Of a stretch of DNA of 64,000 nucleotides, positions 1 to 64,000 are shown in pieces; within the stretch, counting starts at the first letter, position 1; the number at the start of each line of letters is the position of its first letter. The notes under the pieces were generated by a model. It searched no databases. It was not told the origin of the DNA and was given only the letters and a program-made list of their open reading frames with translations. Made by a program: the position numbers and the translations under genes. Source of the DNA: Paenibacillus faecis (GTDB lineage Bacteria > Bacillota > Bacilli > Paenibacillales > Paenibacillaceae); NCBI RefSeq assembly GCF_008084145.1, contig NZ_VSDO01000002.1:310001-374000 (forward strand), read 5' to 3'.

Positions 1-841
1 GAGTCCCGAACTTCCGCTGCTGCTCGGCGTGATGGGGGACCCCGTCATCCAATCGAAATCGCCGGTCATGCACCAGGCGGCGCTCCGCGCTTCCGGGCTG
101 GCGGGGACGTACGTTCCGCTTCACGTGGAGGCTCGGCGCTTGGAAGAAGCGATTATGGGCGTCCGTGCGCTGGGTTTTCGGGGCGTAAACGTGACGGTCC
201 CCCACAAAGTCGATTGTATCCCTTTCTTGGACGAAGTCGATGAAGGGGCGAGGGCGATCGGAGCGGTGAACACGATCGTCAATGACGGCGGCCGGCTGAA
301 GGGATATAACACGGACGGCATCGGCTATATCCGCTCCTTGAAAGAGGAGGCGGTTTCGGACCTGGCCGGGAAGAACGTCCTCGTGCTCGGCTCCGGCGGC
401 GCGGCACGCGGCATTGTGCATGCGCTGCTCGGCGAGAACCCGGGCCGGGTCACCGTAGCGAACCGAACCGCGGACAAAGCGCGCAGCCTCGCAGCGGAAT
501 GGAGCGGGCTGGGGCCGCTGCGAGGCTGCGGAATGGAAGAGATCGCGGGGATCCTTCCCGAAATCGATATTCTGATCAACACGACATCGGTCGGCATGTA
601 TCCGCATCCCGGACAAACGCCGATCGATCCGGCGCTGCTGCCTTCCGGCATCGTCGTGAGCGACCTGATCTACAATCCCTTGAAGACGGAGCTGCTGATC
701 CGCGCGGAGCAAAAAGGCTGCCGGATTCACAACGGCCTCGGGATGTTCGTGTATCAGGGCGGCTACGCTTTTGAATACTGGACCGGCCTTACGGCACCGG
801 TCGAAGCGATGCGCAACGCGGTTTTAGGTACACTGGGTTAA
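1..841 (+). CDS. aroE: Shikimate dehydrogenase, 5'-truncated by window edge
   Basis: NADP-dependent reduction of 3-dehydroshikimate to shikimate in the cytoplasmic aromatic amino acid pathway. The reading frame is open from base 2, so the first codons lie upstream of the window; GTG-ATG at 29-34 is internal (it reads GVMGDP) and is not the true start. Visible motifs are the shikimate-binding SKSPVMH near the N-terminus, NVTVPHK with the catalytic lysine, NTD, the nucleotide-binding GSGGAARG and NTTSVGM. It heads the conserved aroE-yhbY-nadD-yqeK-rsfS operon; yhbY follows after 68 bp. Identity is very secure; only the N-terminal residues are missing. Confidence 0.97.
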   Translation, partial: SPELPLLLGVMGDPVIQSKSPVMHQAALRASGLAGTYVPLHVEARRLEEAIMGVRALGFRGVNVTVPHKVDCIPFLDEVDEGARAIGAVNTIVNDGGRLKGYNTDGIGYIRSLKEEAVSDLAGKNVLVLGSGGAARGIVHALLGENPGRVTVANRTADKARSLAAEWSGLGPLRGCGMEEIAGILPEIDILINTTSVGMYPHPGQTPIDPALLPSGIVVSDLIYNPLKTELLIRAEQKGCRIHNGLGMFVYQGGYAFEYWTGLTAPVEAMRNAVLGTLG

Positions 842-909
842 CCCCTTCCTTCGCAAGAGGTCTTGGGATATGATAACCATTATTAATTTTAGAGGAGTTA
901 TGAACTTAC

Positions 910-1200
910 ATGCTAAGCGGAAAACAAAAACGTTATTTACGGAGCCTCGCCCATCATCTCCAGCCTATTTTTCAGGTGGGCAAAGGGGGAACGAACGATC
1001 AGATCATTCGTCATATCTCCGAGGCTTTGGAGCGTCGGGAACTGATCAAGGTTTCCATATTGAACAACAATCTGGACGATCCGAAAGAGATCGCCGAAGA
1101 ACTGGCCGAAGGCGCCGGGGCTGAACTGGTGCAACTGATCGGAAGAACGATCGTTTTATACAAGGAGTCTCAAGAATATAAGCAGATCGAGCTTCCATAA
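910..1200 (+). CDS. yhbY: YhbY-family RNA-binding protein (YqeI)
   Basis: A 96-residue single-domain CRS1/YhbY (KH-like) RNA-binding protein, known in other bacteria to associate with pre-50S ribosomal particles. The sequence shows the family start LSGKQKRYLRSLAHHL, the glycine-rich VGKGG loop and the closing IGRTIVLYK. An AGAGGAG ribosome-binding site at 891-897 precedes the ATG at 910; another ATG at 900 is in a different frame. It lies between aroE and nadD exactly as yqeI does in B. subtilis. Confidence 0.95.
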   Translation: MLSGKQKRYLRSLAHHLQPIFQVGKGGTNDQIIRHISEALERRELIKVSILNNNLDDPKEIAEELAEGAGAELVQLIGRTIVLYKESQEYKQIELP

Positions 1201-1221
1201 ACGGCTGGGGGGAGAACGGCG

Positions 1222-1815
1222 ATGAGCAGAGTAGGCATCATGGGGGGCGCGTTCGATCCGGTCCATCTGGGCCATTTGCTGGCGGCGGAAGCCGCGCGGG
1301 AGCAGTATGGGCTGGAGGAAGTCTGGTTTATGCCTTCCCATATTCCTCCCCATAAACATCAGGCCGGGGTGAGCGGCAAACAGCGCTTGGAAATGGTGGA
1401 AGCCGCCACCCGCGCCAATCCGGCGTTTAAACCGCTCGATATCGAGCTTCGCCGCGGCGGGGTATCGTATACGGTGGATACGATCCGGGAGCTGCGGCGC
1501 GAGCATCCGGATCTGGACCTCTATTTTATCATCGGTGCGGATATGGTCAATTACCTGCCCAAATGGGAAGGGATCGAAGAACTGACCGGCATGCTCAAAT
1601 TTATCGGATTGCAGCGCCCCGGGAGCTTTCTGGAGCTGGATGCGCTGCCGGATCATATTCAGCAGGCGGTGCATCTCGCCGATATGCCGCTGGTCGACAT
1701 CTCGTCCAGTCTCGTGCGCAAAAGACTGGCCAGCGGAAAGTCGGTGCGTTACATGGTTCCCGACGAGGTGCATGAATATATCGTAAGGAGCGGATTGTAT
1801 GGTTTACAACCGTGA
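1222..1815 (+). CDS. nadD: Nicotinate-nucleotide adenylyltransferase
   Basis: Transfers AMP from ATP to nicotinate mononucleotide to give deamido-NAD in NAD biosynthesis. The 197-residue protein has the nucleotidyltransferase motif GGAFDPVHLGH at residues 8-18, PSHIPPHK, SYTVDTI and the C-terminal ISSSLVRKRL (ISSTxxR type). GGGGGAG lies about 7 bp before the ATG. Its 3' end overlaps yqeK by 17 bp, suggesting translational coupling of a nadD-yqeK pair. Full length for the family. Confidence 0.97.
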   Translation: MSRVGIMGGAFDPVHLGHLLAAEAAREQYGLEEVWFMPSHIPPHKHQAGVSGKQRLEMVEAATRANPAFKPLDIELRRGGVSYTVDTIRELRREHPDLDLYFIIGADMVNYLPKWEGIEELTGMLKFIGLQRPGSFLELDALPDHIQQAVHLADMPLVDISSSLVRKRLASGKSVRYMVPDEVHEYIVRSGLYGLQP

Positions 1816-2386
1816 ACAACTGATCGGGATCGTCTCCGGTCAGATGCCCGCCAAACGGTGGAAACATGTCGAAGGCGTGATGCAGACCGCGGTAGAATTG
1901 GCTCGCCGCTACGGAGCGGATCCCGTTAAAGCGGATCTGGCGGCCCTGCTGCACGATTTGGCCAAGTTCTGGCCGGTGGAGCGGCAGGAAGCCGTTATCC
2001 GGGAGAACGGCCTGAATGCGGAGCTGCTGGACCATGACAAACAGCTGCTTCACGCCGAGGTCGCGGCTTTTATTTCACAAAGGGATTACGGCGTCGACGA
2101 TCCGGAGGTACTGGATGCGATTCGCTATCATACCTCCGGCAGGGTCGGCATGACCCAAATGGATAAAATCGTCTGCTTGGCCGACTATATCGAGCCGGGG
2201 AGAGAGTTTCCGGGAGTCGAGCGGATCCGGGAACTGGCCGAAGTCAGTCTGGAGGAGGCGCTTCTAGCCGGTTTCGATTCGACGATTTCGTTTTTGCTGG
2301 AGAAGAAAAAGGCCATTTTCCCGTTGACGGTGTTGGCCAGGAACGATTTAATCGCTCAGCTCAAGAAGAGAAACCCGGAATCTTAA
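1799..2386 (+). CDS. yqeK: HD-domain symmetrical Ap4A hydrolase YqeK
   Basis: HD-domain phosphohydrolase. YqeK orthologues in Bacillota hydrolyse diadenosine tetraphosphate symmetrically to two ADP. The 195-residue protein shows the metal ligands of the HD fold: KHVEGV near residue 22, LLHDLAK near 51-57 and IRYHTSGR near 105. It starts inside nadD, so it is probably coupled to it, and is followed by a 52 bp gap before rsfS. The YqeK assignment is strong from both motifs and position. Confidence 0.94.
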   Translation: MVYNREQLIGIVSGQMPAKRWKHVEGVMQTAVELARRYGADPVKADLAALLHDLAKFWPVERQEAVIRENGLNAELLDHDKQLLHAEVAAFISQRDYGVDDPEVLDAIRYHTSGRVGMTQMDKIVCLADYIEPGREFPGVERIRELAEVSLEEALLAGFDSTISFLLEKKKAIFPLTVLARNDLIAQLKKRNPES

Positions 2387-2438
2387 CGATTTAACGCTAA
2401 ATTTATAAAACAACCAACTATAACAGGAGGCTGAATGA

Positions 2439-2786
2439 ATGCCGGTATCACCAAAAGAACTGCTTCAACTCGCGGTATCCGCCGCGGAAGACAAGAAAGC
2501 GATGAACCTGGTGGCTTTGGATCTGAAAGGAATTTCTCTCATCGCGGATTATTTCGTGATCTGCCACGGTAATTCGGATACCCAGGTACAGTCGATCGCC
2601 ACCGAGGTGCGCAAACGGGCTCAGGAGGCCGGGGCGCAGATCCGCGGGATCGAGGGAATGAACACAGCCCGCTGGGTTTTGATGGACCTTGGCGATGTCG
2701 TCGTCCACGTGTTCCATCGGGATGAACGGGAATACTACAATATCGAGCGTTTGTGGTCGGACGCTAAAGTTGTGGAGAACGTATGA
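2439..2786 (+). CDS. rsfS: Ribosomal silencing factor RsfS
   Basis: A 115-residue RsfS/Iojap protein, which binds L14 on the 50S subunit and blocks joining to the 30S during starvation. The family core is clear: KKAMNLVALDLKGIS, ADYFVICHGNSDTQVQ, EGMNTARWVLMDLGDVVVHVFH and REYYNIERLW. AGGAGG at 2426-2431 precedes the ATG. Its stop overlaps the start of the next gene by 4 bp (ATGA). Confidence 0.97.
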   Translation: MPVSPKELLQLAVSAAEDKKAMNLVALDLKGISLIADYFVICHGNSDTQVQSIATEVRKRAQEAGAQIRGIEGMNTARWVLMDLGDVVVHVFHRDEREYYNIERLWSDAKVVENV

Positions 2787-3688
2787 GTCTGGTAGCCGGA
2801 ACGATCGTCTCCCTGCCCGTGGACCGGGAGGTTTCGCCTTACGGCTATTTCCTTACCGGGGGAACGCAGGATGTTCTGCTTCATTATTCGGAGCTGACGC
2901 GGAAGATTCAGCCGGGCGAAACCGTGGAGGTATTTCTGTTTTATGACACGGAGGACCGCTTGGCGGCCACGATGAAGAAACCTTTCCTGACCCTAGGAGA
3001 GCTGGCGCTGCTCGAAGTGGCCGATGTACACCCACGGCTGGGTTGTTTTCTGGAAATGGGCCTAGGCCGGCAACTGCTGCTTCCGATCCGCGAGCTTCCC
3101 GAGCTCAGGGAACTCCACCCGCAGGTGGGGGATCGGGTCTATGTGATCATGGAGCATGACAAGCAGGGGCGTCTCAAGGCCAAGCTGGCCGGTGAACAGG
3201 AGCTTGCGCCGCGAACGTTTCACGCCCCGACCTCCTGGAATAATCAATGGATGGAAGCCATTGTGTACAAACCGCTGCAAATGGGGACGTTCGTCATTGT
3301 GGATGGCGGCGTACTCGGGTTCGGCGCGATCGGCATGATCCATTCCTCGGAACGCAATCGCCTGCTGCGTTTGGGCGAGCGGGTCAAAGTCCGCGTCGCG
3401 CACGTCCGCGAGGACGGACGCGTTAACTTGTCCATGGCGCCGCGCAAGGAGATCGGCCGGGACGAGGATTCGGAGCGCATCTTGGCCTACCTGGAAAGCC
3501 GGCCCGGCGGCAGTATGCCTTATTCCGACGCAACGGCGCCGGATTTGATCAAGCAGAGGTTCGGCATCAGCAAGTCGGCGTTTAAGCGGGCGCTCGGCAA
3601 GCTGATGAAAGAAGGCAAAATTACGCAAGAAGAGAACTGGACCTATCTGACCTCCGTCTTGAAGAACAAGCCGGATAACCCCGAATAA
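2783..3688 (+). CDS. cvfB: CvfB-like S1 RNA-binding protein
   Basis: A 301-residue protein of the CvfB/YitL family: several OB/S1-like beta-barrel segments and a C-terminal winged helix. Visible features are the N-terminal S1-like region (GTIVSLPVDREVSPYGYFLTG), a later S1 repeat with VRVAHVREDGRVNLSM near residues 203-218, and a terminal wHTH with QRFGISKSAFKRALGKLMKEGKI. CvfB of staphylococci binds RNA and affects virulence-gene expression; here the role is unknown. It overlaps rsfS by 4 bp, so the two are likely co-translated. Confidence 0.9.
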   Translation: MSLVAGTIVSLPVDREVSPYGYFLTGGTQDVLLHYSELTRKIQPGETVEVFLFYDTEDRLAATMKKPFLTLGELALLEVADVHPRLGCFLEMGLGRQLLLPIRELPELRELHPQVGDRVYVIMEHDKQGRLKAKLAGEQELAPRTFHAPTSWNNQWMEAIVYKPLQMGTFVIVDGGVLGFGAIGMIHSSERNRLLRLGERVKVRVAHVREDGRVNLSMAPRKEIGRDEDSERILAYLESRPGGSMPYSDATAPDLIKQRFGISKSAFKRALGKLMKEGKITQEENWTYLTSVLKNKPDNPE

Positions 3689-3748
3689 AGCGTTTGGCAC
3701 CCGCCATGAATGGGTTTCGGGAACAGAAAGGGAGAGTGCGGAACATCG

Positions 3749-4522
3749 ATGGTAGCCTACCGGAAATTTGCTTATGTTTACGATGAATTGATGGAAGACA
3801 TGCCTTACCCGGATTGGATCCGGTTTGCCCGCCAGGCCTGGGAGCGGCTCGGGATGCCCAAAACGGTCGTGGATCTCGGCTGCGGAACCGGCAGCATTAC
3901 GATCCCCCTGGTCAATGCGGGATTTGAAGTGACCGGCATCGATCTATCCGCCGATATGCTGTCCGTGGCCCGCCGAAAAATGGAGGGCACTTCGCAGGGC
4001 GTTCGTCTGTTTCGCGACGGCAGCATCCGCTGGGTTCAGCAGGATATGACGGAATGGGAACTCCCCGAGCCGGTCGATGCGGTCATCTCTTTTTGCGATT
4101 GCCTGAATTACCTATTGGAAGAAGAGGATGTCGTCCGTACATTCCAGAGGACCTATAAGGGGCTTAAAGAGGGCGGCACGTTCCTGTTTGACGTTCACCA
4201 TCCGAACACTTTCCGTCGGTATGAGGAGGAACAGCCGTTTATCTGGGACGAATCTTCCGTAGCCTATATCTGGACCTGTGAACGGGATGCGGCACGGGAT
4301 GAAATAGAACATCATCTGACGATCTTTGCCCGTGAAGAAGAGAACGGTCCGGGCCTGTACCGGCGTTTTGAGGAGCATCATACCCAGCGGGCTTACGACC
4401 CGGCGTGGATGAAGAGCGAGCTGCTCCGCTGCGGTTTCCGCGACGTCGCCTGTTACGCCGATTTCGAGTGGGTGGAGGCGGGCGAGGATGCCGCAAGATT
4501 GTTTTTCGTCGCGGTTAAATAA
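3749..4522 (+). CDS. yqeM: Class I SAM-dependent methyltransferase YqeM
   Basis: Rossmann-fold methyltransferase occupying the yqeM position. Motif I VVDLGCGTGSITIPL binds SAM, followed by VTGIDLSADML and VQQDMTEWELP. The substrate of YqeM is not established. An in-frame ATG at 3710 lacks a ribosome-binding site; the ATG at 3749 gives MVAYRKFAYVYDELM, the usual start of this family, with AAAGGGAG about 14 bp upstream. About 257 residues. A strong terminator follows at once, ending the housekeeping operon. Confidence 0.9.
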   Translation: MVAYRKFAYVYDELMEDMPYPDWIRFARQAWERLGMPKTVVDLGCGTGSITIPLVNAGFEVTGIDLSADMLSVARRKMEGTSQGVRLFRDGSIRWVQQDMTEWELPEPVDAVISFCDCLNYLLEEEDVVRTFQRTYKGLKEGGTFLFDVHHPNTFRRYEEEQPFIWDESSVAYIWTCERDAARDEIEHHLTIFAREEENGPGLYRRFEEHHTQRAYDPAWMKSELLRCGFRDVACYADFEWVEAGEDAARLFFVAVK

Positions 4523-4543
4523 GGTGCAGAAGAGCAAGTTGAC

Positions 4544-4567
4544 GACTCCGCTACGCGGGGTCTTTTT
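4544..4567 (+). terminator. Rho-independent terminator after yqeM
   Basis: GACTCCGC and GCGGGGTC form an 8 bp stem (one G-T pair) around a TAC loop, followed by five T residues. It ends the aroE-to-yqeM transcription unit. Confidence 0.85.
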
Positions 4568-4634
4568 GCATCATGTGAATTCTGTTCTTCGCGCGGGCGC
4601 CATTCCTTGCTATAATCGATAATTGGAGAATACG

Positions 4635-5318
4635 ATGTCGTTCATCATGGGAAAAGAGGGATTCGTGTTGAAAAAGAACTGCGTTATTTTGTTTCAGGGC
4701 GATTCGATCACCGACGGAAATCGGGACCGGGGGAGCGATCCGAATCATGTTTTGGGGCACAGCTACGCGTATATGATCGCCGGCGAGCTTGGGCATATCC
4801 ACGCGGAGCGGCAGCCGACATTCCTGAACCGGGGAATCAGCGGCAACCGCGTATCCGATTTGTATGCGCGGTGGAATGAGGATGCGATCAGCCTGAAGCC
4901 GGATGTCATCAGTATTTTGATCGGGGTCAACGACGCCTGGAGAATCGTGTCTGAAGAACCGAGCGGGGCTACGGACCGATTTGAAAGGGCTTACGTTCAC
5001 CTGCTGACCGAGACCCGCGAGGTGATGCCCGAGGCCAAGCTCGTGTTGTGCGAGCCGTTTATCCTGAAGACCGGAGCCACCGCCGCCCGCTGGGAACAGT
5101 GGACCGAGTTGATTGCCGGGTACCGGAAGACCCTGCGTGAATTGGCCGAGCGGTTCGACGCGGTTTACGTCCCGCTTCAGGACGCCTTTGATGCGGCCGA
5201 ACAGCGGAGAGAGGCGGCTTACTGGCTTTGGGACGGAGTTCACCCGACGGCCGCGGGCCATCACCTCATTGCGCAGCGTTGGCTGGAGATCGTAAACAAA
5301 AGCGGCATCCTGGACTAA
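4635..5318 (+). CDS. SGNH/GDSL hydrolase
   Basis: Predicted esterase or lipase-like hydrolase. All SGNH blocks are visible: FQGDSIT (catalytic Ser), NRGISGNR (Gly), LIGVNDAW (Asn) and WDGVHPTAAGH (Asp/His). No signal peptide, so likely cytoplasmic; relatives include rhamnogalacturonan-acetylesterase-like and carbohydrate deacetylases, but the substrate cannot be read from sequence. ATG 4635 has GGAG 6 bp upstream; GTG 4665 or TTG 4668 behind AGAGGG are plausible alternatives giving MKKNCVILFQGDS. A TATAAT lies at 4611-4616. Probably a single-gene unit. Confidence 0.85.
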   Translation: MSFIMGKEGFVLKKNCVILFQGDSITDGNRDRGSDPNHVLGHSYAYMIAGELGHIHAERQPTFLNRGISGNRVSDLYARWNEDAISLKPDVISILIGVNDAWRIVSEEPSGATDRFERAYVHLLTETREVMPEAKLVLCEPFILKTGATAARWEQWTELIAGYRKTLRELAERFDAVYVPLQDAFDAAEQRREAAYWLWDGVHPTAAGHHLIAQRWLEIVNKSGILD

Positions 5319-5563
5319 TCATCGCTACCCACGTTTTTATAAGTTTTAGAATTTGAAAGAAAGTTTAAAAGTTTTGCGGCGCGGGTAAATCTCCTTTATG
5401 GCTTGCAATAAGCCGGTGCTCGGCGGTGTCCGGGTTCCGGCTTGTTTCTTGTGCGCGGCCTAACGAAATATCAAATATAAAAATTAAATAGTTATTATGA
5501 GTAGTTTTCAGTATAATTGAGCATAGATTAGTCTGCATAATTCTAGAGAGGATTAACCGCATA

Positions 5564-7324
5564 ATGAATGAAGCAAAATTGAAGGAAGCAAAAACGAAGC
5601 CAGCGAATACAGCAAATACAACGGGTGCGAACGCAGCAAACGGGAAGTCCGGCCGACGCTCCAAGTCGTCTCCGCCGCCCGTGCGGATTTTTTCGCTTGG
5701 CGGCATAGGCGAAATCGGAAAGAATATGTACGGGATCGAATACAAGAACGAGATTGTGATCGTGGACGCCGGATTGAAATTTCCGGATTCCCGTTTGTCC
5801 GGCATCGATTACATCATTCCCGATATCAGTTACCTCACGCAAAATCAGCATAAAATCAAAGGATTGTTCCTGACCCACGGCCACGAGGATCACATCGGCG
5901 CCCTGCCGTTTGTCCTTCGGCAGCTGTCGGTACCCGTTTATGGGGGAGCGCTGACGATCGGTCTGGTGCGTGCCAAGCTGGAGGAATACCGGATGCTGGG
6001 CGAGGTCAAGCTGCATGTGTTTGATGAGAACGACCGCTTCGATTATCAGCAGCTGTCGGTGCATTTTTTCCGGACGACCCACAGCATACCTGATGCCTAC
6101 GGCATCGTGATCGATACGCCATACGGTGCGGTGGTGCATACCGGAGACTTTAAATTCGATTTTACGCCGGAGGATAAGCCGGCGAATTTGTTCAAAATGG
6201 CCAGCGTCGGCGGGGAAGGCGTGCTTGCGCTTTTGGCGGACAGTACGAACAGTGAAAAAGAAGGCTTCACCCCCTCGGAACGGCGGGTGGGCGGCGCCAT
6301 TTTGGAAGCGTTTCGGCAGTGCGACGGAAGAATTCTGTTCGCGACGTTCGCGTCGAACGTGCACCGCCTGCAGCAGGTGGTAGATGCGGCGATGCAATGC
6401 AACCGGAAGATCGTCGTGATCGGCCGCAGCATGGAGAAGGTGTTCGCGATCGGTCAGGATCTGGGCTATATCCGGGTTCCGGAGGGCATGCTGGTCGATG
6501 TGAAGCATATCGACCGGTATGAGGACCGGCAAATCCTCATCGTCTGCACGGGCAGCCAGGGCGAGCCGAACGCGGCTCTCAGCCGGATCGCTTCGGGAGC
6601 GCACCGCTCCGTGCAAATCTATCCGGGGGATACGGTCATTTTCTCTTCATCTCCGATTCCGGGAAATGGTCAAAATGTAAACCGGAGCATCGATATGCTG
6701 ATGCGCGCGGGCGCCCATGTCATCTACGGCTCTATTTTCGACATCCATACGTCGGGACACGGCTGCCGCGAGGATCTTAAGCTGATGCTGAGCTTTATTC
6801 GACCGAAATTTTTTATTCCGATTCATGGGGAATACCGTATGCTGTTAAGTCACAAGAACCTGGCGCTGCAAACGGGGCTGACGGAGGACCGGGTGTTCGT
6901 CATGAATATCGGCGATACGCTGTCGGTTTACCGGAACCGCGCAAAGCGGGGCAGAACGATCCCGGCGGGCGAGGTCTTTATCAGCAACGGCGAAATGCGC
7001 CTCAATGAAGATGAGCTGGTTGAAGAACGTATGGAACTGGCCCAGGAAGGCATCGTCGTGGTCGTTATGACCGTAGACAGCCGGACGGGCAAGATTTTAT
7101 CCGGTCCGGACATCGTGACCCGGGGATTCGTATACATGCAGGACGCCCGGCCGCTGCTGCGGCGTGCGGAAGCCGCTTTGCGGCGCAGCTTGAACCGTAT
7201 GGGGGAGAAGGAGACGTACAGCCAAAAGCTTTGGCTGCGCACGACCCAACAAGTGATGCGGAGATATTTTCAGCGGGAAGTCGGCAGAACGCCGCATATC
7301 ATGCCTTCGGTACTTGAGGTTTAG
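5564..7324 (+). CDS. RNase J family ribonuclease
   Basis: Metallo-beta-lactamase/beta-CASP ribonuclease, 586 residues, with endo- and 5'-exonuclease activity on RNA in this family. The zinc motif LTHGHEDHIG is near residue 105, the MBL second histidine region FFRTTHSIPDAYG near 170, and beta-CASP motifs LLADSTNSE, TFASNVHRL, GRSMEK and CTGSQGEP follow. The first 38 residues are a low-complexity Ala/Lys/Thr/Asn extension before VRIFSLGGIGEIGKNMY, where typical RNase J proteins begin. GAGAGG at 5547-5552 supports the ATG. Whether it corresponds to RnjA, RnjB or a third copy cannot be told here. Confidence 0.93.
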   Translation: MNEAKLKEAKTKPANTANTTGANAANGKSGRRSKSSPPPVRIFSLGGIGEIGKNMYGIEYKNEIVIVDAGLKFPDSRLSGIDYIIPDISYLTQNQHKIKGLFLTHGHEDHIGALPFVLRQLSVPVYGGALTIGLVRAKLEEYRMLGEVKLHVFDENDRFDYQQLSVHFFRTTHSIPDAYGIVIDTPYGAVVHTGDFKFDFTPEDKPANLFKMASVGGEGVLALLADSTNSEKEGFTPSERRVGGAILEAFRQCDGRILFATFASNVHRLQQVVDAAMQCNRKIVVIGRSMEKVFAIGQDLGYIRVPEGMLVDVKHIDRYEDRQILIVCTGSQGEPNAALSRIASGAHRSVQIYPGDTVIFSSSPIPGNGQNVNRSIDMLMRAGAHVIYGSIFDIHTSGHGCREDLKLMLSFIRPKFFIPIHGEYRMLLSHKNLALQTGLTEDRVFVMNIGDTLSVYRNRAKRGRTIPAGEVFISNGEMRLNEDELVEERMELAQEGIVVVVMTVDSRTGKILSGPDIVTRGFVYMQDARPLLRRAEAALRRSLNRMGEKETYSQKLWLRTTQQVMRRYFQREVGRTPHIMPSVLEV

Positions 7325-7339
7325 CGATAGATAAGGATT

Positions 7340-7387
7340 AGAGGGGGTCCCAAGAGTCATCGTAGATGACTGAGGGGCACCCTCTTT
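7340..7387 (+). terminator. Terminator after RNase J gene
   Basis: A two-part hairpin: inner perfect stem AGTCATC-GTA-GATGACT within an imperfect outer GAGGG...CCCTC stem, followed by TTTTATT. The first structured repeat element begins only a few bases later. Confidence 0.75.
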
Positions 7388-7392
7388 TATTA

Positions 7393-7957
7393 CGCGAAGC
7401 GTGCGAAACAACATACCACCTGCTATGCGGGTGGTGTAGTGATACTTATATCAAAACCACCTGATGGGGTCGTTATCATAGGAGTGTTCAAGCTGCTATG
7501 TATAACGAAAGGTAAGGTGGTTTAATGACTAATCGAAGTGATTGTCACATACAAAGAGGCGCCTAGTGTGCGTGCTTCCAAACTACCAACTCCAAAAGGA
7601 TGCAAATCTGCAGGTATTTAAGCCGCTTCCCGAGGGAATGCGAAAAAAGATGCAAATCTGCAGGCATTTCCAGCGATTTTAGAGAAACGAGCCGGTTTCG
7701 TCAAAAATTCCTGCAGATTTGCAGGAATTTTGAAATTTTGGACCCCGAACAAGAAAAAAACATGCACATATGCAGGAATTCCATATTATCAAGGTAGCTG
7801 AAGGGGTATTAGTAATAAACGCACCCCTTCAGGGGTAGGCAAAAGCGGCAACAGCATAGTAGCTTGAACGTAGTGAAAGCTAGCGGCTTTAGACACGAGC
7901 CGGTAATAAAGGAAAGGCTTATACCCCAAAAGCAAACCACCCGTTGGACGGGTGGTT
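7393..7957 (+). repeat. Structured repeat element, copy A (~565 bp)
   Basis: First of three related elements (others at 48600-49173 and 61337-61722). It begins CGCGAAGCGTGCGAAAC, has a left hairpin ACCACCTGC-TAT-GCGGGTGGT, and ends in the hairpin AACCACCCG-N5-CGGGTGGTT. Complementary arms GTTCAAGCTGCTATG (7486-7500) and CATAGTAGCTTGAAC (7855-7869) could pair over about 350 bp. The interior carries four copies of a TGCAAATCTGCAGG-type palindrome (7601, 7651, inverted at 7710, 7763), the first two exactly 50 bp apart. Hairpins at both ends suggest a non-autonomous IS200/IS605-like element; a large structured RNA is the alternative. Open frames inside are repeat translations, not credible genes. 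Confidence 0.8.
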
Positions 7958-7972
7958 ATGACTGCCATCGGT

Positions 7973-8923
7973 TTATTTTTTTAAGGAAAGCGTAAGTTCC
8001 GCATCCTGCAGATAGACTTTTTTCGGAGCCCCGTTACCGTCTTTTTCCAAGCTATACGGCTTCACGACAATAGAGCTGGGAGTGGCCGCGAAGGAAGGAT
8101 ACGTCATATCGAAGTAGCGTTGATTTTTGACGACGCCCTCCCATGTTTGCAGCACAGGGGTCAGGACATTTCCCTTATTGTCCGCGATATCGAATCTCAA
8201 GTCCTTTAAATCCTTAATCTGCTTATGAGAGCCTTGCGCAGCCAATTCCAACCGGCTCGAATAAGGGGTTAGCTCTACGCGCTTTACGGTATAACTTAAT
8301 TTCCCGGCCTTCTTCGCCACAGCCTTATTCAAAACCGTACTTTGCGCAGCTTGTTTTTTGACAGGCACTTTAAAGGTGAAAGGATCGTCCACGCCCGATA
8401 CGTAAGCTTTAACCGTAAGTTCGAATTGTTTTGGGAAAAATACGGTTCGCGGACCTTTATCGGACTGGTCGTTGAAGGAGATCACCATACTGTTACCGTC
8501 ATTTATGGAGGATCTTCCGTAAGATTTCAGATCCTGTTTTTTGCCGTTGATATAAATCTCGTGATATAGCAGAACCCCTTTTTTCTCGGCATTGGTCACG
8601 TCATCCAGCGTTGTTTCAAGATTGTCGCCTTCTCTTTGCAAAGCGAACGAAACTCTGGCTCCGTCATAGAGATAATCGGTCAATTTCAAGGTGACGCCAT
8701 CCTTCGTCACTTTTTGATTTTGAACTTTCGTCGTACCCTGTTTGGCCGCTTTTAGGAGACCGGGATCATTTTTTACCCCTTCAAAAAGACTTTGGGTAGA
8801 AGCGGTTTCTTGAGTCGCCGCTTTCGCCGTAACCGTACTGTATAGGGCCGTTCCGCTTGCGGTTAAAACCGAAACGGCAAGCAAGGCGGCGGCGACTTTA
8901 CTTTCAATTCGTTTGCTGATCAT
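7973..8923 (-). CDS. Secreted paralogue of the DUF4179 anti-sigma ectodomain
   Basis: About 316 residues with an N-terminal signal peptide or anchor (KRIESKVAAALLAVSVLTASG...AKA) and no sigma-binding cytoplasmic part. The rest parallels the extracellular half of the adjacent anti-sigma protein: GVTLKLTDYLYDGARVSFALQ, FELTVKAYVSGVDDPF, LSYTVKRVELTPYSSRL and a C-terminal VKPYSLE block, i.e. DUF4179/DUF5643-like Ig-type domains. The start is ATG 8923 with GAGGAG 10 bp upstream; TTG 8932 abuts the ribosome-binding site. It is the last gene of a sigma/anti-sigma/ectodomain operon, 20 bp after its neighbour. Function unknown; it may sense or modulate the same signal. Confidence 0.75.
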   Translation of the reverse strand: MISKRIESKVAAALLAVSVLTASGTALYSTVTAKAATQETASTQSLFEGVKNDPGLLKAAKQGTTKVQNQKVTKDGVTLKLTDYLYDGARVSFALQREGDNLETTLDDVTNAEKKGVLLYHEIYINGKKQDLKSYGRSSINDGNSMVISFNDQSDKGPRTVFFPKQFELTVKAYVSGVDDPFTFKVPVKKQAAQSTVLNKAVAKKAGKLSYTVKRVELTPYSSRLELAAQGSHKQIKDLKDLRFDIADNKGNVLTPVLQTWEGVVKNQRYFDMTYPSFAATPSSIVVKPYSLEKDGNGAPKKVYLQDAELTLSLKK

Positions 8924-8943
8924 TATGTTCAACTCCTCGCAAG

Positions 8944-10083
8944 TTAGTTATTATTCAGCGGAATCGTCATTTCCAAATCTTCATGATAGATTTTTTCTTT
9001 TTCTCCAGCTACCGTCCAGTCCGATTTATTGACCGTATAGGTATAAGGTTTGATCGTAATGGATTTTGGTGTCGTTTTGAACGGGCTGTACAGCTCTTCG
9101 TCATGATATTGAGCTTTTGGCGCTTCTTGATAGGACGGGATCAGAATCTGCTCGATCGAGTTTCCGTTATCATCGACAATATCAAAATACATTTTGCTGG
9201 CCGCAAACTCGCCGGTTTGTTTCTCAGTCACAGGGACTGTGCCTTTGCTGTCAATCACCACTTTGGTGGAGCCTGGAGTAAGTTGAACCTGTTTAACCGT
9301 ATAACTGAAATCGCCTTTGCTCATGGTTTTTTCCGGATTTACGGAAAGAGTCGGCTGAACTTTGGTGATCGGGATTTTCAGTTCGAAAGGTTCATTCACC
9401 TGGGTGACTTTGGCTACCAGCGTCAATTCAAATTGATCCGGAAGATTCGCCTCTTCCAGGCCTTTTCTTACGTTGAAAATAAAGGCGTCTTTTTGACCGG
9501 GAACTTCCCCGCTATCGATAGATAATCCTTTGACGGGTTTGCCGTCAACGATGGCTTCCATCGTGGAACGCCAGTCAATATAACCTTTTACTTTTTCGCT
9601 TTGATCGATGGTTTGCCAAGGCATCATGACATCTTTCAGATCCACTCCCTCGCGGGTGATCGATACGCTTAAACGATTTCCATCGTAAAAGGCTTCGGAC
9701 ACTTTCAGGGTGATGCCATCGTGCGTCACACTTGCATTCGGAGAGGACAGAAGCCCTTTTTCAGCGGCAACCCGAAGGCCGGGGTCCTCGTTTTTAAAGA
9801 TACTGCCGATCACAGGCAGGTTTTCCAAAGTGGCGGCCATGGCTGGAGAAACGAAACCCGAGCCGATCACGGCTCCTCCCAGTACAAGCGTTGCTGCGGC
9901 GGTAAGCCCAAGTCTTTTTACCTTTTTCATATGAATAACAGCTCCTTTTTGCTGATTTGAGGTACTCATCTCTTGTTCCATAATCATTTGATAGGTTTTA
10001 TCCATTCTTTGACGCGTACTTTGGGGCAGTTGATTAGGCTGCTGAGAACGCAATTTTGAGATTTCTTCAGTAAGATGTTCCAT
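8944..10083 (-). CDS. DUF4179-domain transmembrane anti-sigma factor
   Basis: A 379-residue predicted anti-sigma factor. Residues 1-52 are cytoplasmic and helical, residues about 57-80 form one membrane segment (LGLTAAATLVLGGAVIGSGFV), and the DUF4179 signature SPAMAATLENLPVIGSIFKNEDPGL follows. The extracellular part contains two Ig-like beta-rich blocks ending in VKPYTY-like sequence. It overlaps the upstream sigma gene by 17 bp, the typical arrangement of a sigma factor and its inhibitor. GGAGGG precedes the ATG. By analogy it would bind the sigma factor until a cell-envelope signal releases it; the signal is unknown. Confidence 0.85.
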   Translation of the reverse strand: MEHLTEEISKLRSQQPNQLPQSTRQRMDKTYQMIMEQEMSTSNQQKGAVIHMKKVKRLGLTAAATLVLGGAVIGSGFVSPAMAATLENLPVIGSIFKNEDPGLRVAAEKGLLSSPNASVTHDGITLKVSEAFYDGNRLSVSITREGVDLKDVMMPWQTIDQSEKVKGYIDWRSTMEAIVDGKPVKGLSIDSGEVPGQKDAFIFNVRKGLEEANLPDQFELTLVAKVTQVNEPFELKIPITKVQPTLSVNPEKTMSKGDFSYTVKQVQLTPGSTKVVIDSKGTVPVTEKQTGEFAASKMYFDIVDDNGNSIEQILIPSYQEAPKAQYHDEELYSPFKTTPKSITIKPYTYTVNKSDWTVAGEKEKIYHEDLEMTIPLNNN

Positions 10084-10618
10084 AGTTTATTTTTCCCTCC
10101 TTCTGATCTTGTTGATCGCTATAAGACTGCATCAGTTTTTGCCGGGCACGAAAAAGCCGTGTTTTTACGGCAGCCGGTGTCAATTGCAAAATGTTGGCTA
10201 CCTGATTGATATTCATATCCTGGTAGTAATGAAGGACGATCACAATCTTCAGATTCTCTTCGAGACGATCCACCGCATCCCGTAAATCCACTGCGGAGTA
10301 TTCATTGCGCTGCAAACTGCCGAATTGCGCCGTATCGCTGAAGGCTACGGTTTTTTTATTCCTTTCCAGGATTCTCAGACATTCATTGATTAAAATTCGA
10401 AAGATCCATGTCTTGAAATAAGAAGGCTCTCGCAAAGTGTGGATGGATTTAAAAGCTTTTAAGATGGCCTCCTGCATGGCATCATCACAATCTTCCGCTC
10501 TTTTGACAATGGCCCAGGCGGTTTGATAGAGCTGCAATTCCGCCTGTTTCATCAACTCAACAAACGCATTACGATCTCCGGCTATGGCTGACCGTATGTT
10601 TTCCTCACTAAATTCCAC
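10067..10618 (-). CDS. ECF-type RNA polymerase sigma factor
   Basis: A 183-residue extracytoplasmic-function sigma factor. Region 2 is seen as YQTAWAIVKRAEDCDDAMQEAILKAFKSI and FKTWIFRILINECLRI, region 4 as LKIVIVLHYYQDMNINQVANILQLTPAAVKTRLFRARQKL. It resembles the SigV/SigM-type group paired with DUF4179 anti-sigmas; the exact class is not assignable by eye. The start is GTG 10618 with AGAGGTG upstream. First gene of a three-gene minus-strand operon, probably autoregulated. Confidence 0.9.
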   Translation of the reverse strand: MEFSEENIRSAIAGDRNAFVELMKQAELQLYQTAWAIVKRAEDCDDAMQEAILKAFKSIHTLREPSYFKTWIFRILINECLRILERNKKTVAFSDTAQFGSLQRNEYSAVDLRDAVDRLEENLKIVIVLHYYQDMNINQVANILQLTPAAVKTRLFRARQKLMQSYSDQQDQKEGKINYGTSY

Positions 10619-10964
10619 AAGGTTTCACCTCTCTTCTCTTTTAAATCGACTATTAGATCGGCCAACGGCCCGGAAGGTTACATACAAATTTTTTTTAGTG
10701 TTATTCTAAATAAGTTGAACTATTGATTTGCGCATTCTTTGGTTCAACTTATATAGAAAACCTTATTTTTAGAGAAAGCGCAAGTTTTGGGAAGTCCGGT
10801 TTCTTGCTGCATGCCGGTTTCAAAGGGATTTTTTCGTTCCGGTGTTACTAAAAACATAGTCCGGAAGAGAGAATCATGAGATAATAGAAGGAGCAGCCAA
10901 TGGACAGATTTGGAACATACCCGACGTGACGGCTCGATCGACTGAGAGAAGGTGAAACGAGAAA
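10619..10964. promoter_or_regulatory. Divergent intergenic region with 11 bp inverted repeat
   Basis: A 346 bp gene-free region between the sigma gene (minus) and kdgK (plus). ATAAGTTGAAC at 10710-10720 and GTTCAACTTAT at 10742-10752 form a perfect 11 bp inverted repeat with a 21 bp spacer. On the minus strand TGTAACC (10682-10676) resembles an ECF -35 element, but no clear matching -10 was found. The rest is unremarkable. Confidence 0.45.
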
Positions 10965-11939
10965 ATGCATGCTTCCCATTTAACTGAACAACGATTTCCC
11001 GAGGTGGTTACTTTTGGCGAAAGTATGGCTCTGTTAATCGCCGAAGGGGGAAAAGGACTGGAGTACGCGAACACCCTGACGCCTTCGTTCGGAGGGGCGG
11101 AATCCAACGTGGCCATCGGATTGGCCCGGCTGGGACACACCTCGGGATGGTGCGGACGGCTCGGCGATGATCCGTTCGGGCACCGCGTGATCAAGGCAAT
11201 CCGGGGAGAAGGGGTGGACGTCTCCCGTGCACAGCTTACCGCTGAAGCCCCCACCGGGTTGATGATCCGGGAAAATGTCGCGGGCAAAAGCTCGGTCTAT
11301 TATTACCGCAAGCTGTCCGCCGCCAGCCGGATGCGGCCGGAACATCTGGACGAGGCTTATATTGCCGGCGCGAAAATCCTCCATGTCACCGGCATTACAC
11401 CGGCGCTAAGCGACTCCTGCGCGGAAACGGCGGCCGCCGCCATGGATCTGGCCAAGCGCCACGGCGTGAAAGTCAGCTTCGATCCGAATTTGCGGCTGAA
11501 GCTATGGGACCTTGAAGCGGCGCGGAAGGTGCTTTTGCCGCTTGCTATGAAAGCGGATTATTTTTTGCCGGGGCTGGATGAATTGAAGCTTCTGTACGAG
11601 ACCGAATCCCTGGAAGAGATCCTTTCCCGGCTGAACGAGCTTCCCGGTGTAAGCGTTATTAAGGGCGGGAAGGACGAAACCTATTTGTTCGAGCACGGCA
11701 AGTTGACTCCGGTTCCTTATTATAAAGTCGATCATGTAATCGACACGGTGGGTGCCGGGGACGGCTTCTGCGCAGGCTTTCTATCCGGCCTGCTCCGGGG
11801 ATACCCCCTGGAAGAAGCGGTCCGGCTCGGGAACCTGATCGGATCCCAGGTTATCCAGGCTGTTGGCGATTGGGAAGGACTGCCGAGCGCCGCGGAAATC
11901 GACAGGTTGTTGAGCGGAGTAGGGCACGTGGAGCGGTAA
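10965..11939 (+). CDS. kdgK: 2-keto-3-deoxygluconate kinase (PfkB family)
   Basis: Phosphorylates 2-dehydro-3-deoxygluconate to KDPG using ATP. The 324-residue protein has the PfkB N-terminal motif GGAESNVAIGLARLG near 43-57, KdgK-like VTFGESMALLI and YYYRKLSAASRM, and the C-terminal ATP/catalytic motif DTVGAGDGFCAGFLSGLL near 264-281. The neighbouring kduD, kduI and kdgA genes support KDG kinase rather than another sugar kinase. AAGGTGA precedes the ATG. A strong terminator follows. Confidence 0.9.
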   Translation: MHASHLTEQRFPEVVTFGESMALLIAEGGKGLEYANTLTPSFGGAESNVAIGLARLGHTSGWCGRLGDDPFGHRVIKAIRGEGVDVSRAQLTAEAPTGLMIRENVAGKSSVYYYRKLSAASRMRPEHLDEAYIAGAKILHVTGITPALSDSCAETAAAAMDLAKRHGVKVSFDPNLRLKLWDLEAARKVLLPLAMKADYFLPGLDELKLLYETESLEEILSRLNELPGVSVIKGGKDETYLFEHGKLTPVPYYKVDHVIDTVGAGDGFCAGFLSGLLRGYPLEEAVRLGNLIGSQVIQAVGDWEGLPSAAEIDRLLSGVGHVER

Positions 11940-11969
11940 CCCGCTCGGGATAAGAAGATACTGCAACGA

Positions 11970-12012
11970 GAAGAAACCCGCCAGGAGATATGCTCCTTGG
12001 CGGGTTTCTTCG
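11970..12012. terminator. Bidirectional terminator between kdgK and kduD
   Basis: GAAGAAACCCGCCA pairs with TGGCGGGTTTCTTC, extended inward by GGAG/CTCC. It separates the convergent kdgK and kduD genes and could serve both strands. Confidence 0.85.
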
Positions 12013-12035
12013 TTTGCCGGATATCGGCGGCAGGT

Positions 12036-12791
12036 TTATCTGGCCATCCATCCACCGTCGACGCAGAGAATGTGCCCGTTTAAATAGTCGGATGCGGAGG
12101 AAGCGAGGAACACGGCGGGGCCCTTCAGGTCCTCCGCGGTCCCCCAGCGTCCGGCGGGAATCCGCTCCGTAATGGAGGCGGTTCGCTTCTCATCGGCCCG
12201 GATCGGCGCCGTATTGTCCGTCGACATGTAGCCTGGGGCGATGGCGTTCACCTGGAGGCCGCTTTGGGCCCATTCGTTGGCGAAGGCTTTGGTCAAACCG
12301 GCCACCCCGTGCTTGGAGGCGGTGTAGCCGGGAACATTGATGCCGCCCTGGAAGGACAACATCGAGCAGATGTTGATGATTTTGCCGCTGCCTCGTTCAA
12401 GCATCGGTCTGGCGGCAATTTGCGACAGCAGGAACACTGTGTTCAGGTTGATGTCGATTACGTCAAACCAGTCCTTCTCACTGTGATCCTTGGCCGGGGT
12501 CCGACGGATAATCCCCGCGTTGTTGACGAGGATGTCGATCTGCCCGGTCAGCTTGAGCGATTCGTCGAAGACGGACTGAAGCGCGTCATGCCGGCTGAGG
12601 TCCGCTTCGATAGCGGAGGCTTTTCGGCCCAGGGCTTCAATACGAGCCGCCGTTTCCTCACTGGAGGTATACGAGACGCAGACGACGTCGGCGCCCGCTT
12701 CCGCCAAGCCGAGCGCGATGCCTTGTCCCAGACCGCCTGAAGCCCCGGTCACTAGCGCGGTTTTTCCTGTAAGGTCAAATAAAAGATGCAT
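12036..12791 (-). CDS. kduD: 2-deoxy-D-gluconate 3-dehydrogenase (SDR)
   Basis: Short-chain dehydrogenase, 251 residues, interconverting 2-keto-3-deoxygluconate and 2,5-diketo-3-deoxygluconate (DKII) in pectin/uronate breakdown. It shows the cofactor motif TGASGGLGQG near 16-25, NNAGIIRR, catalytic Ser in NICSML and YTASKHG, and the KduD-like end LNGHILCVDGGWMAR. It follows the DeoR regulator by 39 bp on the minus strand and kduI lies upstream, so kduI-deoR-kduD look like one operon. Confidence 0.9.
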   Translation of the reverse strand: MHLLFDLTGKTALVTGASGGLGQGIALGLAEAGADVVCVSYTSSEETAARIEALGRKASAIEADLSRHDALQSVFDESLKLTGQIDILVNNAGIIRRTPAKDHSEKDWFDVIDINLNTVFLLSQIAARPMLERGSGKIINICSMLSFQGGINVPGYTASKHGVAGLTKAFANEWAQSGLQVNAIAPGYMSTDNTAPIRADEKRTASITERIPAGRWGTAEDLKGPAVFLASSASDYLNGHILCVDGGWMAR

Positions 12792-12830
12792 AGGGCGAAC
12801 ACTCCTTTATGAAATTGGATGATATATAAA

Positions 12831-13580
12831 TCACTCGATAGGGATTCCCGCTTCGGCAAAAGACTTCACCATTTCCTCATCCAGGCCATGGTCCGTAATA
12901 ACCCGGGTAAGCTCCTGCAGGGAGGCGAATGTCCGGAGCGCGGTCTGACCGAATTTGTGATGATTGACGACCGCGATCACCTCGTGAGCCGTTTCGATCA
13001 AAGCTCTCTTGAACTCGATGAAGTCGCCGGTATAAATGGAAAGTCCGTGTTCCGGATGAATGCCGGTCGTGGAAATAAACGCCTTGCGGATGTTCAGCTT
13101 TTTGATGTAGGCCGTTGCTTCGGGACCGGCAAGCATATTGCGGACCCGGTAACCGCCCGGTACGACGAGACGGATCTGGTCCTTTACAACCAGCTCGCTG
13201 ATGATGTACACATCATTGGTAACCACGGTGAGCGGCTGGTTGTCGAGACGGCGGGCGATTTCCAGCGTCGTGCTGCCGCCGTCCAGGGCGATGATGTCGT
13301 TTGGTTGAATGTGAAGCAGGGCTTTGCGGGCGATCTCGCCTTTCTCCTCGGCATGTTTCACCACGGGCTCCTTGGCGGGGAGAATGCCGAACTGGTCTCC
13401 CTGCGCCAGGACGGCTCCGCCGTGGACACGCACGATGAGGCCTTGCTCCTCAAGACGGGTCAGATCCTCGCGGATCGTTTTGCCCGTGACTCCCAGCTTT
13501 TCGCTCAGCTCCGCCACGGTAACCTCTTTGTTCGTCAGCAGAACTTCCATAATTTTTTCGTATCGTCGTATCGAGCTCAT
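12831..13580 (-). CDS. DeoR/GlpR-family transcriptional regulator
   Basis: A 249-residue regulator. The N-terminal helix-turn-helix reads EKIMEVLLTNKEVTVAELSEKLGVTGKTIREDLTRLE with the family VRVHGGA; the C-terminal sugar-phosphate sensor has IALDGGSTTLEIARRL, VTNDVYIISEL, GGYRVRNML and STTGIHPEHGLS. It lies between kduI and kduD, so it most likely controls this uronate operon. Candidate sites are direct GGTTTA repeats in front of kduI. Confidence 0.9.
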   Translation of the reverse strand: MSSIRRYEKIMEVLLTNKEVTVAELSEKLGVTGKTIREDLTRLEEQGLIVRVHGGAVLAQGDQFGILPAKEPVVKHAEEKGEIARKALLHIQPNDIIALDGGSTTLEIARRLDNQPLTVVTNDVYIISELVVKDQIRLVVPGGYRVRNMLAGPEATAYIKKLNIRKAFISTTGIHPEHGLSIYTGDFIEFKRALIETAHEVIAVVNHHKFGQTALRTFASLQELTRVITDHGLDEEMVKSFAEAGIPIE

Positions 13581-13644
13581 TGAGGCGTCAACTCTTCCGT
13601 TAGAAAATGAATTCGTTACATAGTCCGTAACTGGCTTATCTCCC

Positions 13645-14478
13645 TTATTTTAAATCCTTCATCGGAACGGCGTCCATATCCGCGTACGCTTTGTTGTCTC
13701 CGGCCATGCCCCAGATAAACGTATAATTGCTCGTGCCCACCCCGCTGTGAATCGACCAGCTCGGGGAGATCACGGCCTGCTCGTTCCGCATCACGATATG
13801 GCGCGTTTCGTTCGGCTCGCCCATCAGATGGAACACCACCGCGTCTTCGGGCAGATCGAAATACATGTACGCTTCCATCCGGCGGGGATGAACATGCGCG
13901 GGCATTGTGTTCCACATGTTGCCGGTTTTAAGCTGGGTCATGCCCATGACCAGCTGTGAGCTTTGAATGCCGTTCTCATGGATGAAGCGGTGGATCGTAC
14001 GCTCGTTGGAATTCTCAATAGAGCCCAGAGCGCCGGATTCCGCTTCGGCGAGGGTGGTTTTCGCGGTAGGGAACGACTTGTGGGCCGGCGCCGAATTCAA
14101 ATAAAACTTGGCGGGATTCGCGGCGTCCTTGCTCTTGAAAATAACCTCTTTGGACCCCATGCCCACAAAGAGACAATCTTTATGTTCCAGTTCATACGCT
14201 GCGCCGTCCACGACAATCGAGCCCGGACCGCCGACATTAATGGCTCCGAGTTCCCGGCGTTCCAGGAAATACGCCACCCCAAGCTCCTTGAGGTCAACTT
14301 CAAGTTTCACCTCTTCCCGTACGGGGGCCGCCCCTCCGATGATCATGCGATCCTCATGCGTCAACACCAGCTCCAGACGATCCGGTGTGAACAAGGTCGG
14401 GATATGAAACTCCTGACGTAACCGCGCTGTGTCAAACTGTTTGACTTCATTGGGATGGGAAGCGTAACGTCGTTCCAT
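13645..14478 (-). CDS. kduI: 5-dehydro-4-deoxy-D-glucuronate isomerase
   Basis: KduI isomerises 5-keto-4-deoxyuronate (from unsaturated galacturonate) to 2,5-diketo-3-deoxygluconate, the substrate of KduD. The protein has the zinc-binding PAHVHPRRMEAYMYF region plus later E and H ligands, and the KduI ending FIWGMAGDNKAYADMD. The start is ATG 14478 (MERRYASHPNEVKQFDTARLRQEF), 8 bp behind AGAGGAG; GTG 14487 overlaps that site. First gene of the kduI-deoR-kduD operon, divergent from kdgA. Confidence 0.95.
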   Translation of the reverse strand: MERRYASHPNEVKQFDTARLRQEFHIPTLFTPDRLELVLTHEDRMIIGGAAPVREEVKLEVDLKELGVAYFLERRELGAINVGGPGSIVVDGAAYELEHKDCLFVGMGSKEVIFKSKDAANPAKFYLNSAPAHKSFPTAKTTLAEAESGALGSIENSNERTIHRFIHENGIQSSQLVMGMTQLKTGNMWNTMPAHVHPRRMEAYMYFDLPEDAVVFHLMGEPNETRHIVMRNEQAVISPSWSIHSGVGTSNYTFIWGMAGDNKAYADMDAVPMKDLK

Positions 14479-14495
14479 AAAAAACACTCCTCTTT

Positions 14496-14531
14496 TGGTT
14501 TATTTAGGTTTATAATGTTCATATAGGTTTA
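14496..14531. promoter_or_regulatory. Phased GGTTTA direct repeats before kduI
   Basis: Three copies of GGTTTA begin at 14497, 14507 and 14526, i.e. 10 and 19 bp apart, on the same helical face. They lie in the presumed kduI promoter region. The phased arrangement suits a DeoR-type repressor, so this is a likely operator for the regulator encoded in the same operon. Inferred from spacing only. Confidence 0.5.
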
Positions 14532-14553
14532 CATTAAATCTTTTAAGTTCGTT

Positions 14554-14569
14554 TTGCAAGCGGTTTACC
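14554..14569. promoter_or_regulatory. Candidate CcpA cre site (kduI-kdgA)
   Basis: TTGCAAGCGGTTTACC resembles the catabolite-responsive element WTGNAARCGNWWWCA with a good left half and core CG. It lies in the 299 bp divergent region between kduI and kdgA, which otherwise shows only the GGTTTA repeats. Confidence 0.35.
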
Positions 14570-14777
14570 GAAAAATGAAGGTGGATGGAGTGATGCGCAT
14601 CGCGGAGAAGCATTTCAGGAGAAGATCTGAATCCGGATGGACAAATAATTCATGAATCTTTAAAAAACAAGCTTTAGCCGACCGGCTAACCATGATAGGA
14701 TAAAGCATAGGAAAAGGCTTTCAAAACATGGGGCACGGGATATTTATACTAAGTGTAAAGGGAAGAGGGGAACAGAA

Positions 14778-15443
14778 GTGAAGAAGCTGCAGCTTATCCA
14801 AAAAATCGCCGAAGAGGGCGTTGTGGCCGTTCTGCGCGGCGAGACGCCGGAGCAGGTGGTGGAGATGGCCGAACAAGCTATCGCGGGCGGGATTAAAGTA
14901 ATCGAGGTGACGATGACCGTTCCGTTTGCGCTGCGGGCGATTGAAACCTTGGCCCGCAAATATGCCTGGAACGCCGCGGATCCATCGGCGTATGCGATTA
15001 TCGGCGTCGGTACGGTGCTGGATCCGGAAACCGCGCGCGCCGCCATCCTGAGCGGAGCCGAGTTTGTTGTCGGGCCGAGTCTGAATCGGGAGACCGTCAT
15101 GCTGTGCAACCGGTACCGGATTCCGGTGATGCCCGGGGCGATGACGATCAAGGAGATTCAGGAGGCGCTGGAACTCGGCGTGGACATCGTCAAGCTGTTC
15201 CCGGGCAACCTGTACGAGCCGTCCATGATCAAGGCCATCAAAGGTCCGCTTCCGCAGGCGAATATTATGCCGACCGGGGGCGTGTCCCTGGACAATCTGG
15301 GCCAGTGGATTCAGGCGGGGGCCGTGGCGGTCGGAATCGGCTCCGATTTGACCAACGAAGCCTTAAAGCGGCAGGACTTCTCGCTGATTGCGAGCAAAGC
15401 AGCGGCATACAAGGAAGCGTTCCTCCGGGCCAAGGCCCGGTAA
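14778..15443 (+). CDS. kdgA: KDPG/KHG aldolase
   Basis: 2-Dehydro-3-deoxyphosphogluconate aldolase, 221 residues, cleaving KDPG to pyruvate and glyceraldehyde-3-phosphate: the last step of the uronate route encoded here. It shows VVAVLRGETPEQ, IKVIEVTMTVPFAL (Glu), IGVGTVLDPE, VGPSLN, MPGAMTIKEI, VDIVKLFPGN with the Schiff-base lysine, and IMPTGGVSLDN. GTG start with GAGGGG upstream. It is transcribed alone, opposite kduI, and followed by a good terminator. Confidence 0.95.
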   Translation: MKKLQLIQKIAEEGVVAVLRGETPEQVVEMAEQAIAGGIKVIEVTMTVPFALRAIETLARKYAWNAADPSAYAIIGVGTVLDPETARAAILSGAEFVVGPSLNRETVMLCNRYRIPVMPGAMTIKEIQEALELGVDIVKLFPGNLYEPSMIKAIKGPLPQANIMPTGGVSLDNLGQWIQAGAVAVGIGSDLTNEALKRQDFSLIASKAAAYKEAFLRAKAR

Positions 15444-15453
15444 TGGGGGAGAG

Positions 15454-15487
15454 AAGGCGGGGTCCGTGGACTCCGCCTTTTTTTTGA
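15454..15487 (+). terminator. Terminator after kdgA
   Basis: AAGGCGGGGTCC and GGACTCCGCCTT form a 12 bp stem (one G-T pair) over a GT loop, followed by a long T run. Confidence 0.9.
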
Positions 15488-15539
15488 GGATTTCCGCTTA
15501 CCGAAGATAACGGAAAATGTAATTTAGGCGGCCGTATAG

Positions 15540-15757
15540 GTGAGCGGGGAGTTGGTGAGTCGGGTGAGTCGGTAAGTAGGGGGAGTAGATGAGTTGGTGA
15601 GTCGGTGAGTGGGGAGAGTTTGGTGAGTCGGGTGAGTCGGCGAGTGAGATGAGTCGGTAAGTCGGTGGGTTGGGAGTCGGTGAGTTGGTGGGTCGGGAGT
15701 TGGTGAGTCGGCGAGTGAGGTGAGTCGATAAGTCGGTAAGTCCGCGAGTCGGAAGTC
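15540..15757 (+). repeat. Degenerate GAGTCGGT minisatellite
   Basis: About 218 bp built from variants of the octamer GAGTCGGT (gagttggt, gagtcggg, gagtcggc, aagtcggt), often as GAGTCGGGTGAGTCGG. No open frame of note. It fills most of the kdgA side of a 616 bp gene-free region. Confidence 0.85.
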
Positions 15758-15760
15758 CGA

Positions 15761-15951
15761 ATTAGCTGGAAAAGTACCCGTTAATCTGGTGCGGAGTGAG
15801 TGCGAGAGTTAAAATAACTGGAAAATCTCCAGTTAATTTGTGCGTAAGCGGCCGATTTGCACGGATGAGGCGGAATTAGCTGGAACAATTCCAGGTAATA
15901 GAGCGAATAGCGAGCAGAGTTTCAAAATAACGGGAGAAAATCCCGTTAGTT
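15761..15951. repeat. Four spaced palindromic repeats
   Basis: Four imperfect palindromes of about 25 bp begin near 15761, 15813, 15875 and 15926: ATTAGCTGGA..CCCGTTAAT, AATAACTGGA..TCCAGTTAAT, ATTAGCTGGA..TCCAGGTAAT and AAATAACGGG..CCCGTTAGTT. Spacing is 51-62 bp. Arms vary but complementarity is kept in units 2-4, as in repetitive extragenic palindromes. Confidence 0.75.
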
Positions 15952-16001
15952 AGGGCATTAATCATAGAGCGGGCATACCGAACAGGGCGTCCATGCGAAA
16001 A

Positions 16002-16028
16002 AAAGCCGCTGAGTAATTCAGCGGCTTT
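16002..16028 (-). terminator. Terminator after the Gfo/Idh-ThuA operon
   Basis: AAAGCCGCTGA-GTAAT-TCAGCGGCTTT is a perfect 11 bp hairpin; on the minus strand it is followed by a T run. It closes the minus-strand cluster. Confidence 0.85.
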
Positions 16029-16059
16029 GGGTTGTCGCTAGGTTCCGCGCAACTCCGCG

Positions 16060-17193
16060 CTAGTCCAGCGTGTACGGGGGCAGCCCGGTCGGCAGCGCCG
16101 CGGGCCGCTCGCACCGGCTCTGCATCGCGTAGTAGCTGCCCGTGTCGGACGAGGCGTGGAACGCCCACATCGCCTCCAGCACATGGTAGGCCAGCTCGCC
16201 GCTGGCCCGGTGCGGCCGCCCCCGCAGGAGGGCGCTCGCCATATCGGCCGGGCCGATGCCGCGGCTGTTGGCCTCGTAGCCGGGCAGCAGCGGCTGCTCC
16301 GTCCACGCTTCCTCGCCGGTGCGCCGGTATTTTACCGGCCCGCCGAAGGTGTTCGGGTCCGGCACCAGCAAGGTGCCCTCGGTCCCGTGGATCTCGATCG
16401 GCGGAAGCGTGCTCCCGCCGAAAATATCAAAGCTCGTGATCAGGCTCGCAATCGCTCCGCCATGAAATTCCAGCGTGCCGGCTACATGCGTCGGCACCTC
16501 CACGGCGACCCGGGCCCCGCGCTTCTTCTCGCTCGTGATGGTACGCTCGGGCAGCGCTTTGCCGGTAATGCCGGCTACGCGGCGGATTGGCCCGAGCAGT
16601 TGCACGAGCGCGGTCAGGTAGTACGGTCCCATATCGAACATGGGACCGCCGCCCGGCGCATAGTAAAATTCCGGGTCGGGATGCCAGTGCTCATGTCCGC
16701 GGCTCATCATGAACGCCGTGGCCGAAACCGGGCGCCCGATCGCGCCTTCTTCGATGAGCGCCAGCGCGGTCTGAATGCCGGCACCGAAGAACGTCTCCGG
16801 CGCGCATCCGACCATCAGGCCCCGCTCCTTCGCGGCCTCAAGCACCCGCCGCCCGTCTTCCAGCGAAATGGCGAGCGGCTTCTCGACATAAACATGCTTG
16901 CCCGCTTCCAACGCCTGCAGGCTGACTTCGGCGTGCACGGCCGGGATCGTCAAGTTCAGTACAAGGCGGATTTCCGGATCGGCCAGCAGTTCCTCCGGCG
17001 TGTACACCCGGGGAATACCGTATGCGGCGGCTTGCTCCCGGGCGCGGTCCGGATTTAAGTCCGCGCACGCAACCAGGTCGAGAACGCTGAATTTTTGGCA
17101 GTTTTCCATATAAATGCCGCTGATTTTACCGCAGCCGATAATTCCCACTTTAATCTTGTCCGCGTTGTCGTTCGTCTCCAGGTTCATACTCAA
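16060..17193 (-). CDS. Gfo/Idh/MocA-family oxidoreductase (1)
   Basis: NAD(P)-dependent sugar or polyol dehydrogenase family, 377 residues. The Rossmann motif [13 protein letters not shown] is at 17-29, followed by [11 protein letters not shown] and [10 protein letters not shown] with the catalytic-region EKP motif; the C-terminal domain contains [16 protein letters not shown]. Last gene of a minus-strand cluster with a ThuA-domain gene 12 bp upstream and a second Gfo/Idh gene before that. Such trios act on imported sugars or sugar alcohols; the substrate cannot be assigned here. Confidence 0.88.
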
Positions 17194-17205
17194 ATGATAG
17201 CCCTC

Positions 17206-17940
17206 CTATGCTCGATACTGGCTGTCGCCCATCCCGGTATAGCTTGCGCCTGCCGAAGAGCCGGCGCTTGAAAGGGCCAGCTTCTTGCCTTCGGCCGCCC
17301 ACAGCAGTCCACGGGTCATCAGTTCCTTCACGGGAGGCAGCGCAACGATATCCGCATGGTGGCCAAGCGAGTTGTAATAGATGCGTCCGTATCCCCACCG
17401 TTTGGTCCATACGACCGGCATGTCGACCGCTTTGTTGAAGCGATGCGGACCGTCCACTACCGGGAACCGGGTTGTGGCCAGCACTTCGACGGCGGGGTCC
17501 ACGTGAAGATAGTATTGCTCCGTCCGGACGACGAAATCGTCCATGCCGTCCACCAGCGGGCTGGAGCTCTGCTTGATCTCCACTTTGTACTCCACCCCGT
17601 CGTTTCCGGGATGCGCCACCCACTGGCCGCCAGTCATAAACTGCCAGTCCACGTTGTTGCGGAAGGAATCGCACATGCCGCCATGGCAGCCGGCGAGCCC
17701 GGTCCCGGCCTGGACGGCCGCGGACACGTTGTTCACCAGCTCCTGGGCGATGTCTCCCATCGTCCATACCGGGACGATCAAGTCCAGTCCCATCAGTTTC
17801 TCGGCATCGGCATAAGCTTCCAGCGTATCCGAGACTTCCACCTCGAACCGATGCTCCCGCAGGACGTCGGCGAAAATCGCCGCCACTTGCTCCGGCTCAT
17901 GGCCGTCCCAGCCGCCCCATACAATCAGCGCTTTTTTCAT
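17206..17940 (-). CDS. ThuA-domain (trehalose-utilisation-like) protein
   Basis: A 244-residue ThuA-like, glutamine-amidotransferase-fold protein: KKALIVWGGWDGHEP at the N-terminus, GLAGCHGGMCDSFRNNVDWQFMTGGQWVAHPG near 83-114, and a C-terminal WTKRWGYGRIYYNSLGHH. ThuA of rhizobia is needed for trehalose/sucrose use by the 3-keto route with ThuB; here two Gfo/Idh dehydrogenases flank it, consistent with 3-keto-glycoside metabolism. That role is inferred from context. Confidence 0.85.
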   Translation of the reverse strand: MKKALIVWGGWDGHEPEQVAAIFADVLREHRFEVEVSDTLEAYADAEKLMGLDLIVPVWTMGDIAQELVNNVSAAVQAGTGLAGCHGGMCDSFRNNVDWQFMTGGQWVAHPGNDGVEYKVEIKQSSSPLVDGMDDFVVRTEQYYLHVDPAVEVLATTRFPVVDGPHRFNKAVDMPVVWTKRWGYGRIYYNSLGHHADIVALPPVKELMTRGLLWAAEGKKLALSSAGSSAGASYTGMGDSQYRA

Positions 17941-17990
17941 GTTCTCCGTCTCCTTTGAACCGGATCAGACCGGTTCTCTAATATTAATCG

Positions 17991-19157
17991 CTACATTTCC
18001 GCAAGGCTGACCCAACGGCGTTCGAGAGCCGAGCGCTCCACCGCTTCCAGCACGGCCTGGCACTGCACGCCGTCCCTGAAGTTCGGTACCGGTTGACGCC
18101 CCTCGGAGATGGCCTGGGTGAGCTCCAGCACTTCATGGATGAAAGTATGTTCAAAGCCGATCGTGTGGCCCGGCGGCCACCAGGCCTCGGCGTACGGATG
18201 CGCCGGATCGGTAGCCAACACGCGCCGGAAGCCCTGCACGTCCTCTTCGTCGGAGGTAAAATAGACCTCCAGCTCATTCATCCGCTCAAAGTCAAACTTC
18301 ACGCTGCCGAGGCTTCCGTTAATCTCAAAAGCGTTCGTGCTGCGATGCCCGGCCGCAAACCGTGTCGCCTCGAAGCTCCCCAGCGCCCCGTTCTCGAAAC
18401 GGGCCAGAAACAGGGTGGCATCGTCCACGGTAACCGGACCTTTCGGCGCGTCTTTCCCCTTGGCGCCTTTGGCGCTGAGCCCTGTCATTTCTTCGGCCAG
18501 CGGACGTTCCTTGATGAAAGTTTCGCTCATCCCGATCACTTCGCGGATGCCGCCTACCAGGTAGTGGGCGAGGTCGATCAGGTGCGCCCCAAGGTCTCCG
18601 TGGGAGCCGGAGCCGGCGATATCCTTTTGCAGCCGCCAAACGAGCGGGAAATCCGGATCGAGAATCCAGTCCTGAAGGAACCAGGCCCGGAAGTGATAAA
18701 TTTTCCCGAGCCGCCCGCTCTCGACGAGCTTCTTGGCCAGCTTGACCGCGGGAGAGAAACGGTAGTTGAAGCCGACCATGTGGCGTACACCGGCCTGTTC
18801 CGCCGCCTCCAGCATTTCGCGGGCATCGCTTAGTGTAAGCGCTAACGGTTTTTCGCAAAAAATATGTTTCCCCGCACGGGCCGCAGCCAGCGCGATTTCT
18901 TTATGCGCGTCGCTGGGAGCGTTGATATCGATCAAATCGACATCATCCCGGGCGACGAGCTCCTTCCAGTCGGTGACGTAAGCCTGCCAGCCCAATTGAT
19001 CCGCCGCTTCGGCCACGGCTTTGCCGTTTCTTCCGCAAAGGACGGCCATTTCGGGTTTTACCGCTTGGGGGAAGAACATCGGGAGGGAACGATAGGCATT
19101 GCTGTGGGCTTTTCCCATAAACTTGTAACCGATCATACCTACACGCAATTGATTCAT
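17991..19157 (-). CDS. Gfo/Idh/MocA-family oxidoreductase (2)
   Basis: 388 residues: [19 protein letters not shown] nucleotide-binding start, [28 protein letters not shown] and the C-terminal substrate-domain [21 protein letters not shown]. First structural gene after the AraC regulator; 50 bp separates it from the ThuA gene. Its sequence differs clearly from gene (1), so the two probably do not duplicate one function. Confidence 0.88.
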
Positions 19158-19288
19158 AACATTCCTCCATCACGGGTGATTTGGATCCTTCATAGCATAT
19201 TCGGGATACCCCTATTATAAAAACCCGGCGGACGATTCTCTCGCCACTTTATGCTCAAGCACTGGCCAAAAATTGCACTTCGTCGCGT

Positions 19289-20116
19289 TCATTTCATCTC
19301 CTTGCGGAATTCGGAAGGAGCATGGCCCTGGAATTGCCGGTATACCCGGTTAAAGGTGCGGATGCTGCCGAACCCGCATTCCAGCGCGATTTCCGTGATG
19401 CTGGTTCCGCTGTTTTCCAGTTTTCGTTTGGCGCTGTGCACCCGAATCGTATTGAGAAACGTTTTGAAATTCATGCCTACGTTTTTTTTAAACATGCGAC
19501 AAAAATAAGAGGGTCCCATTTTAAAATGAGACGATATCGTCTCGACGGACAAATCCTCAGGGTAGTGGTTCTCGATGTAGGACAGAATTTGCTGAATGCG
19601 TTCCCGCCCGGGGTCCGCCTCGTCCTGAGCCGACGGCAAGTCGGTGAATTCAAGCCGCCGCAGCAGTGTCCCGCACAGTTCGGACAAACTCGCCTGGATG
19701 AACAGTTCGTGGCCGGGCAGGGCGTCTCTTTTTTCGCGGAATATCCTCTCCAGGAGAGGACGTATTAACGGAGCAAGGTCCTGCTGACGTCCGCAAATGA
19801 ACGGGGTGTCGAAACGGACGCCTGACGGCCACCCCCCGGCTTTGCCGATCATCTCCGGGTGAAAAATGACGATGTAGATCACGGAGCCAAGCCCCCGGCT
19901 GTCGTAATAGTGAATGTCGTTGCTGCCGATGACGGCCATGTCGCCTTGGCCCAGCAGCCGGCTTTCTTTATTGACTCCGACCCGGATTTTGCCCGATTTG
20001 ACATACACGAACTCCACCTCGGCGTGAAAGTGGGGGTAAAAATCGAGATCCTTGGACCGGTGAATGACCATCGGCAGCCCTTGATCCAACTCCCAGTTTT
20101 GATAAAAAGAATTCAT
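19289..20116 (-). CDS. AraC-family regulator with N-terminal cupin
   Basis: About 275 residues. The N-terminal cupin sensor reads FYPHFHAEVEFVYVKSGKIRVGVN; the C-terminus has two helix-turn-helix units, LSVETISSHFKMGPSYFCRMFKKNVGMNF and ITEIALECGFGSIRTFNRVYRQFQGHAPSEFR. The start is ATG 20116 (MNSFYQNWELDQG), preceded by AAAGGAGG; an upstream in-frame start at 20200 lacks such a site. It lies 131 bp before the Gfo/Idh-ThuA genes on the same strand, so it probably controls them. Confidence 0.88.
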   Translation of the reverse strand: MNSFYQNWELDQGLPMVIHRSKDLDFYPHFHAEVEFVYVKSGKIRVGVNKESRLLGQGDMAVIGSNDIHYYDSRGLGSVIYIVIFHPEMIGKAGGWPSGVRFDTPFICGRQQDLAPLIRPLLERIFREKRDALPGHELFIQASLSELCGTLLRRLEFTDLPSAQDEADPGRERIQQILSYIENHYPEDLSVETISSHFKMGPSYFCRMFKKNVGMNFKTFLNTIRVHSAKRKLENSGTSITEIALECGFGSIRTFNRVYRQFQGHAPSEFRKEMK

Positions 20117-20225
20117 GGGTCCTCCTTTCCCGCAGCCGGGCGCGGCGGTTCTTTTGTCCACATCATATCGGGTAGCTGCGGAATTGTCTAATGCCGGCAT
20201 GAAGCTTTAAAAAGTAGGGGATAGA

Positions 20226-20277
20226 TTTACTAATTATTAGGGTAGGAAGGCGGGCGGATTTCCTTTATATTAGTAAA
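20226..20277. promoter_or_regulatory. Inverted repeat before ABC exporter operon
   Basis: TTTACTAAT at 20226-20234 and ATTAGTAAA at 20269-20277 form a 9 bp inverted repeat with a 34 bp spacer, in the divergent region between the araC-type gene and the ABC exporter. Possible operator; no regulator is known. Confidence 0.35.
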
Positions 20278-20308
20278 GAACTGGAAGCGGAAAGGAAGGG
20301 ATGGCCAC

Positions 20309-21355
20309 TTGAGTCTGATCGAAACGAAAGGCCTGCGGAAAGTGTTCCGGCAGGCGGTGAAAGAACCCGGATTGGCGGGGGCGGTCAAGCATTTGTTTAC
20401 CCAGCGTTATCGGGACAAATCCGCGGTGGAAGGCATCGATCTCACGATCGAGGAGGGGGAAACCGTCGCTTATGTCGGACCGAACGGTGCGGGCAAGTCG
20501 ACGACGATCAAAATGCTAAGCGGCGTGCTGGTGCCGTCCGGCGGGGAAATTCGGGTGGACGGGCTCGTCCCCCACAAGCAGCGGATGGAGAACGCCCAGC
20601 GCATCGGGGCGGTTTTCGGCCAACGCACCCAGCTATGGTGGGATATCCCGGTTCGCGAATCGCTCGGACTGCTCCGGGATATTTATCAGGTTCCGCCGGA
20701 AACGTTCAAAAGAAATATGGATGCGTTTACAGAATTGCTCGGGATGGAGGATTTTCTTCATTTATCCGCCCGCAAGCTGTCGCTCGGTCAGCGGATGAGG
20801 GCCGATTTGGCCGCGGCGCTGCTGCATGATCCCAAAATCGTTTATCTGGATGAGCCGACGATCGGTCTTGACGTGGCGGTGAAGCATCGGATTCGGGACT
20901 TTATTAAAGAAATGAACCGGAATAAAGGCACGACGATGCTTCTGACCACCCATGATCTCGGGGATATCGAAGATTTGTGCGAACGGCTCATTATTATCGA
21001 CCAGGGCCGAATAATCTACGACGGCAAACTGCGGGAAGTCAAGGATGCTTTCGCAAGGGAACGAACGATACATATGCAGCTAAGCTCACCGATTCCGGAA
21101 GCGGAGAGCCTGTTCCGGGACCTCCCGGATGTCCGGGTCGTGAGGCCCGCGGAGGATCAAGGCGCCTCCTCTTTATCCGTCCGGTTCGACCGCTTCCGCT
21201 GCACGGCCAGCGATATTGTCAAGCGGCTGATGAACCGGGGGGAAGTCGTCGATTTCCGCATTGACGAGCCGAGCATCGAGGAGATCATCCGCCGCGTTTA
21301 CGAAGGTCAACTGGACTCCGAGTCCTTGTTGTTGGCGGGAAGGGGGAGCGCCTGA
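20309..21355 (+). CDS. ABC-2 exporter ATP-binding protein
   Basis: A 348-residue ATPase: Walker A GPNGAGKST near 58, Q-loop FGQRTQLWWDIP, signature LSLGQRMR near 157, Walker B KIVYLDEPTIGLD near 175 and H-loop TTHDL. A C-terminal extension after residue 240 is typical of the export ATPases that pair with PF06182-type permeases. TTG start behind GGAAGGG; the nearby ATG 20301 runs into a stop in its own frame. First gene of a three-gene exporter operon of unknown substrate. Confidence 0.9.
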   Translation: MSLIETKGLRKVFRQAVKEPGLAGAVKHLFTQRYRDKSAVEGIDLTIEEGETVAYVGPNGAGKSTTIKMLSGVLVPSGGEIRVDGLVPHKQRMENAQRIGAVFGQRTQLWWDIPVRESLGLLRDIYQVPPETFKRNMDAFTELLGMEDFLHLSARKLSLGQRMRADLAAALLHDPKIVYLDEPTIGLDVAVKHRIRDFIKEMNRNKGTTMLLTTHDLGDIEDLCERLIIIDQGRIIYDGKLREVKDAFARERTIHMQLSSPIPEAESLFRDLPDVRVVRPAEDQGASSLSVRFDRFRCTASDIVKRLMNRGEVVDFRIDEPSIEEIIRRVYEGQLDSESLLLAGRGSA

Positions 21356-21361
21356 CCGGCT

Positions 21362-22153
21362 ATGAAAAAATACGTTTCTCTGGCGCTCTGCTCCATGCAG
21401 AACACACTCGCTTACCGGCTTTCCTTTATATTGAACTTTGTGGCCAATTTTATCGGGCTGATCGCGATGTACTGTCTCTGGCAGGCCATCTATACCGGAA
21501 GGGCGGAACTGTCCGGCTTTACGTGGGGACAGATGCAGTCGTATCTTCTGATTACTTTTTTCGTCAACTCCATGCTGTCCTACTATTCCGAATCGAGCAT
21601 CACCAACAAAATTATCGACGGCAGCGTCATGATGGACCTGCTGCGCCCCATTCAGTTTCAAAAAGCCCGGCTGGCGGAATCGCTCGGCTCCTGTGTATTG
21701 GAAGGCCTGTTGAGCTGTCTGCTGATCGGCCTGGCCGCCGTGTTCACCTTGGGGATTCAGCTCCCGAACGACGCGGCGACGCTGCTGTTGTTCCTGTTCA
21801 GCATGGCCTCGTCGATTCTGGTCAAGTTCGGCATCGTTTATTTGTCGGCGCTGCTCTGCTTCTGGACCACCAGCGGGTTCGGGATCTATTGGGCGAGAAC
21901 GTCGATCACCAATCTGTTGTCCGGGGCGCTTGTGCCGCTGGCGTTCTTTCCTTCTTGGCTGCAATCCACGGCGATGCTGCTCCCGTTTCAGGGCATCGTC
22001 AACACGCCGGTGACGATCGGCCTCGGGATGACGGAGGGCATCGAGGCGCTGCGGTTGATCGGGATCCAGTGGGTCTGGATCGTTCTACTGTGGCTGCTCG
22101 GCAAGTGGATGTGGTCCGGGGCCGTCCGGCAAATCACGATTCATGGAGGGTAA
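21362..22153 (+). CDS. ABC-2 exporter permease (1)
   Basis: A 263-residue membrane protein with about six hydrophobic segments (SFILNFVANFIGLIAMYCLW, YLLITFFVNSMLSYY, VLEGLLSCLLIGLAAVFTL and others). It resembles the ABC2_membrane_6 (DUF990) permeases that pair with the preceding type of ATPase. Starts 6 bp after the ATPase gene and ends 1 bp before the next permease. Confidence 0.85.
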   Translation: MKKYVSLALCSMQNTLAYRLSFILNFVANFIGLIAMYCLWQAIYTGRAELSGFTWGQMQSYLLITFFVNSMLSYYSESSITNKIIDGSVMMDLLRPIQFQKARLAESLGSCVLEGLLSCLLIGLAAVFTLGIQLPNDAATLLLFLFSMASSILVKFGIVYLSALLCFWTTSGFGIYWARTSITNLLSGALVPLAFFPSWLQSTAMLLPFQGIVNTPVTIGLGMTEGIEALRLIGIQWVWIVLLWLLGKWMWSGAVRQITIHGG

Positions 22154-22154
22154 G

Positions 22155-22964
22155 ATGACCATCAAAAATTCACCACGGCGGATCCTGTATTTATACTGGC
22201 GTCTTTACAGCCAGCAATTGAAGGCGATGATGGAGTATTCCGCCGATTTTTACATTATGATCGGGGCGGCCGCCTTGACTCAAATTACCGGTTTTCTGTT
22301 TCTGTGGGTCGTTTTTTCCCGCATCCCGGACATTCAGGGCTGGGGGCTCTGGGAAATCGCTTTTATGTACGCGGCGATTTACGTGTCGGAGGGCTTCGGC
22401 TCGCTGTTTTTTGAAGGAACCTGGCGGATGCTTCGCCTGGTTAACCTGGGTGAACTGGATCGCTACCTCGTCCGGCCGGTGCCGATCGTTCTGCAGATTT
22501 TCTGCACGGGAATCGGCATGAACGGGCTCGGAAACATCGTGATCGGCGGGGCGATCATCGCGATGTCGCTGTCCCCCATCGATATCGTGTGGAACCTCCA
22601 GACCATTTTTATGGCGCTCCTGATGTTCGCATCCGCCATGACGATACGGGTCGCCATCAACCTGGCCGCGAATTGCTCGGCTTTTTGGATACGGAGCAGC
22701 GGCAACGCCTTTCCGATCATGATTCATAATCTTGGCGAATTCGCCAAGTATCCGATTACGATCTTTTCCATGGGCCTGCAACTGCTCATCTCCATTGTCG
22801 TCCCGTTTGCGTTCGTCAGCTTTTTTCCGGCGGCAGCGCTGTTCGGCAGGGAGCCCTGGAGCTGGTGGGGGTGGCTGAGTCCACTCGTGGCCGCCTACTT
22901 CGTCGGCCTGGCTTTGCTGATCCTGCGCATCGGTCTGCGGCGTTATGAGAGTGCGGGAAACTGA
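22155..22964 (+). CDS. ABC-2 exporter permease (2)
   Basis: About 269 residues, six predicted membrane spans; DUF990-like with WRLYSQQLKAMMEYSADFYIM and LGELDRYLVRPVPIVLQ, a region conserved in this permease type. GGAGGG at 22145-22150 fits ATG 22155 better than ATG 22143, which overlaps that site. Likely forms a heterodimeric channel with the previous gene product. Cargo unknown. Confidence 0.85.
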   Translation: MTIKNSPRRILYLYWRLYSQQLKAMMEYSADFYIMIGAAALTQITGFLFLWVVFSRIPDIQGWGLWEIAFMYAAIYVSEGFGSLFFEGTWRMLRLVNLGELDRYLVRPVPIVLQIFCTGIGMNGLGNIVIGGAIIAMSLSPIDIVWNLQTIFMALLMFASAMTIRVAINLAANCSAFWIRSSGNAFPIMIHNLGEFAKYPITIFSMGLQLLISIVVPFAFVSFFPAAALFGREPWSWWGWLSPLVAAYFVGLALLILRIGLRRYESAGN

Positions 22965-23054
22965 GGCCGGGTTTCGGAATATAAAGATGAGGGCCGCTTT
23001 TTATTTTGATCCAATCGTGGTATAGTTTGGTTAGAAGATACGAACAATGCAAAA

Positions 23055-23079
23055 GGAACCGTGCGGCTAACACGGTTCC
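23055..23079 (+). terminator. Hairpin after ABC exporter operon
   Basis: GGAACCGTG-CGGCTAA-CACGGTTCC, a perfect 9 bp stem 90 bp after the exporter operon, without a T run. A weak terminator or RNA end-protecting hairpin is possible. Confidence 0.4.
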
Positions 23080-23157
23080 GGATGCAATAGCCGCTTTTAA
23101 GGGCGGCGGCTTTACGGCTTGACAGTCAGAAATAGACCGCAACCTTTGGATGATATG

Positions 23158-23213
23158 CTCCCATCATAGTAGACAGTAGAAAAAACAAAACTCTACTTCT
23201 ACCATGATGGGAG
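23158..23213 (+). promoter_or_regulatory. IS left-end hairpin over the orfA ribosome-binding site
   Basis: CTCCCATCATAGTAGA (23158-23173) and TCTACCATGATGGGAG (23198-23213) pair over 16 positions with one mismatch. The right arm contains the GGGAG Shine-Dalgarno sequence of orfA. Only transcripts entering from outside the element would form it, as in other IS elements that block translation from readthrough RNA. Confidence 0.65.
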
Positions 23214-23221
23214 TTTTTGTA

Positions 23222-23911
23222 ATGTCCAAAAGAAGCCCGATTTCATATGAAATTAAGATACAGGTTGTAAGACGTTGCCTGCAACATGAATCCAATCCTA
23301 ACCACGAGGCAAAACAACTGGGGGTCCATAAAAACACGGTTACCGATTGGATAAGAAAATACAAAGAAGAGGGAGAAGAAGGATTAAGAGAATCCAGGGG
23401 ATGGAAATCTTACTCCAAAGAGCTAAAACTATCCGCCATTCAAGATGTACTCTCTGGTAAACACTCTGTACGAGCGGCGGCGGAGAAGTACCATATTTCG
23501 AGTAAATCTGTGTTAGATAACTGGATTTCCAAGTATACTGAAGGGGTGAAAATAAATCCAACTTGGAAAAGGATTGAATCTCCTCATATGAATAAAGGAC
23601 GGAAAACCACTTACGAAGAACGTGTTGAAATTGTACAATTTACCCTCGCTCATGATTTGAATTACCAGAAAGCCATCGACAAGTACGGTGTCTCTTACCA
23701 GCAAGTGTACGCCTGGGTTCGGAAATATCAAGCAAACGGTCATGAGACGTTAAAAGACCTCCGAGGTCGTAAAAAGCCACTAGAGGAGCTAGATGAACAG
23801 GAGAGACTAAAGCTTCGGATTAAGGAACTCGAAGCACGTAATGAGTACCTTGAAATGGAGAATGCACTCGCAAAAAAGTTGGCAGAGATCCGGCGAAGAA
23901 ATACGCGCTAA
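23222..23911 (+). CDS. IS3-family OrfA (helix-turn-helix)
   Basis: 229 residues from ATG 23222 with GGGAG 8 bp upstream; the longer ATG 23204 lies in the hairpin arm. Three helix-turn-helix units are visible (SYEIKIQVVRRCLQHESNPNHEAKQLGVHKNTVTDWIRKY, then SKELKLSAIQDVLSGKHSVRAAAEKYHISSKSVLDNWISKY, then EERVEIVQFTLAHDLNYQKAIDKYGVSYQQVYAWVRKY), and a leucine-rich coiled coil near the end. The canonical slippery heptamer A-AAA-AAG at 23872-23878 allows -1 frameshifting into orfB. Confidence 0.88.
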   Translation: MSKRSPISYEIKIQVVRRCLQHESNPNHEAKQLGVHKNTVTDWIRKYKEEGEEGLRESRGWKSYSKELKLSAIQDVLSGKHSVRAAAEKYHISSKSVLDNWISKYTEGVKINPTWKRIESPHMNKGRKTTYEERVEIVQFTLAHDLNYQKAIDKYGVSYQQVYAWVRKYQANGHETLKDLRGRKKPLEELDEQERLKLRIKELEARNEYLEMENALAKKLAEIRRRNTR

Positions 23912-24785
23912 CCTTCGTTCGGCATGCAGACATCTATCAAGCGATTAAGGAACTACATGCCGAAGAGGGATATGCGATCACCAAGCTCTGTGAGCTTGCA
24001 GGAATCGCCCGATCTGCCTATTATAAGTGGCTGAAATGGATGCCATCCAGCAGGGAACTCGAAAATCTTGCACTAGCCAAGGAAGTCAAGTGTCACTATG
24101 ACAAACGAAAAGGGATACTCGGTTATCGCCAAATGCGTATTCAGTTGAATCGTAAGCTGAAAAAAATTACAACCGTAAACGGTATAACCGCATCATGCGC
24201 GCCCTTGAATTAAGGGCAGTGATTCGCAAAAAACGGCCAAATTACGTGAAAGCTCCAGCCCTTCATATCGCCGAGAATGTCATGAACCGGAAATTCCAAG
24301 CGGATGCTCCCAACCAAAAGTGGTGTACCGATGTAACAGAGTTAAAGTACGGAACTGGCCGCAAGGCCTATCTGAGTGCCATTATTGACGGCTATGACAA
24401 CTCTGTGGTGTCATGGGTGCTCAGCCATTCCAATAACAATAAGCTTGTCATGAATACGGTAAAGAAAGCTTATAAAAGAAACCCTAAGGCTACGCCGCTC
24501 TTGCACAGTGATCGTGGCTTTCAGTATACTTCGCTGGAATACAAACAACTTCAAAAGAGATACAAGTTTACAAAAAGTATGTCTCGTGTAAGCCGGTGTT
24601 TGGACAACCAACCCATTGAACGATTCTGGGGTACCTATAAAGCAGAAAGCTTTTATCTGGAGAAGTACGATACGTATGACAGTCTCCTTCGAAGTGTAAG
24701 AACTTATATCCATTATTACAATAATTTTCGATACACCGAACGACTAAACGGCTTATCCCCTAACGAATATCGACGAACAGCATAA
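23878..24785 (+). pseudogene. IS3-family OrfB transposase, frameshifted
   Basis: DDE integrase-core transposase. After -1 slippage at 23872-23878, translation continues VGRDPAKKYALTFVRHADIYQAI and runs to LNRKLKK near 24160. There the frame is lost in a seven-A run (about 24160-24166); one extra A would restore KNYNRKRYNRIMRALELR and the remaining frame to 24785. The second part carries the core: WCTDVTEL (Asp), LHSDRGFQYTS (Asp) and QPIERFWGTYKAE (Glu). So the copy is probably inactive, unless slippage on the A run rescues it or the run was misread. Confidence 0.8.
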
Positions 24786-24922
24786 CTAAGAAAAATAATC
24801 CCCTCAGCTTTGATAACCGAGGGGATTGAACACTTATGATTTTGTTTTTTGGTCTGTCTACTTGACAGGGTGCACTTCAGGATGAGGGCGGTCTATTTCT
24901 TTTTGAGGTAGGTCGCTTAGTT

Positions 24923-26209
24923 TCAGCCTTTCCAAAGCTCGTCGATTTTGACCGGCTGTCCGGTTTGCATGGACCGGTTGGCGGCGATGCCGGTCATGAT
25001 GGACAGGGCGCCGTCGATATGGGACGCGGCCCGGTTGAACCGATCGGGCTCGGCCTTGCCGAACAGGTCCCGAAGCAGGAGGGGGTCGCCTCCGCCGTGG
25101 CCGCCCGCGCTTTGTTCAATGTTTACCCGATACGGCTCGCTGAAATGAGGATAAACGATCATTTGGATGCCCCCGAGCGCGCCCTCGTTCTCCTTTTTCC
25201 CGCCGGAGTTGACATAGGATTGCTCCGTAACGCGCACCTCCAGGCGTCCGAGCGTTCCGTTAAATACAACGATAAATCCCTCCCACGGCATGTAGGCGTT
25301 GAGCGAGTAATTCATAACGGCTTTATTTTTATATTTCACCATGACGCTCATCGTATCCTCAATGCTGATATTGTCGCCGAAAACGCTCTGATCGCGCTGG
25401 TATCCGTCTTCATGCTCGGCTTCGAGGTACATTCGCTTCAAATGCTCGTTCCGGTCCAAATGCAGGGCGAAAGGATCGTTCTCGGCGGCCGGACTTCCGT
25501 AGGCACGCTGGTAGAATTGCGTGATTCCCCGTTGTTCGGCGTTTTCCTTCCCGTAAAATCTCAAGTCCCCCATCGCGAAAACCGTATCGGGCTTTGTAGC
25601 GAGCCAAAAGTTCATCAAGACGAAATGGTGGGTCGATTTATGGACGAGCAAGCCTCCGCTGTTGCGTTTATCGCGATGCCACCTGCGAAAATAGTCGGCT
25701 CCATGCTCCGTATTCAGCAGCCACTCGAAGTTGACGGACATCACCTCGCCAATCGTCCCGTCCATGATCAATTCCCGAATCTTCGTGTTATGCGGCGCGT
25801 ACCGGTAATTGAACGTCACGCGCAATTGCCGGCCCGTTCGCTCGATCGCGTCGAATATATCCAGGCATTTTTCCGCATCGACGGTCATGGGTTTTTCCGT
25901 GATCACATCACAGCCCAGCTCCATAGCACGGATGATGTATTTATGATGGGTGCGGTCAATCGTACAAACGAGGACGACGTCCGGTTTCCGCTCCCGGATC
26001 ATCAAATCGAAGTGCTCCGCCTTATAGGTTGGAACAGGGGAATAATCGTACTTGTCTCTCAACAGCTCGTTCGCATAATTCATACGCGTTTGGTTGACGT
26101 CGCAGACGGCGACCAGTTCCGTAGTTTCCTTATAAGCCGTTGCCAGCGCGCTGTAAAAGAATTCCGCTCTACCGCCGACCCCCACGATCGCGTATCTCTT
26201 TTTTCCCAA
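24923..26209 (-). CDS. Gfo/Idh/MocA-family oxidoreductase (3)
   Basis: About 428 residues, longer than the other two. KRYAIVGVGGRAEFFYSAL is the nucleotide-binding loop, then VAVCDVNQTRM, VITEKPMTV and VTFNYRYAPHNTKIREL. The C-terminal domain includes GGLLVHKSTHHFVLMNFW. TTG 26209 is spaced 6 bp from GGAGGG, whereas ATG 26215 directly abuts it. It stands alone, divergent from an AraC regulator, with the IS element 48 bp beyond its stop. Substrate unknown. Confidence 0.85.
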   Translation of the reverse strand: MGKKRYAIVGVGGRAEFFYSALATAYKETTELVAVCDVNQTRMNYANELLRDKYDYSPVPTYKAEHFDLMIRERKPDVVLVCTIDRTHHKYIIRAMELGCDVITEKPMTVDAEKCLDIFDAIERTGRQLRVTFNYRYAPHNTKIRELIMDGTIGEVMSVNFEWLLNTEHGADYFRRWHRDKRNSGGLLVHKSTHHFVLMNFWLATKPDTVFAMGDLRFYGKENAEQRGITQFYQRAYGSPAAENDPFALHLDRNEHLKRMYLEAEHEDGYQRDQSVFGDNISIEDTMSVMVKYKNKAVMNYSLNAYMPWEGFIVVFNGTLGRLEVRVTEQSYVNSGGKKENEGALGGIQMIVYPHFSEPYRVNIEQSAGGHGGGDPLLLRDLFGKAEPDRFNRAASHIDGALSIMTGIAANRSMQTGQPVKIDELWKG

Positions 26210-26340
26210 GACCATCCCTCCATTTACATGAACTTGGATCTATCATATAGTATTTAAAATGCAAATTTCTAAACATTTCCTGCTTATTCGGTCAAAAAGT
26301 ATGCCTATTTTATCCTATGCGGACGCGGAGGATGACACGG

Positions 26341-27180
26341 ATGGTACATGTGCCGATGTTAAGTGTTGAAAAAATGAAACGTACCGGTTCGTTCGATATG
26401 GACTTCAGCCATATGCACGATACTTATGAAATCTATTACTTGCTATCGGGAGAAAGGTTCTATTACATCCATGACCGGGTCTACGCTCTTCAGGCGGGAG
26501 ACGTCGTGTTCATTCATAAGAATCAGCTTCATCGGACAACCAGCAAGGGCCGGAACCCGCACGAACGGATTCTGATCAACTTCGATGATGCTTCGGTTCG
26601 GCCTTTCGTCGAGATGGGACCCGGACAGCTTCCTTTGTTTGGGGGCGAAAGTTATTTGCTGCGGCCGAGTGTCCAGGAACAAGGGCGGATCGCCGATTTG
26701 CTGTTTTTGATGCTGCGGGAAGAAAAGGAAGGGCAGCTTTGGCGCATGCCGTACCTTCAAACGTTGCTGATCCAACTGCTCATCCTGCTCAGCCGGATTC
26801 GGGAGGGAAAGGCGGAGCCGGTAAAGCCGGAGTTTACGGAGCCGCAGCAGCGGGTATACCGGATCGTCGAATATTTGAACGGGCACTACGCCGGGCCGCT
26901 TAGGCTCGAGGAAATCGCGGAGCGCTTTTTTATCAGCACCACTTATTTGTGCCGGATTTTCAAGCAGACAACCGGGTTTACCGTGGTCGAATATTTAACT
27001 TACGTGCGGGTTCGCGAGGCGCAGGCCCTATTGGTCCGGACGGATTGGAAAATTACGAAAATCGCCGAGGAGGCGGGATTTGACAGTATCGCTCATTTTG
27101 GCAGGGTATTTAAAAAGATTACCGGCCGCTCTCCGCTGCAATACCGCAAGCAGAAAAAGGCTGAGCCGGCTAACGCATAG
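26341..27180 (+). CDS. AraC-family regulator with cupin domain
   Basis: About 279 residues: N-terminal cupin (FSHMHDTYEIYYLLSGERFYYIHDRVYALQAGDVVFI) and C-terminal tandem HTH (LRLEEIAERFFISTTYLCRIFKQTTGFTVVEYL and ITKIAEEAGFDSIAHFGRVFKKITGRSPLQYR). ATG 26341 is 9 bp from GGAGG; in-frame ATGs at 26317 and 26332 are less well placed. Divergent from the oxidoreductase, which is its likely target. Confidence 0.87.
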   Translation: MVHVPMLSVEKMKRTGSFDMDFSHMHDTYEIYYLLSGERFYYIHDRVYALQAGDVVFIHKNQLHRTTSKGRNPHERILINFDDASVRPFVEMGPGQLPLFGGESYLLRPSVQEQGRIADLLFLMLREEKEGQLWRMPYLQTLLIQLLILLSRIREGKAEPVKPEFTEPQQRVYRIVEYLNGHYAGPLRLEEIAERFFISTTYLCRIFKQTTGFTVVEYLTYVRVREAQALLVRTDWKITKIAEEAGFDSIAHFGRVFKKITGRSPLQYRKQKKAEPANA

Positions 27181-27289
27181 GCTTCGACCTAAGCCTCGGG
27201 AGTGGGTCCGGCCCGTTTGTGTTTGCTAGATTCAGCCGGCTTCGCTAGAATTAAATACTAGAGAGGTTCAACGGGAGGTTGGAAACGAC

Positions 27290-27958
27290 ATGTTCGGTAA
27301 TGATTGGGATGAAGTTTTGCAGGAAGAAGTGCAGAAGCCATATTTTCAGGATTTAAGATACACCTTGGCCAGGGAGTACAAGCAGCATACGGTCTATCCG
27401 CCCAAAGAGCTGCTTTTCTCGGCGCTGAAGCTGACGCCTTATGAGCGGACGAGAGTGGTGATCCTTGGCCAGGATCCTTACCATGGACCGGGGCAAGCGC
27501 ACGGGCTCAGCTTTTCGGTGATGCCGGGGGTTCGCATCCCGCCTTCGCTGCAAAACATTTATAAAGAGTTGGAATCCGATCTCGGGATTTCGGCTCCGAA
27601 TCACGGATATTTGCTGCATTGGGCGGAGCAGGGCGTGTTGATGCTGAACGCCGTGCTCACGGTGCGCGAGGGGCAGCCCAATTCGCACAAAGGCCTCGGC
27701 TGGGAACGGTTCACGGACGCGATCATGATGAAGCTGAATGAGCGTCTTGAACCGCTCGTGTTTATTCTCTGGGGGAGCTATGCCCAGCAGAAAGGCGCCT
27801 TTATCGACCGCCGCCGCCACAAGGTCATTCGCTCCCCGCATCCGAGTCCGCTTTCCGCGCATCGCGGTTTTTTGGGCAGCCGCCCGTTTTCGCAGACCAA
27901 CGACTTTCTGCGGGAACAAGGCTTGGGGCCGATCGATTGGGCTTTACCGGATCTGTAA
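27290..27958 (+). CDS. ung: Uracil-DNA glycosylase
   Basis: Family 1 UDG, 222 residues, excising uracil from DNA. Catalytic water-activating GQDPYHGPGQAHGLSFSV near 63-80, and the DNA-intercalating HPSPLSAHRGF near 183-193. CGGGAGG precedes the ATG. A DUF423 gene lies 750 bp away on the other strand; in B. subtilis ung (ywdG) and the DUF423 gene ywdK are likewise close. Confidence 0.97.
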   Translation: MFGNDWDEVLQEEVQKPYFQDLRYTLAREYKQHTVYPPKELLFSALKLTPYERTRVVILGQDPYHGPGQAHGLSFSVMPGVRIPPSLQNIYKELESDLGISAPNHGYLLHWAEQGVLMLNAVLTVREGQPNSHKGLGWERFTDAIMMKLNERLEPLVFILWGSYAQQKGAFIDRRRHKVIRSPHPSPLSAHRGFLGSRPFSQTNDFLREQGLGPIDWALPDL

Positions 27959-28148
27959 AATGCCGATAGCGTCGGCAGTTTAATTAGACCGCTGTCTTTA
28001 TCAAGCGCGCCCCGCTTGTTAGGCATCATCCAACAGTTGGAGGCGCAGTTTCAATGCAGGCGGCGGTCTATTTTGGTAAGCATCCGGGTTTGTCGGGGGA
28101 TGCGGCCACAAACGGAAGCCGGCCCTTCGGCGCTGCTTAGGCAGCGTG

Positions 28149-28198
28149 GGCTAAAGGAGGCTAATGGGGGCTGACAGGGGCTAACTGAGGCTAACGGA
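28149..28198 (+). repeat. GGCTAAnGGA decamer array
   Basis: Five head-to-tail decamers: ggctaaagga, ggctaatggg, ggctgacagg, ggctaactga, ggctaacgga. The last one runs straight into the 200 bp block that follows. Two further units precede the second block at 28442-28461. Confidence 0.75.
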
Positions 28199-28391
28199 AA
28201 TAATAGCGGCTATTTTGCGATAAATGGCGGTTTCGGAAATCTAACGGAAATAATAGCGGCTATTAGCGTCCTCCGCCCCTAAAAGGGCGGGGATTTTGCG
28301 AAATAGGCGCTACTGTGTCCGTTAGAATGGCAAGCCGGCCTAAAAGTGCAAAATAGGCGCTACTGCGTCCGTTAGAAATCCGGCGGCGGGG
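28191..28391. repeat. 200 bp inverted-arm repeat block, copy 1
   Basis: The left half holds two copies of CTAACGGAAATAATAGCGGC and the right half two copies of its inverted counterpart (AAATAGGCGCTACTG..TCCGTTAG). The centre is the hairpin CCGCCC-CTAAAA-GGGCGG. Transcripts could fold into a long nested stem. No protein-coding potential. Confidence 0.8.
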
Positions 28392-28453
28392 CGCGGGGTC
28401 TCAACCGGATCCCGGCACTCCCGCGCTTCTTAAGCAGTGGAGGTCAATGGAGG

Positions 28454-28655
28454 CTAACGGAAATAATAGCGGCTATTTTGCGATAAATGGCGGTTTCGGA
28501 AATCTAACGGAAATAATAGCGGCTATTTGCGTCCTCCGCCCCTAAAAGGGCGGGGGTTTTACGAAATAGCGGCTACTATGTCCGTTAGAATTGTAAATCG
28601 GCCTAAAAGTGCGAAATAGGCGCTACTGCGTCCGTTAGAAATCCGGCGGCGGGGA
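28454..28655. repeat. 200 bp inverted-arm repeat block, copy 2
   Basis: Near-identical direct repeat of 28191-28391, with the same paired arms and CCGCCC/GGGCGG centre; only a few substitutions and one-base indels differ. The 62 bp between the copies includes two decamer units. Together with copy 1 it fills the 750 bp gap between ung and the DUF423 gene. Confidence 0.8.
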
Positions 28656-28709
28656 GCGCGTTCTCAAACGGCCCCCGATCCTTTTTGACTGCTATTCTTC
28701 CCGCAGAGC

Positions 28710-29078
28710 CTACCCGCTTACAGCGGCGATGACTACGATCACCCAGCCTGCGAGGAAGCACAGGCCGCCCAGGGGCGTGATCGCGCCGAGTTTGCGGACT
28801 CCCGATATGCTCAAGGCGTACAGGCTGCCCGAGAATAGCACTATACCGATCAGAAGCAGCCATCCCGCCGTTATCAACCGGGAAGGATCGGCGCTTTGCC
28901 CCGCAAGGCTCCCCAGCAGCAGCAGCCCCAAACTATGGGCCAAATGATATTGGACACCGGTTTGATATGTTTTTGCCCGATCTCCCGTCAGCTTATGCTT
29001 CAATGCATGCGCGCCGAAAGCGCCAAGCGCCACGGCAAGGAACATCATGATTCCGCCGAGTGCGAGTAATGTATACAT
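28710..29078 (-). CDS. DUF423 small membrane protein (YwdK-like)
   Basis: About 122 residues with four hydrophobic segments and the DUF423 motif ALGAFGAHALKHKL near the start, followed by TYQTGVQYHLAHSLGLLL and a C-terminal GAITPLGGLCFLAGW. Function unknown; widespread inner-membrane family. GAGGTGA fits ATG 29078 better than GTG 29090, which overlaps it. Confidence 0.88.
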   Translation of the reverse strand: MYTLLALGGIMMFLAVALGAFGAHALKHKLTGDRAKTYQTGVQYHLAHSLGLLLLGSLAGQSADPSRLITAGWLLLIGIVLFSGSLYALSISGVRKLGAITPLGGLCFLAGWVIVVIAAVSG

Positions 29079-29323
29079 AACGTCGATCACCTCGCTACTA
29101 TGTTACTCTACCCTGAGATAAAAGGGCAATCTTTCCGATATGCGTAAATAAACGCTATGCCGTAAACTTTGGCACTTTGAACGAGAGGTGTTCCGGATGT
29201 CGGAATTCTGCAGTTGCTAGACGCGTCTATTTTCTATTATTGAGGAGAGAGGGGGAAGAATCCTGTAGAAGCTGAGGCAATTTGATTCAGGTCTTGTCCG
29301 CCTCGACAACAGGGTTTCATAAA

Positions 29324-29968
29324 ATGCCCATGTACAATTTCAAGGAACTTTTTGCAGCCAGAACTCATTGTATGATTTTTCAAGCTCAAGCAAGTCCGTG
29401 TACAGAAGAGAGTCATGGTTGGATTGGTGGAAAAGCACCCATGTTCTTTGACGATAAGACTGAAACGGTAAACAGGAACGGAATTAAGCATTATTTTTAT
29501 TTAAGCTTGGTTCATCCTTTTCGGCCTGAACGCATGATTTCCGTTTTTATTCCAGAAGAATACGATGAGTATTTAGAGAACAATATTTATCCCAACTGTT
29601 CGATTCAAGTATTTGACCACCCCATCTCGAAAGAAAGTACGAGCGAAATCTATACGCATCCGGGGCTTATAAAGCATTCAATTATTGGTGGAGATCTGAT
29701 GGGGGATAAGGACTCCGCGGAACAATCGTTTTTAATCAAACTTGGCGGGACTCCTGGGCTCATTCAGGATGAAAACTATTATTTTACGGGGCTGGCCGAA
29801 GATGGATTTGATTTTTTATTCCAAGTGGATGAGGATGGTTATCCTGATACCTTGCTTGACGGGAAATTTAGTTATCCTTTCTCTTTTGGTGCAATGTACG
29901 TGTTTGCCCAGATAATTAGTGATCGTGAATTTAGCAGTCCGGTCGCCGGGTTCTGGCAATATTCGTAA
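29324..29968 (+). CDS. Hypothetical protein, AT-rich orphan
   Basis: About 214 residues, no family recognised with confidence. It is acidic and rich in aromatic residues, with FFDDKTETVNRNGIKHYFYL, a central LIKLGGTPGLIQDENYYF and a C-terminal FLFQVDEDGYPDTLL..YPFSFGAMYVFAQI. The layout is loosely like the YwqG/SMI1-type cytoplasmic proteins found near polymorphic toxins, but that is a weak resemblance. No signal peptide or membrane span. Base composition is clearly more AT-rich than its neighbours, suggesting recent acquisition. Start uncertain: ATG 29324, or TTG 29282 with GAGG just upstream. Confidence 0.6.
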   Translation: MPMYNFKELFAARTHCMIFQAQASPCTEESHGWIGGKAPMFFDDKTETVNRNGIKHYFYLSLVHPFRPERMISVFIPEEYDEYLENNIYPNCSIQVFDHPISKESTSEIYTHPGLIKHSIIGGDLMGDKDSAEQSFLIKLGGTPGLIQDENYYFTGLAEDGFDFLFQVDEDGYPDTLLDGKFSYPFSFGAMYVFAQIISDREFSSPVAGFWQYS

Positions 29969-30082
29969 CAAGCTGCTTGCTATAAAAATCCGCTCATTCA
30001 TTTCTGATTAATGGTATAGGAGGTTGATTGTTGGAAGGGCCTAGGACCTCCCTGTTAAAAAAAGGATGGGTGAAACGCAAAC

Positions 30083-30422
30083 GTGAAAATCTCACTTATC
30101 ATTCTCGGCGTGATCAGAGGTCTGTTTGTACTGGTGGTTCTCGGCTTGATCTTGCGGCCAGCAAACGATTGTGACCAACACGCGGAAGGAGAACTCACGG
30201 CTGGAGAGCCATTACGGCCTGCCCGAGGAACACCGGCGCTTGCTTGCTTACGGGGCAGTGCTTGCCCTGTACCGCGTTGAATCTCCGCGCATCCTCCACC
30301 TCAAAGTCCCGCTGGATCAGCTTCGCGAGGGACTGGAGTCCGCTTGGGGAATCGCTGGCCGGGAAGACGCATTGAACACGCTGGAGTGGCTGCTTGAGGA
30401 AGGAGTTGCCATACATTCGTAA
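30083..30422 (+). pseudogene. Frameshifted DUF1266-like remnant
   Basis: The first frame from ATG 30083 encodes a membrane segment (MKISLIILGVIRGLFVLVVLG); the second frame (30171-30422) encodes LESHYGLPEEHRRLLAYGAVLAL...LRESLE-like sequence ending WGIAGREDALNTLEWLLEEG. The latter resembles the N-terminal part of DUF1266 proteins (conserved W-G-I, then LEWL..G). A shift near 30150-30165 would join them into about 113 residues, shorter than complete DUF1266 proteins. So it is probably a decayed gene, though a small expressed protein from GTG 30171 cannot be excluded. Confidence 0.5.
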
Positions 30423-30424
30423 TG

Positions 30425-30452
30425 AAGGCGAAGCCCCAGGCTTCGCCTTTTT
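30425..30452 (+). terminator. Terminator after DUF1266-like remnant
   Basis: AAGGCGAAGCC-CCA-GGCTTCGCCTT, a perfect 11 bp stem followed by TTT. It lies 3 bp after the stop codon, supporting that a gene once ended here. Confidence 0.88.
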
Positions 30453-30497
30453 GCATTGAATCACTGCTCTGCATGAACCATAGATGTAGTTTGTGAC

Positions 30498-30548
30498 GAA
30501 AAAAGACAACTCTTACCGGGATCAAACATCCCTAAAGCAGTTGTCTTC
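30498..30548 (-). terminator. Terminator for tRNA-Pro transcript
   Basis: On the minus strand AAGACAACT pairs with AGTTGTCTT around an inner GGGAT/ATCCC stem and is followed by a T run (the A run at 30499-30504 on the plus strand). It lies 70 bp downstream of the minus-strand tRNA. Confidence 0.7.
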
Positions 30549-30617
30549 TTCATATGCAAGGCGGCTTCGACCCAAACGCATCGTGCAGGGAGGAAGCCTT
30601 ATATATAATTACAGAAA

Positions 30618-30691
30618 TCGAGACGACAGGATTTGAACCTGCGACCTCTTGCTCCCGAAGCAAGCGCTCTACCAAGCTGAGCCACGTCTCG
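30618..30691 (-). tRNA. tRNA-Pro (anticodon CGG)
   Basis: 74 nt on the minus strand. It folds as acceptor CGAGACG/CGTCTCG with discriminator A, D-arm GCTC..GAGC, anticodon stem CTTGC/GCAAG with loop TTCGGGA (anticodon CGG, reading CCG), variable AGGTC, and T-arm GCAGG-TTCAAAT-CCTGT. The CCA end is not encoded. It is preceded, on its own strand, by the leuS promoter region in the opposite direction. Confidence 0.95.
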
Positions 30692-30799
30692 GCAACGAAA
30701 ATGAAATGGTGGAAACATTAATAAATTATACTCTTTTCCAACAAACTGTAAAGGGGGTTTTTCATGTTTTTTACGGACCTTCGTTTCGTTGCGGCCCCA

Positions 30800-30828
30800 T
30801 TGACGGCGGCGGTTTGGTTTTATATAAT
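30800..30828 (+). promoter_or_regulatory. Promoter for the leuS T-box leader
   Basis: TTGACG (30800-30805), 17 bp spacer, TATAAT (30823-30828): a strong sigma-A type promoter. Transcription would start near 30835, just before the T-box leader. Confidence 0.8.
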
Positions 30829-30834
30829 GGATGG

Positions 30835-31105
30835 TGATTTAACTGCAAAATGAATTAAACATTGAAGAGGAATATTAGTTTTCAATGCTGCCACCCCAGA
30901 GAGCCGGCGCTTGGTGAAAGCCGGATGGAGATTGAAGACGAACTCGCCTCGGAGTTATGATGCAAAACATCATCGTCTTACCCGCGTTAAGGGTGTAAAG
31001 GGAGCGAACGACAAAGCATGTCCGACGCTAACTAGGGTGGTACCACGGGAATTTCCTCTCGTCCCTAGCGATGATACGCTATGGATCGGGAGGTTTTTTT
31101 ATATT
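30835..31105 (+). ncRNA. Leucine T-box leader of leuS
   Basis: Transcription-attenuating riboswitch that reads uncharged tRNA-Leu. The stem I landmarks are CAGAGAGCCGG and the GGTGAAAGCC loop at 30897-30922. The specifier is GAA-CTC, with CTC (Leu) at 30943-30945. The T-box AGGGTGGTACCACGG is at 31034-31048. The competing terminator CCTCTCG...CGGGAGG with internal TAGCG/CGCTA and seven T residues spans 31055-31100. Uncharged tRNA-Leu pairs with CTC and the T-box bulge to favour readthrough into leuS. Confidence 0.93.
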
Positions 31106-31153
31106 CTGCACAGGATATATTTGACAATGAATGATTTTAGGGAGGATTACATT

Positions 31154-33591
<2,438 letters not shown>

Positions 33592-33595
<4 letters not shown>

Positions 33596-34443
33596 GCTTC
33601 CTTGTCGGCGCCGCTACCCGGCTTCGCGCCGAACAGAAGGTCGAGCCGTCCAAGATCATCGTCGTACTTCCGGTGGGTCGCTTCGATGAGCTGTTTAAAA
33701 ACACCCTGCAATCCGTTTTGCAGCACGGCGATACCCTCGGCGGTGACGCCACCCGGGACGGCGACGCGCCGCTGCAGCTCTTGAGGCGTAAAGCCACCCT
33801 CGGTCAACAGTTTGCCTGTGCCGTGCAGCATCTCGGCACCCAGCCTGACCGCCTCGTCGAGGGTTATTCCCGTGAGCTTCGCCGCCTCTTGCGCCCATTG
33901 CTGAAGGATAAAAGCGATGAAGGCGGGACCGCAGCTGGCGATGTCCGAGGCGATTCTCGTCTCGCTTTCCCGGATGGCTGTCGGCAGGCTGATCGAGGAC
34001 ATGAGCTGTTCCAGCAGCAGCCGGTCCTCGGGCAGGATGCGGCTGCCGTAAATGCAGAGCGAGGCTCCGGCCAGGGCAGAGTGCGTAATGCTGGGGATGA
34101 TTTTAGCCACCTTGGAAGGGATGCGTCCTTCCAGCAGAGCAATCCCCACGGGACTTGTAATGGACACGACGATTTGCCCCTCGTTCAATACGTCCGTCAA
34201 CTCTGTGACGACGGACGGATAATCGAGCGGTTTCACGCACAAAAAGACGATATGGCTCCCGTTTGCGGCTTCCGCATTACAATGGGTAATGCGAAGTCCG
34301 GGATGCCGTTTCGCCAGCAGCTCCGCTTTCGGCTTGGAGCGGTTGCTGGCGCAAATCTGATGCGGGTGCAGCGCACCGGAACGCAGGAAAGCTTCGATCA
34401 GCAAGCTTCCCATGGATCCTGTTCCGATGAAGGCCACTTTCAT
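33592..34443 (-). CDS. comER: Late competence protein ComER (P5C-reductase-like)
   Basis: About 283 residues with the ProC-type dinucleotide fold: [43 protein letters not shown], and the C-terminal [18 protein letters not shown]. ComER is transcribed opposite to comEABC in B. subtilis too and is not needed for transformation itself; sporulation and biofilm roles are reported for Bacillus homologues. The start is ATG 34443 with GGGGG upstream; GTG 34467 is longer but weaker. Convergent with leuS, overlapping by 4 bp. Confidence 0.92.
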
Positions 34444-34540
34444 CCCGGTTCCCCCTTCCGTGCGCAACCATTTTTATGCACAACCTATTTATATATATGC
34501 ACCTTGATGGGATCTTCATGACCATAACCTCGGCGTGAAC

Positions 34541-35200
34541 ATGATTCATATAAGAAACGGAAAGGTGTGTTTCGGGTTGAAGAGGGGATATGCTATGACG
34601 GCGGTCATATCGGCGGTGATCGGGGCGGGACTGATGTTCCTGGCGCTCGGACCGGGCCGTCCGTCCGGGATTGAAGGCTGGACGCCGTTAAACGAAAGCG
34701 TCGAAGCGGCGATCGCGAGCAGAACGCAGCTCTCGGTGAAAGCGGAGACGAGGTCGGCGAGAACGGAAGAGAAGGCCGAGGCGGCAGCCGGCAAGGACGA
34801 CAAGGAAGCTTCCGGCCGTAGAGGTACGGATCAGCCGGATGCGGCCGTGAAGCCCGGCACAACGAAGCCGCCCGGATCGACAGACGGATTGGCGGCGGGT
34901 TCCCTACCGGGAAATGGCGCCGTTTCAAATCCGGGTAATCCGGTCGCGGCCGGAGGACCGGGCGCGGAAGCCAGATCCGAAACGGAACCGGAACCGCTTG
35001 TGCAAAACGGGCTGATCAGCATCAATACCGCCGGAACCGTCGAATTGCAGGAAATTCCCGGCATCGGCGAGAAGAAGGCGAAGGCGATCGTGGACTACAG
35101 GAATGAACACGGGCCGTTTAAGTTGGTGGATGAATTGACCAACGTCAAGGGAATCGGCGAGAAAATGCTGGAAAAAATGAGGCCTCATATCGGGCTGTAA
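34541..35200 (+). CDS. comEA: DNA-binding competence protein ComEA
   Basis: Membrane-anchored receptor that binds double-stranded DNA for uptake. An N-terminal anchor (AMTAVISAVIGAGLMFLALG) is followed by about 110 residues of Ala/Gly/Pro/Lys/Glu low complexity and a C-terminal double helix-hairpin-helix: ISINTAGTVELQEIPGIGEKKAKAIVDYRNEHGPF and LTNVKGIGEKMLEKMRPHIGL. I see no SLBB/oligomerisation domain, which B. subtilis ComEA has. Start uncertain: ATG 34541, TTG 34577 behind AAAGGTG, or ATG 34595 behind AGAGGGG; the last two keep the whole anchor. Confidence 0.92.
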   Translation: MIHIRNGKVCFGLKRGYAMTAVISAVIGAGLMFLALGPGRPSGIEGWTPLNESVEAAIASRTQLSVKAETRSARTEEKAEAAAGKDDKEASGRRGTDQPDAAVKPGTTKPPGSTDGLAAGSLPGNGAVSNPGNPVAAGGPGAEARSETEPEPLVQNGLISINTAGTVELQEIPGIGEKKAKAIVDYRNEHGPFKLVDELTNVKGIGEKMLEKMRPHIGL

Positions 35201-35211
35201 GAACAGGAGTA

Positions 35212-35739
35212 ATGGCAGGGATGATACCGGATCATCGTAAAGATTGGGATACGTATTTTATGGATATCGCTTATATGGTGTCAACGCGTTCCCAGTGCAG
35301 CCGCCGCCATGTCGGCGCTGTGCTGGTCCAAGGTAAAAAGCTGCTGGGCACCGCTTATAACGGAGCTCCGTCGGGCGTTCCCGATTGCTCCGAGGCCGGG
35401 TGCATGATTGCCGAGGAATATGAACTTACCATGGTGGACGGCAAGGAGTCCATGATCAAGAAGCAGCGCTGTGTCCGGACGATACACGCGGAACAGAATC
35501 TGCTGCTGTTTACGGACCGGATCGACCGCGAAGGCTCAAGCGTCTACGTAACGGACGAACCTTGCTGGACCTGCGCCAACATGCTGGCGAACAGCGGGAT
35601 CACGGAAGTGGTGTTTCATCGTCCTTATCCGAAGGATTCGGGGAAAGTAACGGCGATGATGGGGCAGAAGGGAATCACGTTCCGGCGCCTAGAAACCTAT
35701 GAGCCGCCGCGCGAAACCGCGGCCCAAATTGAAAATTGA
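35212..35739 (+). CDS. comEB: ComEB, dCMP deaminase family
   Basis: Zinc-dependent deoxycytidylate deaminase, 175 residues. The zinc site is formed by HAEQN (His, catalytic Glu) near 92 and PCWTCANML (two Cys) near 118; SRRHVGAVLVQGKKLLGTAYNGAPSG precedes it. The gene lies in the com operon, although its link to DNA uptake is unclear. AGGAG is only 2 bp from ATG 35212; ATG 35221 (MIPDHRKDWD) has better spacing. Confidence 0.95.
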   Translation: MAGMIPDHRKDWDTYFMDIAYMVSTRSQCSRRHVGAVLVQGKKLLGTAYNGAPSGVPDCSEAGCMIAEEYELTMVDGKESMIKKQRCVRTIHAEQNLLLFTDRIDREGSSVYVTDEPCWTCANMLANSGITEVVFHRPYPKDSGKVTAMMGQKGITFRRLETYEPPRETAAQIEN

Positions 35740-35758
35740 CGGACTTAATGGATGTAGG

Positions 35759-35798
35759 AAGAACCTCGTCTGCTTGAAAGCAGAGGGGTTCTTTTTTT
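35759..35798 (+). terminator. Terminator between comEB and comEC
   Basis: AAGAACC pairs with GGTTCTT, with an inner CTGCTT-GAAA-GCAG hairpin and seven T residues. It would partly uncouple comEC from comEA-comEB. Confidence 0.85.
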
Positions 35799-35829
35799 AC
35801 GGACATATATGAGAGAGACGGGAGCGAGG

Positions 35830-38514
35830 ATGATGCATCGCAGACCTCTAGCGGCGTTCGCCTGCTGTTGGATTGCCGGAAACGGCCTATCCTATTGCGC
35901 CGACGGCTATATGTTTTGGCTTTTATGGAGCGGCTTGAGTTTGATCGTTCCGCTTCCGGCCGCTTTGGGACGGATATCTTGGAAACGAGGGGTAATGTTG
36001 TGGGCGGCTTTTTCGCTGGGGGCGGCTTATTGGGCTTACCATGATACCGGAAATGTCAGTGAGATCGGGGCAAGGTTCACGCAACACAGCGATAGTCAAC
36101 TGACGGAGGAAGCGGAGGGCAGTGTGGAAGGAACCATTATATCCCCGGTCAAAGTGGATGGGGACCGCGCCGATTTCGTTCTGCGTCTTAGCAAATACGT
36201 CTGGTTGGGATCACCGGAAGGAAATTCGAATATGGATTCGCGGAATCTTTCGCAGGAATACATAAGCCGGGAAAAGGTGGCCGTTCAGGTTCGTTTGTCC
36301 TCGGTAAAGGAAGTTAAGCAGGCATTCGCTTGGAAGCGGGGGCAGAAACTCACCATGCGTGGGACGTTCGAACGGCCGGGCATCGCCCGGAATTTCGGCG
36401 GCTTTGATTACCGCAAATATTTGCGCAACCAGCGGATTCATTGGTTGTTTAAGGTGAAGGGCGCTTCGGGGATCAACTTCTTTCCCCCGGAACGTATCGG
36501 TGTGTCGGCCTGGCTGGGCAAGGTCGACGGACTACGGGAAGCGCTTGGCAAGCGGGTGGAACGATTGTTCCCGGGATGGCAGGCCGGCTATATGCAGGGG
36601 CTGATCATCGGCCTCGAGGATGAACTCGAGCCCGAGAAGTACGACCAGTTTACCAATCTGGGTCTCACCCATATTCTGGCGATTTCGGGGAGCCATGTCG
36701 CCATTAACGTAGGACTTATCTTCGGGTTGCTCCGCTTATGCCGCGTTAGCCGCGAAACTTCGCTGCTGGTGGTGATGGGGTTTGTTCCGGCCTATGTGCT
36801 GTTAACCGGCTTTTCCCCGTCCGTCATCCGCTCGGGAGTCATGACCCTGCTGGGCCTCTATCTGTTGAAAAAGCGTCTTGTCAAGGATGGCATAAACGTG
36901 CTGTCAGCCGCGGCGCTGCTGATGCTGATGTGGGAGCCGTATTTTTTATTGAACGTCAGCTTTCAGTTGTCCTTTGCCGTCACGGCGGGACTGATGCTGT
37001 TTGTGCCGTTGTTGACCCCTCATCTCCGTTGGCTTCCCGAGCGGATCAGGGGAGCCGTCGCCATCACCGTGGCGGCTCAGCTCGTTTCTTTTCCGCTCAC
37101 CATTTATTACTTCAATCAGTTTTCTCTGCTCTCTTTGGCGGCCAATCTGCTTATCCTTCCGCTGGTCAGCCTTGTGGCTCTGCCGCTCGGCACCGTCGCC
37201 TTGCTGATCAGCGGGGTATGGCTCCGCTTGGGACAGGGGCTGGCCTATCCGGTGCGTTTCGTTAATTCATTGACGTTTGTAGCCGCGGAATGGCTGGATG
37301 GGCGAAGCGGTTTTATGACTTTCTGGAAATCGCCCTCCTTGGCATGGATCGCTATTTTCTATATTGTGACTTACTGGCTTTTAAAGAGAAATGCTTCGGA
37401 AATTCGGAGGGATGGTCCGTTTGCGGCCGCCGCCGAGACATCAGATCTGCAAGATACGGCTCCGCTTCCGTTAAAAACGGGGGCAGCCCACCCGGCCGCT
37501 CCGATATTATGGAACCACTCCCGAAACCGTCATTGGATAAGAGCGGGTTTTAACGGCTGTCTTGCACTCGGCCTTCTTGTGCTGCTTGTCTTCGGGTATC
37601 AACCGGATTATAAGCCGGGGACCGGCTATATTGAGTTTATCGATGTAGGGCAAGGGGACTGCGCTCTGATCACGACACCCGGCGGCTCACATATTCTTGT
37701 GGACGGCGGGGGCACCGTATCTTTTCGTAAACCGCAGGAGGCATGGCGAGACCGGAGGGTACCGTTTGAAGTCGGTGCCAAAACCGTGGTTCCTTTATTG
37801 AAGAAGCGAGGGGTCCACCGGCTGGACGCCATCATTTTGACGCATGGGGACCAGGATCATATCGGCGGGCTGCAAGCGATCGTTGACCAATTTCCGGTGG
37901 CGGCGCTCGTCACGAACGGTTCTCTTGCGGAATCCGCGACCATGACCAAGCTGATGAAAACGGCGCTCTCGAAAGAAATTCCGATATACGCCGCTTATAG
38001 AGGAATGAGGCTTACGCCCGACGCCCGCACGACTCTCGAATTTTTGTCGCCTCCTGCGGATTGGGATTCGCCGGAAGCGGCGGGTATCCCTTACGTAAAA
38101 AACCAGAATCGGCGATCGGTGGTGTTTCGGCTGAGGCTGGACGGCAAGTCTTTTATGTTTACCGGGGATATGGATGTGGCGGCTGAGCGGGAGCTGTTGG
38201 AGAACGAGGAACAGGTGGTCGGAGAAGATCCTGTCGATGTGTTGAAAGTGGCGCATCACGGCAGCAAAACCTCGACCTCGGCCGAATGGCTTCAGGAGGT
38301 CCGGCCCGCCGCCTCCGTCATTTCCGTCGGGGCTACCAATACCTACGGACATCCCAATGGGGACGTACTCAAGCGGCTTACGGAGGGAGGAGGCTCGATT
38401 TACCGGACGGATCGGATGGGCGAGGTTCAGATGGTGATCAGCAAAGGGGAAATTTGGATAAGGACAAAGATCGGCGCCCCGGTTCTCCATCATAAATTAT
38501 TAAAGTTGAATTAA
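35830..38514 (+). CDS. comEC: DNA uptake channel ComEC/Rec2
   Basis: Polytopic membrane protein forming the channel for single-stranded DNA; about 894 residues. In order: N-terminal membrane segments and a DUF4131-type OB-like region (residues about 1-220), the competence domain with many spans (GLIIGLEDELEPE, GLTHILAISGSHVAINVGL), and a C-terminal metallo-beta-lactamase domain beginning IEFIDVGQGDCALITTPGG with LTHGDQDHIGGLQ and AHHGSKTSTSAEWL. GGAGCGAGG supports ATG 35830 or 35833; ATG 35809 is in the preceding T-rich zone. Confidence 0.95.
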   Translation: MMHRRPLAAFACCWIAGNGLSYCADGYMFWLLWSGLSLIVPLPAALGRISWKRGVMLWAAFSLGAAYWAYHDTGNVSEIGARFTQHSDSQLTEEAEGSVEGTIISPVKVDGDRADFVLRLSKYVWLGSPEGNSNMDSRNLSQEYISREKVAVQVRLSSVKEVKQAFAWKRGQKLTMRGTFERPGIARNFGGFDYRKYLRNQRIHWLFKVKGASGINFFPPERIGVSAWLGKVDGLREALGKRVERLFPGWQAGYMQGLIIGLEDELEPEKYDQFTNLGLTHILAISGSHVAINVGLIFGLLRLCRVSRETSLLVVMGFVPAYVLLTGFSPSVIRSGVMTLLGLYLLKKRLVKDGINVLSAAALLMLMWEPYFLLNVSFQLSFAVTAGLMLFVPLLTPHLRWLPERIRGAVAITVAAQLVSFPLTIYYFNQFSLLSLAANLLILPLVSLVALPLGTVALLISGVWLRLGQGLAYPVRFVNSLTFVAAEWLDGRSGFMTFWKSPSLAWIAIFYIVTYWLLKRNASEIRRDGPFAAAAETSDLQDTAPLPLKTGAAHPAAPILWNHSRNRHWIRAGFNGCLALGLLVLLVFGYQPDYKPGTGYIEFIDVGQGDCALITTPGGSHILVDGGGTVSFRKPQEAWRDRRVPFEVGAKTVVPLLKKRGVHRLDAIILTHGDQDHIGGLQAIVDQFPVAALVTNGSLAESATMTKLMKTALSKEIPIYAAYRGMRLTPDARTTLEFLSPPADWDSPEAAGIPYVKNQNRRSVVFRLRLDGKSFMFTGDMDVAAERELLENEEQVVGEDPVDVLKVAHHGSKTSTSAEWLQEVRPAASVISVGATNTYGHPNGDVLKRLTEGGGSIYRTDRMGEVQMVISKGEIWIRTKIGAPVLHHKLLKLN

Positions 38515-38548
38515 GGATGGCGCGGATGACGCGTCCCCTTTTTTTTGG
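38514..38548 (+). terminator. Terminator after comEC
   Basis: GGATGGCGCG-GATGA-CGCGTCCCC forms an imperfect GC-rich hairpin followed by eight T residues. Confidence 0.7.
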
Positions 38549-38627
38549 TATTCTTAGGTGAGGTTAATGAAGAAACTTAGCTATCATACTTATTTCCTAA
38601 ATTAAAATCAAAAAATAGTAACATAAT

Positions 38628-38654
38628 TGCAACATCTTGAAGGGCGATCACGTC
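38628..38654 (+). promoter_or_regulatory. ECF-type promoter of the sigma/anti-sigma operon
   Basis: TGCAAC (38628-38633), 17 bp, CGTC (38651-38654) matches the SigW/SigX/SigM type (TGaAAC...CGTC). It lies just upstream of the ECF sigma gene, as expected for autoregulation. Confidence 0.65.
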
Positions 38655-38683
38655 TGTAATGTTGCAAGGAAGGGGGAGCCTTA

Positions 38684-39232
38684 GTGGTAGAGCAGGGACT
38701 CATCAGAGCCGCTCAAACGGGCGATCGCGACGCTCTAATCACCCTATTGCGAGAAATAGAAACTCACGTTTACAGGACAGCCTATTATATTTTGAATAAT
38801 GAGCAGGATGCACTGGACGCGGCCCAGGAGGCGCTGATCCGGATTTATACCAAAATCGATTCTTATGAGGAAAAAGCCCAGTTCAAAACCTGGGTGCAGC
38901 GGATTGTGACCAATATCTGCATCGATAAATTCCGCAGGAAGAAGCCAACCGTTTCCATTGAAGAACATGAACTGGTTTTCCAGGGAAAAGAAAGCGTGGA
39001 ACGCGAGGTAATGAGCGGATACCTTGCGCAGGATATCCGTGAAGCGATCGACCGTTTGCCTGAACATCACCGGACGGTCGTAGTTTTGAGATACTTGCAG
39101 GATTTTTCTTATAACGAAATTGCGGATAGCCTGAATTTGCCGCTGAATACGGTGAAATCCTATTTATTCAGGGCGAGGCAGCAGCTTCAACACTTACTCC
39201 AAGATTATCAGAAAGGTGGTGTATCGGGATGA
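38684..39232 (+). CDS. SigW-like ECF sigma factor
   Basis: 182-residue ECF sigma factor close to SigW. Region 2: YRTAYYILNNEQDALDAAQEALIRIYTKI and FKTWVQRIVTNICIDKFRRKKP; region 4: RTVVVLRYLQDFSYNEIADSLNLPLNTVKSYLFRARQQL. GTG start behind GGGGGAG. It overlaps the zinc anti-sigma gene by 4 bp. Probably responds to envelope stress. Confidence 0.92.
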   Translation: MVEQGLIRAAQTGDRDALITLLREIETHVYRTAYYILNNEQDALDAAQEALIRIYTKIDSYEEKAQFKTWVQRIVTNICIDKFRRKKPTVSIEEHELVFQGKESVEREVMSGYLAQDIREAIDRLPEHHRTVVVLRYLQDFSYNEIADSLNLPLNTVKSYLFRARQQLQHLLQDYQKGGVSG

Positions 39233-40449
39233 ATTGCTCGGAGGCGGTGGAATGGATGCATCGTTATATTGATCATGATCTGGACGAAGAACAAAGTTCA
39301 GTTCTGTTTGAACATCTGGAGGGCTGCGCTGAATGTTCGGAGAATTTTGCGCTGCTGCGGGAGATTTCCGCCAAGCTGGAAGATCTCCCTAAAGTGACCC
39401 CTCCCTTTAGTCTGGTCGACTCGATTCTGCCTCGGTTGGATGAGATCGACCGAGCGCGCCGGGAAGGCGGCGCCGCGTTTGAGGCTCTTCCCGCTACCAT
39501 GGTCTCCGGGGAAATAGCGAGCGAGCTCAGCCGGAATGATCGTCACCGGCAGTCCGGTCCGCGGCGCGGGCGAGTCTACCGTGCGGGTGCTCTGGGCGTG
39601 GCCGCTGCCGCCATATTGGGGTTGTTCATTTACCAATATGAACCTCAGCATGTGCCGGAAGCCGAAATGGCTTCCCGAGCCGCTCAGGATCGAAGCGGGG
39701 AAGAGACCGCTTCGACCATGAATGACTCCGGAGACGCATTACACGACGCGGGGGGGAGCGCGCCTGCGGATCAGAAGGGCGATGGGGCCGGTAATGAGCC
39801 GCAGGCAGACAGCGGCGCACCTGTGTCGGAAGCAAAACCCCCTTCTCCCGAAACTTCGGCTCCTCCTTCAAGGGAAGCGAAAGACGCCGATTCAGGGCGG
39901 AGAGGAAAGGATGCGGCTCCTTCCGAAGAGACAGGGGATGCGAAGGCGCCCAAGAAGGAAGCCCTTGCCCCTCCGGCAGGAACTAAGAGCGGGGACACAT
40001 CGGGCGGAGTGAAATCCGGCCATGCCGGGAACAGCCAGCCCGCGGGCAAACGGGGAGCGGCGGACGGAGAAGGTGAAGCGGTCAATCCCGATGAGGGTAC
40101 AGCCAACTCGATGATGGAGCTTCTTCCCCCGAAATCCGCGCTGGAAGATCAGGGCCAGATGTACGGGATCACCGCGGCCCCGTCGGTGTCGGAATGGACC
40201 TCTCCGGACGGGAGCTATACGGCGGAGTTTCGGGACAGCCGCTTGTATGTTTACCAGAACGCTGACGGAGAACGGAAGCTTCTCGTCGAACAGCCCGTAG
40301 ACGGGAGCTTGTTGGGCGGAGAATGGTCAGCGGACGGCCAAACGTTTACCTACGAGACGGAAAAAGACGGGGCTTCGTCCTCGCATCAGATCGAGCCGTC
40401 CCCACAGGAGCCTGCAACGGACAACGGTTCGAGCGGAAACCAGCAATAG
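39229..40449 (+). CDS. Zinc-finger (ZAS) transmembrane anti-sigma factor
   Basis: 406 residues. The N-terminal zinc anti-sigma domain has Cys3 and HLEGCAECSENF near 29-40 (H-x3-C-x2-C). One membrane span lies near 119-136 (RAGALGVAAAAILGLFIYQY). An extracellular disordered stretch of about 165 residues, rich in Ser/Gly/Pro/Ala/Asp/Lys, follows, then a compact C-terminal domain (MYGITAAPSVSEWTSPDGSYTAEF...GEWSADGQTFTYE). RsiW-like N-terminus, but the ectodomain is far longer. Released by regulated proteolysis in related systems. Confidence 0.9.
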   Translation: MNCSEAVEWMHRYIDHDLDEEQSSVLFEHLEGCAECSENFALLREISAKLEDLPKVTPPFSLVDSILPRLDEIDRARREGGAAFEALPATMVSGEIASELSRNDRHRQSGPRRGRVYRAGALGVAAAAILGLFIYQYEPQHVPEAEMASRAAQDRSGEETASTMNDSGDALHDAGGSAPADQKGDGAGNEPQADSGAPVSEAKPPSPETSAPPSREAKDADSGRRGKDAAPSEETGDAKAPKKEALAPPAGTKSGDTSGGVKSGHAGNSQPAGKRGAADGEGEAVNPDEGTANSMMELLPPKSALEDQGQMYGITAAPSVSEWTSPDGSYTAEFRDSRLYVYQNADGERKLLVEQPVDGSLLGGEWSADGQTFTYETEKDGASSSHQIEPSPQEPATDNGSSGNQQ

Positions 40450-40781
40450 CGGCTGAATTCAAGAGAGATATAATTTTGACAAAATCCGTAATTCGCCTTT
40501 TTATCGGATAGTCACCTTTTCGGGAGATATGGAATAGGTTATATAGATAGTAGAGAGCAAGATGAAGTGCCCCTGATCGTCGTATGACCGCCGGCGGGAA
40601 AGTTTCTAGAGCTTTTCCGCCCGCGTTTATATAGATGCTCCGGGACAAAGGGACCTTTCGCCGCGTGCAGAGGTCCCTTTGTTGCCTTTTGCGGCCCGCT
40701 TGGACGAATCGGGATTTTCACAGTATCATTAGTAGAGAAGAACATGAATATGTCATGTCCGAAGTAAGGGAGTTGCACCGA
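40450..40781. other. Gene-free region before holA
   Basis: 332 bp. Contains a TTGACA box at 40476-40481 with only a weak TTTTAT -10, a second AT-rich TATATAG patch near 40540, and the hairpin terminator listed separately. No reading frame here looks real; the open frame reaching back from holA is chance extension. Confidence 0.5.
40647..40685 (+). terminator. Terminator after anti-sigma operon
   Basis: AAAGGGACCT and AGGTCCCTTT form a perfect 10 bp stem around a 14 nt loop, followed by a short GTTGCCTTTT tract. Confidence 0.7.
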
Positions 40782-41807
40782 ATGGATATCAAAGCAGCGA
40801 TCAAGCAATTAAAGCAGGGGCAGGTCTCCCCGCTATATTTATGCTACGGTACGGAGAAATACCAGATCCAAGAGTTTATCGCTCTTTTGGAAGAACAAGT
40901 GGTGGACCGCGAGCAGCGCGATTTTTCGCTCGCTGCGTTCGATCTGGCGGAAACCCCCATCGAAGCGGTGGTGGAGGAAGCGGAAACGTTGCCTTTCCTG
41001 GTGGAGCGCAAGCTGATCGTCGTCCGTGATTCCGCCCTGTTTACCGCGGCGGCCAAGGAAGGCGGGAAGGTTGAACATCGAGTCGAAGCTTTGCTGGATT
41101 ACATGAATAATCCGGCCGAGCACAGTGTCATCGTCTTCGTGGTTCATCATGAGAAGCTGGATGAGCGGAAAAAAATCGTTAAAGCCATAAAAACGGCGGG
41201 GACCGTGCTTTCGTTTGCTCCGTTGGGCGGGAATGAACTGACGCAATGGGTTGTGCGCGAGGTGGAGAAGCGCGGCAGCCGCATCGGCCGGGATGCCGCC
41301 GAGGCGCTGATTGCCGCCTGCGGCGTACAGATGTCGGCGCTGTCGGTTGAGGTGGACAAGCTCTGCTTGTATGCCGGAGCGAACGGCATGATCGATACGG
41401 CCGCCGTGGACCAACTGGTGGCCCGCACCACCGAGCAGAACGTATTCGCGATGGTCGAGCATATCGCCGGCCTTAAATTGGAACGGGCGCTGGGCATTTT
41501 CTACGAACTGCTCAAGCAGCGCGAGGAACCGATCAAAATCGCCGCGCTGATCGCCAGGCAGTTCCGGATCATGCTGCAAGTGAAAGATCTGGCGCGTCAA
41601 AGCTATTCCCAGCAGCAAATCGCCTCCCAATTGGGACTGCACCCCTATGCGGTTAAAATCGCCGGGGAGCAGGCTCGAAAGTTCGAGCAGGCCCGTTTGA
41701 AGCAAATCCTTGCCGATTTGGCGCAGCTCGATTATCAGATGAAAAGCGGAGGCATCGATAAGGTGCTGGGGCTGGAGCTGTTTCTACTGAAGTTGGGCAC
41801 AGCATAG
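40782..41807 (+). CDS. holA: DNA polymerase III subunit delta
   Basis: Clamp-loader delta subunit that opens the beta clamp; about 341 residues. It begins MDIKAAIKQLKQGQVSPLYLCYGTEKYQIQEF, has VERKLIVVRDSALF, and ends with the HolA C-terminus (LKQREEPIKIAALIARQFRIMLQVKDL, YQMKSGGIDKVLGLELFLLKL). AAGGGAG fits ATG 40782; the frame extends upstream to 40635 without support. In this order (comEC..holA-rpsT) it matches B. subtilis. Confidence 0.95.
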   Translation: MDIKAAIKQLKQGQVSPLYLCYGTEKYQIQEFIALLEEQVVDREQRDFSLAAFDLAETPIEAVVEEAETLPFLVERKLIVVRDSALFTAAAKEGGKVEHRVEALLDYMNNPAEHSVIVFVVHHEKLDERKKIVKAIKTAGTVLSFAPLGGNELTQWVVREVEKRGSRIGRDAAEALIAACGVQMSALSVEVDKLCLYAGANGMIDTAAVDQLVARTTEQNVFAMVEHIAGLKLERALGIFYELLKQREEPIKIAALIARQFRIMLQVKDLARQSYSQQQIASQLGLHPYAVKIAGEQARKFEQARLKQILADLAQLDYQMKSGGIDKVLGLELFLLKLGTA

Positions 41808-41880
41808 CACTAGCGTTGCATTAACCCGGGGGGCAATAGCTGTGGCAGCATAGCATCCTTAGCACCTTCAAATTGCGCAG

Positions 41881-41926
41881 AAAGACCGGGCGTGAAGTTA
41901 CCGAAATAACTTCACGCCCGGTCTTT
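41881..41926. terminator. Bidirectional terminator, perfect 20 bp stem
   Basis: Arms at 41881-41900 and 41907-41926 are perfectly complementary over 20 bp (AAAGACCGGGCGTGAAGTTA and its complement) with a CCGAAA loop. It separates convergent holA and the DUF5050-like gene and can serve both. Confidence 0.92.
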
Positions 41927-41932
41927 CGCTTC

Positions 41933-43726
41933 TTACTTCGCCGTATAGACCCCTTCCTTATACTCCAGGGTATATACGATTCCTTTATCGGCCCCCAGAG
42001 TCCAACTCACGTTGTCCCGAACCAGGGGGACGTTACGACCGTTTCGATCCACCTTATAAACTCCCGGTTTATAGCCCCTGGCTACATAATAGACGTCGGA
42101 GCCGCCGTCCACATGGTAGGAAGCGGTGATTTGATCGCTTAGCTGAACCTCCTTGGCGAGTTTGATATCGTATCGGTAAAGAACGCCCATTTCCGAAGGC
42201 GCACTGCCATCGTTCACCAAGTAATAAATAAATCCGTCATGGAACGATACTTGGAAGACGGCCTTTTTCGATAGGACCTCACGGTTTTCTCCGTTCAGAT
42301 CGGTTTGAACCAAAAATCCGGTTTGAGCATCGATAAAGTAAATACGGTCATCCTTCACCCAAAAGTTTCTGGCGGGAGAGGTCAGCTTAACTTGAGTTTG
42401 GTCCGCCAGAGAGATTTTATAAACGGCGCTTTGGTCTTTGGCATCCTCTTCCTTGTAACCCAACACATACAGGTATCCGTCTTTAAGGTGAAGCGTCCCA
42501 TCGGACGAATAACCGACGCCTCCGCCGTCGCTGATGGTTCGGTGAATCCCGTAAGTAAAACCGGGTTTGCCCAAGGGAACTTCTTGCCCTGTCGCCATAT
42601 CCATTCGATAGAGGTTATTCGTTGGATCGCTCATGAACTTAAAGTCCGTGTAATAAATAGCTTTGCCGGACTTCACGAATTGAATGAGGCTCTTGGCGCC
42701 GAGGACTTCCTTTAATGAACCTTTTTCCACTCTGTATAAGGTATCGGAGCCGATCGTGTTATCCCCGGTATGCAGGTTTACGTACAGTTCGCCATCGATA
42801 AGCCGAATGTCGCTTAGCCAGCCATCCGACGGATTCCACGAGCCGAGCGAGCTGACTTTGCGAAATTGGTTTTTGATGAAGCTGTAAGCATAGAGCTCCG
42901 TGGAGTCTTTTACAACGGAAACGAAATAAAGTTCGTCTCCGAGAGTCTTCGTGAAGCTGAACGAAGGATTTCCCGGCACAGCCACTTTTTTCGCCTTCTG
43001 ACCGTCCGCCTTTCTGTACAGCTCATCCGTGATTTTGTTGTTGTCGTAGCTTCTTTTGTAATAATAAATAGAGCTTCCGTTTTTCGCGATCGGCGTGAGG
43101 GTTTTCTCGTAATCGACAGGCTTGCGGGAATCGGCCAGCTCCGCTTTGACCGCATCCTTGATGGACAGCGTCCGGGCATGCTTCACGTCCAGCGGGGTGT
43201 CGCCGATCAAAATCAAGCCGTCCAGCCAGTTGATTTGCTTCTCGAGCGCCACGGCGGCATCGCGCAGCGGAAGGACGACCCGGCCGTTTATTTTTTGCGG
43301 CGGAACTTCCAATTCCACCGGTTTTTTGTTGACCAGCATCGTCTTGCTGTTGACTGTGAACTTGATGGATCTCCCCTTTGCGGAGTTGTTGATCAGCACG
43401 ACGTCCGGCGTTTTCGGGTTCCAGACGACGTCCCACGTTCCTTCACCCGGCTTCACGGATTGACTGGCGAGATATCCCATCAGACGAATGGGAACGAGTA
43501 CCCTCCCTTTTCTTTGCACCACTTCGTACTTTTCATACATCGTGGCTTTATACCCGTAAATAAACACTTTTCCTTGATAATTGAAGGGGAAGATCACGGT
43601 TTGATAAAAGATGTCTTCCAGTGGTTTGCTGCCGCTTTCGTTTTCGCCCTCGGCATAGGCCGAGAAACCTCCGGTTCCCGCAACCAGGCATATGGCCAGT
43701 AGCCATGCGACAAATTGCTTTTTCAT
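41933..43726 (-). CDS. Secreted protein: copper-amine-oxidase-like N-domain plus DUF5050 repeats
   Basis: About 597 residues. Signal peptide (KKQFVAWLLAICLVAGTGGFSAYA), then a stalk-type domain with LVPIRLMGYLA and VVLPLRDAAVALEKQINWL typical of copper amine oxidase N-terminal domains of Bacillota surface proteins. Residues about 230-597 are repeated beta-strand units (IYYYK, ELYFVS, LYRVE, IYYTDF, IYFIDAQTG, IYYLVND, VYYVARG) as in DUF5050 propeller-like proteins. No catalytic copper ligands seen. ATG 43726 has GAGGGG upstream; the frame runs to 43822 without support. Probably cell-wall associated; function unknown. Confidence 0.82.
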   Translation of the reverse strand: MKKQFVAWLLAICLVAGTGGFSAYAEGENESGSKPLEDIFYQTVIFPFNYQGKVFIYGYKATMYEKYEVVQRKGRVLVPIRLMGYLASQSVKPGEGTWDVVWNPKTPDVVLINNSAKGRSIKFTVNSKTMLVNKKPVELEVPPQKINGRVVLPLRDAAVALEKQINWLDGLILIGDTPLDVKHARTLSIKDAVKAELADSRKPVDYEKTLTPIAKNGSSIYYYKRSYDNNKITDELYRKADGQKAKKVAVPGNPSFSFTKTLGDELYFVSVVKDSTELYAYSFIKNQFRKVSSLGSWNPSDGWLSDIRLIDGELYVNLHTGDNTIGSDTLYRVEKGSLKEVLGAKSLIQFVKSGKAIYYTDFKFMSDPTNNLYRMDMATGQEVPLGKPGFTYGIHRTISDGGGVGYSSDGTLHLKDGYLYVLGYKEEDAKDQSAVYKISLADQTQVKLTSPARNFWVKDDRIYFIDAQTGFLVQTDLNGENREVLSKKAVFQVSFHDGFIYYLVNDGSAPSEMGVLYRYDIKLAKEVQLSDQITASYHVDGGSDVYYVARGYKPGVYKVDRNGRNVPLVRDNVSWTLGADKGIVYTLEYKEGVYTAK

Positions 43727-43824
43727 AAATATCCCCTCTCTGCTTAAACCAAAATTTACCTCATGATCCATAGACGCTTTCAGGAAGCGGAAAGTTTCGG
43801 CGTTTGGCGGCGCATACATCAAAA

Positions 43825-43850
43825 AGACCTGAACGATATCGTTCAGGTCT
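43825..43850 (-). terminator. Terminator after rpsT
   Basis: AGACCTGAACG-ATAT-CGTTCAGGTCT with a T run on the minus strand. Confidence 0.88.
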
Positions 43851-43880
43851 CTTCGAGCTTAAGTTTATAAATAGCGACGC

Positions 43881-44153
43881 TTACGCTTGGGACGTAAGGG
43901 CGTTCAATTTTTTAGCCAAGCGGGATTTCTTACGGGCAGCTGCATTCTTGTGGATCAAACCTTTAGTCACGGCTTTGTCCAATTTTTTGGTTGCAGCGGC
44001 GAAAGCAGCTTTAGCTGTTTCCACTTCGTTGTTCGCCAGAGCGGTATCGGCTGCTTTAACAACCGTACGCAAAGCGGACTTTTGCGAAGCGTTCAGAGCG
44101 CGGCGCTTGTCGCTGGTTTTCACACGTTTGATTGCGGATTTAATGTTAGGCAT
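43881..44153 (-). CDS. rpsT: 30S ribosomal protein S20
   Basis: 90-residue S20, binding 16S r[24 protein letters not shown] start, Lys/Ala-rich helices, and [23 protein letters not shown] 44153 follows AGGAGGTG closely; an upstream GTG in frame overlaps that site. Single gene divergent from gpr, as in B. subtilis. Confidence 0.97.
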
Positions 44154-44326
44154 TGCATTCACCTCCTGTAAAGCATATATCAACCCAGATGATTCACAAC
44201 TTAAAATATTTTATCATGCGCCTCGGTAAAATGCAATCTATTCCTTAAAACAAAACCCGCTCGTGCATAATCGCTTTCTTACTCCCGCAAACTACAGGTA
44301 ATCGAGGAAAAGGAGGTCTTCATTTT

Positions 44327-45349
44327 ATGAATTTGGATTTGCGAGATTACTCCGTTCGAACCGACCTGGCCGTAGAGTCGAAGGAAATGGCGGAGACGGT
44401 ATACGGCGGCCCGGTACCTGGTTTGAACGAACAGACCGAGGAGCAGGACGGCATCCGAATAACCCGTCTTGATATAACGAACGAAGCGGCGGCCCGGCGG
44501 GTCGGAAAGATGATCGGCCATTATATTACGCTGGAAGTTCCGGCCCTGCGCGGCCAGGATACCGAACTGCAGGAGCGCGTGGCCGCGGCGTTTGCCCGGG
44601 AGTTCGACCATTTTCTGTCCAAAATCCATATCGGAAACAAAGCCAAAGTGCTGATCGTCGGACTTGGCAACTGGAATGTTACGCCGGACGCGCTCGGCCC
44701 CTTGGTCGTGGAAAACGTGCTGGTGACGCGCCACTTTTTTGAACTGACGCCGGATCGGGTGGCCCCGGGATACCGGGACGTGAGCGCCGTCGCTCCCGGT
44801 GTGCTGGGGATAACCGGAATCGAGTCGAGTGAAATCGTGCAGGGGATCGTCGACCGGACCAAACCGGACTTGATCATCGCCATCGACGCCCTCGCTTCCC
44901 GGTCGCTGGAGCGGGTAAATACGACGATCCAGATCGCGGATATCGGCATTCATCCGGGATCGGGGATCGGCAACAAGCGCCGGGGAATCACCCGGGAAAT
45001 CCTCGGCGTGCCGTGTATCGCGATCGGCGTACCTACGGTCTGCTACGCCTCAACGATCGTCAACAATGCGTTCGATCTCATGAAGACGCATTTTAGTCAG
45101 GAGATCGGCAGCGCAGCGGGCCAGCAGGGGCAGACGCGGCAGATCATGGGACTGCTCTCGGAATTGAGCGAGAACGAACGCCTTGGCTTGGTGAAAGAAG
45201 TGCTTGAGCCGCTCGGCCATGATCTGATCGTAACGCCGAAAGAAATCGATGAGTTCATCGAGGATATCGCCAACGTGATCGCCAGCGGGCTGAATATCGC
45301 CCTGCATGAGGCGGTGAATCCCGACAACGTGGCCGCGTACACGCATTAG
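44327..45349 (+). CDS. gpr: Germination protease GPR
   Basis: Aspartic-type spore protease that degrades small acid-soluble proteins at germination. 340 residues, starting with the propeptide region VRTDLAVESKEMAE, followed by VLIVGLGNWNVTPDALGP, GVLGITGIESSEIV, LIIAIDALASRS and IHPGSGIGNKRRGI. GGAGG precedes the ATG. Followed by a terminator, then spoIIP. Expected to be forespore-specific (SigF/SigG); I could not define a convincing sporulation promoter. Confidence 0.97.
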   Translation: MNLDLRDYSVRTDLAVESKEMAETVYGGPVPGLNEQTEEQDGIRITRLDITNEAAARRVGKMIGHYITLEVPALRGQDTELQERVAAAFAREFDHFLSKIHIGNKAKVLIVGLGNWNVTPDALGPLVVENVLVTRHFFELTPDRVAPGYRDVSAVAPGVLGITGIESSEIVQGIVDRTKPDLIIAIDALASRSLERVNTTIQIADIGIHPGSGIGNKRRGITREILGVPCIAIGVPTVCYASTIVNNAFDLMKTHFSQEIGSAAGQQGQTRQIMGLLSELSENERLGLVKEVLEPLGHDLIVTPKEIDEFIEDIANVIASGLNIALHEAVNPDNVAAYTH

Positions 45350-45364
45350 CCTCTCCCCTTCTAT

Positions 45365-45395
45365 GAAGTTCGCAATCTAGCGGACTTCTTTTTTT
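45365..45395 (+). terminator. Terminator after gpr
   Basis: GAAGTTCGC-AATCTA-GCGGACTTC (one G-T pair) followed by seven T residues. Confidence 0.88.
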
Positions 45396-45491
45396 GTGAG
45401 AATTCCAGGTTCTAACCCCCCCGCTAGGTTCATAGATTTGGAATATACAAGATCGAGCCAAAGGGAGACCGGCTGGAGGAGGAAAGACAAG

Positions 45492-46820
45492 ATGAAATTC
45501 AGAGCCTGGAATATCGGGAAAATGAAGAGAAACCTGCTGCATGTGCTGGCGATGGGCCAAACCTTTTTGCTGCTGTCGGTGCTGTCGGTCGTATTTTTTA
45601 TTTTGCTTGGAACGTTGGGAATCGCGGAAAAGAACTTGAACAACTCGCCCGTTTCATCCATGAAGGGGCTGGCCGCGTCGCTCTCGAGCCGCTTCTTTAT
45701 CGATATGGTCGGTATGGAACTGCCTCACTCGGCCAACAAGGATCAGCCGCCCGCCATTTCCGGGAAGGAGATGTCCCGGTTCGTGTTCCAACTGCTGACC
45801 GACGTCAACCCGGGCGATCCCAAAAGCCTGGTCGCCCGCGAGGTACCGGGGCTTGGGAAGGGCGGTCCCATCCTGCTGCGCACCGGTTCGGGCAATACGA
45901 CGGTGCAGGCGCCGGAGGATTACCGGCCGGGAACAGGGGAAGCCCAGGGAAGTACGCCTGACGGCGGCGGTAAAGAAACGGCTCCGGGGAAGCAGCCGCC
46001 GGCGGAGACTCCAGGGAAGGGGACATCCGGTTCAAAGGGCACGGCATCCGGAAACGGCGGACCCGGCCAAGATGGAGGACAGCCGATCAAACCGGGTTAC
46101 AAGAACATCGTGATGATCTATCATTCCCACCCGCAGGAAGCCTACAACCCCCTTCTCGGTGCAAACGGAACCAATCCGAGTTCAACGGACAAGAACAAGA
46201 ACGTCGGCTTGGTCGGCACCTTTCTGGCCAAGGAGTTGGAGCGAAAAGGCGTGGCCACGCTGCACTCTTTTGAGAACTACGCCGCCACCGTCAGTAATTA
46301 CAATTACAATTATTCATATAAATATTCCAGGGAGACCGTCAAAACGGCTATGGCGCAAAACGGGCAACTGCAGTATTTCATCGATATTCACCGGGATTCG
46401 CAGCGCCATGCCAAGACTACGACGACGATCGACGGCAAAAAATACGCCCAGGTCTATTTCATTATCGGACACGCCAACGCGAATTGGAGAAAGAACGAGG
46501 CTTTTGCCAGTATGATCCACGACCGGCTGGAGCAGAATTACCCCGGCATCTCCCGAGGGATCTGGGGGAAGACGAGTTCTCAAGGCAACGGTGAGTATAA
46601 CCAGTCCCTATCTCCGCAGAGCATTCTGATTGAGGTGGGGGGGATCGACAACTCGGCTGAGGAGTTGGAGCGGACATCCCGAGTGCTGGCCGGCATCATT
46701 GCCGATCTTTACTGGGAAAGCCAGGAAGTCAAAAAAGCCGGCGCCGTGGCCAAAGCGGAGAATCCGAAGAATCCGGAAAAGGCGAATAACGCGGCTTCTC
46801 CGGTGAACAAGAAGTCCTGA
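45492..46820 (+). CDS. spoIIP: Stage II sporulation protein P
   Basis: Zinc amidase/endopeptidase of the DMP engulfment machinery in the septal membrane. About 442 residues: N-terminal membrane span (TFLLLSVLSVVFFILLGTLGI), a Pro/Gly-rich linker near 160-215, and the SpoIIP amidase domain with IYHSHPQEAYNP (zinc His), YFIDIHRDSQ (His) and SILIEVGGIDN (Glu). ATG 45492 follows GGAGGAAAG. Confidence 0.96.
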   Translation: MKFRAWNIGKMKRNLLHVLAMGQTFLLLSVLSVVFFILLGTLGIAEKNLNNSPVSSMKGLAASLSSRFFIDMVGMELPHSANKDQPPAISGKEMSRFVFQLLTDVNPGDPKSLVAREVPGLGKGGPILLRTGSGNTTVQAPEDYRPGTGEAQGSTPDGGGKETAPGKQPPAETPGKGTSGSKGTASGNGGPGQDGGQPIKPGYKNIVMIYHSHPQEAYNPLLGANGTNPSSTDKNKNVGLVGTFLAKELERKGVATLHSFENYAATVSNYNYNYSYKYSRETVKTAMAQNGQLQYFIDIHRDSQRHAKTTTTIDGKKYAQVYFIIGHANANWRKNEAFASMIHDRLEQNYPGISRGIWGKTSSQGNGEYNQSLSPQSILIEVGGIDNSAEELERTSRVLAGIIADLYWESQEVKKAGAVAKAENPKNPEKANNAASPVNKKS

Positions 46821-46840
46821 GGGGCGGAGGGATGAGGTTC

Positions 46841-47365
46841 ATGGGTAAACCGTTAAAAAGAGGATTGCTGTACGGCGTTTTGCTGATCGCCGGGGTCACA
46901 TTGGGCATGCAGATGGCGGAACCGGAGCCCCAGGCGAACGGATGGAGCCCGAACGGAGGAATTCCCGCCGGCAGCGGGACCATACAGCCTGGAGCCGCAG
47001 GCGCCCAGGGGACATGGTCTCCAACCTCCGGTTATAGCGGAAATGTTCAAGCTCCGGGTTACGGCTACGGCTATCCCGGCGCCGACGGCAGCGGATATAG
47101 CGGATATATCGGAACAGGGGCTGGAGCGGCGACAGGAGCGTTCCCCGGACCCGGCGGGACCGGTTCGGCCGTGCCTAGCCCCGGAGGCGCCCAGGGAGCA
47201 CCGCAGGGGAACGGCGTTCTCCAGACGCCGGCCGATCTGCTGCTCCCGGCGCCTGAAGCCCCGGCTGTGGACCGCTTTGCGGATAAAGCGGCCCACCTGC
47301 TTCAGCAGGTTTCGCGCAAAAGCATTCACTGGTTTGCTTCATGGTTCGGGCCTTCCCCGGAATAA
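46841..47365 (+). CDS. YqxA-like (DUF3679) protein, Gly/Pro-rich
   Basis: About 174 residues with an N-terminal membrane span (GLLYGVLLIAGVTLGMQMA). About 95 residues rich in Gly, Tyr, Pro, Ser follow (YSGNVQAPGYGYGYPGADG), then a short C-terminal helix DRFADKAAHLLQQVSRKSIHWFASWFG. It stands between spoIIP and the lepA region where B. subtilis has yqxA, and the GMQMA end of the span is typical of that family. ATG 46841 is 9 bp behind GGAGGG; ATG 46832 abuts that site. Function unknown, likely sporulation-linked by position. Confidence 0.75.
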   Translation: MGKPLKRGLLYGVLLIAGVTLGMQMAEPEPQANGWSPNGGIPAGSGTIQPGAAGAQGTWSPTSGYSGNVQAPGYGYGYPGADGSGYSGYIGTGAGAATGAFPGPGGTGSAVPSPGGAQGAPQGNGVLQTPADLLLPAPEAPAVDRFADKAAHLLQQVSRKSIHWFASWFGPSPE

Positions 47366-47470
47366 ATTCGGAGAAACCTGTCGAATTCCATTTATCCCCG
47401 GCACCTCGTTTGTTATAATGTGATGAGGTATATGGTTCAAACAGATATGGTGTCCGGGGGTATTTTGAAG

Positions 47471-48532
47471 TTGAAAAAGATTACGATGCAGCAAATCGCC
47501 GATCATCTGGGCGTATCCAAATTTGTCGTTTCCAAAGCGCTGTCGGGAAAAGGCGGGGTGAATGAAGCTACCAAAAACCGGGTGATTCAGGCGGCGTCGC
47601 AGTTGGGCTATTTCGCGCAGAAGAATGCCTATATCAAAAATCAAACCGTCGCGCAGCAGACTGCGCCTTCACCGGGAAAGCAATCGGTCATCGTGCTGAT
47701 GCCGAATATCCGGTTTCAGACCAAGGACTCGCTCTATTGGGGAAAAATCCTGGAGGGGATTTCCGCGGAGTTGGAAAGCCGGGGATTCGGCATGGTGATC
47801 GTATCGGATTCCCGGGTGGACCAGTTTATGCATGTGCTCAATCCGGGCGGTATTTTGGGGATGATCGGGGTCGGCCAGATCGACTCCGCCTTGTTGCTTG
47901 AGGTGCACCGGCTCGGCATTCCGATGGTGCTGGTCGATCATGAGGACGCGCTGATCCCGACGGATACCATTTTCGCCAATAATGGAGACAGCATGATGCG
48001 GGTATGCAACCATTTGATCGGGCTGGGGCATACCCGGCTTCATTTTATCGGCAACATCGCGTTTTCCCGCAGCTTTCGCGACAGATGGCTCGGTTTCCGC
48101 GAGGCCATGGAGGAGAACGGGCTGAAGGCGCCGGACTCGGATGATCCGATGCTGCTGCTCGCCGGCGTGGATACCGGAGAATTTACGGAAACCTTCAAGG
48201 AATGGCTGACGGCCCGGCAAAAATCCAAGCAGTTGCCGACGGCACTCGTCTGCGCCAACGATTCGATCGCGATTCGGGTAGAGCAGGTGTTGAGGGAGAC
48301 GGGAATCGAGGTGCCGGGCGGCATGACGGTGACGGGCTTCGATAACATCGACGACGCCTTCCGCAGCGATCCGCCGCTGACCACGGTTCATGTGCCGAAG
48401 GAAGCGATGGGGCGCAGAGCCGTAAGAAAGCTGCTCGAACGCATCGAGCAGCCCGAGCATGCGCTGGAGAAGGTGCTGATCTCCGCGGAGCTGGTTTACC
48501 GCGATTCCACAGCCGCGCCGTCGGACGGTTGA
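47471..48532 (+). CDS. LacI-family transcriptional regulator (1)
   Basis: About 353 residues. HTH with hinge: ITMQQIADHLGVSKFVVSKALSGKGGVNEATKNRVIQAASQLGYF; the effector domain is of the periplasmic-binding type with ALVCANDSIAIRVEQVL, VTGFDNIDDA and PPLTTVHVP. TTG 47471 (MKKITMQQ) sits 10 bp behind GGGGG. TATAAT at 47414-47419 places the transcript start after the earlier ATGs at 47420-47435. First gene of the island inserted before lepA; regulates an unknown set, perhaps the mannan genes. Confidence 0.88.
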   Translation: MKKITMQQIADHLGVSKFVVSKALSGKGGVNEATKNRVIQAASQLGYFAQKNAYIKNQTVAQQTAPSPGKQSVIVLMPNIRFQTKDSLYWGKILEGISAELESRGFGMVIVSDSRVDQFMHVLNPGGILGMIGVGQIDSALLLEVHRLGIPMVLVDHEDALIPTDTIFANNGDSMMRVCNHLIGLGHTRLHFIGNIAFSRSFRDRWLGFREAMEENGLKAPDSDDPMLLLAGVDTGEFTETFKEWLTARQKSKQLPTALVCANDSIAIRVEQVLRETGIEVPGGMTVTGFDNIDDAFRSDPPLTTVHVPKEAMGRRAVRKLLERIEQPEHALEKVLISAELVYRDSTAAPSDG

Positions 48533-48543
48533 AGGTAAGGAAG

Positions 48544-48588
48544 AAAGGGCTGTTCCCCGCAGTGATCTGCCAGGAACAGCCCTTTTGT
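48544..48588 (+). terminator. Terminator after LacI regulator (1)
   Basis: AAAGGGCTGTTCC pairs with GGAACAGCCCTTT (13 bp) around a 16 nt loop, with a T-rich tail. Structured repeat copy B begins directly after it. Confidence 0.88.
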
Positions 48589-48599
48589 TTGGGGGTTAG

Positions 48600-49173
48600 C
48601 CAGTTGAACTCGCGAAGCGTGCGAAACAAAAACCTGCTATGTCGGTGGTGTAGTGCTGCTTATAGTAACAAACCAACCCGATGGGGTCGTTATCATAGGG
48701 GTGTTCAAGCTACTATGTTGTATACCGAAAGGAAAAGGTGGCTTGATGGCTAATCGAAGTGATATGTCACATCCAAAGAGGCGCCTAGTGTGCTTCCAAG
48801 CTTCCAACGCCAAAAAGATGCAAATCTGCAGGTATTTAAGCGGATTCCCGAGGGAATGCGAAAAAAGATGCAAATCTGCAGGCATTTCCAGCGATTTTAG
48901 AGAAACGAGCCGGTTTCGTCAAAAATTCCTGCAGATTTGCACGAATTTTGAAATTTTGGGCCCCGAACAAGAAAAAAGCTTGCAGATATGCAGGAATTTT
49001 AAGTTATCAAGGTTGTTTGAAGGGGTACTGGTAATCATCGCACCCCTTCAGGGGGGGGCAAAAGCGGAAAACGGCATAGTAGCCTGAACGTAGTGAAAGC
49101 CAGCGCCTTTAGACGCTAGCCGGTAATAAATGCTTATAGCCTTAAAGCAAACCACCCGTTCACACGGGTGGTT
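48600..49173 (+). repeat. Structured repeat element, copy B (~570 bp)
   Basis: Same architecture as copy A: CGCGAAGCGTGCGAAAC start (here preceded by CCAGTTGAACT, shared with copy C) and terminal hairpin AACCACCCG-N6-CGGGTGGTT at 49150-49173. Long-range arms GTTCAAGCTACTATG (48703-48717) and CATAGTAGCCTGAAC (49076-49090) are present, as is a conserved GAAGGGGT/ACCCCTTC stem at 49019-49050 whose loop differs from copy A. The palindromic TGCAAATCTGCAGG units are at 48819 and 48869, again 50 bp apart. It fills the gap between the LacI gene and the convergent GH130 gene. Confidence 0.8.
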
Positions 49174-49185
49174 TGAATTCATGGA

Positions 49186-50358
49186 CTAAACGAGGGAGAG
49201 GTTGCGGTCGATCAGCGCGATCCGCTGCTCCACGCAAGCGTAGGAGCGCATGGCGTCTTCCGGCGTGTTCATGACGTAATCCAGCAGCCGGTCCACCGTA
49301 GTTGTAGCGACATGGATGCGGGTATCGGAGGAAGCGTAGTAGATAAACACCTCGCCGCGATCCGTCGCGATGACGCCGTTGCAGAACACGACGTTGGATA
49401 CGTCGCCGACCCGCTCTTCGCCTTCCGGAGCGATTAGATGCCCACCCGGGCGATGCGTGACCTCGTAAGGTTTCTCCAGGTCCGACAGGAAAGCATAAAG
49501 CACATATCTGAGCCCGGCCGCCGTATTGCGGACCCCGTGGGCGATGTGGAGCCATCCCCGGTCCGTCTTGATCGGAGCCGGTCCCTGGCCGTTTTTGACT
49601 TCCTTGATCGTATGATAATAGCGCTCATCGATAATGATTTCTTTGTCGATCACGGCGTTCTCGATCGATTCGGACAGCCCCCAGCCGATGCCGCCGCCGG
49701 AGCCGGTATCGATAAATCCGTCTTGCGGCCGCGTATAGAAGGCGTATTTGCCCTCGACAAACTCGGGGTGCAGCACGACGTTCCGCTGCTGCGGCGAGCC
49801 GGTCTTCAGATCGGCCAACCGCTCCCACGTCACGAGATCCTTGGTGCGGGCGATCCCGCACTGGGCGATGGCGCTGGACAGATCGCCGCGCGGGGCGTCG
49901 GGGTCTTTGCGTTCGGTGCAGAAGAGACCGTAAATCCAGCCGTCTTCATGCTGGACGAGGCGCATGTCATACACGTTCGTATCCGGCTCATCCGTCTCCG
50001 GCAGCACGACAGGGCGGTCCCAGAAGCGGAACCCGTCCACGCCGTTGTCGCTCTCCGCCACGGCGAAGAAGGATTTCCGGTCGACCCCCTCGACGCGGGC
50101 GACCAGATAGAATTTGCCGTTCAGTTGAATCGCCCCGGGATTGAACACCCCGTTAACGCCGAGGCGTTCGGAGAAATAAGGGTTCGTCTCCGGGTTGAAA
50201 TCGTACTTCCAGATCAGCGGCGCGTGCTCCGCCGTAAGTACCGGATACTTGTAGCGCTCGTATACTCCGTTGCCGTAGGGGATACGTTCATTTTTGCGCT
50301 GGATCAGGTTTTCGTAGCGTTCGGTCAACAGTTTCTTTCTTTCTTCGAAAATACTCAT
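49186..50358 (-). CDS. GH130_1-like mannosylglucose phosphorylase
   Basis: Predicted 4-O-beta-D-mannosyl-D-glucose phosphorylase: phosphorolysis of Man-beta-1,4-Glc to mannose-1-phosphate and glucose. About 390 residues of a five-bladed propeller. The catalytic-Asp region is [24 protein letters not shown]; phosphate-binding RNVVLHPE and [11 protein letters not shown], and [18 protein letters not shown] agree with this subfamily. ATG 50358 behind TTGGAGGG. Last gene of the minus-strand GH113-epimerase-GH130 operon; the epimerase makes its substrate. No signal peptide, so intracellular. Confidence 0.88.
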
Positions 50359-50401
50359 ATTATTCCCTCCAATAGGATTCATAAATTGAACTGCTCGGGG
50401 T

Positions 50402-51589
50402 CTAGGGCAAGCGCTCCAGCATTTCCATGCAGGCGCGGCCGTTGTGGTAAGGGCATTTCCAAGGGCTGACTTTCGGCTCGTTCGGGAGCGGACGACCGTC
50501 CGGATCGACGCCCCAGTGCCATTCGCCGCCCTTGTGATCCACGATATAATTCCGGATAAACTCCCAAGACTTGTGGGCGGCCTGTTGGAATTTATCGTCC
50601 TTCGTCATTTGGTAGGCGTTGTAAAATCCGACCATCGCTTCGGCTTGCGGCCACCAATCTTTGTTCGCATCGGTCAACCCTCCGGCATCCGCCTCGTTCC
50701 AGATTCCGCCGTCCTTGTCGACGCCTTTGGCATGTACGGCTTCCGCCATGGCCGCCGCCACGTTCTTGACGCGTCCCAGCACCTCCGCATCGCCCAACAC
50801 TTCCGCCGCTTCGACAAGCAGCCAACTGCCCTCGATGTCGTGGCCATAGGAAATATGGTCGCTCTTGACCCGCCACGCTTCATCGAAGAACAGCCAGAAA
50901 TGGGCGCCTTCGGGATTGATGATGTGATCGAGGGTCACCTCGATCAGCCCGCGCAAGCTGCTGTCGAGCTCGGGGGATTTCCAGATCCGGTACAGATTGG
51001 TGTACGCCTCCAGAACATGAAGGTGAGTATTCATGGACTTTTTCTCATTCAAGTCCTTGTCGCTAAGGCTGAGTTCCTCGGTCGGCTGCCAATCGCGGGC
51101 GAGAGCTTCGAAATACCCCTTATACTCGTGGTCGTAGCTGTGTTTTTCGAGCAGACGGTACAGCTCGATGGCCCAATCCAGCGCTTCCTGATTGCCGTTT
51201 GCGCGATAGTATTCGGCTAATGCGTAGATGGCGAAGGCCTGGCCGTAAACCTGCTTCTTATCCTGCGACGGCCGACCCAAGTAATCGACCATCCAATAAA
51301 GCCCGCCGTACTCCCGGTCCACAAAATGATTTCGCAAATAATCATAGGCCCGTTCGGCCATTTCAAGATAAGCGGGGTCGCGATACAGGCGGTAAGCGGA
51401 GGAATACGTCCACAAAATCCGGGCGTTGAGTACAAGTCCTTTGTCCGCTTGAGGGTTTGCCCGGAGCTGATGGTCGATCTCCCCGATAAATCCGCCGTGT
51501 ACCGTGTCAACAGTGTTATTGATCCAATAGAGTAAAATGTTGTCCTGCAGTTCCAGGCGGAGCTGATCCTTCCAATTTTGGGCATCCAT
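50402..51589 (-). CDS. Cellobiose/mannobiose 2-epimerase
   Basis: (alpha/alpha)6-barrel epimerase of the AGE superfamily, 395 residues, converting the reducing-end glucose of beta-1,4 disaccharides to mannose and back. Landmarks: [49 protein letters not shown] (His), [16 protein letters not shown] (His), [15 protein letters not shown] and [11 protein letters not shown] (His). Between the GH113 and GH130 genes it most likely turns mannobiose into mannosyl-glucose. Confidence 0.9.
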
Positions 51590-51603
51590 AATGGACTTAC
51601 CTC

Positions 51604-52572
51604 CTATGCTTTGGTTTCCGCGAGCTTGGCGGCATAAGCGTCTTTAATCACCTCCGCGGCCTCTTTGCCGTAGACGCTATAGCCATCATCGGCCGCGGCC
51701 GCCTCGCGAGGATACAGCTTGGCGGGCCAATCCCAGAGCATAAAGCCGCCCACCCAGTCGCGTTCCCCGCATTTTTGAAACATCGTGCGGTAATAATCCG
51801 CCTGTTCGCCATGGTGCACATCGCCCCGGAGCGTCCAATCGTTTGGAATTGCGGAAGAGCCTGCGCGGCTCGGACATCCGGCTTCCATGAACAAGAAGGG
51901 CTTCCCGAACCGCTTTACAACGCTTTCAATGCGATCCAGTTGGCGATCCCAGTCATCGATCGGGTAGTATCCGCTGGAACTGATGAGATCCAGATCATCC
52001 CACCATGTCACATTGTCTTCTTGATATTTGTCGCAGTTGTAGGTAATCGGCCCGCTATAGATCTTTCTTACATCGGAAATGAGCTTCCGCCATTCGCTCT
52101 CCCGTCGGTCGGTCTGAACCATTTCACAGCCGATGCAGAACATGTCGCATCCGGTTTCCTCGGCGATTTTTGCATAGTGGAGTATAAATTTTCCGTAGGA
52201 AGCAAACCAATCCGACCATTTCGGTTCGCAGGGAACATCTTTATCGAAAAAATTGATATGCGCGCGCCACGTCCCGTCAGCACAGTTTACGATCGGTTTC
52301 AGACAAACTTGAAGGCCAAGGGACTTGGCTTTCCGGATCGCCCAGCGGACTTCCTCATCGGTCACGGTCGGCTCTTCCCAAAACGGGATTTCGGTGGAAA
52401 AAGCGGTGGCCTGAAAGGCGCAGAAGGCGATGGCCGTCCAATTGGCCCCGGTCGCTTCGACCATCGTTTCCATGGAATAACCGGCCGCCTCGTTGGCCCA
52501 GGAACCTCTTTCTCCCATAAACCCCCAGGTCATTCCGGCAGCAAACGGTTTACCTAAATTCAAATCATTCAC
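51604..52572 (-). CDS. GH113 beta-mannanase/mannosidase
   Basis: 322-residue TIM-barrel glycosidase similar to the GH113 mannanase of Alicyclobacillus. Predicted acid/base Glu in CIGCEMVQTDRRE near residue 149, nucleophile Glu in FLFMEAGCPSR near 229; the substrate cleft includes GYYPIDDW and GFMLWDWPA. No signal peptide, so it should act on imported mannooligosaccharides. First gene of the operon, with a promoter upstream. Confidence 0.87.
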   Translation of the reverse strand: MNDLNLGKPFAAGMTWGFMGERGSWANEAAGYSMETMVEATGANWTAIAFCAFQATAFSTEIPFWEEPTVTDEEVRWAIRKAKSLGLQVCLKPIVNCADGTWRAHINFFDKDVPCEPKWSDWFASYGKFILHYAKIAEETGCDMFCIGCEMVQTDRRESEWRKLISDVRKIYSGPITYNCDKYQEDNVTWWDDLDLISSSGYYPIDDWDRQLDRIESVVKRFGKPFLFMEAGCPSRAGSSAIPNDWTLRGDVHHGEQADYYRTMFQKCGERDWVGGFMLWDWPAKLYPREAAAADDGYSVYGKEAAEVIKDAYAAKLAETKA

Positions 52573-52595
52573 CTCGTTGTTTGGTAAAATATAAT

Positions 52596-52630
52596 TTTGT
52601 TATTATTTTGTTATCGAATATAATAACAAA
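52596..52630. promoter_or_regulatory. Operator-like inverted repeat upstream of GH113 operon
   Basis: TTTGTTATTAT (52596-52606) and ATAATAACAAA (52620-52630) form a perfect 11 bp inverted repeat; TTTGTTAT is repeated directly between them. It lies between the GH113 promoter and start codon, where a repressor would block transcription. The LacI-type regulator next door is the obvious candidate. Confidence 0.6.
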
Positions 52631-52647
52631 TTTGCTACCTAGTTTTA

Positions 52648-52676
52648 AATATAAGTCGAAACAGAATCGCTTTCAA
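52648..52676 (-). promoter_or_regulatory. Promoter of the GH113-epimerase-GH130 operon
   Basis: On the minus strand TTGAAA (52676-52671), 17 bp, TATATT (52653-52648). The -35 box begins the sequence TTGAAAGCGATTCTG, which resembles the left half of a CcpA cre site, suggesting catabolite control. Confidence 0.7.
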
Positions 52677-52716
52677 TACTTTATTTTTGCGATTTTTTGA
52701 AGTCCTGCCGGATATA

Positions 52717-52748
52717 ACAAAAAAACCGCCGTTAGCACCAGGCGGTTT
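52717..52748 (-). terminator. Terminator after LacI regulator (2)
   Basis: On the minus strand AAACCGCC-TGGTGCTAAC-GGCGGTTT with a following T run. It separates the regulator from the GH113 promoter. Confidence 0.85.
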
Positions 52749-52760
52749 GTTCAATAAGAT

Positions 52761-53774
52761 TTAATTATTTTCAATCCGTTTGACGGAATCTCTGTAAATG
52801 ATTTTTCCCTGAACCAACACCCTTCCGCTGCGACGGTTCGGACTTGAAATTTGCTCCATAATCGCCTTTACGGCGGTCCGGGCCATTTGGGCGATGTCCA
52901 CTTCCACGGTCGTAAGCGGGGGATTGGTCAAAGTGGCGTATATATCGTTATCGAATCCAACCACTGAACAATCGTTCGGCACTTTATAACCTTGGGCGGT
53001 GAGGCGTTCGAAGAGATTATAAGCAACCTGATCGCAGTTGCAGACAAAGGCGGTAGGCATCTTGTCGGGCAGTTCGATATCCACGTATACCCCTTTTTGA
53101 TCGCGATCTTTCAGAAGCAGCCGCTCCTCAAAAGTAAGGCCGTGTTCGAGGAGGGATTTGTAATAGCCAAGGAAGCGATCCTGAATACTGCTGGTCGAAT
53201 AAATATTCCCGACGTAGGCGATTTCCCGGTGGCCCATTTGTATCAGATAGTTCGTGATTTCATAGGCTCCGTAAAAATTATCCGTAACGATGGAATCAAT
53301 GTTCGCGTGCTCATCGTAAAAATCAAGGAACAGCTTGGGCAGGGCCATATTTTGCACGGTCTCGATATAAGGCTTGCCGATTTGCCCGAGAATAATAATA
53401 CCGTCTACCTTGTTCTCGCTGTATACCCGCGGAAAGTTCAACTGCTCCTCATCTTCGCTGCTTAATATATTCAGAATGCCAAAGTACCCGTAGCGGTCCA
53501 GATGGATGGCGATTTGCTGATACACTCTCAGATAAAAAGAGTCGTTGATTCCCGTAAACCGCTGGGGGATCATGACGCCAATATTGTAGGAGTAGCCATC
53601 CTTGATCGACTTGGCTGCAGAATTAAAACGATATCCCATTTCGCTGGCGACCGTTCGGATCTTCTGCTTTAAACTCTCGCTGACGCCTTCTTTATTATTA
53701 AGCGCTTTGGATACGGTTACACTGCTGACTCCCAATTTATCAGCGATATCTTTCATGGTAATGTTGCTTCTCAT
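52761..53774 (-). CDS. LacI-family transcriptional regulator (2)
   Basis: 337 residues: HTH SNITMKDIADKLGVSSVTVSKALNNKEGVSESLKQKIRTVASEMGYRFN, effector domain with GVMIPQRF, VDGIIILGQIG, DNFYGAYEITNYLIQMGHREIAYVG, AFVCNCDQVAYNLF, VVGFDNDIYATLTNPPLTTV. It lies between the two divergent mannan operons and so is the likely local regulator, sensing a mannooligosaccharide or phosphorylated sugar. Divergent from the transporter genes. Confidence 0.9.
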   Translation of the reverse strand: MRSNITMKDIADKLGVSSVTVSKALNNKEGVSESLKQKIRTVASEMGYRFNSAAKSIKDGYSYNIGVMIPQRFTGINDSFYLRVYQQIAIHLDRYGYFGILNILSSEDEEQLNFPRVYSENKVDGIIILGQIGKPYIETVQNMALPKLFLDFYDEHANIDSIVTDNFYGAYEITNYLIQMGHREIAYVGNIYSTSSIQDRFLGYYKSLLEHGLTFEERLLLKDRDQKGVYVDIELPDKMPTAFVCNCDQVAYNLFERLTAQGYKVPNDCSVVGFDNDIYATLTNPPLTTVEVDIAQMARTAVKAIMEQISSPNRRSGRVLVQGKIIYRDSVKRIENN

Positions 53775-53932
53775 TTAATTATATTCACCGTCCTATCAAA
53801 CTTATCCGGAATCAGCGCCAAACACTAAAGTTAGTATACCTTTATAACTTAAAAATAAAAAGGGCGTTAATGGAATAAGGTAATTAATAAAGTCAAGGCA
53901 ACTTAACAATAAAGTTAATATAAATTAATAGA

Positions 53933-53961
53933 TTGACTAGTAAACGCTTTAAATATAGAAT
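53933..53961 (+). promoter_or_regulatory. Promoter with operator/cre-like core before the transporter operon
   Basis: TTGACT (53933-53938), 17 bp spacer, TAGAAT (53956-53961). The spacer contains AGTAAACGCTTTAA, close to a cre or LacI-type operator (TGTAAACGTTTACA). The surrounding 100 bp carries several AAAGTTA/TAACTT motifs. Expression of the transporter is thus likely under LacI and/or CcpA control. Confidence 0.7.
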
Positions 53962-54014
53962 ATGAAAATAGCTTATCGATAACTTAATTTATTAACTGAA
54001 AGGGGTATATGTTC

Positions 54015-55325
54015 GTGAGTAAAAACAAAGCGCTTATGGGGTTTCTGGCATTATTGCTTGTGTTAACGACACTGGCCGGCTGCTCCAAAAGCGGCAACGG
54101 CAACGAAAACGCAGATCAAGCGGGGGGCGGTTCGACCGGAGAGATTACAGTCATTACGCAAAGAACAGATATTGTGGACTCGGTATTTAAGGAATATGCC
54201 GCCGAATTCAACAAAGAGCATCCCGACATCAAAGTAAACTTCCAGGCGCTGGCCGATTATGAAGGCCAAATTACCGTACGCATGAACTCCGATGATTACG
54301 GGGATGTGCTGCTGATCCCAACCAGCATTCCGCTTGTCGATACGCCGGAGTTCTTTGAGCCCCTTGGCGATTTGGCCGAATTGAAAAAGCAATACATCGG
54401 GCTGGATGAGCGGGCAATCGACGGAAAAGCTTACGGAATACCGGTCGCTGTCAATTTTTCCGGGGTGTTGTACAACAAAAAAGTGTTTGCGGATGCCGGC
54501 GTGACGACCGCTCCGAAAACGCCGGCGGAATTTATCGCTGCTTTGAAAGCGATTAAAGCCAAGGGAGACGCCATTCCGCTTTACACCAACTACGCTGACG
54601 GATGGCCGCTGACGCAGTGGGAATCCGTGCTGACTACGGTGGCCGGCAGCGTGGATTACGTCAATGTGGATCAGCCGAACACGGACGACAATTTCGTTCC
54701 CGGCAAACCTCACTACGAGCTGTACAAAGTGCTCTACGATGCGGCAAAAGAAGGACTCATCGAACCGGATCCTACGACCACGAACTGGGAAGCCTCCAAA
54801 GCGGATTTGGCCAACGGAAAAATCGGCGCGATGGTTGTCGGCTCCTGGGCGATCGGACAAGTCCAGGCTTTGGCTCCGAATAAGGAGGACATCGCCTACA
54901 TGCCGTTCCCGACCAACGCCAGCGAAGTGATCATGCCGTTGGCCGGCGACTACAACATCGGGATAAACAAGTACAGCAAAAACAAAGAAGCGGCCCGGGC
55001 ATGGATCGATTGGTTCCTTAACAAATCCGATTACGCTACTGTACAGGCCGGCGGGATGAGTCCCGTGGTGGGTGCTCCGCTTCCTGAAACGTTAAAAGCA
55101 TTCGAAGGAACCGCGGTTAAATTCGAAATGCAATCCCCGGCCAAAGAAGGCCAAGAGGGGCTCGTCGACAAAATCGACAAGGATGCCGAAATCGGTTTGT
55201 GGCAGCCTGAATTCAAAAAACGGATCATCGAAGCGGGCATAGGCAACCTGAAGGAGTCTTATGACGACATTATGAGAGACCTTAATGAAGCATGGGTGAA
55301 ATCCCGCGCGAAATTAACGAAATAA
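54015..55325 (+). CDS. ABC sugar-binding lipoprotein
   Basis: Extracellular solute-binding protein family 1, about 436 residues. Lipoprotein signal LLLVLTTLAGCSKSG with the lipobox Cys; then ITVITQRTDIVDSVFKEYAAEFNKEHPDIKV and the C-terminal lobe with GKIGAMVVGSWAIGQ. GTG 54015 is spaced 9 bp from AGGGG, better than ATG 54009. Next to permeases and mannan enzymes it probably binds mannooligosaccharides. Confidence 0.9.
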   Translation: MSKNKALMGFLALLLVLTTLAGCSKSGNGNENADQAGGGSTGEITVITQRTDIVDSVFKEYAAEFNKEHPDIKVNFQALADYEGQITVRMNSDDYGDVLLIPTSIPLVDTPEFFEPLGDLAELKKQYIGLDERAIDGKAYGIPVAVNFSGVLYNKKVFADAGVTTAPKTPAEFIAALKAIKAKGDAIPLYTNYADGWPLTQWESVLTTVAGSVDYVNVDQPNTDDNFVPGKPHYELYKVLYDAAKEGLIEPDPTTTNWEASKADLANGKIGAMVVGSWAIGQVQALAPNKEDIAYMPFPTNASEVIMPLAGDYNIGINKYSKNKEAARAWIDWFLNKSDYATVQAGGMSPVVGAPLPETLKAFEGTAVKFEMQSPAKEGQEGLVDKIDKDAEIGLWQPEFKKRIIEAGIGNLKESYDDIMRDLNEAWVKSRAKLTK

Positions 55326-55358
55326 TACGCGAGAACGTTTTTTTACACCGGAAAAACC

Positions 55359-55386
55359 GGGGAGGCCTGCCTTCGCACGCTTCCCC
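55359..55386 (+). terminator. Intra-operon hairpin between binding protein and permeases
   Basis: GGGGAGGCCTGCC and CGCACGCTTCCCC form an imperfect GC-rich stem without a T run. Such hairpins often raise the level of the binding-protein message relative to the permeases. Confidence 0.45.
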
Positions 55387-55448
55387 GCTTAACTTTCACA
55401 GATAGATAAAAAGAGAGCGATACAGCAAGACCTTTGGAGGTGCGAGTG

Positions 55449-56324
55449 GTGTTTAAGAACCTAAGCTACAAAACTCAGCGAAAGATTATTATCTTCGCCT
55501 TTTCGCTGATTCCGGTGGTCTTATTGTTTACGTTTGCGTATTTGCCGGTCTTCAATATGTTCAAGTACAGCTTTACCGACTGGAACGGATACAGTAAACA
55601 TTATGACTTCGTCGGATTTGAAAACTACAAAACGATTTTTACGGATTCCAAATATTTCAGCGTCTTTAAAGTCAGCCTATATTACTTTGCGGCTACCTTT
55701 ATCCAAATGGGGTTAGCTTTGTACTTCGCTACGATTTTGAGTTTTAATGTCCGCTTCAAAAACTTTTTTAAAGGGGTTTTGTTTTTTCCTTACCTATTAA
55801 ATGGCGTCGCGATCGGCTTCATCTTCCTGTTTTTCTTCAGACCGGACGGCACGCTGGATACGATTATGCAGGCGTTGGGCCTTGGAGCTTATACGCAGGG
55901 CTGGCTCCTGAATCCGAACATCATCAACATTTCGCTTGCAGGTGCTTCGCTGTGGAGGTATATGGGGTTTAACTTCATTATTTTCCTGGGGGCGATTTCG
56001 TCCATCGGGCGCGATGTTTATGAAGCTGCGGAAATCGACGGCGCCAACCGATGGCATCAGTTTCGTCACATCATTTTGCCGAGCATCAAAAATATCGTGC
56101 AGCTTAATCTGATTCTGGCGATCAGCGGGGCGATCAGCGCGTTCGATATCCCGTACATCATGACCGGCGGCTCGAACGGAAGCAACACCTTTGTTATTCA
56201 AACCGTAACGACAGCGTTCAAGTACAACAAGCTTGGCCTGGCCTCCGCCATGGCGGTCGTTCTGCTCTTTATCGTGATCATTGTGACTTTACTGCAACGT
56301 TTGCTGATTAAGGAGGAGAAGTGA
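55449..56324 (+). CDS. ABC sugar permease, MalF type
   Basis: About 291 residues with six membrane spans. Contains the EAA-type cytoplasmic loop EAAEIDGANRWHQFRHIILPSI near residue 197 that contacts the ATPase. GGAGG supports GTG 55449; TTG 55434 overlaps that site. It precedes the second permease directly. Confidence 0.92.
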   Translation: MFKNLSYKTQRKIIIFAFSLIPVVLLFTFAYLPVFNMFKYSFTDWNGYSKHYDFVGFENYKTIFTDSKYFSVFKVSLYYFAATFIQMGLALYFATILSFNVRFKNFFKGVLFFPYLLNGVAIGFIFLFFFRPDGTLDTIMQALGLGAYTQGWLLNPNIINISLAGASLWRYMGFNFIIFLGAISSIGRDVYEAAEIDGANRWHQFRHIILPSIKNIVQLNLILAISGAISAFDIPYIMTGGSNGSNTFVIQTVTTAFKYNKLGLASAMAVVLLFIVIIVTLLQRLLIKEEK

Positions 56325-56326
56325 TC

Positions 56327-57160
56327 ATGTACAGAATCAAGTATGCCGCTGCGAATTTTATAAAATATGCGAGTTTGCTGCTGGGGACGTTTGCCGCCCT
56401 CGTGCCGATTATCGTCGTGTTCTTCGCTTCCTTTAAAACGAACAAGGAATACGGGACGAGCAGTCCGCTGACACCGCCGGACAACTGGTTGAATTTGGCG
56501 AATTACTCCAAGGCCTTTACCAATGGGAAAATGCTGCTCGGTTTCGGGAATACCGTCATTATTCTGGTGATTTCAATTATTGGCGCAACGTTGATCGGAT
56601 CGATGATCGCCTACGTGCTGAACCGCTTTAAATTCCGCGGCAGCAAGTTCCTTATGGGTGCGTTCTTGTTGGCCACGTTGATTCCAAGCGTTACGACCCA
56701 GGTCGCTACGTTCCGGATCATCAACTCCTTGCATCTGGTGGATACGCGTTTTGCGCCGATCCTGTTGTATCTGGGAACGGACATCATTGCGGTATATATT
56801 TTCATGCAATTTTTGGACTCGATTTCGGAGTCGCTCGACGAGTCGGCGATGCTTGACGGGGCTTCCTATTTTACAATCTACTGGAAAATCATTCTGCCTC
56901 TTCTCGCTCCAGCCATCGTCACGGTCATTATCGTGAAGGGCGTGAATATCTATAACGATTTTTATACGCCTTTCCTGTATATGCCGAGTGAAGATTTGCA
57001 GGTGCTGTCCACGGCGCTCTTCAAGTTCAAAGGGCCTTACGGATCTCAATGGGAGGTCATTTGTGCGGGAATCATGATTACCATTGTACCGATTTTGATC
57101 GTATTTTTGGCGCTGCAAAAATATATATATAACGGTTTTGCCCAAGGTTCAGTGAAATAA
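56327..57160 (+). CDS. ABC sugar permease, MalG type
   Basis: About 277 residues, six spans, EAA loop ESLDESAMLDGASYFTIYWKIILPLLAPA. ATG 56327 is behind GGAGGAG; GTG 56321 is less well placed. No ATP-binding gene lies in the island, so a shared MsmX-type ATPase encoded elsewhere is presumed. Confidence 0.92.
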   Translation: MYRIKYAAANFIKYASLLLGTFAALVPIIVVFFASFKTNKEYGTSSPLTPPDNWLNLANYSKAFTNGKMLLGFGNTVIILVISIIGATLIGSMIAYVLNRFKFRGSKFLMGAFLLATLIPSVTTQVATFRIINSLHLVDTRFAPILLYLGTDIIAVYIFMQFLDSISESLDESAMLDGASYFTIYWKIILPLLAPAIVTVIIVKGVNIYNDFYTPFLYMPSEDLQVLSTALFKFKGPYGSQWEVICAGIMITIVPILIVFLALQKYIYNGFAQGSVK

Positions 57161-57206
57161 CAGAAATTAAAATTCATTTCGTAATCGTCGGAAAGGGGAA
57201 CTTCTC

Positions 57207-58229
57207 ATGTCCAAAGTTCAAATTATCGGAGAAAATTTGTCCAACCTGCCTTGGCAGGACAAACCGGAAGGGGCCGTCGGCCCGGTATGGAGACATGCCG
57301 AAAACCCGGTGATCGGGAGAAATCCGGCAAAGGGCATCGCCCGAATCTTCAATAGTGCCGTGGTTCCTTATGAAGGTAAGTTTGTCGGCGTATTCCGCGC
57401 GGAAACGATTAACGGCCGGCCGCATTTGCATTTGGGATATAGCGATGACGGGCTTCAATGGAAGATCGACGAGGAGCGCATTCCGTTCGTCAATGAGGCG
57501 GGACAACCGTTTCAGCCGAATTATGCCTATGATCCCCGGCTGGTGAAGGTCGAGGACACTTACTACATTATCTGGTGCACCGATTTTTACGGAGCCTCCA
57601 TCGGGGTAGCGAAAACGAAGGACTTCAAGTCTTTTATTCGCTTGGAAAATCCTTTTCTTCCATTCAACCGCAACGGGGTGCTGTTTCCGAGAAAAATCAA
57701 CGGCAATTTCATGATGCTCTCCCGTCCCAGCGACAGCGGCCATACTCCGTTCGGAGATGTGTTCCTGAGCGAAAGTCCGGATTTCGTCTACTGGGGCAAG
57801 CACCGTCATGTGATGAGCAAAGGCGGCCAAGGCTGGTGGCAATCCGTCAAAATCGGGGGCGGACCGGCTCCGATCGAGACAAGCGAGGGCTGGCTGATGT
57901 TTTACCATGGGGTAACGGGTACCTGCAACGGATTGGTTTACAGCATGGGGGCGGTTATATTGGACCTGGACGAACCGTCCAGAGTGAAATATCGGTCCAG
58001 CACTTACGTGCTGACTCCCGAGGAATGGTATGAGGAACGCGGTTTTGTTCCGAACGTGGTGTTCCCGTGCGCTACGCTGACCGATGCAGCAACGGGGAGA
58101 ATCGCGATATATTACGGTGCGGCCGATACTTATGTCGGTGTAGCCTATACGACCGTTCAGGAGATCGTGGATTACGTGAAGGCGACCCATGAAACGGTGG
58201 GCGACGACGCGGAAATCGGCGTAATGTAG
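57207..58229 (+). CDS. GH130_2-like beta-1,4-mannooligosaccharide phosphorylase
   Basis: 340 residues. The catalytic Asp is in PNYAYDPRLVKVEDTYYIIWC; GVLFPRKINGNFMMLSRPSDSGHTPFGDVF and GGGPAPIETSEGWLMFYHGV are subfamily marks. It should release mannose-1-phosphate from the non-reducing end of mannooligosaccharides. Follows the permeases in the same operon by 46 bp with AAAGGGG as ribosome-binding site. The subfamily (GH130_2 rather than mannosyl-GlcNAc-specific) is inferred. Confidence 0.86.
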   Translation: MSKVQIIGENLSNLPWQDKPEGAVGPVWRHAENPVIGRNPAKGIARIFNSAVVPYEGKFVGVFRAETINGRPHLHLGYSDDGLQWKIDEERIPFVNEAGQPFQPNYAYDPRLVKVEDTYYIIWCTDFYGASIGVAKTKDFKSFIRLENPFLPFNRNGVLFPRKINGNFMMLSRPSDSGHTPFGDVFLSESPDFVYWGKHRHVMSKGGQGWWQSVKIGGGPAPIETSEGWLMFYHGVTGTCNGLVYSMGAVILDLDEPSRVKYRSSTYVLTPEEWYEERGFVPNVVFPCATLTDAATGRIAIYYGAADTYVGVAYTTVQEIVDYVKATHETVGDDAEIGVM

Positions 58230-58258
58230 GCTGTATAATGAAGACAAAAGGAAGAGAA

Positions 58259-58289
58259 CGGATCCCATCCTTATGGATGGGATTATCCG
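58259..58289 (+). terminator. Hairpin after GH130_2-like gene
   Basis: CGGATCCCATCC-TTAT-GGATGGGATTATCCG, followed by TTTATA. A terminator or processing hairpin between the phosphorylase and esterase genes. Confidence 0.55.
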
Positions 58290-58311
58290 TTTATAATGGG
58301 AGGTTTGCCGA

Positions 58312-59268
58312 ATGGCCAATGATAAACTGGACGAGTTGTTAAAATACACGGGAATTAGTCCGAGGCCCCTGGATTTTGACGCTTATTGGGCGAGAGCGTT
58401 ATCGGAATTGGACGCCCAACCGTTAAAGTTTCAACTGGTTCCGGCGGATTTTCAAACTCCGCTTGCGGAATGCTACCATTTATATTTTACCGGGGTAGGA
58501 GGAGCCAGAGTCCACGCGAAATATGTGAGACCGAGACACCGGGAGGGGAAGGGGCCGGGCTTGGCGCTGTTCCACGGCTATCACGGCGGAAGCGGGGATT
58601 GGTTCGACAAGGCGGCTTACGCCGCCCACGGCATCACCGTGATCGCGATGGACTGCCGCGGTCAAGGCGGGCTTTCCGAAGATCGGTCCGTCGTTAAAGG
58701 AACGACATTAAAAGGCCATATTATCCGGGGGATTGATGAAGAGGATCCCGATCAGCTGTATTACCGCAATTGCTTTTTGGACTTGGCGCAAACGGTCCGT
58801 ATCCTTAAATCCATGGAACAGGTGGATGCGGACAAAATCGCCGTCCACGGCTGCTCCCAGGGCGGGGCGCTGACGGTGGCTTGCGCCGCCTTGGAGCCTT
58901 CGGTCAAGCTGGCGATCCCGGTCTATCCGTTTCTGTGCGATTACAAAAAAGCCTGGGAACTGGACGTGACGTCCTCGGCTTATGAGGAGATCGCTTATTA
59001 CTTCCGCTTTATGGACCCGCTGCATACGCGGGAAGCCGAGGTGTTCGATAAGCTGGGATATATCGATATTCAGAATCTGGCGGACCGGATCCGGGGCCGC
59101 GTGATTTTCGTGACGGGGCTGGCCGATCCGATCTGTCCCCCGGTTACGCAATTCGCCGTGTACAACAAGATCAGAGCGGAAAAAGAACTGGTGGTATACC
59201 ACGAGTACGGGCACGAATATTTGCCGAATTTAAGCGACAGGGTGCTGCAAGAGGTGCTGAAACTGTAA
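58312..59268 (+). CDS. CE7-family acetyl esterase (acetylxylan esterase/cephalosporin-C deacetylase type)
   Basis: 318-residue alpha/beta hydrolase: oxyanion ALFHGYHGGSGD, family motif MDCRGQGG near 122-129, nucleophile HGCSQGGALT near 182, Asp in VTGLADPICPP near 269, and His in YGHEYL near 302. CE7 enzymes deacetylate short acetylated sugars intracellularly; mannans are often acetylated, which fits its place behind the phosphorylase. GGGAGG is 8 bp from the ATG. Last gene of the island. Confidence 0.9.
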   Translation: MANDKLDELLKYTGISPRPLDFDAYWARALSELDAQPLKFQLVPADFQTPLAECYHLYFTGVGGARVHAKYVRPRHREGKGPGLALFHGYHGGSGDWFDKAAYAAHGITVIAMDCRGQGGLSEDRSVVKGTTLKGHIIRGIDEEDPDQLYYRNCFLDLAQTVRILKSMEQVDADKIAVHGCSQGGALTVACAALEPSVKLAIPVYPFLCDYKKAWELDVTSSAYEEIAYYFRFMDPLHTREAEVFDKLGYIDIQNLADRIRGRVIFVTGLADPICPPVTQFAVYNKIRAEKELVVYHEYGHEYLPNLSDRVLQEVLKL

Positions 59269-59363
59269 AATCGTCGTCTTTTGCCGGCCCCCGGATTGAT
59301 GCCGCCCTTTGCAACTGATATAATAAATTGATTGTACATCAAGGATTTGTGGTGGGGGTAAGG

Positions 59364-61181
59364 ATGACAGATATTCGGGCAAGACAGGAAAAGATACGTA
59401 ATTTCAGTATTATCGCACATATAGACCATGGCAAATCGACGCTGGCCGACCGGATTCTCGAATATACCGGCGCGTTGACCTCCCGCGAGATGCAGGAGCA
59501 AGTACTGGACCAGATGGACCTGGAACGGGAGCGCGGGATCACGATTAAGCTGCAGGCGGTTCGCCTGGCCTATCGTGCGGATGACGGGGAAGAGTATTTG
59601 TTGAATTTGATCGATACGCCGGGGCACGTCGATTTTACCTATGAGGTTTCGCGCAGCCTTGCCGCGTGCGAAGGGGCTCTGCTTGTCGTGGACGCCGCGC
59701 AGGGGATCGAAGCGCAGACCCTGGCCAATGTTTATCTGGCGCTGGACAACAACCTTGAAATTTTGCCTGTAATCAACAAAATCGATCTGCCAAGCGCCGA
59801 TCCCGATCGCGTGAAGCAGGAGATCGAGGATGTGATCGGCCTGGATGCCAGCGAAGCCGTGCTGGCCTCGGCCAAAGCGGGCATCGGCATCAAGGAGATT
59901 TTGGAGCAGGTCGTGCAGAAGGTGCCGGCTCCGACGGGAGATCCCGATCAGCCGCTGAAGGCGCTGATTTTCGATTCGCATTACGATCCGTATAAAGGCG
60001 TTATCGTTTATGTTCGTGTCATCGACGGTCATATCAAAGCCGGCTCCAAAATCAAGATGATGGCGACGGACAAAACGTTCGAAGTCATCGAGGTGGGCGC
60101 GTTCAAGCCGAGAATGACGATCGTGGACGAGCTGAATGTCGGCGATGTCGGCTTTATCGTGGCCGGGATCAAGAACGTCGGCGACACCCGGGTCGGGGAC
60201 ACGGTAACGGATGCCAAGAATCCGACTCCCGAACCGCTCCCGGGTTACCGCAAGATCAACCCGATGGTGTATTGCGGTCTGTATCCGATCGATACGTCGG
60301 ATTACAACGATCTGCGCGAAGCGCTGGAGAAGCTTCAGCTCAACGACGCTTCGCTCAGCTTCGAACCGGAGACGTCGAGCGCGCTCGGCTTCGGATTCCG
60401 CTGCGGCTTCCTCGGTCTGCTGCATATGGACGTCATCCAGGAGCGGATCGAACGCGAATTCAACATTCCGCTCATTACGACGGCGCCGAGCGTTATCTAC
60501 CATGTAACGCTGACCAACGGCGAAACGATCTCGATCGACAACCCTTCCAACTATCCGGAAGTCGGGAAGATCGAGTACGTGGAGGAGCCGTTCGTGAAGG
60601 CCGCGATTATCGTTCCTAACGACTATGTCGGAACCGTCATGGAGCTTTGCCAAAGCAAGCGCGGCGAATTCGTGAACATGGAGTATCTCGATACGACGCG
60701 CGTCACGATCACGTACCAGATTCCGCTGTCGGAAATCGTCTATGATTTCTTCGATCAGTTGAAATCGAGCACGAAGGGCTACGCTTCCTTCGATTACGAA
60801 CTGTCCGGCTACCGGCAGTCCAATCTGGTGAAGATGGACATTCTGCTTAACGGGGAACAGGTCGACGCCCTGTCCTTTATCGTGCACCGGGAGCGGGCCT
60901 ATCACCGCGGCCGGATCATTTGCGAGAAGCTGCGCGAGTTGATTCCGCGCCAGATGTTCGAGGTGCCGATCCAGGCTTCCATCGGCACGAAGGTCATCGC
61001 CCGCGAAACGGTTAAGGCGATGCGCAAGAACGTGCTTGCCAAGTGCTACGGCGGCGACATTTCGCGGAAGCGGAAGCTGCTGGAGAAGCAGAAGGAAGGC
61101 AAGAAGCGGATGAAACAAGTCGGCAATGTCGAAGTGCCGCAGGAAGCGTTTATGGCGGTTCTGAAGATTGACGACAAGTAA
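59364..61181 (+). CDS. lepA: Elongation factor 4 (LepA)
   Basis: Ribosome-associated GTPase, 605 residues. G1 [10 protein letters not shown] near 17, G3 DTPGH, G4 NKID and the C-terminal LepA-specific [15 protein letters not shown] and [44 protein letters not shown] 59364 ([14 protein letters not shown]) follows GGTGGGGG; the frame runs on to 59328 without support. lepA-hemW-hrcA is the conserved order. Confidence 0.97.
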
Positions 61182-61295
61182 GCCGCAAGGCCTTTTGGAC
61201 AGCCTGATTGTCAAAAAAATTCGAATCGGGCCGAAATAAGGTGCGATGTCTCAAAGTGCACCAGGTCCGCCCAATATGAAGATAAGAGCCTATTT

Positions 61296-61326
61296 AAAGG
61301 AAAGCCCGCGGGCTTTCCTTTAATTT
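61296..61326 (+). terminator. Terminator after lepA
   Basis: A perfect 26 bp palindrome (AAAGGAAAGCCCG and its complement) followed by AATTT. Repeat copy C starts 11 bp later. Confidence 0.8.
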
Positions 61327-61336
61327 GCGGCTTGAC

Positions 61337-61722
61337 CCAGTTGAGCTCGCGAAGCGTGCGAAACAAAAAAACACCTGCTATGCGGGTGGTGTAGTGATGC
61401 TTATAGCCAAAAACCATCTGATGAGGTTGTTATCGTAGGAGTGTTCAAGCTACGATGTATACCGAAAGGAAAAGGTGGATTAATGGCTAATGGGGCTAAT
61501 GGAAGTCATATGTCACTTCCAAAGAGGCGCCTAGTGTGCTTCCAAACCTCCAACTCCAAAAAGATGTAAATCTGCAGGTATTTCCAGCGATTTTAGAGAA
61601 ACGAGGCGGTTTCGTCGAAAATTCCTGCAGATTTGCAGGAATTTTGAAATTTTGGGTCCCAAACAAGAAAAAAACATGCACATATGCAGGAATTGTATGT
61701 TATCAAGGTTCTGACGGGGTAC
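61337..61722 (+). repeat. Structured repeat element, copy C (truncated, ~386 bp)
   Basis: Left part as in A and B: CCAGTTGAGCTCGCGAAGCG start, ACACCTGC-TAT-GCGGGTGGT hairpin and the 5' long-range arm GTTCAAGCTACGATG (61443-61457). The internal module has only one forward palindrome (61565-61578): exactly one 50 bp unit is missing, as from recombination between the two direct copies. Homology ends at GGGGTAC (about 61722); the 3' arm and terminal hairpin are absent. It occupies most of the 632 bp between lepA and hemW. Confidence 0.78.
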
Positions 61723-61813
61723 GGCTGCCTTACAAGTAAAACAATAGTTCAATTTATATAATTTAATGTTTGAACCGATAGACGAACTAATTTAAGAATT
61801 GGAGGCATCGCCC

Positions 61814-63028
61814 ATGAACGAAATGACACCCCCCCATCCTCAGGGAATGCCTGTGACAGGGAAGCATCACGCCAACGCTCCGAAGGCGGTTTATATACAC
61901 ATCCCGTTTTGTACCAATAAGTGCTTCTACTGCGATTTTAATTCCTATGTGCTGAAGGATCAGCCGGTTATGGATTATTTGCGCGCGCTTGACCGCGAAA
62001 TGGAACTGACGGTGCAGGCGACGCCGCCGGAGGAGATCAAGACGATCTTTGTCGGCGGAGGGACGCCGACGGTGCTGAATCCACAGGAAATGGAGTATTT
62101 CCTGAATTCCGTCCGCCGCCACTTTCCGAACTGGGCGGACGATATCGAATTCACAATGGAAGCGAACCCCGGGACGACGGACGCGGAGAAACTGGCCGTG
62201 ATGAAGGCCGGCGGCGTCAACCGCGTGAGCTTCGGCGTGCAGGCTTTCCAGAACGAGCTGCTCTCCGGGATCGGACGGATCCACAACACGGACGATGTAT
62301 ACCGCAGTCTGGAAAACGCGCGGAATGCGGGGTTGCATAATTTATCGATCGACCTCATGTTCGGTTTGCCGAATCAAACGGTCGAGATGCTGGATTACAG
62401 CGTGAGCCGGGCGCTGGAGCTGGGGCTGCCGCATTATTCGATCTATAGCTTAAAGGTTGAGGAGAATACCTTGTTCCATACTCTGTATCAAAAAAATCAG
62501 CTTCCTTTGCCGGGCGAGGAGGATGAGCTGAAAATGTACCTGCTGCTGATGGATCGGATGAAGGCGGCCGGATACAAACAGTATGAAATCAGCAACTTCG
62601 CCAAACCGGGCTATGAAAGCCGGCATAACATCACCTACTGGCGAAATGAAGATTATTACGGCCTCGGAGCCGGCGCACACGGCTACGTCAAGCGCCGCCG
62701 CCATATCAACATCAAGGGTGTCAATCCCTATGTCGAAGCTTGCAAGCAAGGGCTGCCGCGTTTGGAGCAGTTCGAGGTTACGAAAGAGGAGGCCATGGAG
62801 GATTTCGTCATGGTCGGACTTCGGATGCTGGATGGTATCCGGCTCTCCCATTTTGCCGAACAGTTCGGCTCTTCTTTGGAGGAAACGTTTCGCTCGCCGC
62901 TGCATAAAATGACCTCGGCAGGGTTGCTTGAAATGCATGAAGACCATGGCGGTTATCGTCTCAGTGAAAAAGGAGTGCTCTTCGGCAACGAAGTGTTCGC
63001 CGAGTTTATCGGGGCTTTGACTTCCTAA
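61814..63028 (+). CDS. hemW: Radical SAM heme chaperone HemW
   Basis: HemN-like radical SAM protein, about 404 residues. The iron-sulfur motif is CTNKCFYCDF (C-x3-C-x2-C) near residue 36, then VGGGTPTVL, EANPGTTDAEKL and GVNRVSFGVQAFQ; the C-terminal HemN domain ends in EEAMEDFVMVGLRMLDG. The short Cys motif identifies HemW rather than coproporphyrinogen dehydrogenase. TTGGAGG fits ATG 61814; the frame begins at 61799. Confidence 0.94.
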   Translation: MNEMTPPHPQGMPVTGKHHANAPKAVYIHIPFCTNKCFYCDFNSYVLKDQPVMDYLRALDREMELTVQATPPEEIKTIFVGGGTPTVLNPQEMEYFLNSVRRHFPNWADDIEFTMEANPGTTDAEKLAVMKAGGVNRVSFGVQAFQNELLSGIGRIHNTDDVYRSLENARNAGLHNLSIDLMFGLPNQTVEMLDYSVSRALELGLPHYSIYSLKVEENTLFHTLYQKNQLPLPGEEDELKMYLLLMDRMKAAGYKQYEISNFAKPGYESRHNITYWRNEDYYGLGAGAHGYVKRRRHINIKGVNPYVEACKQGLPRLEQFEVTKEEAMEDFVMVGLRMLDGIRLSHFAEQFGSSLEETFRSPLHKMTSAGLLEMHEDHGGYRLSEKGVLFGNEVFAEFIGALTS

Positions 63029-63030
63029 GC

Positions 63031-63063
63031 GGGGCGGGTTTTTGGCTCTCCAAAAATCGCCCC
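63031..63063 (+). terminator. Hairpin after hemW
   Basis: GGGGCG pairs with CGCCCC, enclosing a TTTTTGG-CTCT-CCAAAAA stem. No T run follows, so termination is uncertain. Confidence 0.5.
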
Positions 63064-63165
63064 GAATCGCGGCTTATTGAAAAGCTCACTTTCTCTCTTG
63101 AACTTTTATACGCCATACTGTATATTTATTCATATTATAAGTGCACAGTTTAAGGGGGAAAGAGG

Positions 63166-63633
63166 ATGCCGGCCGTAGCCGTTTGCAGACAAGCGAGACT
63201 TGAAGATGTTGAGCCGTTATTTACGATGATTGAAGGCTATGCCCGCCAAGGCATTATGCTGCCCCGTTCCCGAGCCGTGTTGGAGCGGCAAATTTCCGAT
63301 TTTGTCGTCACCGAAATGGATGGACGGATCGTCGGCTGCGGATCGCTGTGCAGGCTCGGAGAGGAACTGGTGGAAATCCGCTCGCTGGGCATCGCCGAAG
63401 GTTATAAGGGCCGGGGGTTAGGCTCCATGCTGGTGGAGGAGCTCGTTTTGCAGGCAAAGCGTCAGGGGATCCCTAAGATCATGGCGCTGACCTATGAGGT
63501 ATCCTTCTTTTTGAAAAACGGATTTGCCGTGGTGGAGAAAGAAATTTTCCCCGAGAAAGTTTGGACCGATTGCGTGAATTGCGCCAAGCAGCATTGCTGC
63601 GACGAGATTGCCGTACTCAAGATACTGGACTGA
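63166..63633 (+). CDS. GNAT N-acetyltransferase (ArgA-like)
   Basis: 155-residue acetyl-CoA-dependent acetyltransferase. The acetyl-CoA loop is GYKGRGLGSMLVEEL near 83-97; the C-terminus FPEKVWTDCVNCAKQHCCDEIAV has the Cys-rich tail seen in stand-alone ArgA-type (N-acetylglutamate synthase-like) GNATs. The substrate may be glutamate, but this is inferred. AAGGGGGAAAGAGG precedes the ATG. It lies between hemW and hrcA. Confidence 0.85.
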   Translation: MPAVAVCRQARLEDVEPLFTMIEGYARQGIMLPRSRAVLERQISDFVVTEMDGRIVGCGSLCRLGEELVEIRSLGIAEGYKGRGLGSMLVEELVLQAKRQGIPKIMALTYEVSFFLKNGFAVVEKEIFPEKVWTDCVNCAKQHCCDEIAVLKILD

Positions 63634-63634
63634 C

Positions 63635-63664
63635 TTGACAATCGTCGGGTCGGTTTGGTATTTT
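63635..63664 (+). promoter_or_regulatory. Putative hrcA promoter
   Basis: TTGACA at 63635-63640 with TATTTT at 63659-63664 (18 bp spacer). The CIRCE operator lies just downstream over the expected transcript start. Confidence 0.5.
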
Positions 63665-63675
63665 TGTAATATAGT

Positions 63676-63702
63676 TTAGCACTCGACGATCTAGAGTGCT
63701 AA
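63676..63702 (+). promoter_or_regulatory. CIRCE operator (HrcA-binding)
   Basis: TTAGCACTC-N9-GAGTGCTAA, a perfect match to the CIRCE consensus. It puts the hrcA (and presumably grpE-dnaK-dnaJ) operon under HrcA heat-shock repression. Confidence 0.97.
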
Positions 63703-63737
63703 CGAGCAAGTTTAAATTGTTACCAGGAGGGATTTCC

Positions 63738-64000
63738 ATGTTGACGGAACGCCAAAGAATGATTTTAACGGCTATTGTGGATGATTATATTCGCTCGGCG
63801 GAACCGGTGGGATCCCGAAGCATCTCCAAGCGCGGCGACGTCGGGTACAGTCCGGCGACCATTCGCAACGAGATGGCCGATCTGGAGGAACTGGGTTTTC
63901 TGGAGCAGCCCCATACATCGGCTGGCCGTATCCCTTCTCATAAAGGCTACCGGTATTATGTGGATCATCTGGCACCTTTGAATCTGATTTCGCCCGATGA
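63738..64000 (+). CDS. hrcA: Heat-inducible transcription repressor HrcA, 3'-truncated by window edge
   Basis: The first 87 residues: [76 protein letters not shown], the winged-helix DNA-binding domain of HrcA. CAGGAGG is 7 bp before the ATG. CIRCE upstream indicates autoregulation. The rest lies beyond the window. Confidence 0.97.

Follow-up and report, generated by a model that had tools for sequence, protein, structure and literature searches.

A probable chimeric IS200-derived MITE behind terminators in Paenibacillus faecis, and a covarying 5'-3' pairing in tnpA-bearing IS200 elements

Three copies of an element of about 570 bp lie in the window, i.e. the whole 64,000-nucleotide stretch of the Paenibacillus faecis genome analysed here, and they raise the question of what the element is, why it stands where it stands, and why two distant segments within it are complementary. 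The first-pass annotation had described hairpins at both ends that recall IS200/IS605-type ends and had read the element either as a non-autonomous derivative, possibly carried in trans, or as a large non-coding RNA. We consider it highly likely that the best explanation is a composite one: the element is a chimeric MITE, it was inserted behind terminators, and its complementary arms were inherited from a pairing in tnpA mRNA.

The three copies and the ACCACC/GGTGGT hairpins at both ends of copy A were recovered (Table 1); in copy A the left end is shorter than usual by about 20 bp. The stem GAAGGGGT/ACCCCTTC described earlier also exists, but its left half is supplied by a separate repeat inside the element, whose end it forms. 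The 15-nt long-range arms are present in copy A, where they are complementary with one G.T pair, and in copy B, whose core contains an A.C mismatch at one position. The earlier statement that loops or G-T pairs account for the differences between copies is accordingly inexact. The fold of copy A is better than that of 100 of 100 shuffles (z -6.7; z -6.6 when folding from the predicted transcription start), and no Rfam family, HEARO and omega-RNA included, matches copy A at gathering score. A protein product was considered and rejected: among 19 copies the 94-aa consensus frame is full in one (L010), another (L004) has 113 aa, and the others are shorter. Elsewhere in the window, a tRNA gene (30618-30691, minus strand) lies near a T-box leader (30853-31069, plus strand).

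Table 1. Features of the element and its copies in the window
Feature	Position	Strand	Basis or remark
Copy A of the element, very probably an IS200-derived MITE	7392-7963	+	sequence; ~570 bp
Copy B of the element, 3' of a terminator	48590-49179	+	arms 48703-48717 and 49075-49089
Copy C of the element, 3' of a terminator	61326 to about 61721	+	3' part absent
Intrinsic terminator of the upstream gene 5564-7324	7341..7391	+	hairpin and TTTTATT; copy A insertion point is its foot
Left-end hairpin ACCACC..GGTGGT	7415..7435	+	sequence; shared with IS200 group a
-10-like box TATCAT	7474..7479	+	predicted start ~7486; from 50 aligned IS200 elements and MITE copies
5' arm GTTCAAGCTGCTATG of the long-range pairing	7486..7500	+	sequence, copy A
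Remnant of the first 11 tnpA codons	7525..7556	+	comparison with the G017 parent; frame disturbed in copy A
Inner palindromic repeat	7563..7812	+	also alone elsewhere in the genome, both orientations
3' arm CATAGTAGCTTGAAC of the long-range pairing	7855..7869	+	sequence, copy A
Right-end hairpin ACCACCCG..CGGGTGGT	7936..7956	+	sequence; shared with IS200 group a

The two ends of the element recur approximately 690 bp apart in related genomes, which is the size of an IS200. In one relative (G017), a 757-bp IS200 (L031) consists of the element's 5' part, a tnpA that begins MANRSDMSHTKW and is frameshifted, and the element's 3' part. In this genome and, with the same spacing, in a second one (G044), the 5' part (query positions 1-163/167) and the 3' part (420-565) flank tnpA at 85-89% identity, and a third genome (G041) has matching end fragments. 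In the element's own genome, the PF01797 (Y1 transposase) profile has 14 matches, and three IS200 copies (group a, L063-L065) carry an open tnpA of 157 aa (136.8 bits against PF01797) and have a left end, a left hairpin and a right end that by eye match those of the element; a second set (group b, L058-L062) has an open frame of 173 aa and, by eye, different ends. Compared with the G017 parent, the element keeps the left end, the 5'UTR, 11 tnpA codons and the 3' region, and a palindromic repeat of about 250 bp stands where the rest of tnpA would be. It thus shares with IS200, i.e. with the group a copies and with the G017 and G044 forms, the ends, the 5'UTR, the tnpA start, the 3' region and, as discussed below, the position behind terminators, but has no tnpA beyond codon 11. 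As in IS200/IS605 MITEs, there are subterminal hairpins at both ends, there are no terminal inverted repeats, and both ends are held in common with an autonomous Y1-transposase partner. Judged from these sequence comparisons, the element is almost certainly an IS200-derived non-autonomous MITE, and the group a copies could mobilize it in trans. A search for an element sharing the ends had been proposed in the first-pass annotation, and of the two readings offered there the non-autonomous derivative with IS200/IS605-type ends is the one that the comparisons support. On contig C6 of this genome (~156-158 kb), the IS200 copies L067/L068 stand in a row, the right end of one meeting the left end of the next across a short stretch of N, and their tnpA frame is broken.

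A DNA search of the element's own genome gave strong matches at 40 or more places and 19 short ones (40 of 204 first-look candidates scored), and a probe of the 3' outer part gave 75 candidates, of which 40 were scored. On contig C2 (1,246,509 bp), a manual count from 41 clusters gives 17 composite copies, and the inner repeat stands alone at 12 other places, the remaining clusters being short or palindromic matches; the stand-alone copies lie on both strands (five on plus, seven on minus; e.g. 201102-201313). Within the inner repeat, cores resembling GCAAATCTGCAGG occur several times and the two ends are complementary over a short length (CTAGTG/CACTAG); weaker relatives of the repeat occur in G044. 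Near one composite copy (L010), a second left-end-like motif lies on the opposite strand, at ~2385 of the reverse complement of that locus. Matches were found in four of 40 genus genomes, its own included (E 1e-20), and the composite solely in its own.

IS200/IS605 MITEs are themselves already known: copies of 368 bp (17) and 570 bp (13) are described for H. walsbyi in the accessible part of PMC3852290, and a PATE-like element is known in Halanaerobium (PMC7290912, likewise in part). As far as these accounts go, all of these elements are non-autonomous, lack terminal inverted repeats and are similar in size and copy number. Unlike them, the present element retains the full 5'UTR and 3' region of a single-tnpA IS200, fused to another repeat, and its called left ends are almost always behind terminators. 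The chimeric make-up is new among the IS200/IS605 MITEs described in these sources, and because of it we regard the element as a new form of such a MITE.

A terminator-like hairpin with a T-tract lies directly upstream of 38 of the 40 MITE copies with a called left end (50 own-genome copies examined; C2:635041, one of the 40 places with strong matches, left out), as opposed to 111 of 1000 random C2 positions; the two misses are a false left-end call (L259) and a copy that stands behind the right end of another IS200 (L023). If the hairpin is required to have a dG <= -12, 37 of 39 insertion points pass, two of the 39 being mis-anchored (L313, L337), compared with 116 of 400 sampled intergenic T-tract motifs, and a T-tract alone is therefore insufficient to explain the siting. 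The terminator before copy A (locus L001) reaches -27.1 kcal/mol in this test. The same position is seen in IS200 itself: (i) by eye, all five group b copies stand behind terminators, (ii) in other genomes, 30 of 38 distinct IS200 left ends pass for hairpin and T-tract, a count that has no control set and to which a single genome can contribute several sites, with Paenibacillus, a Lachnospiraceae MAG, Photorhabdus and an Anaerolineales MAG among the hosts of passing sites and with one false motif among the eight that fail, and (iii) by eye, seven of the eight E. coli IS200 loci fetched begin behind a terminator. What precedes the IS200-like copy at the eighth locus (L373, plasmid pYLMB15b) is the reverse-transcriptase gene of a group II intron with a hairpin, not an ordinary terminator.

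T-rich sequence stands to the left of the MITE copies. The one copy for which an empty site was compared, the E. coli IS200C between fabF and pabC, was cut relative to the MG1655 site between TTTTTTCTT and AGC, with an exact junction and zero duplication. Terminators as IS200 targets were not found in the literature searched, in which the core IS200 papers are incompletely covered. In the accessible part of a survey, a convergent-gene setting is over-represented for IS200 among other families (PMC9208149), which agrees with terminator siting.

All 17 composite copies on C2 lie on the plus strand, which is the leading-strand sequence: the GC skew of C2 is positive in 13 of 13 blocks, and the skew of the flanks is positive in 44 of 50 MITE copies. 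Gene orientation partly confounds this bias since 712 of 944 C2 ORFs of at least 150 aa are also on plus, and simple arithmetic puts the chance of 17 of 17 by gene orientation alone at ~0.008. In G017, four of five copies below 1.46 Mb are on plus and nine of nine above 2.48 Mb on minus, in coordinates for which the origin is not located. For IS608 and ISDra2, insertion into the lagging-strand template is described in the available portion of PMC6006769, and the bias seen here is consistent with such insertion, partly confounded as it is with the orientation of genes and terminators.

Could the copies instead be inert, decaying repeats, with the terminator adjacency merely reflecting the loss of copies that landed elsewhere? 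Their identity to copy A is 83-91%, many are truncated, and no empty site of the MITE itself was found, as might be expected of such repeats. However, hairpin-less intergenic T-tract sites are common (284 of 400 fail the -12 cut) and yet hardly used, so that selection against gene disruption alone is inadequate as an explanation, and the genome does contain IS200 copies whose tnpA is open and whose ends match; we regard inert decay as unlikely. Group IIC introns, too, insert behind terminators, and this habit together with GTGCG in the left end of copy A would suit an ORF-less derivative of such an intron. That reading is refuted by the IS200 parent and by the ends, 5'UTR and tnpA start, all of which are those of IS200, while no group II family matches copy A at gathering score; we give it practically no weight. 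Insertion of an IS200-derived MITE at terminators thus remains the preferred reading of the siting.

The function of the arms is best approached through IS200 elements that have kept tnpA. In these elements the 5' arm lies in the tnpA 5'UTR and the 3' arm 3' of the stop codon, with arms at equivalent places in group a (GTTCAGGCTCA/TGAGCCTGAAC) and group b (GTCTGCCAACCGC/GCGGTTGGCAGAC). The pairing was assessed in fixed windows (-55 to -15 before the ATG; +10 to +70 behind the stop) for 90 elements, i.e. 80 named IS200 loci, seven of 17 viral ones, one each of groups a and b from the element's own genome, and E. coli IS200C; 64 were usable, the others being set aside for a disrupted frame, a different first codon or flanks that were too short, and 53 were left after removal of near-duplicates. 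In these 53, the cognate helix score is 29.3 as compared to 20.9 for permuted partners (sd 0.55, z 15.5, 0/5000), 35 elements rank their cognate 3' window among the best 10%, and an energy-based version of the test gives z -10 (0/20000). Of the control windows, seven inside tnpA stay within z +-0.8 and two lying farther downstream score z 1.2 and -2.0. Reversal of the 3' window yields z 3.2, so that composition contributes slightly, and the reverse complement of that window yields z 1.3. Column by column, in 52 elements (L200 lost its anchor, and the anchors of the own group b element, E. coli IS200C and L191 were placed by motif), changes on both sides are found in 15 of 16 columns, the two-sided change cells number 132 versus 69 on average and 88 at most in 200 permutations, and the paired fraction is 0.83 versus at most 0.74 on permutation.

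The 5'-3' pairing covaries across tnpA-bearing IS200 elements. Among TnpA relatives, for which the best of several start codons was used and five of 13 loci had no usable frame or flank, three relatives of group b (L339, L340, L345) have helices of 13-16 nt in other letters, one (L344) has a 14-nt helix of the group a type, and three more distant loci (L355, L358, L364) have helices of 8-12 nt alone. In E. coli IS200C the pairing is weak (12 bp with four G.U pairs; rank 18 among 53). Such a pairing in IS200 was not found in the literature searched, with the same incomplete coverage of core papers. Behind tnpA in IS200 elements such as L188, L194 and L203, the 3' arm is succeeded by more stretches able to form hairpins (AGCCAGCG..CGCTGGC-like), as though the 3' region were a structured RNA itself.

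Upstream of the arm, a box agreeing with TATAAT at 5 or 6 of its 6 letters is present in 41 of the 50 elements anchored, at a spacing of 5-6 nt in 40 of the 41, and shuffles reach the box criterion in 19%. Over nine columns from the predicted start, the paired fraction in 49 elements is 0.98-1.00, and upstream of it the pairing falls from 0.92 one base up (column 0) to 0.47 (-1) and 0.08 (-2). The box spacing and this fall-off together place the beginning of the helix where the transcript should begin. For Salmonella IS200, the accessible part of PMC12594629 reports a tnpA start that lies at bp 40, ahead of the stem, so the equation of the arm with the transcript 5' end may fail there, and this start and the weak E. 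coli pairing may weaken any universal rule for the arms.

An inverted repeat joins the sequence upstream of the -10 box with the side of the ribosome-binding site (RBS) in a helix of 5-17 bp; in Salmonella IS200, according to the same partial source, such a stem hides the RBS (PMC12594629). We suggest that a read-through RNA, holding both halves of this stem, would be silent, and that an internally started RNA would hold only one half. The Rfam family RF01405 (STnc490), which matches E. coli IS200C (L240) and a group b IS200 (L058), i.e. two of eight sources, covers the IS200 5' region upstream of tnpA without the 3' arm; at gathering score it has no match in the window nor in L001, L031 and L063. 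A parallel is the icaR mRNA of S. aureus, for which 5'-3' UTR pairing is described in the available part of PMC3868564: in both cases a single mRNA pairs with itself through its two UTRs, but the gene is another one, and in IS200 it is the predicted extreme 5' end that pairs, covarying across a group of mobile elements.

Within the MITE copies the evidence is of a different kind. In 19 aligned copies of 22 chosen, the arm cores have identities of 0.988 (5') and 0.971 (3'); since windows in the inner repeat reach 0.96-0.99, we claim no special conservation of the arms. Among 50 copies, no compensated arm changes were found and the outer-arm variants are uncompensated: the 5' variant ACGATG occurs in nine, and none of the 3' arms listed has the matching change. 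Selection on structure between copies, as first proposed, is thus unsupported, and covariation, for which a test had been suggested, is seen in the 53 tnpA-bearing elements and not in the MITE copies, whose pairing is best read as inherited from a tnpA-bearing IS200. The strong fold of copy A, together with a -10-like box (5 or 6 of 6) in 12 of the 19 copies, would agree with a functional large non-coding RNA under selection for its fold. The fold, however, is largely due to the inherited IS200 structures and the palindromic inner repeat, the compensated changes that such selection leaves are missing, Rfam is silent at copy A, and the composite occurs in one of 40 genus genomes; a dedicated RNA is not needed, and we consider it very improbable.

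Alternatively, the arms may act in single-stranded DNA, pairing in the lagging-strand template and joining both ends for TnpA with no role in RNA. Both arms do lie on the strand that IS200/IS605 elements transpose, and their cores are well kept in a MITE that has no tnpA to regulate. Yet the helix sets in together with the predicted transcript, and pairing drops off abruptly on the upstream side, a limit that folding of DNA does not need, and the outer-arm variants of the MITE copies are uncompensated; the many G.U pairs in the column table also favor RNA, although DNA tolerates G.T too. We find a role in DNA alone rather unlikely, and hold that the arms probably act in the tnpA mRNA.

Combining these data, we suggest that the MITE arose as a chimera of an IS200 of the single-tnpA branch in which the rest of tnpA was swapped for an unrelated palindromic repeat. 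TnpA (HUH-Y1) supplied by IS200 copies in the same genome would bind the two end hairpins in the single-stranded lagging-strand template, excise the element and reinsert it on the 3' side of a short T-rich target, where an intrinsic terminator has its foot. Because the hairpin and T-tract of a terminator resemble the element's own right end (a hairpin and TTTGATT), the terminator may be captured as a right-end mimic. The arms would correspond to the predicted 5' end of the IS200 tnpA mRNA and to a site ~45 nt behind the stop codon; in a live IS200 they would pair, most likely in the mRNA, and limit TnpA translation or set mRNA stability, and the MITE would have inherited them from its IS200. 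A broader model, which we put forward tentatively and hold slightly less probable than its negation, joins four statements: IS200 elements across bacteria lock the extreme 5' end of an internally started tnpA mRNA to its own 3'UTR by a covarying helix of 10-16 bp, transcripts that read in from outside the element are kept silent by an inverted repeat on either side of the promoter, intrinsic terminators are chosen as right-end mimics by virtue of their hairpin and T-tract, and arm-bearing MITE copies could feed back on tnpA mRNA in trans.

IS200 is widespread and, in the enteric bacteria studied, is described as essentially immobile, and the brakes reported for it in the accessible part of PMC12594629 are the stem that masks the RBS and an antisense RNA. 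Covarying base pairing of the tnpA mRNA 5' end with the 3'UTR would add a further brake, and one that is directly testable. Targeting of terminators would explain how these elements persist, in that entry is intergenic, no gene is broken and little read-through reaches the element, and the MITE illustrates how one genome became filled with such copies.
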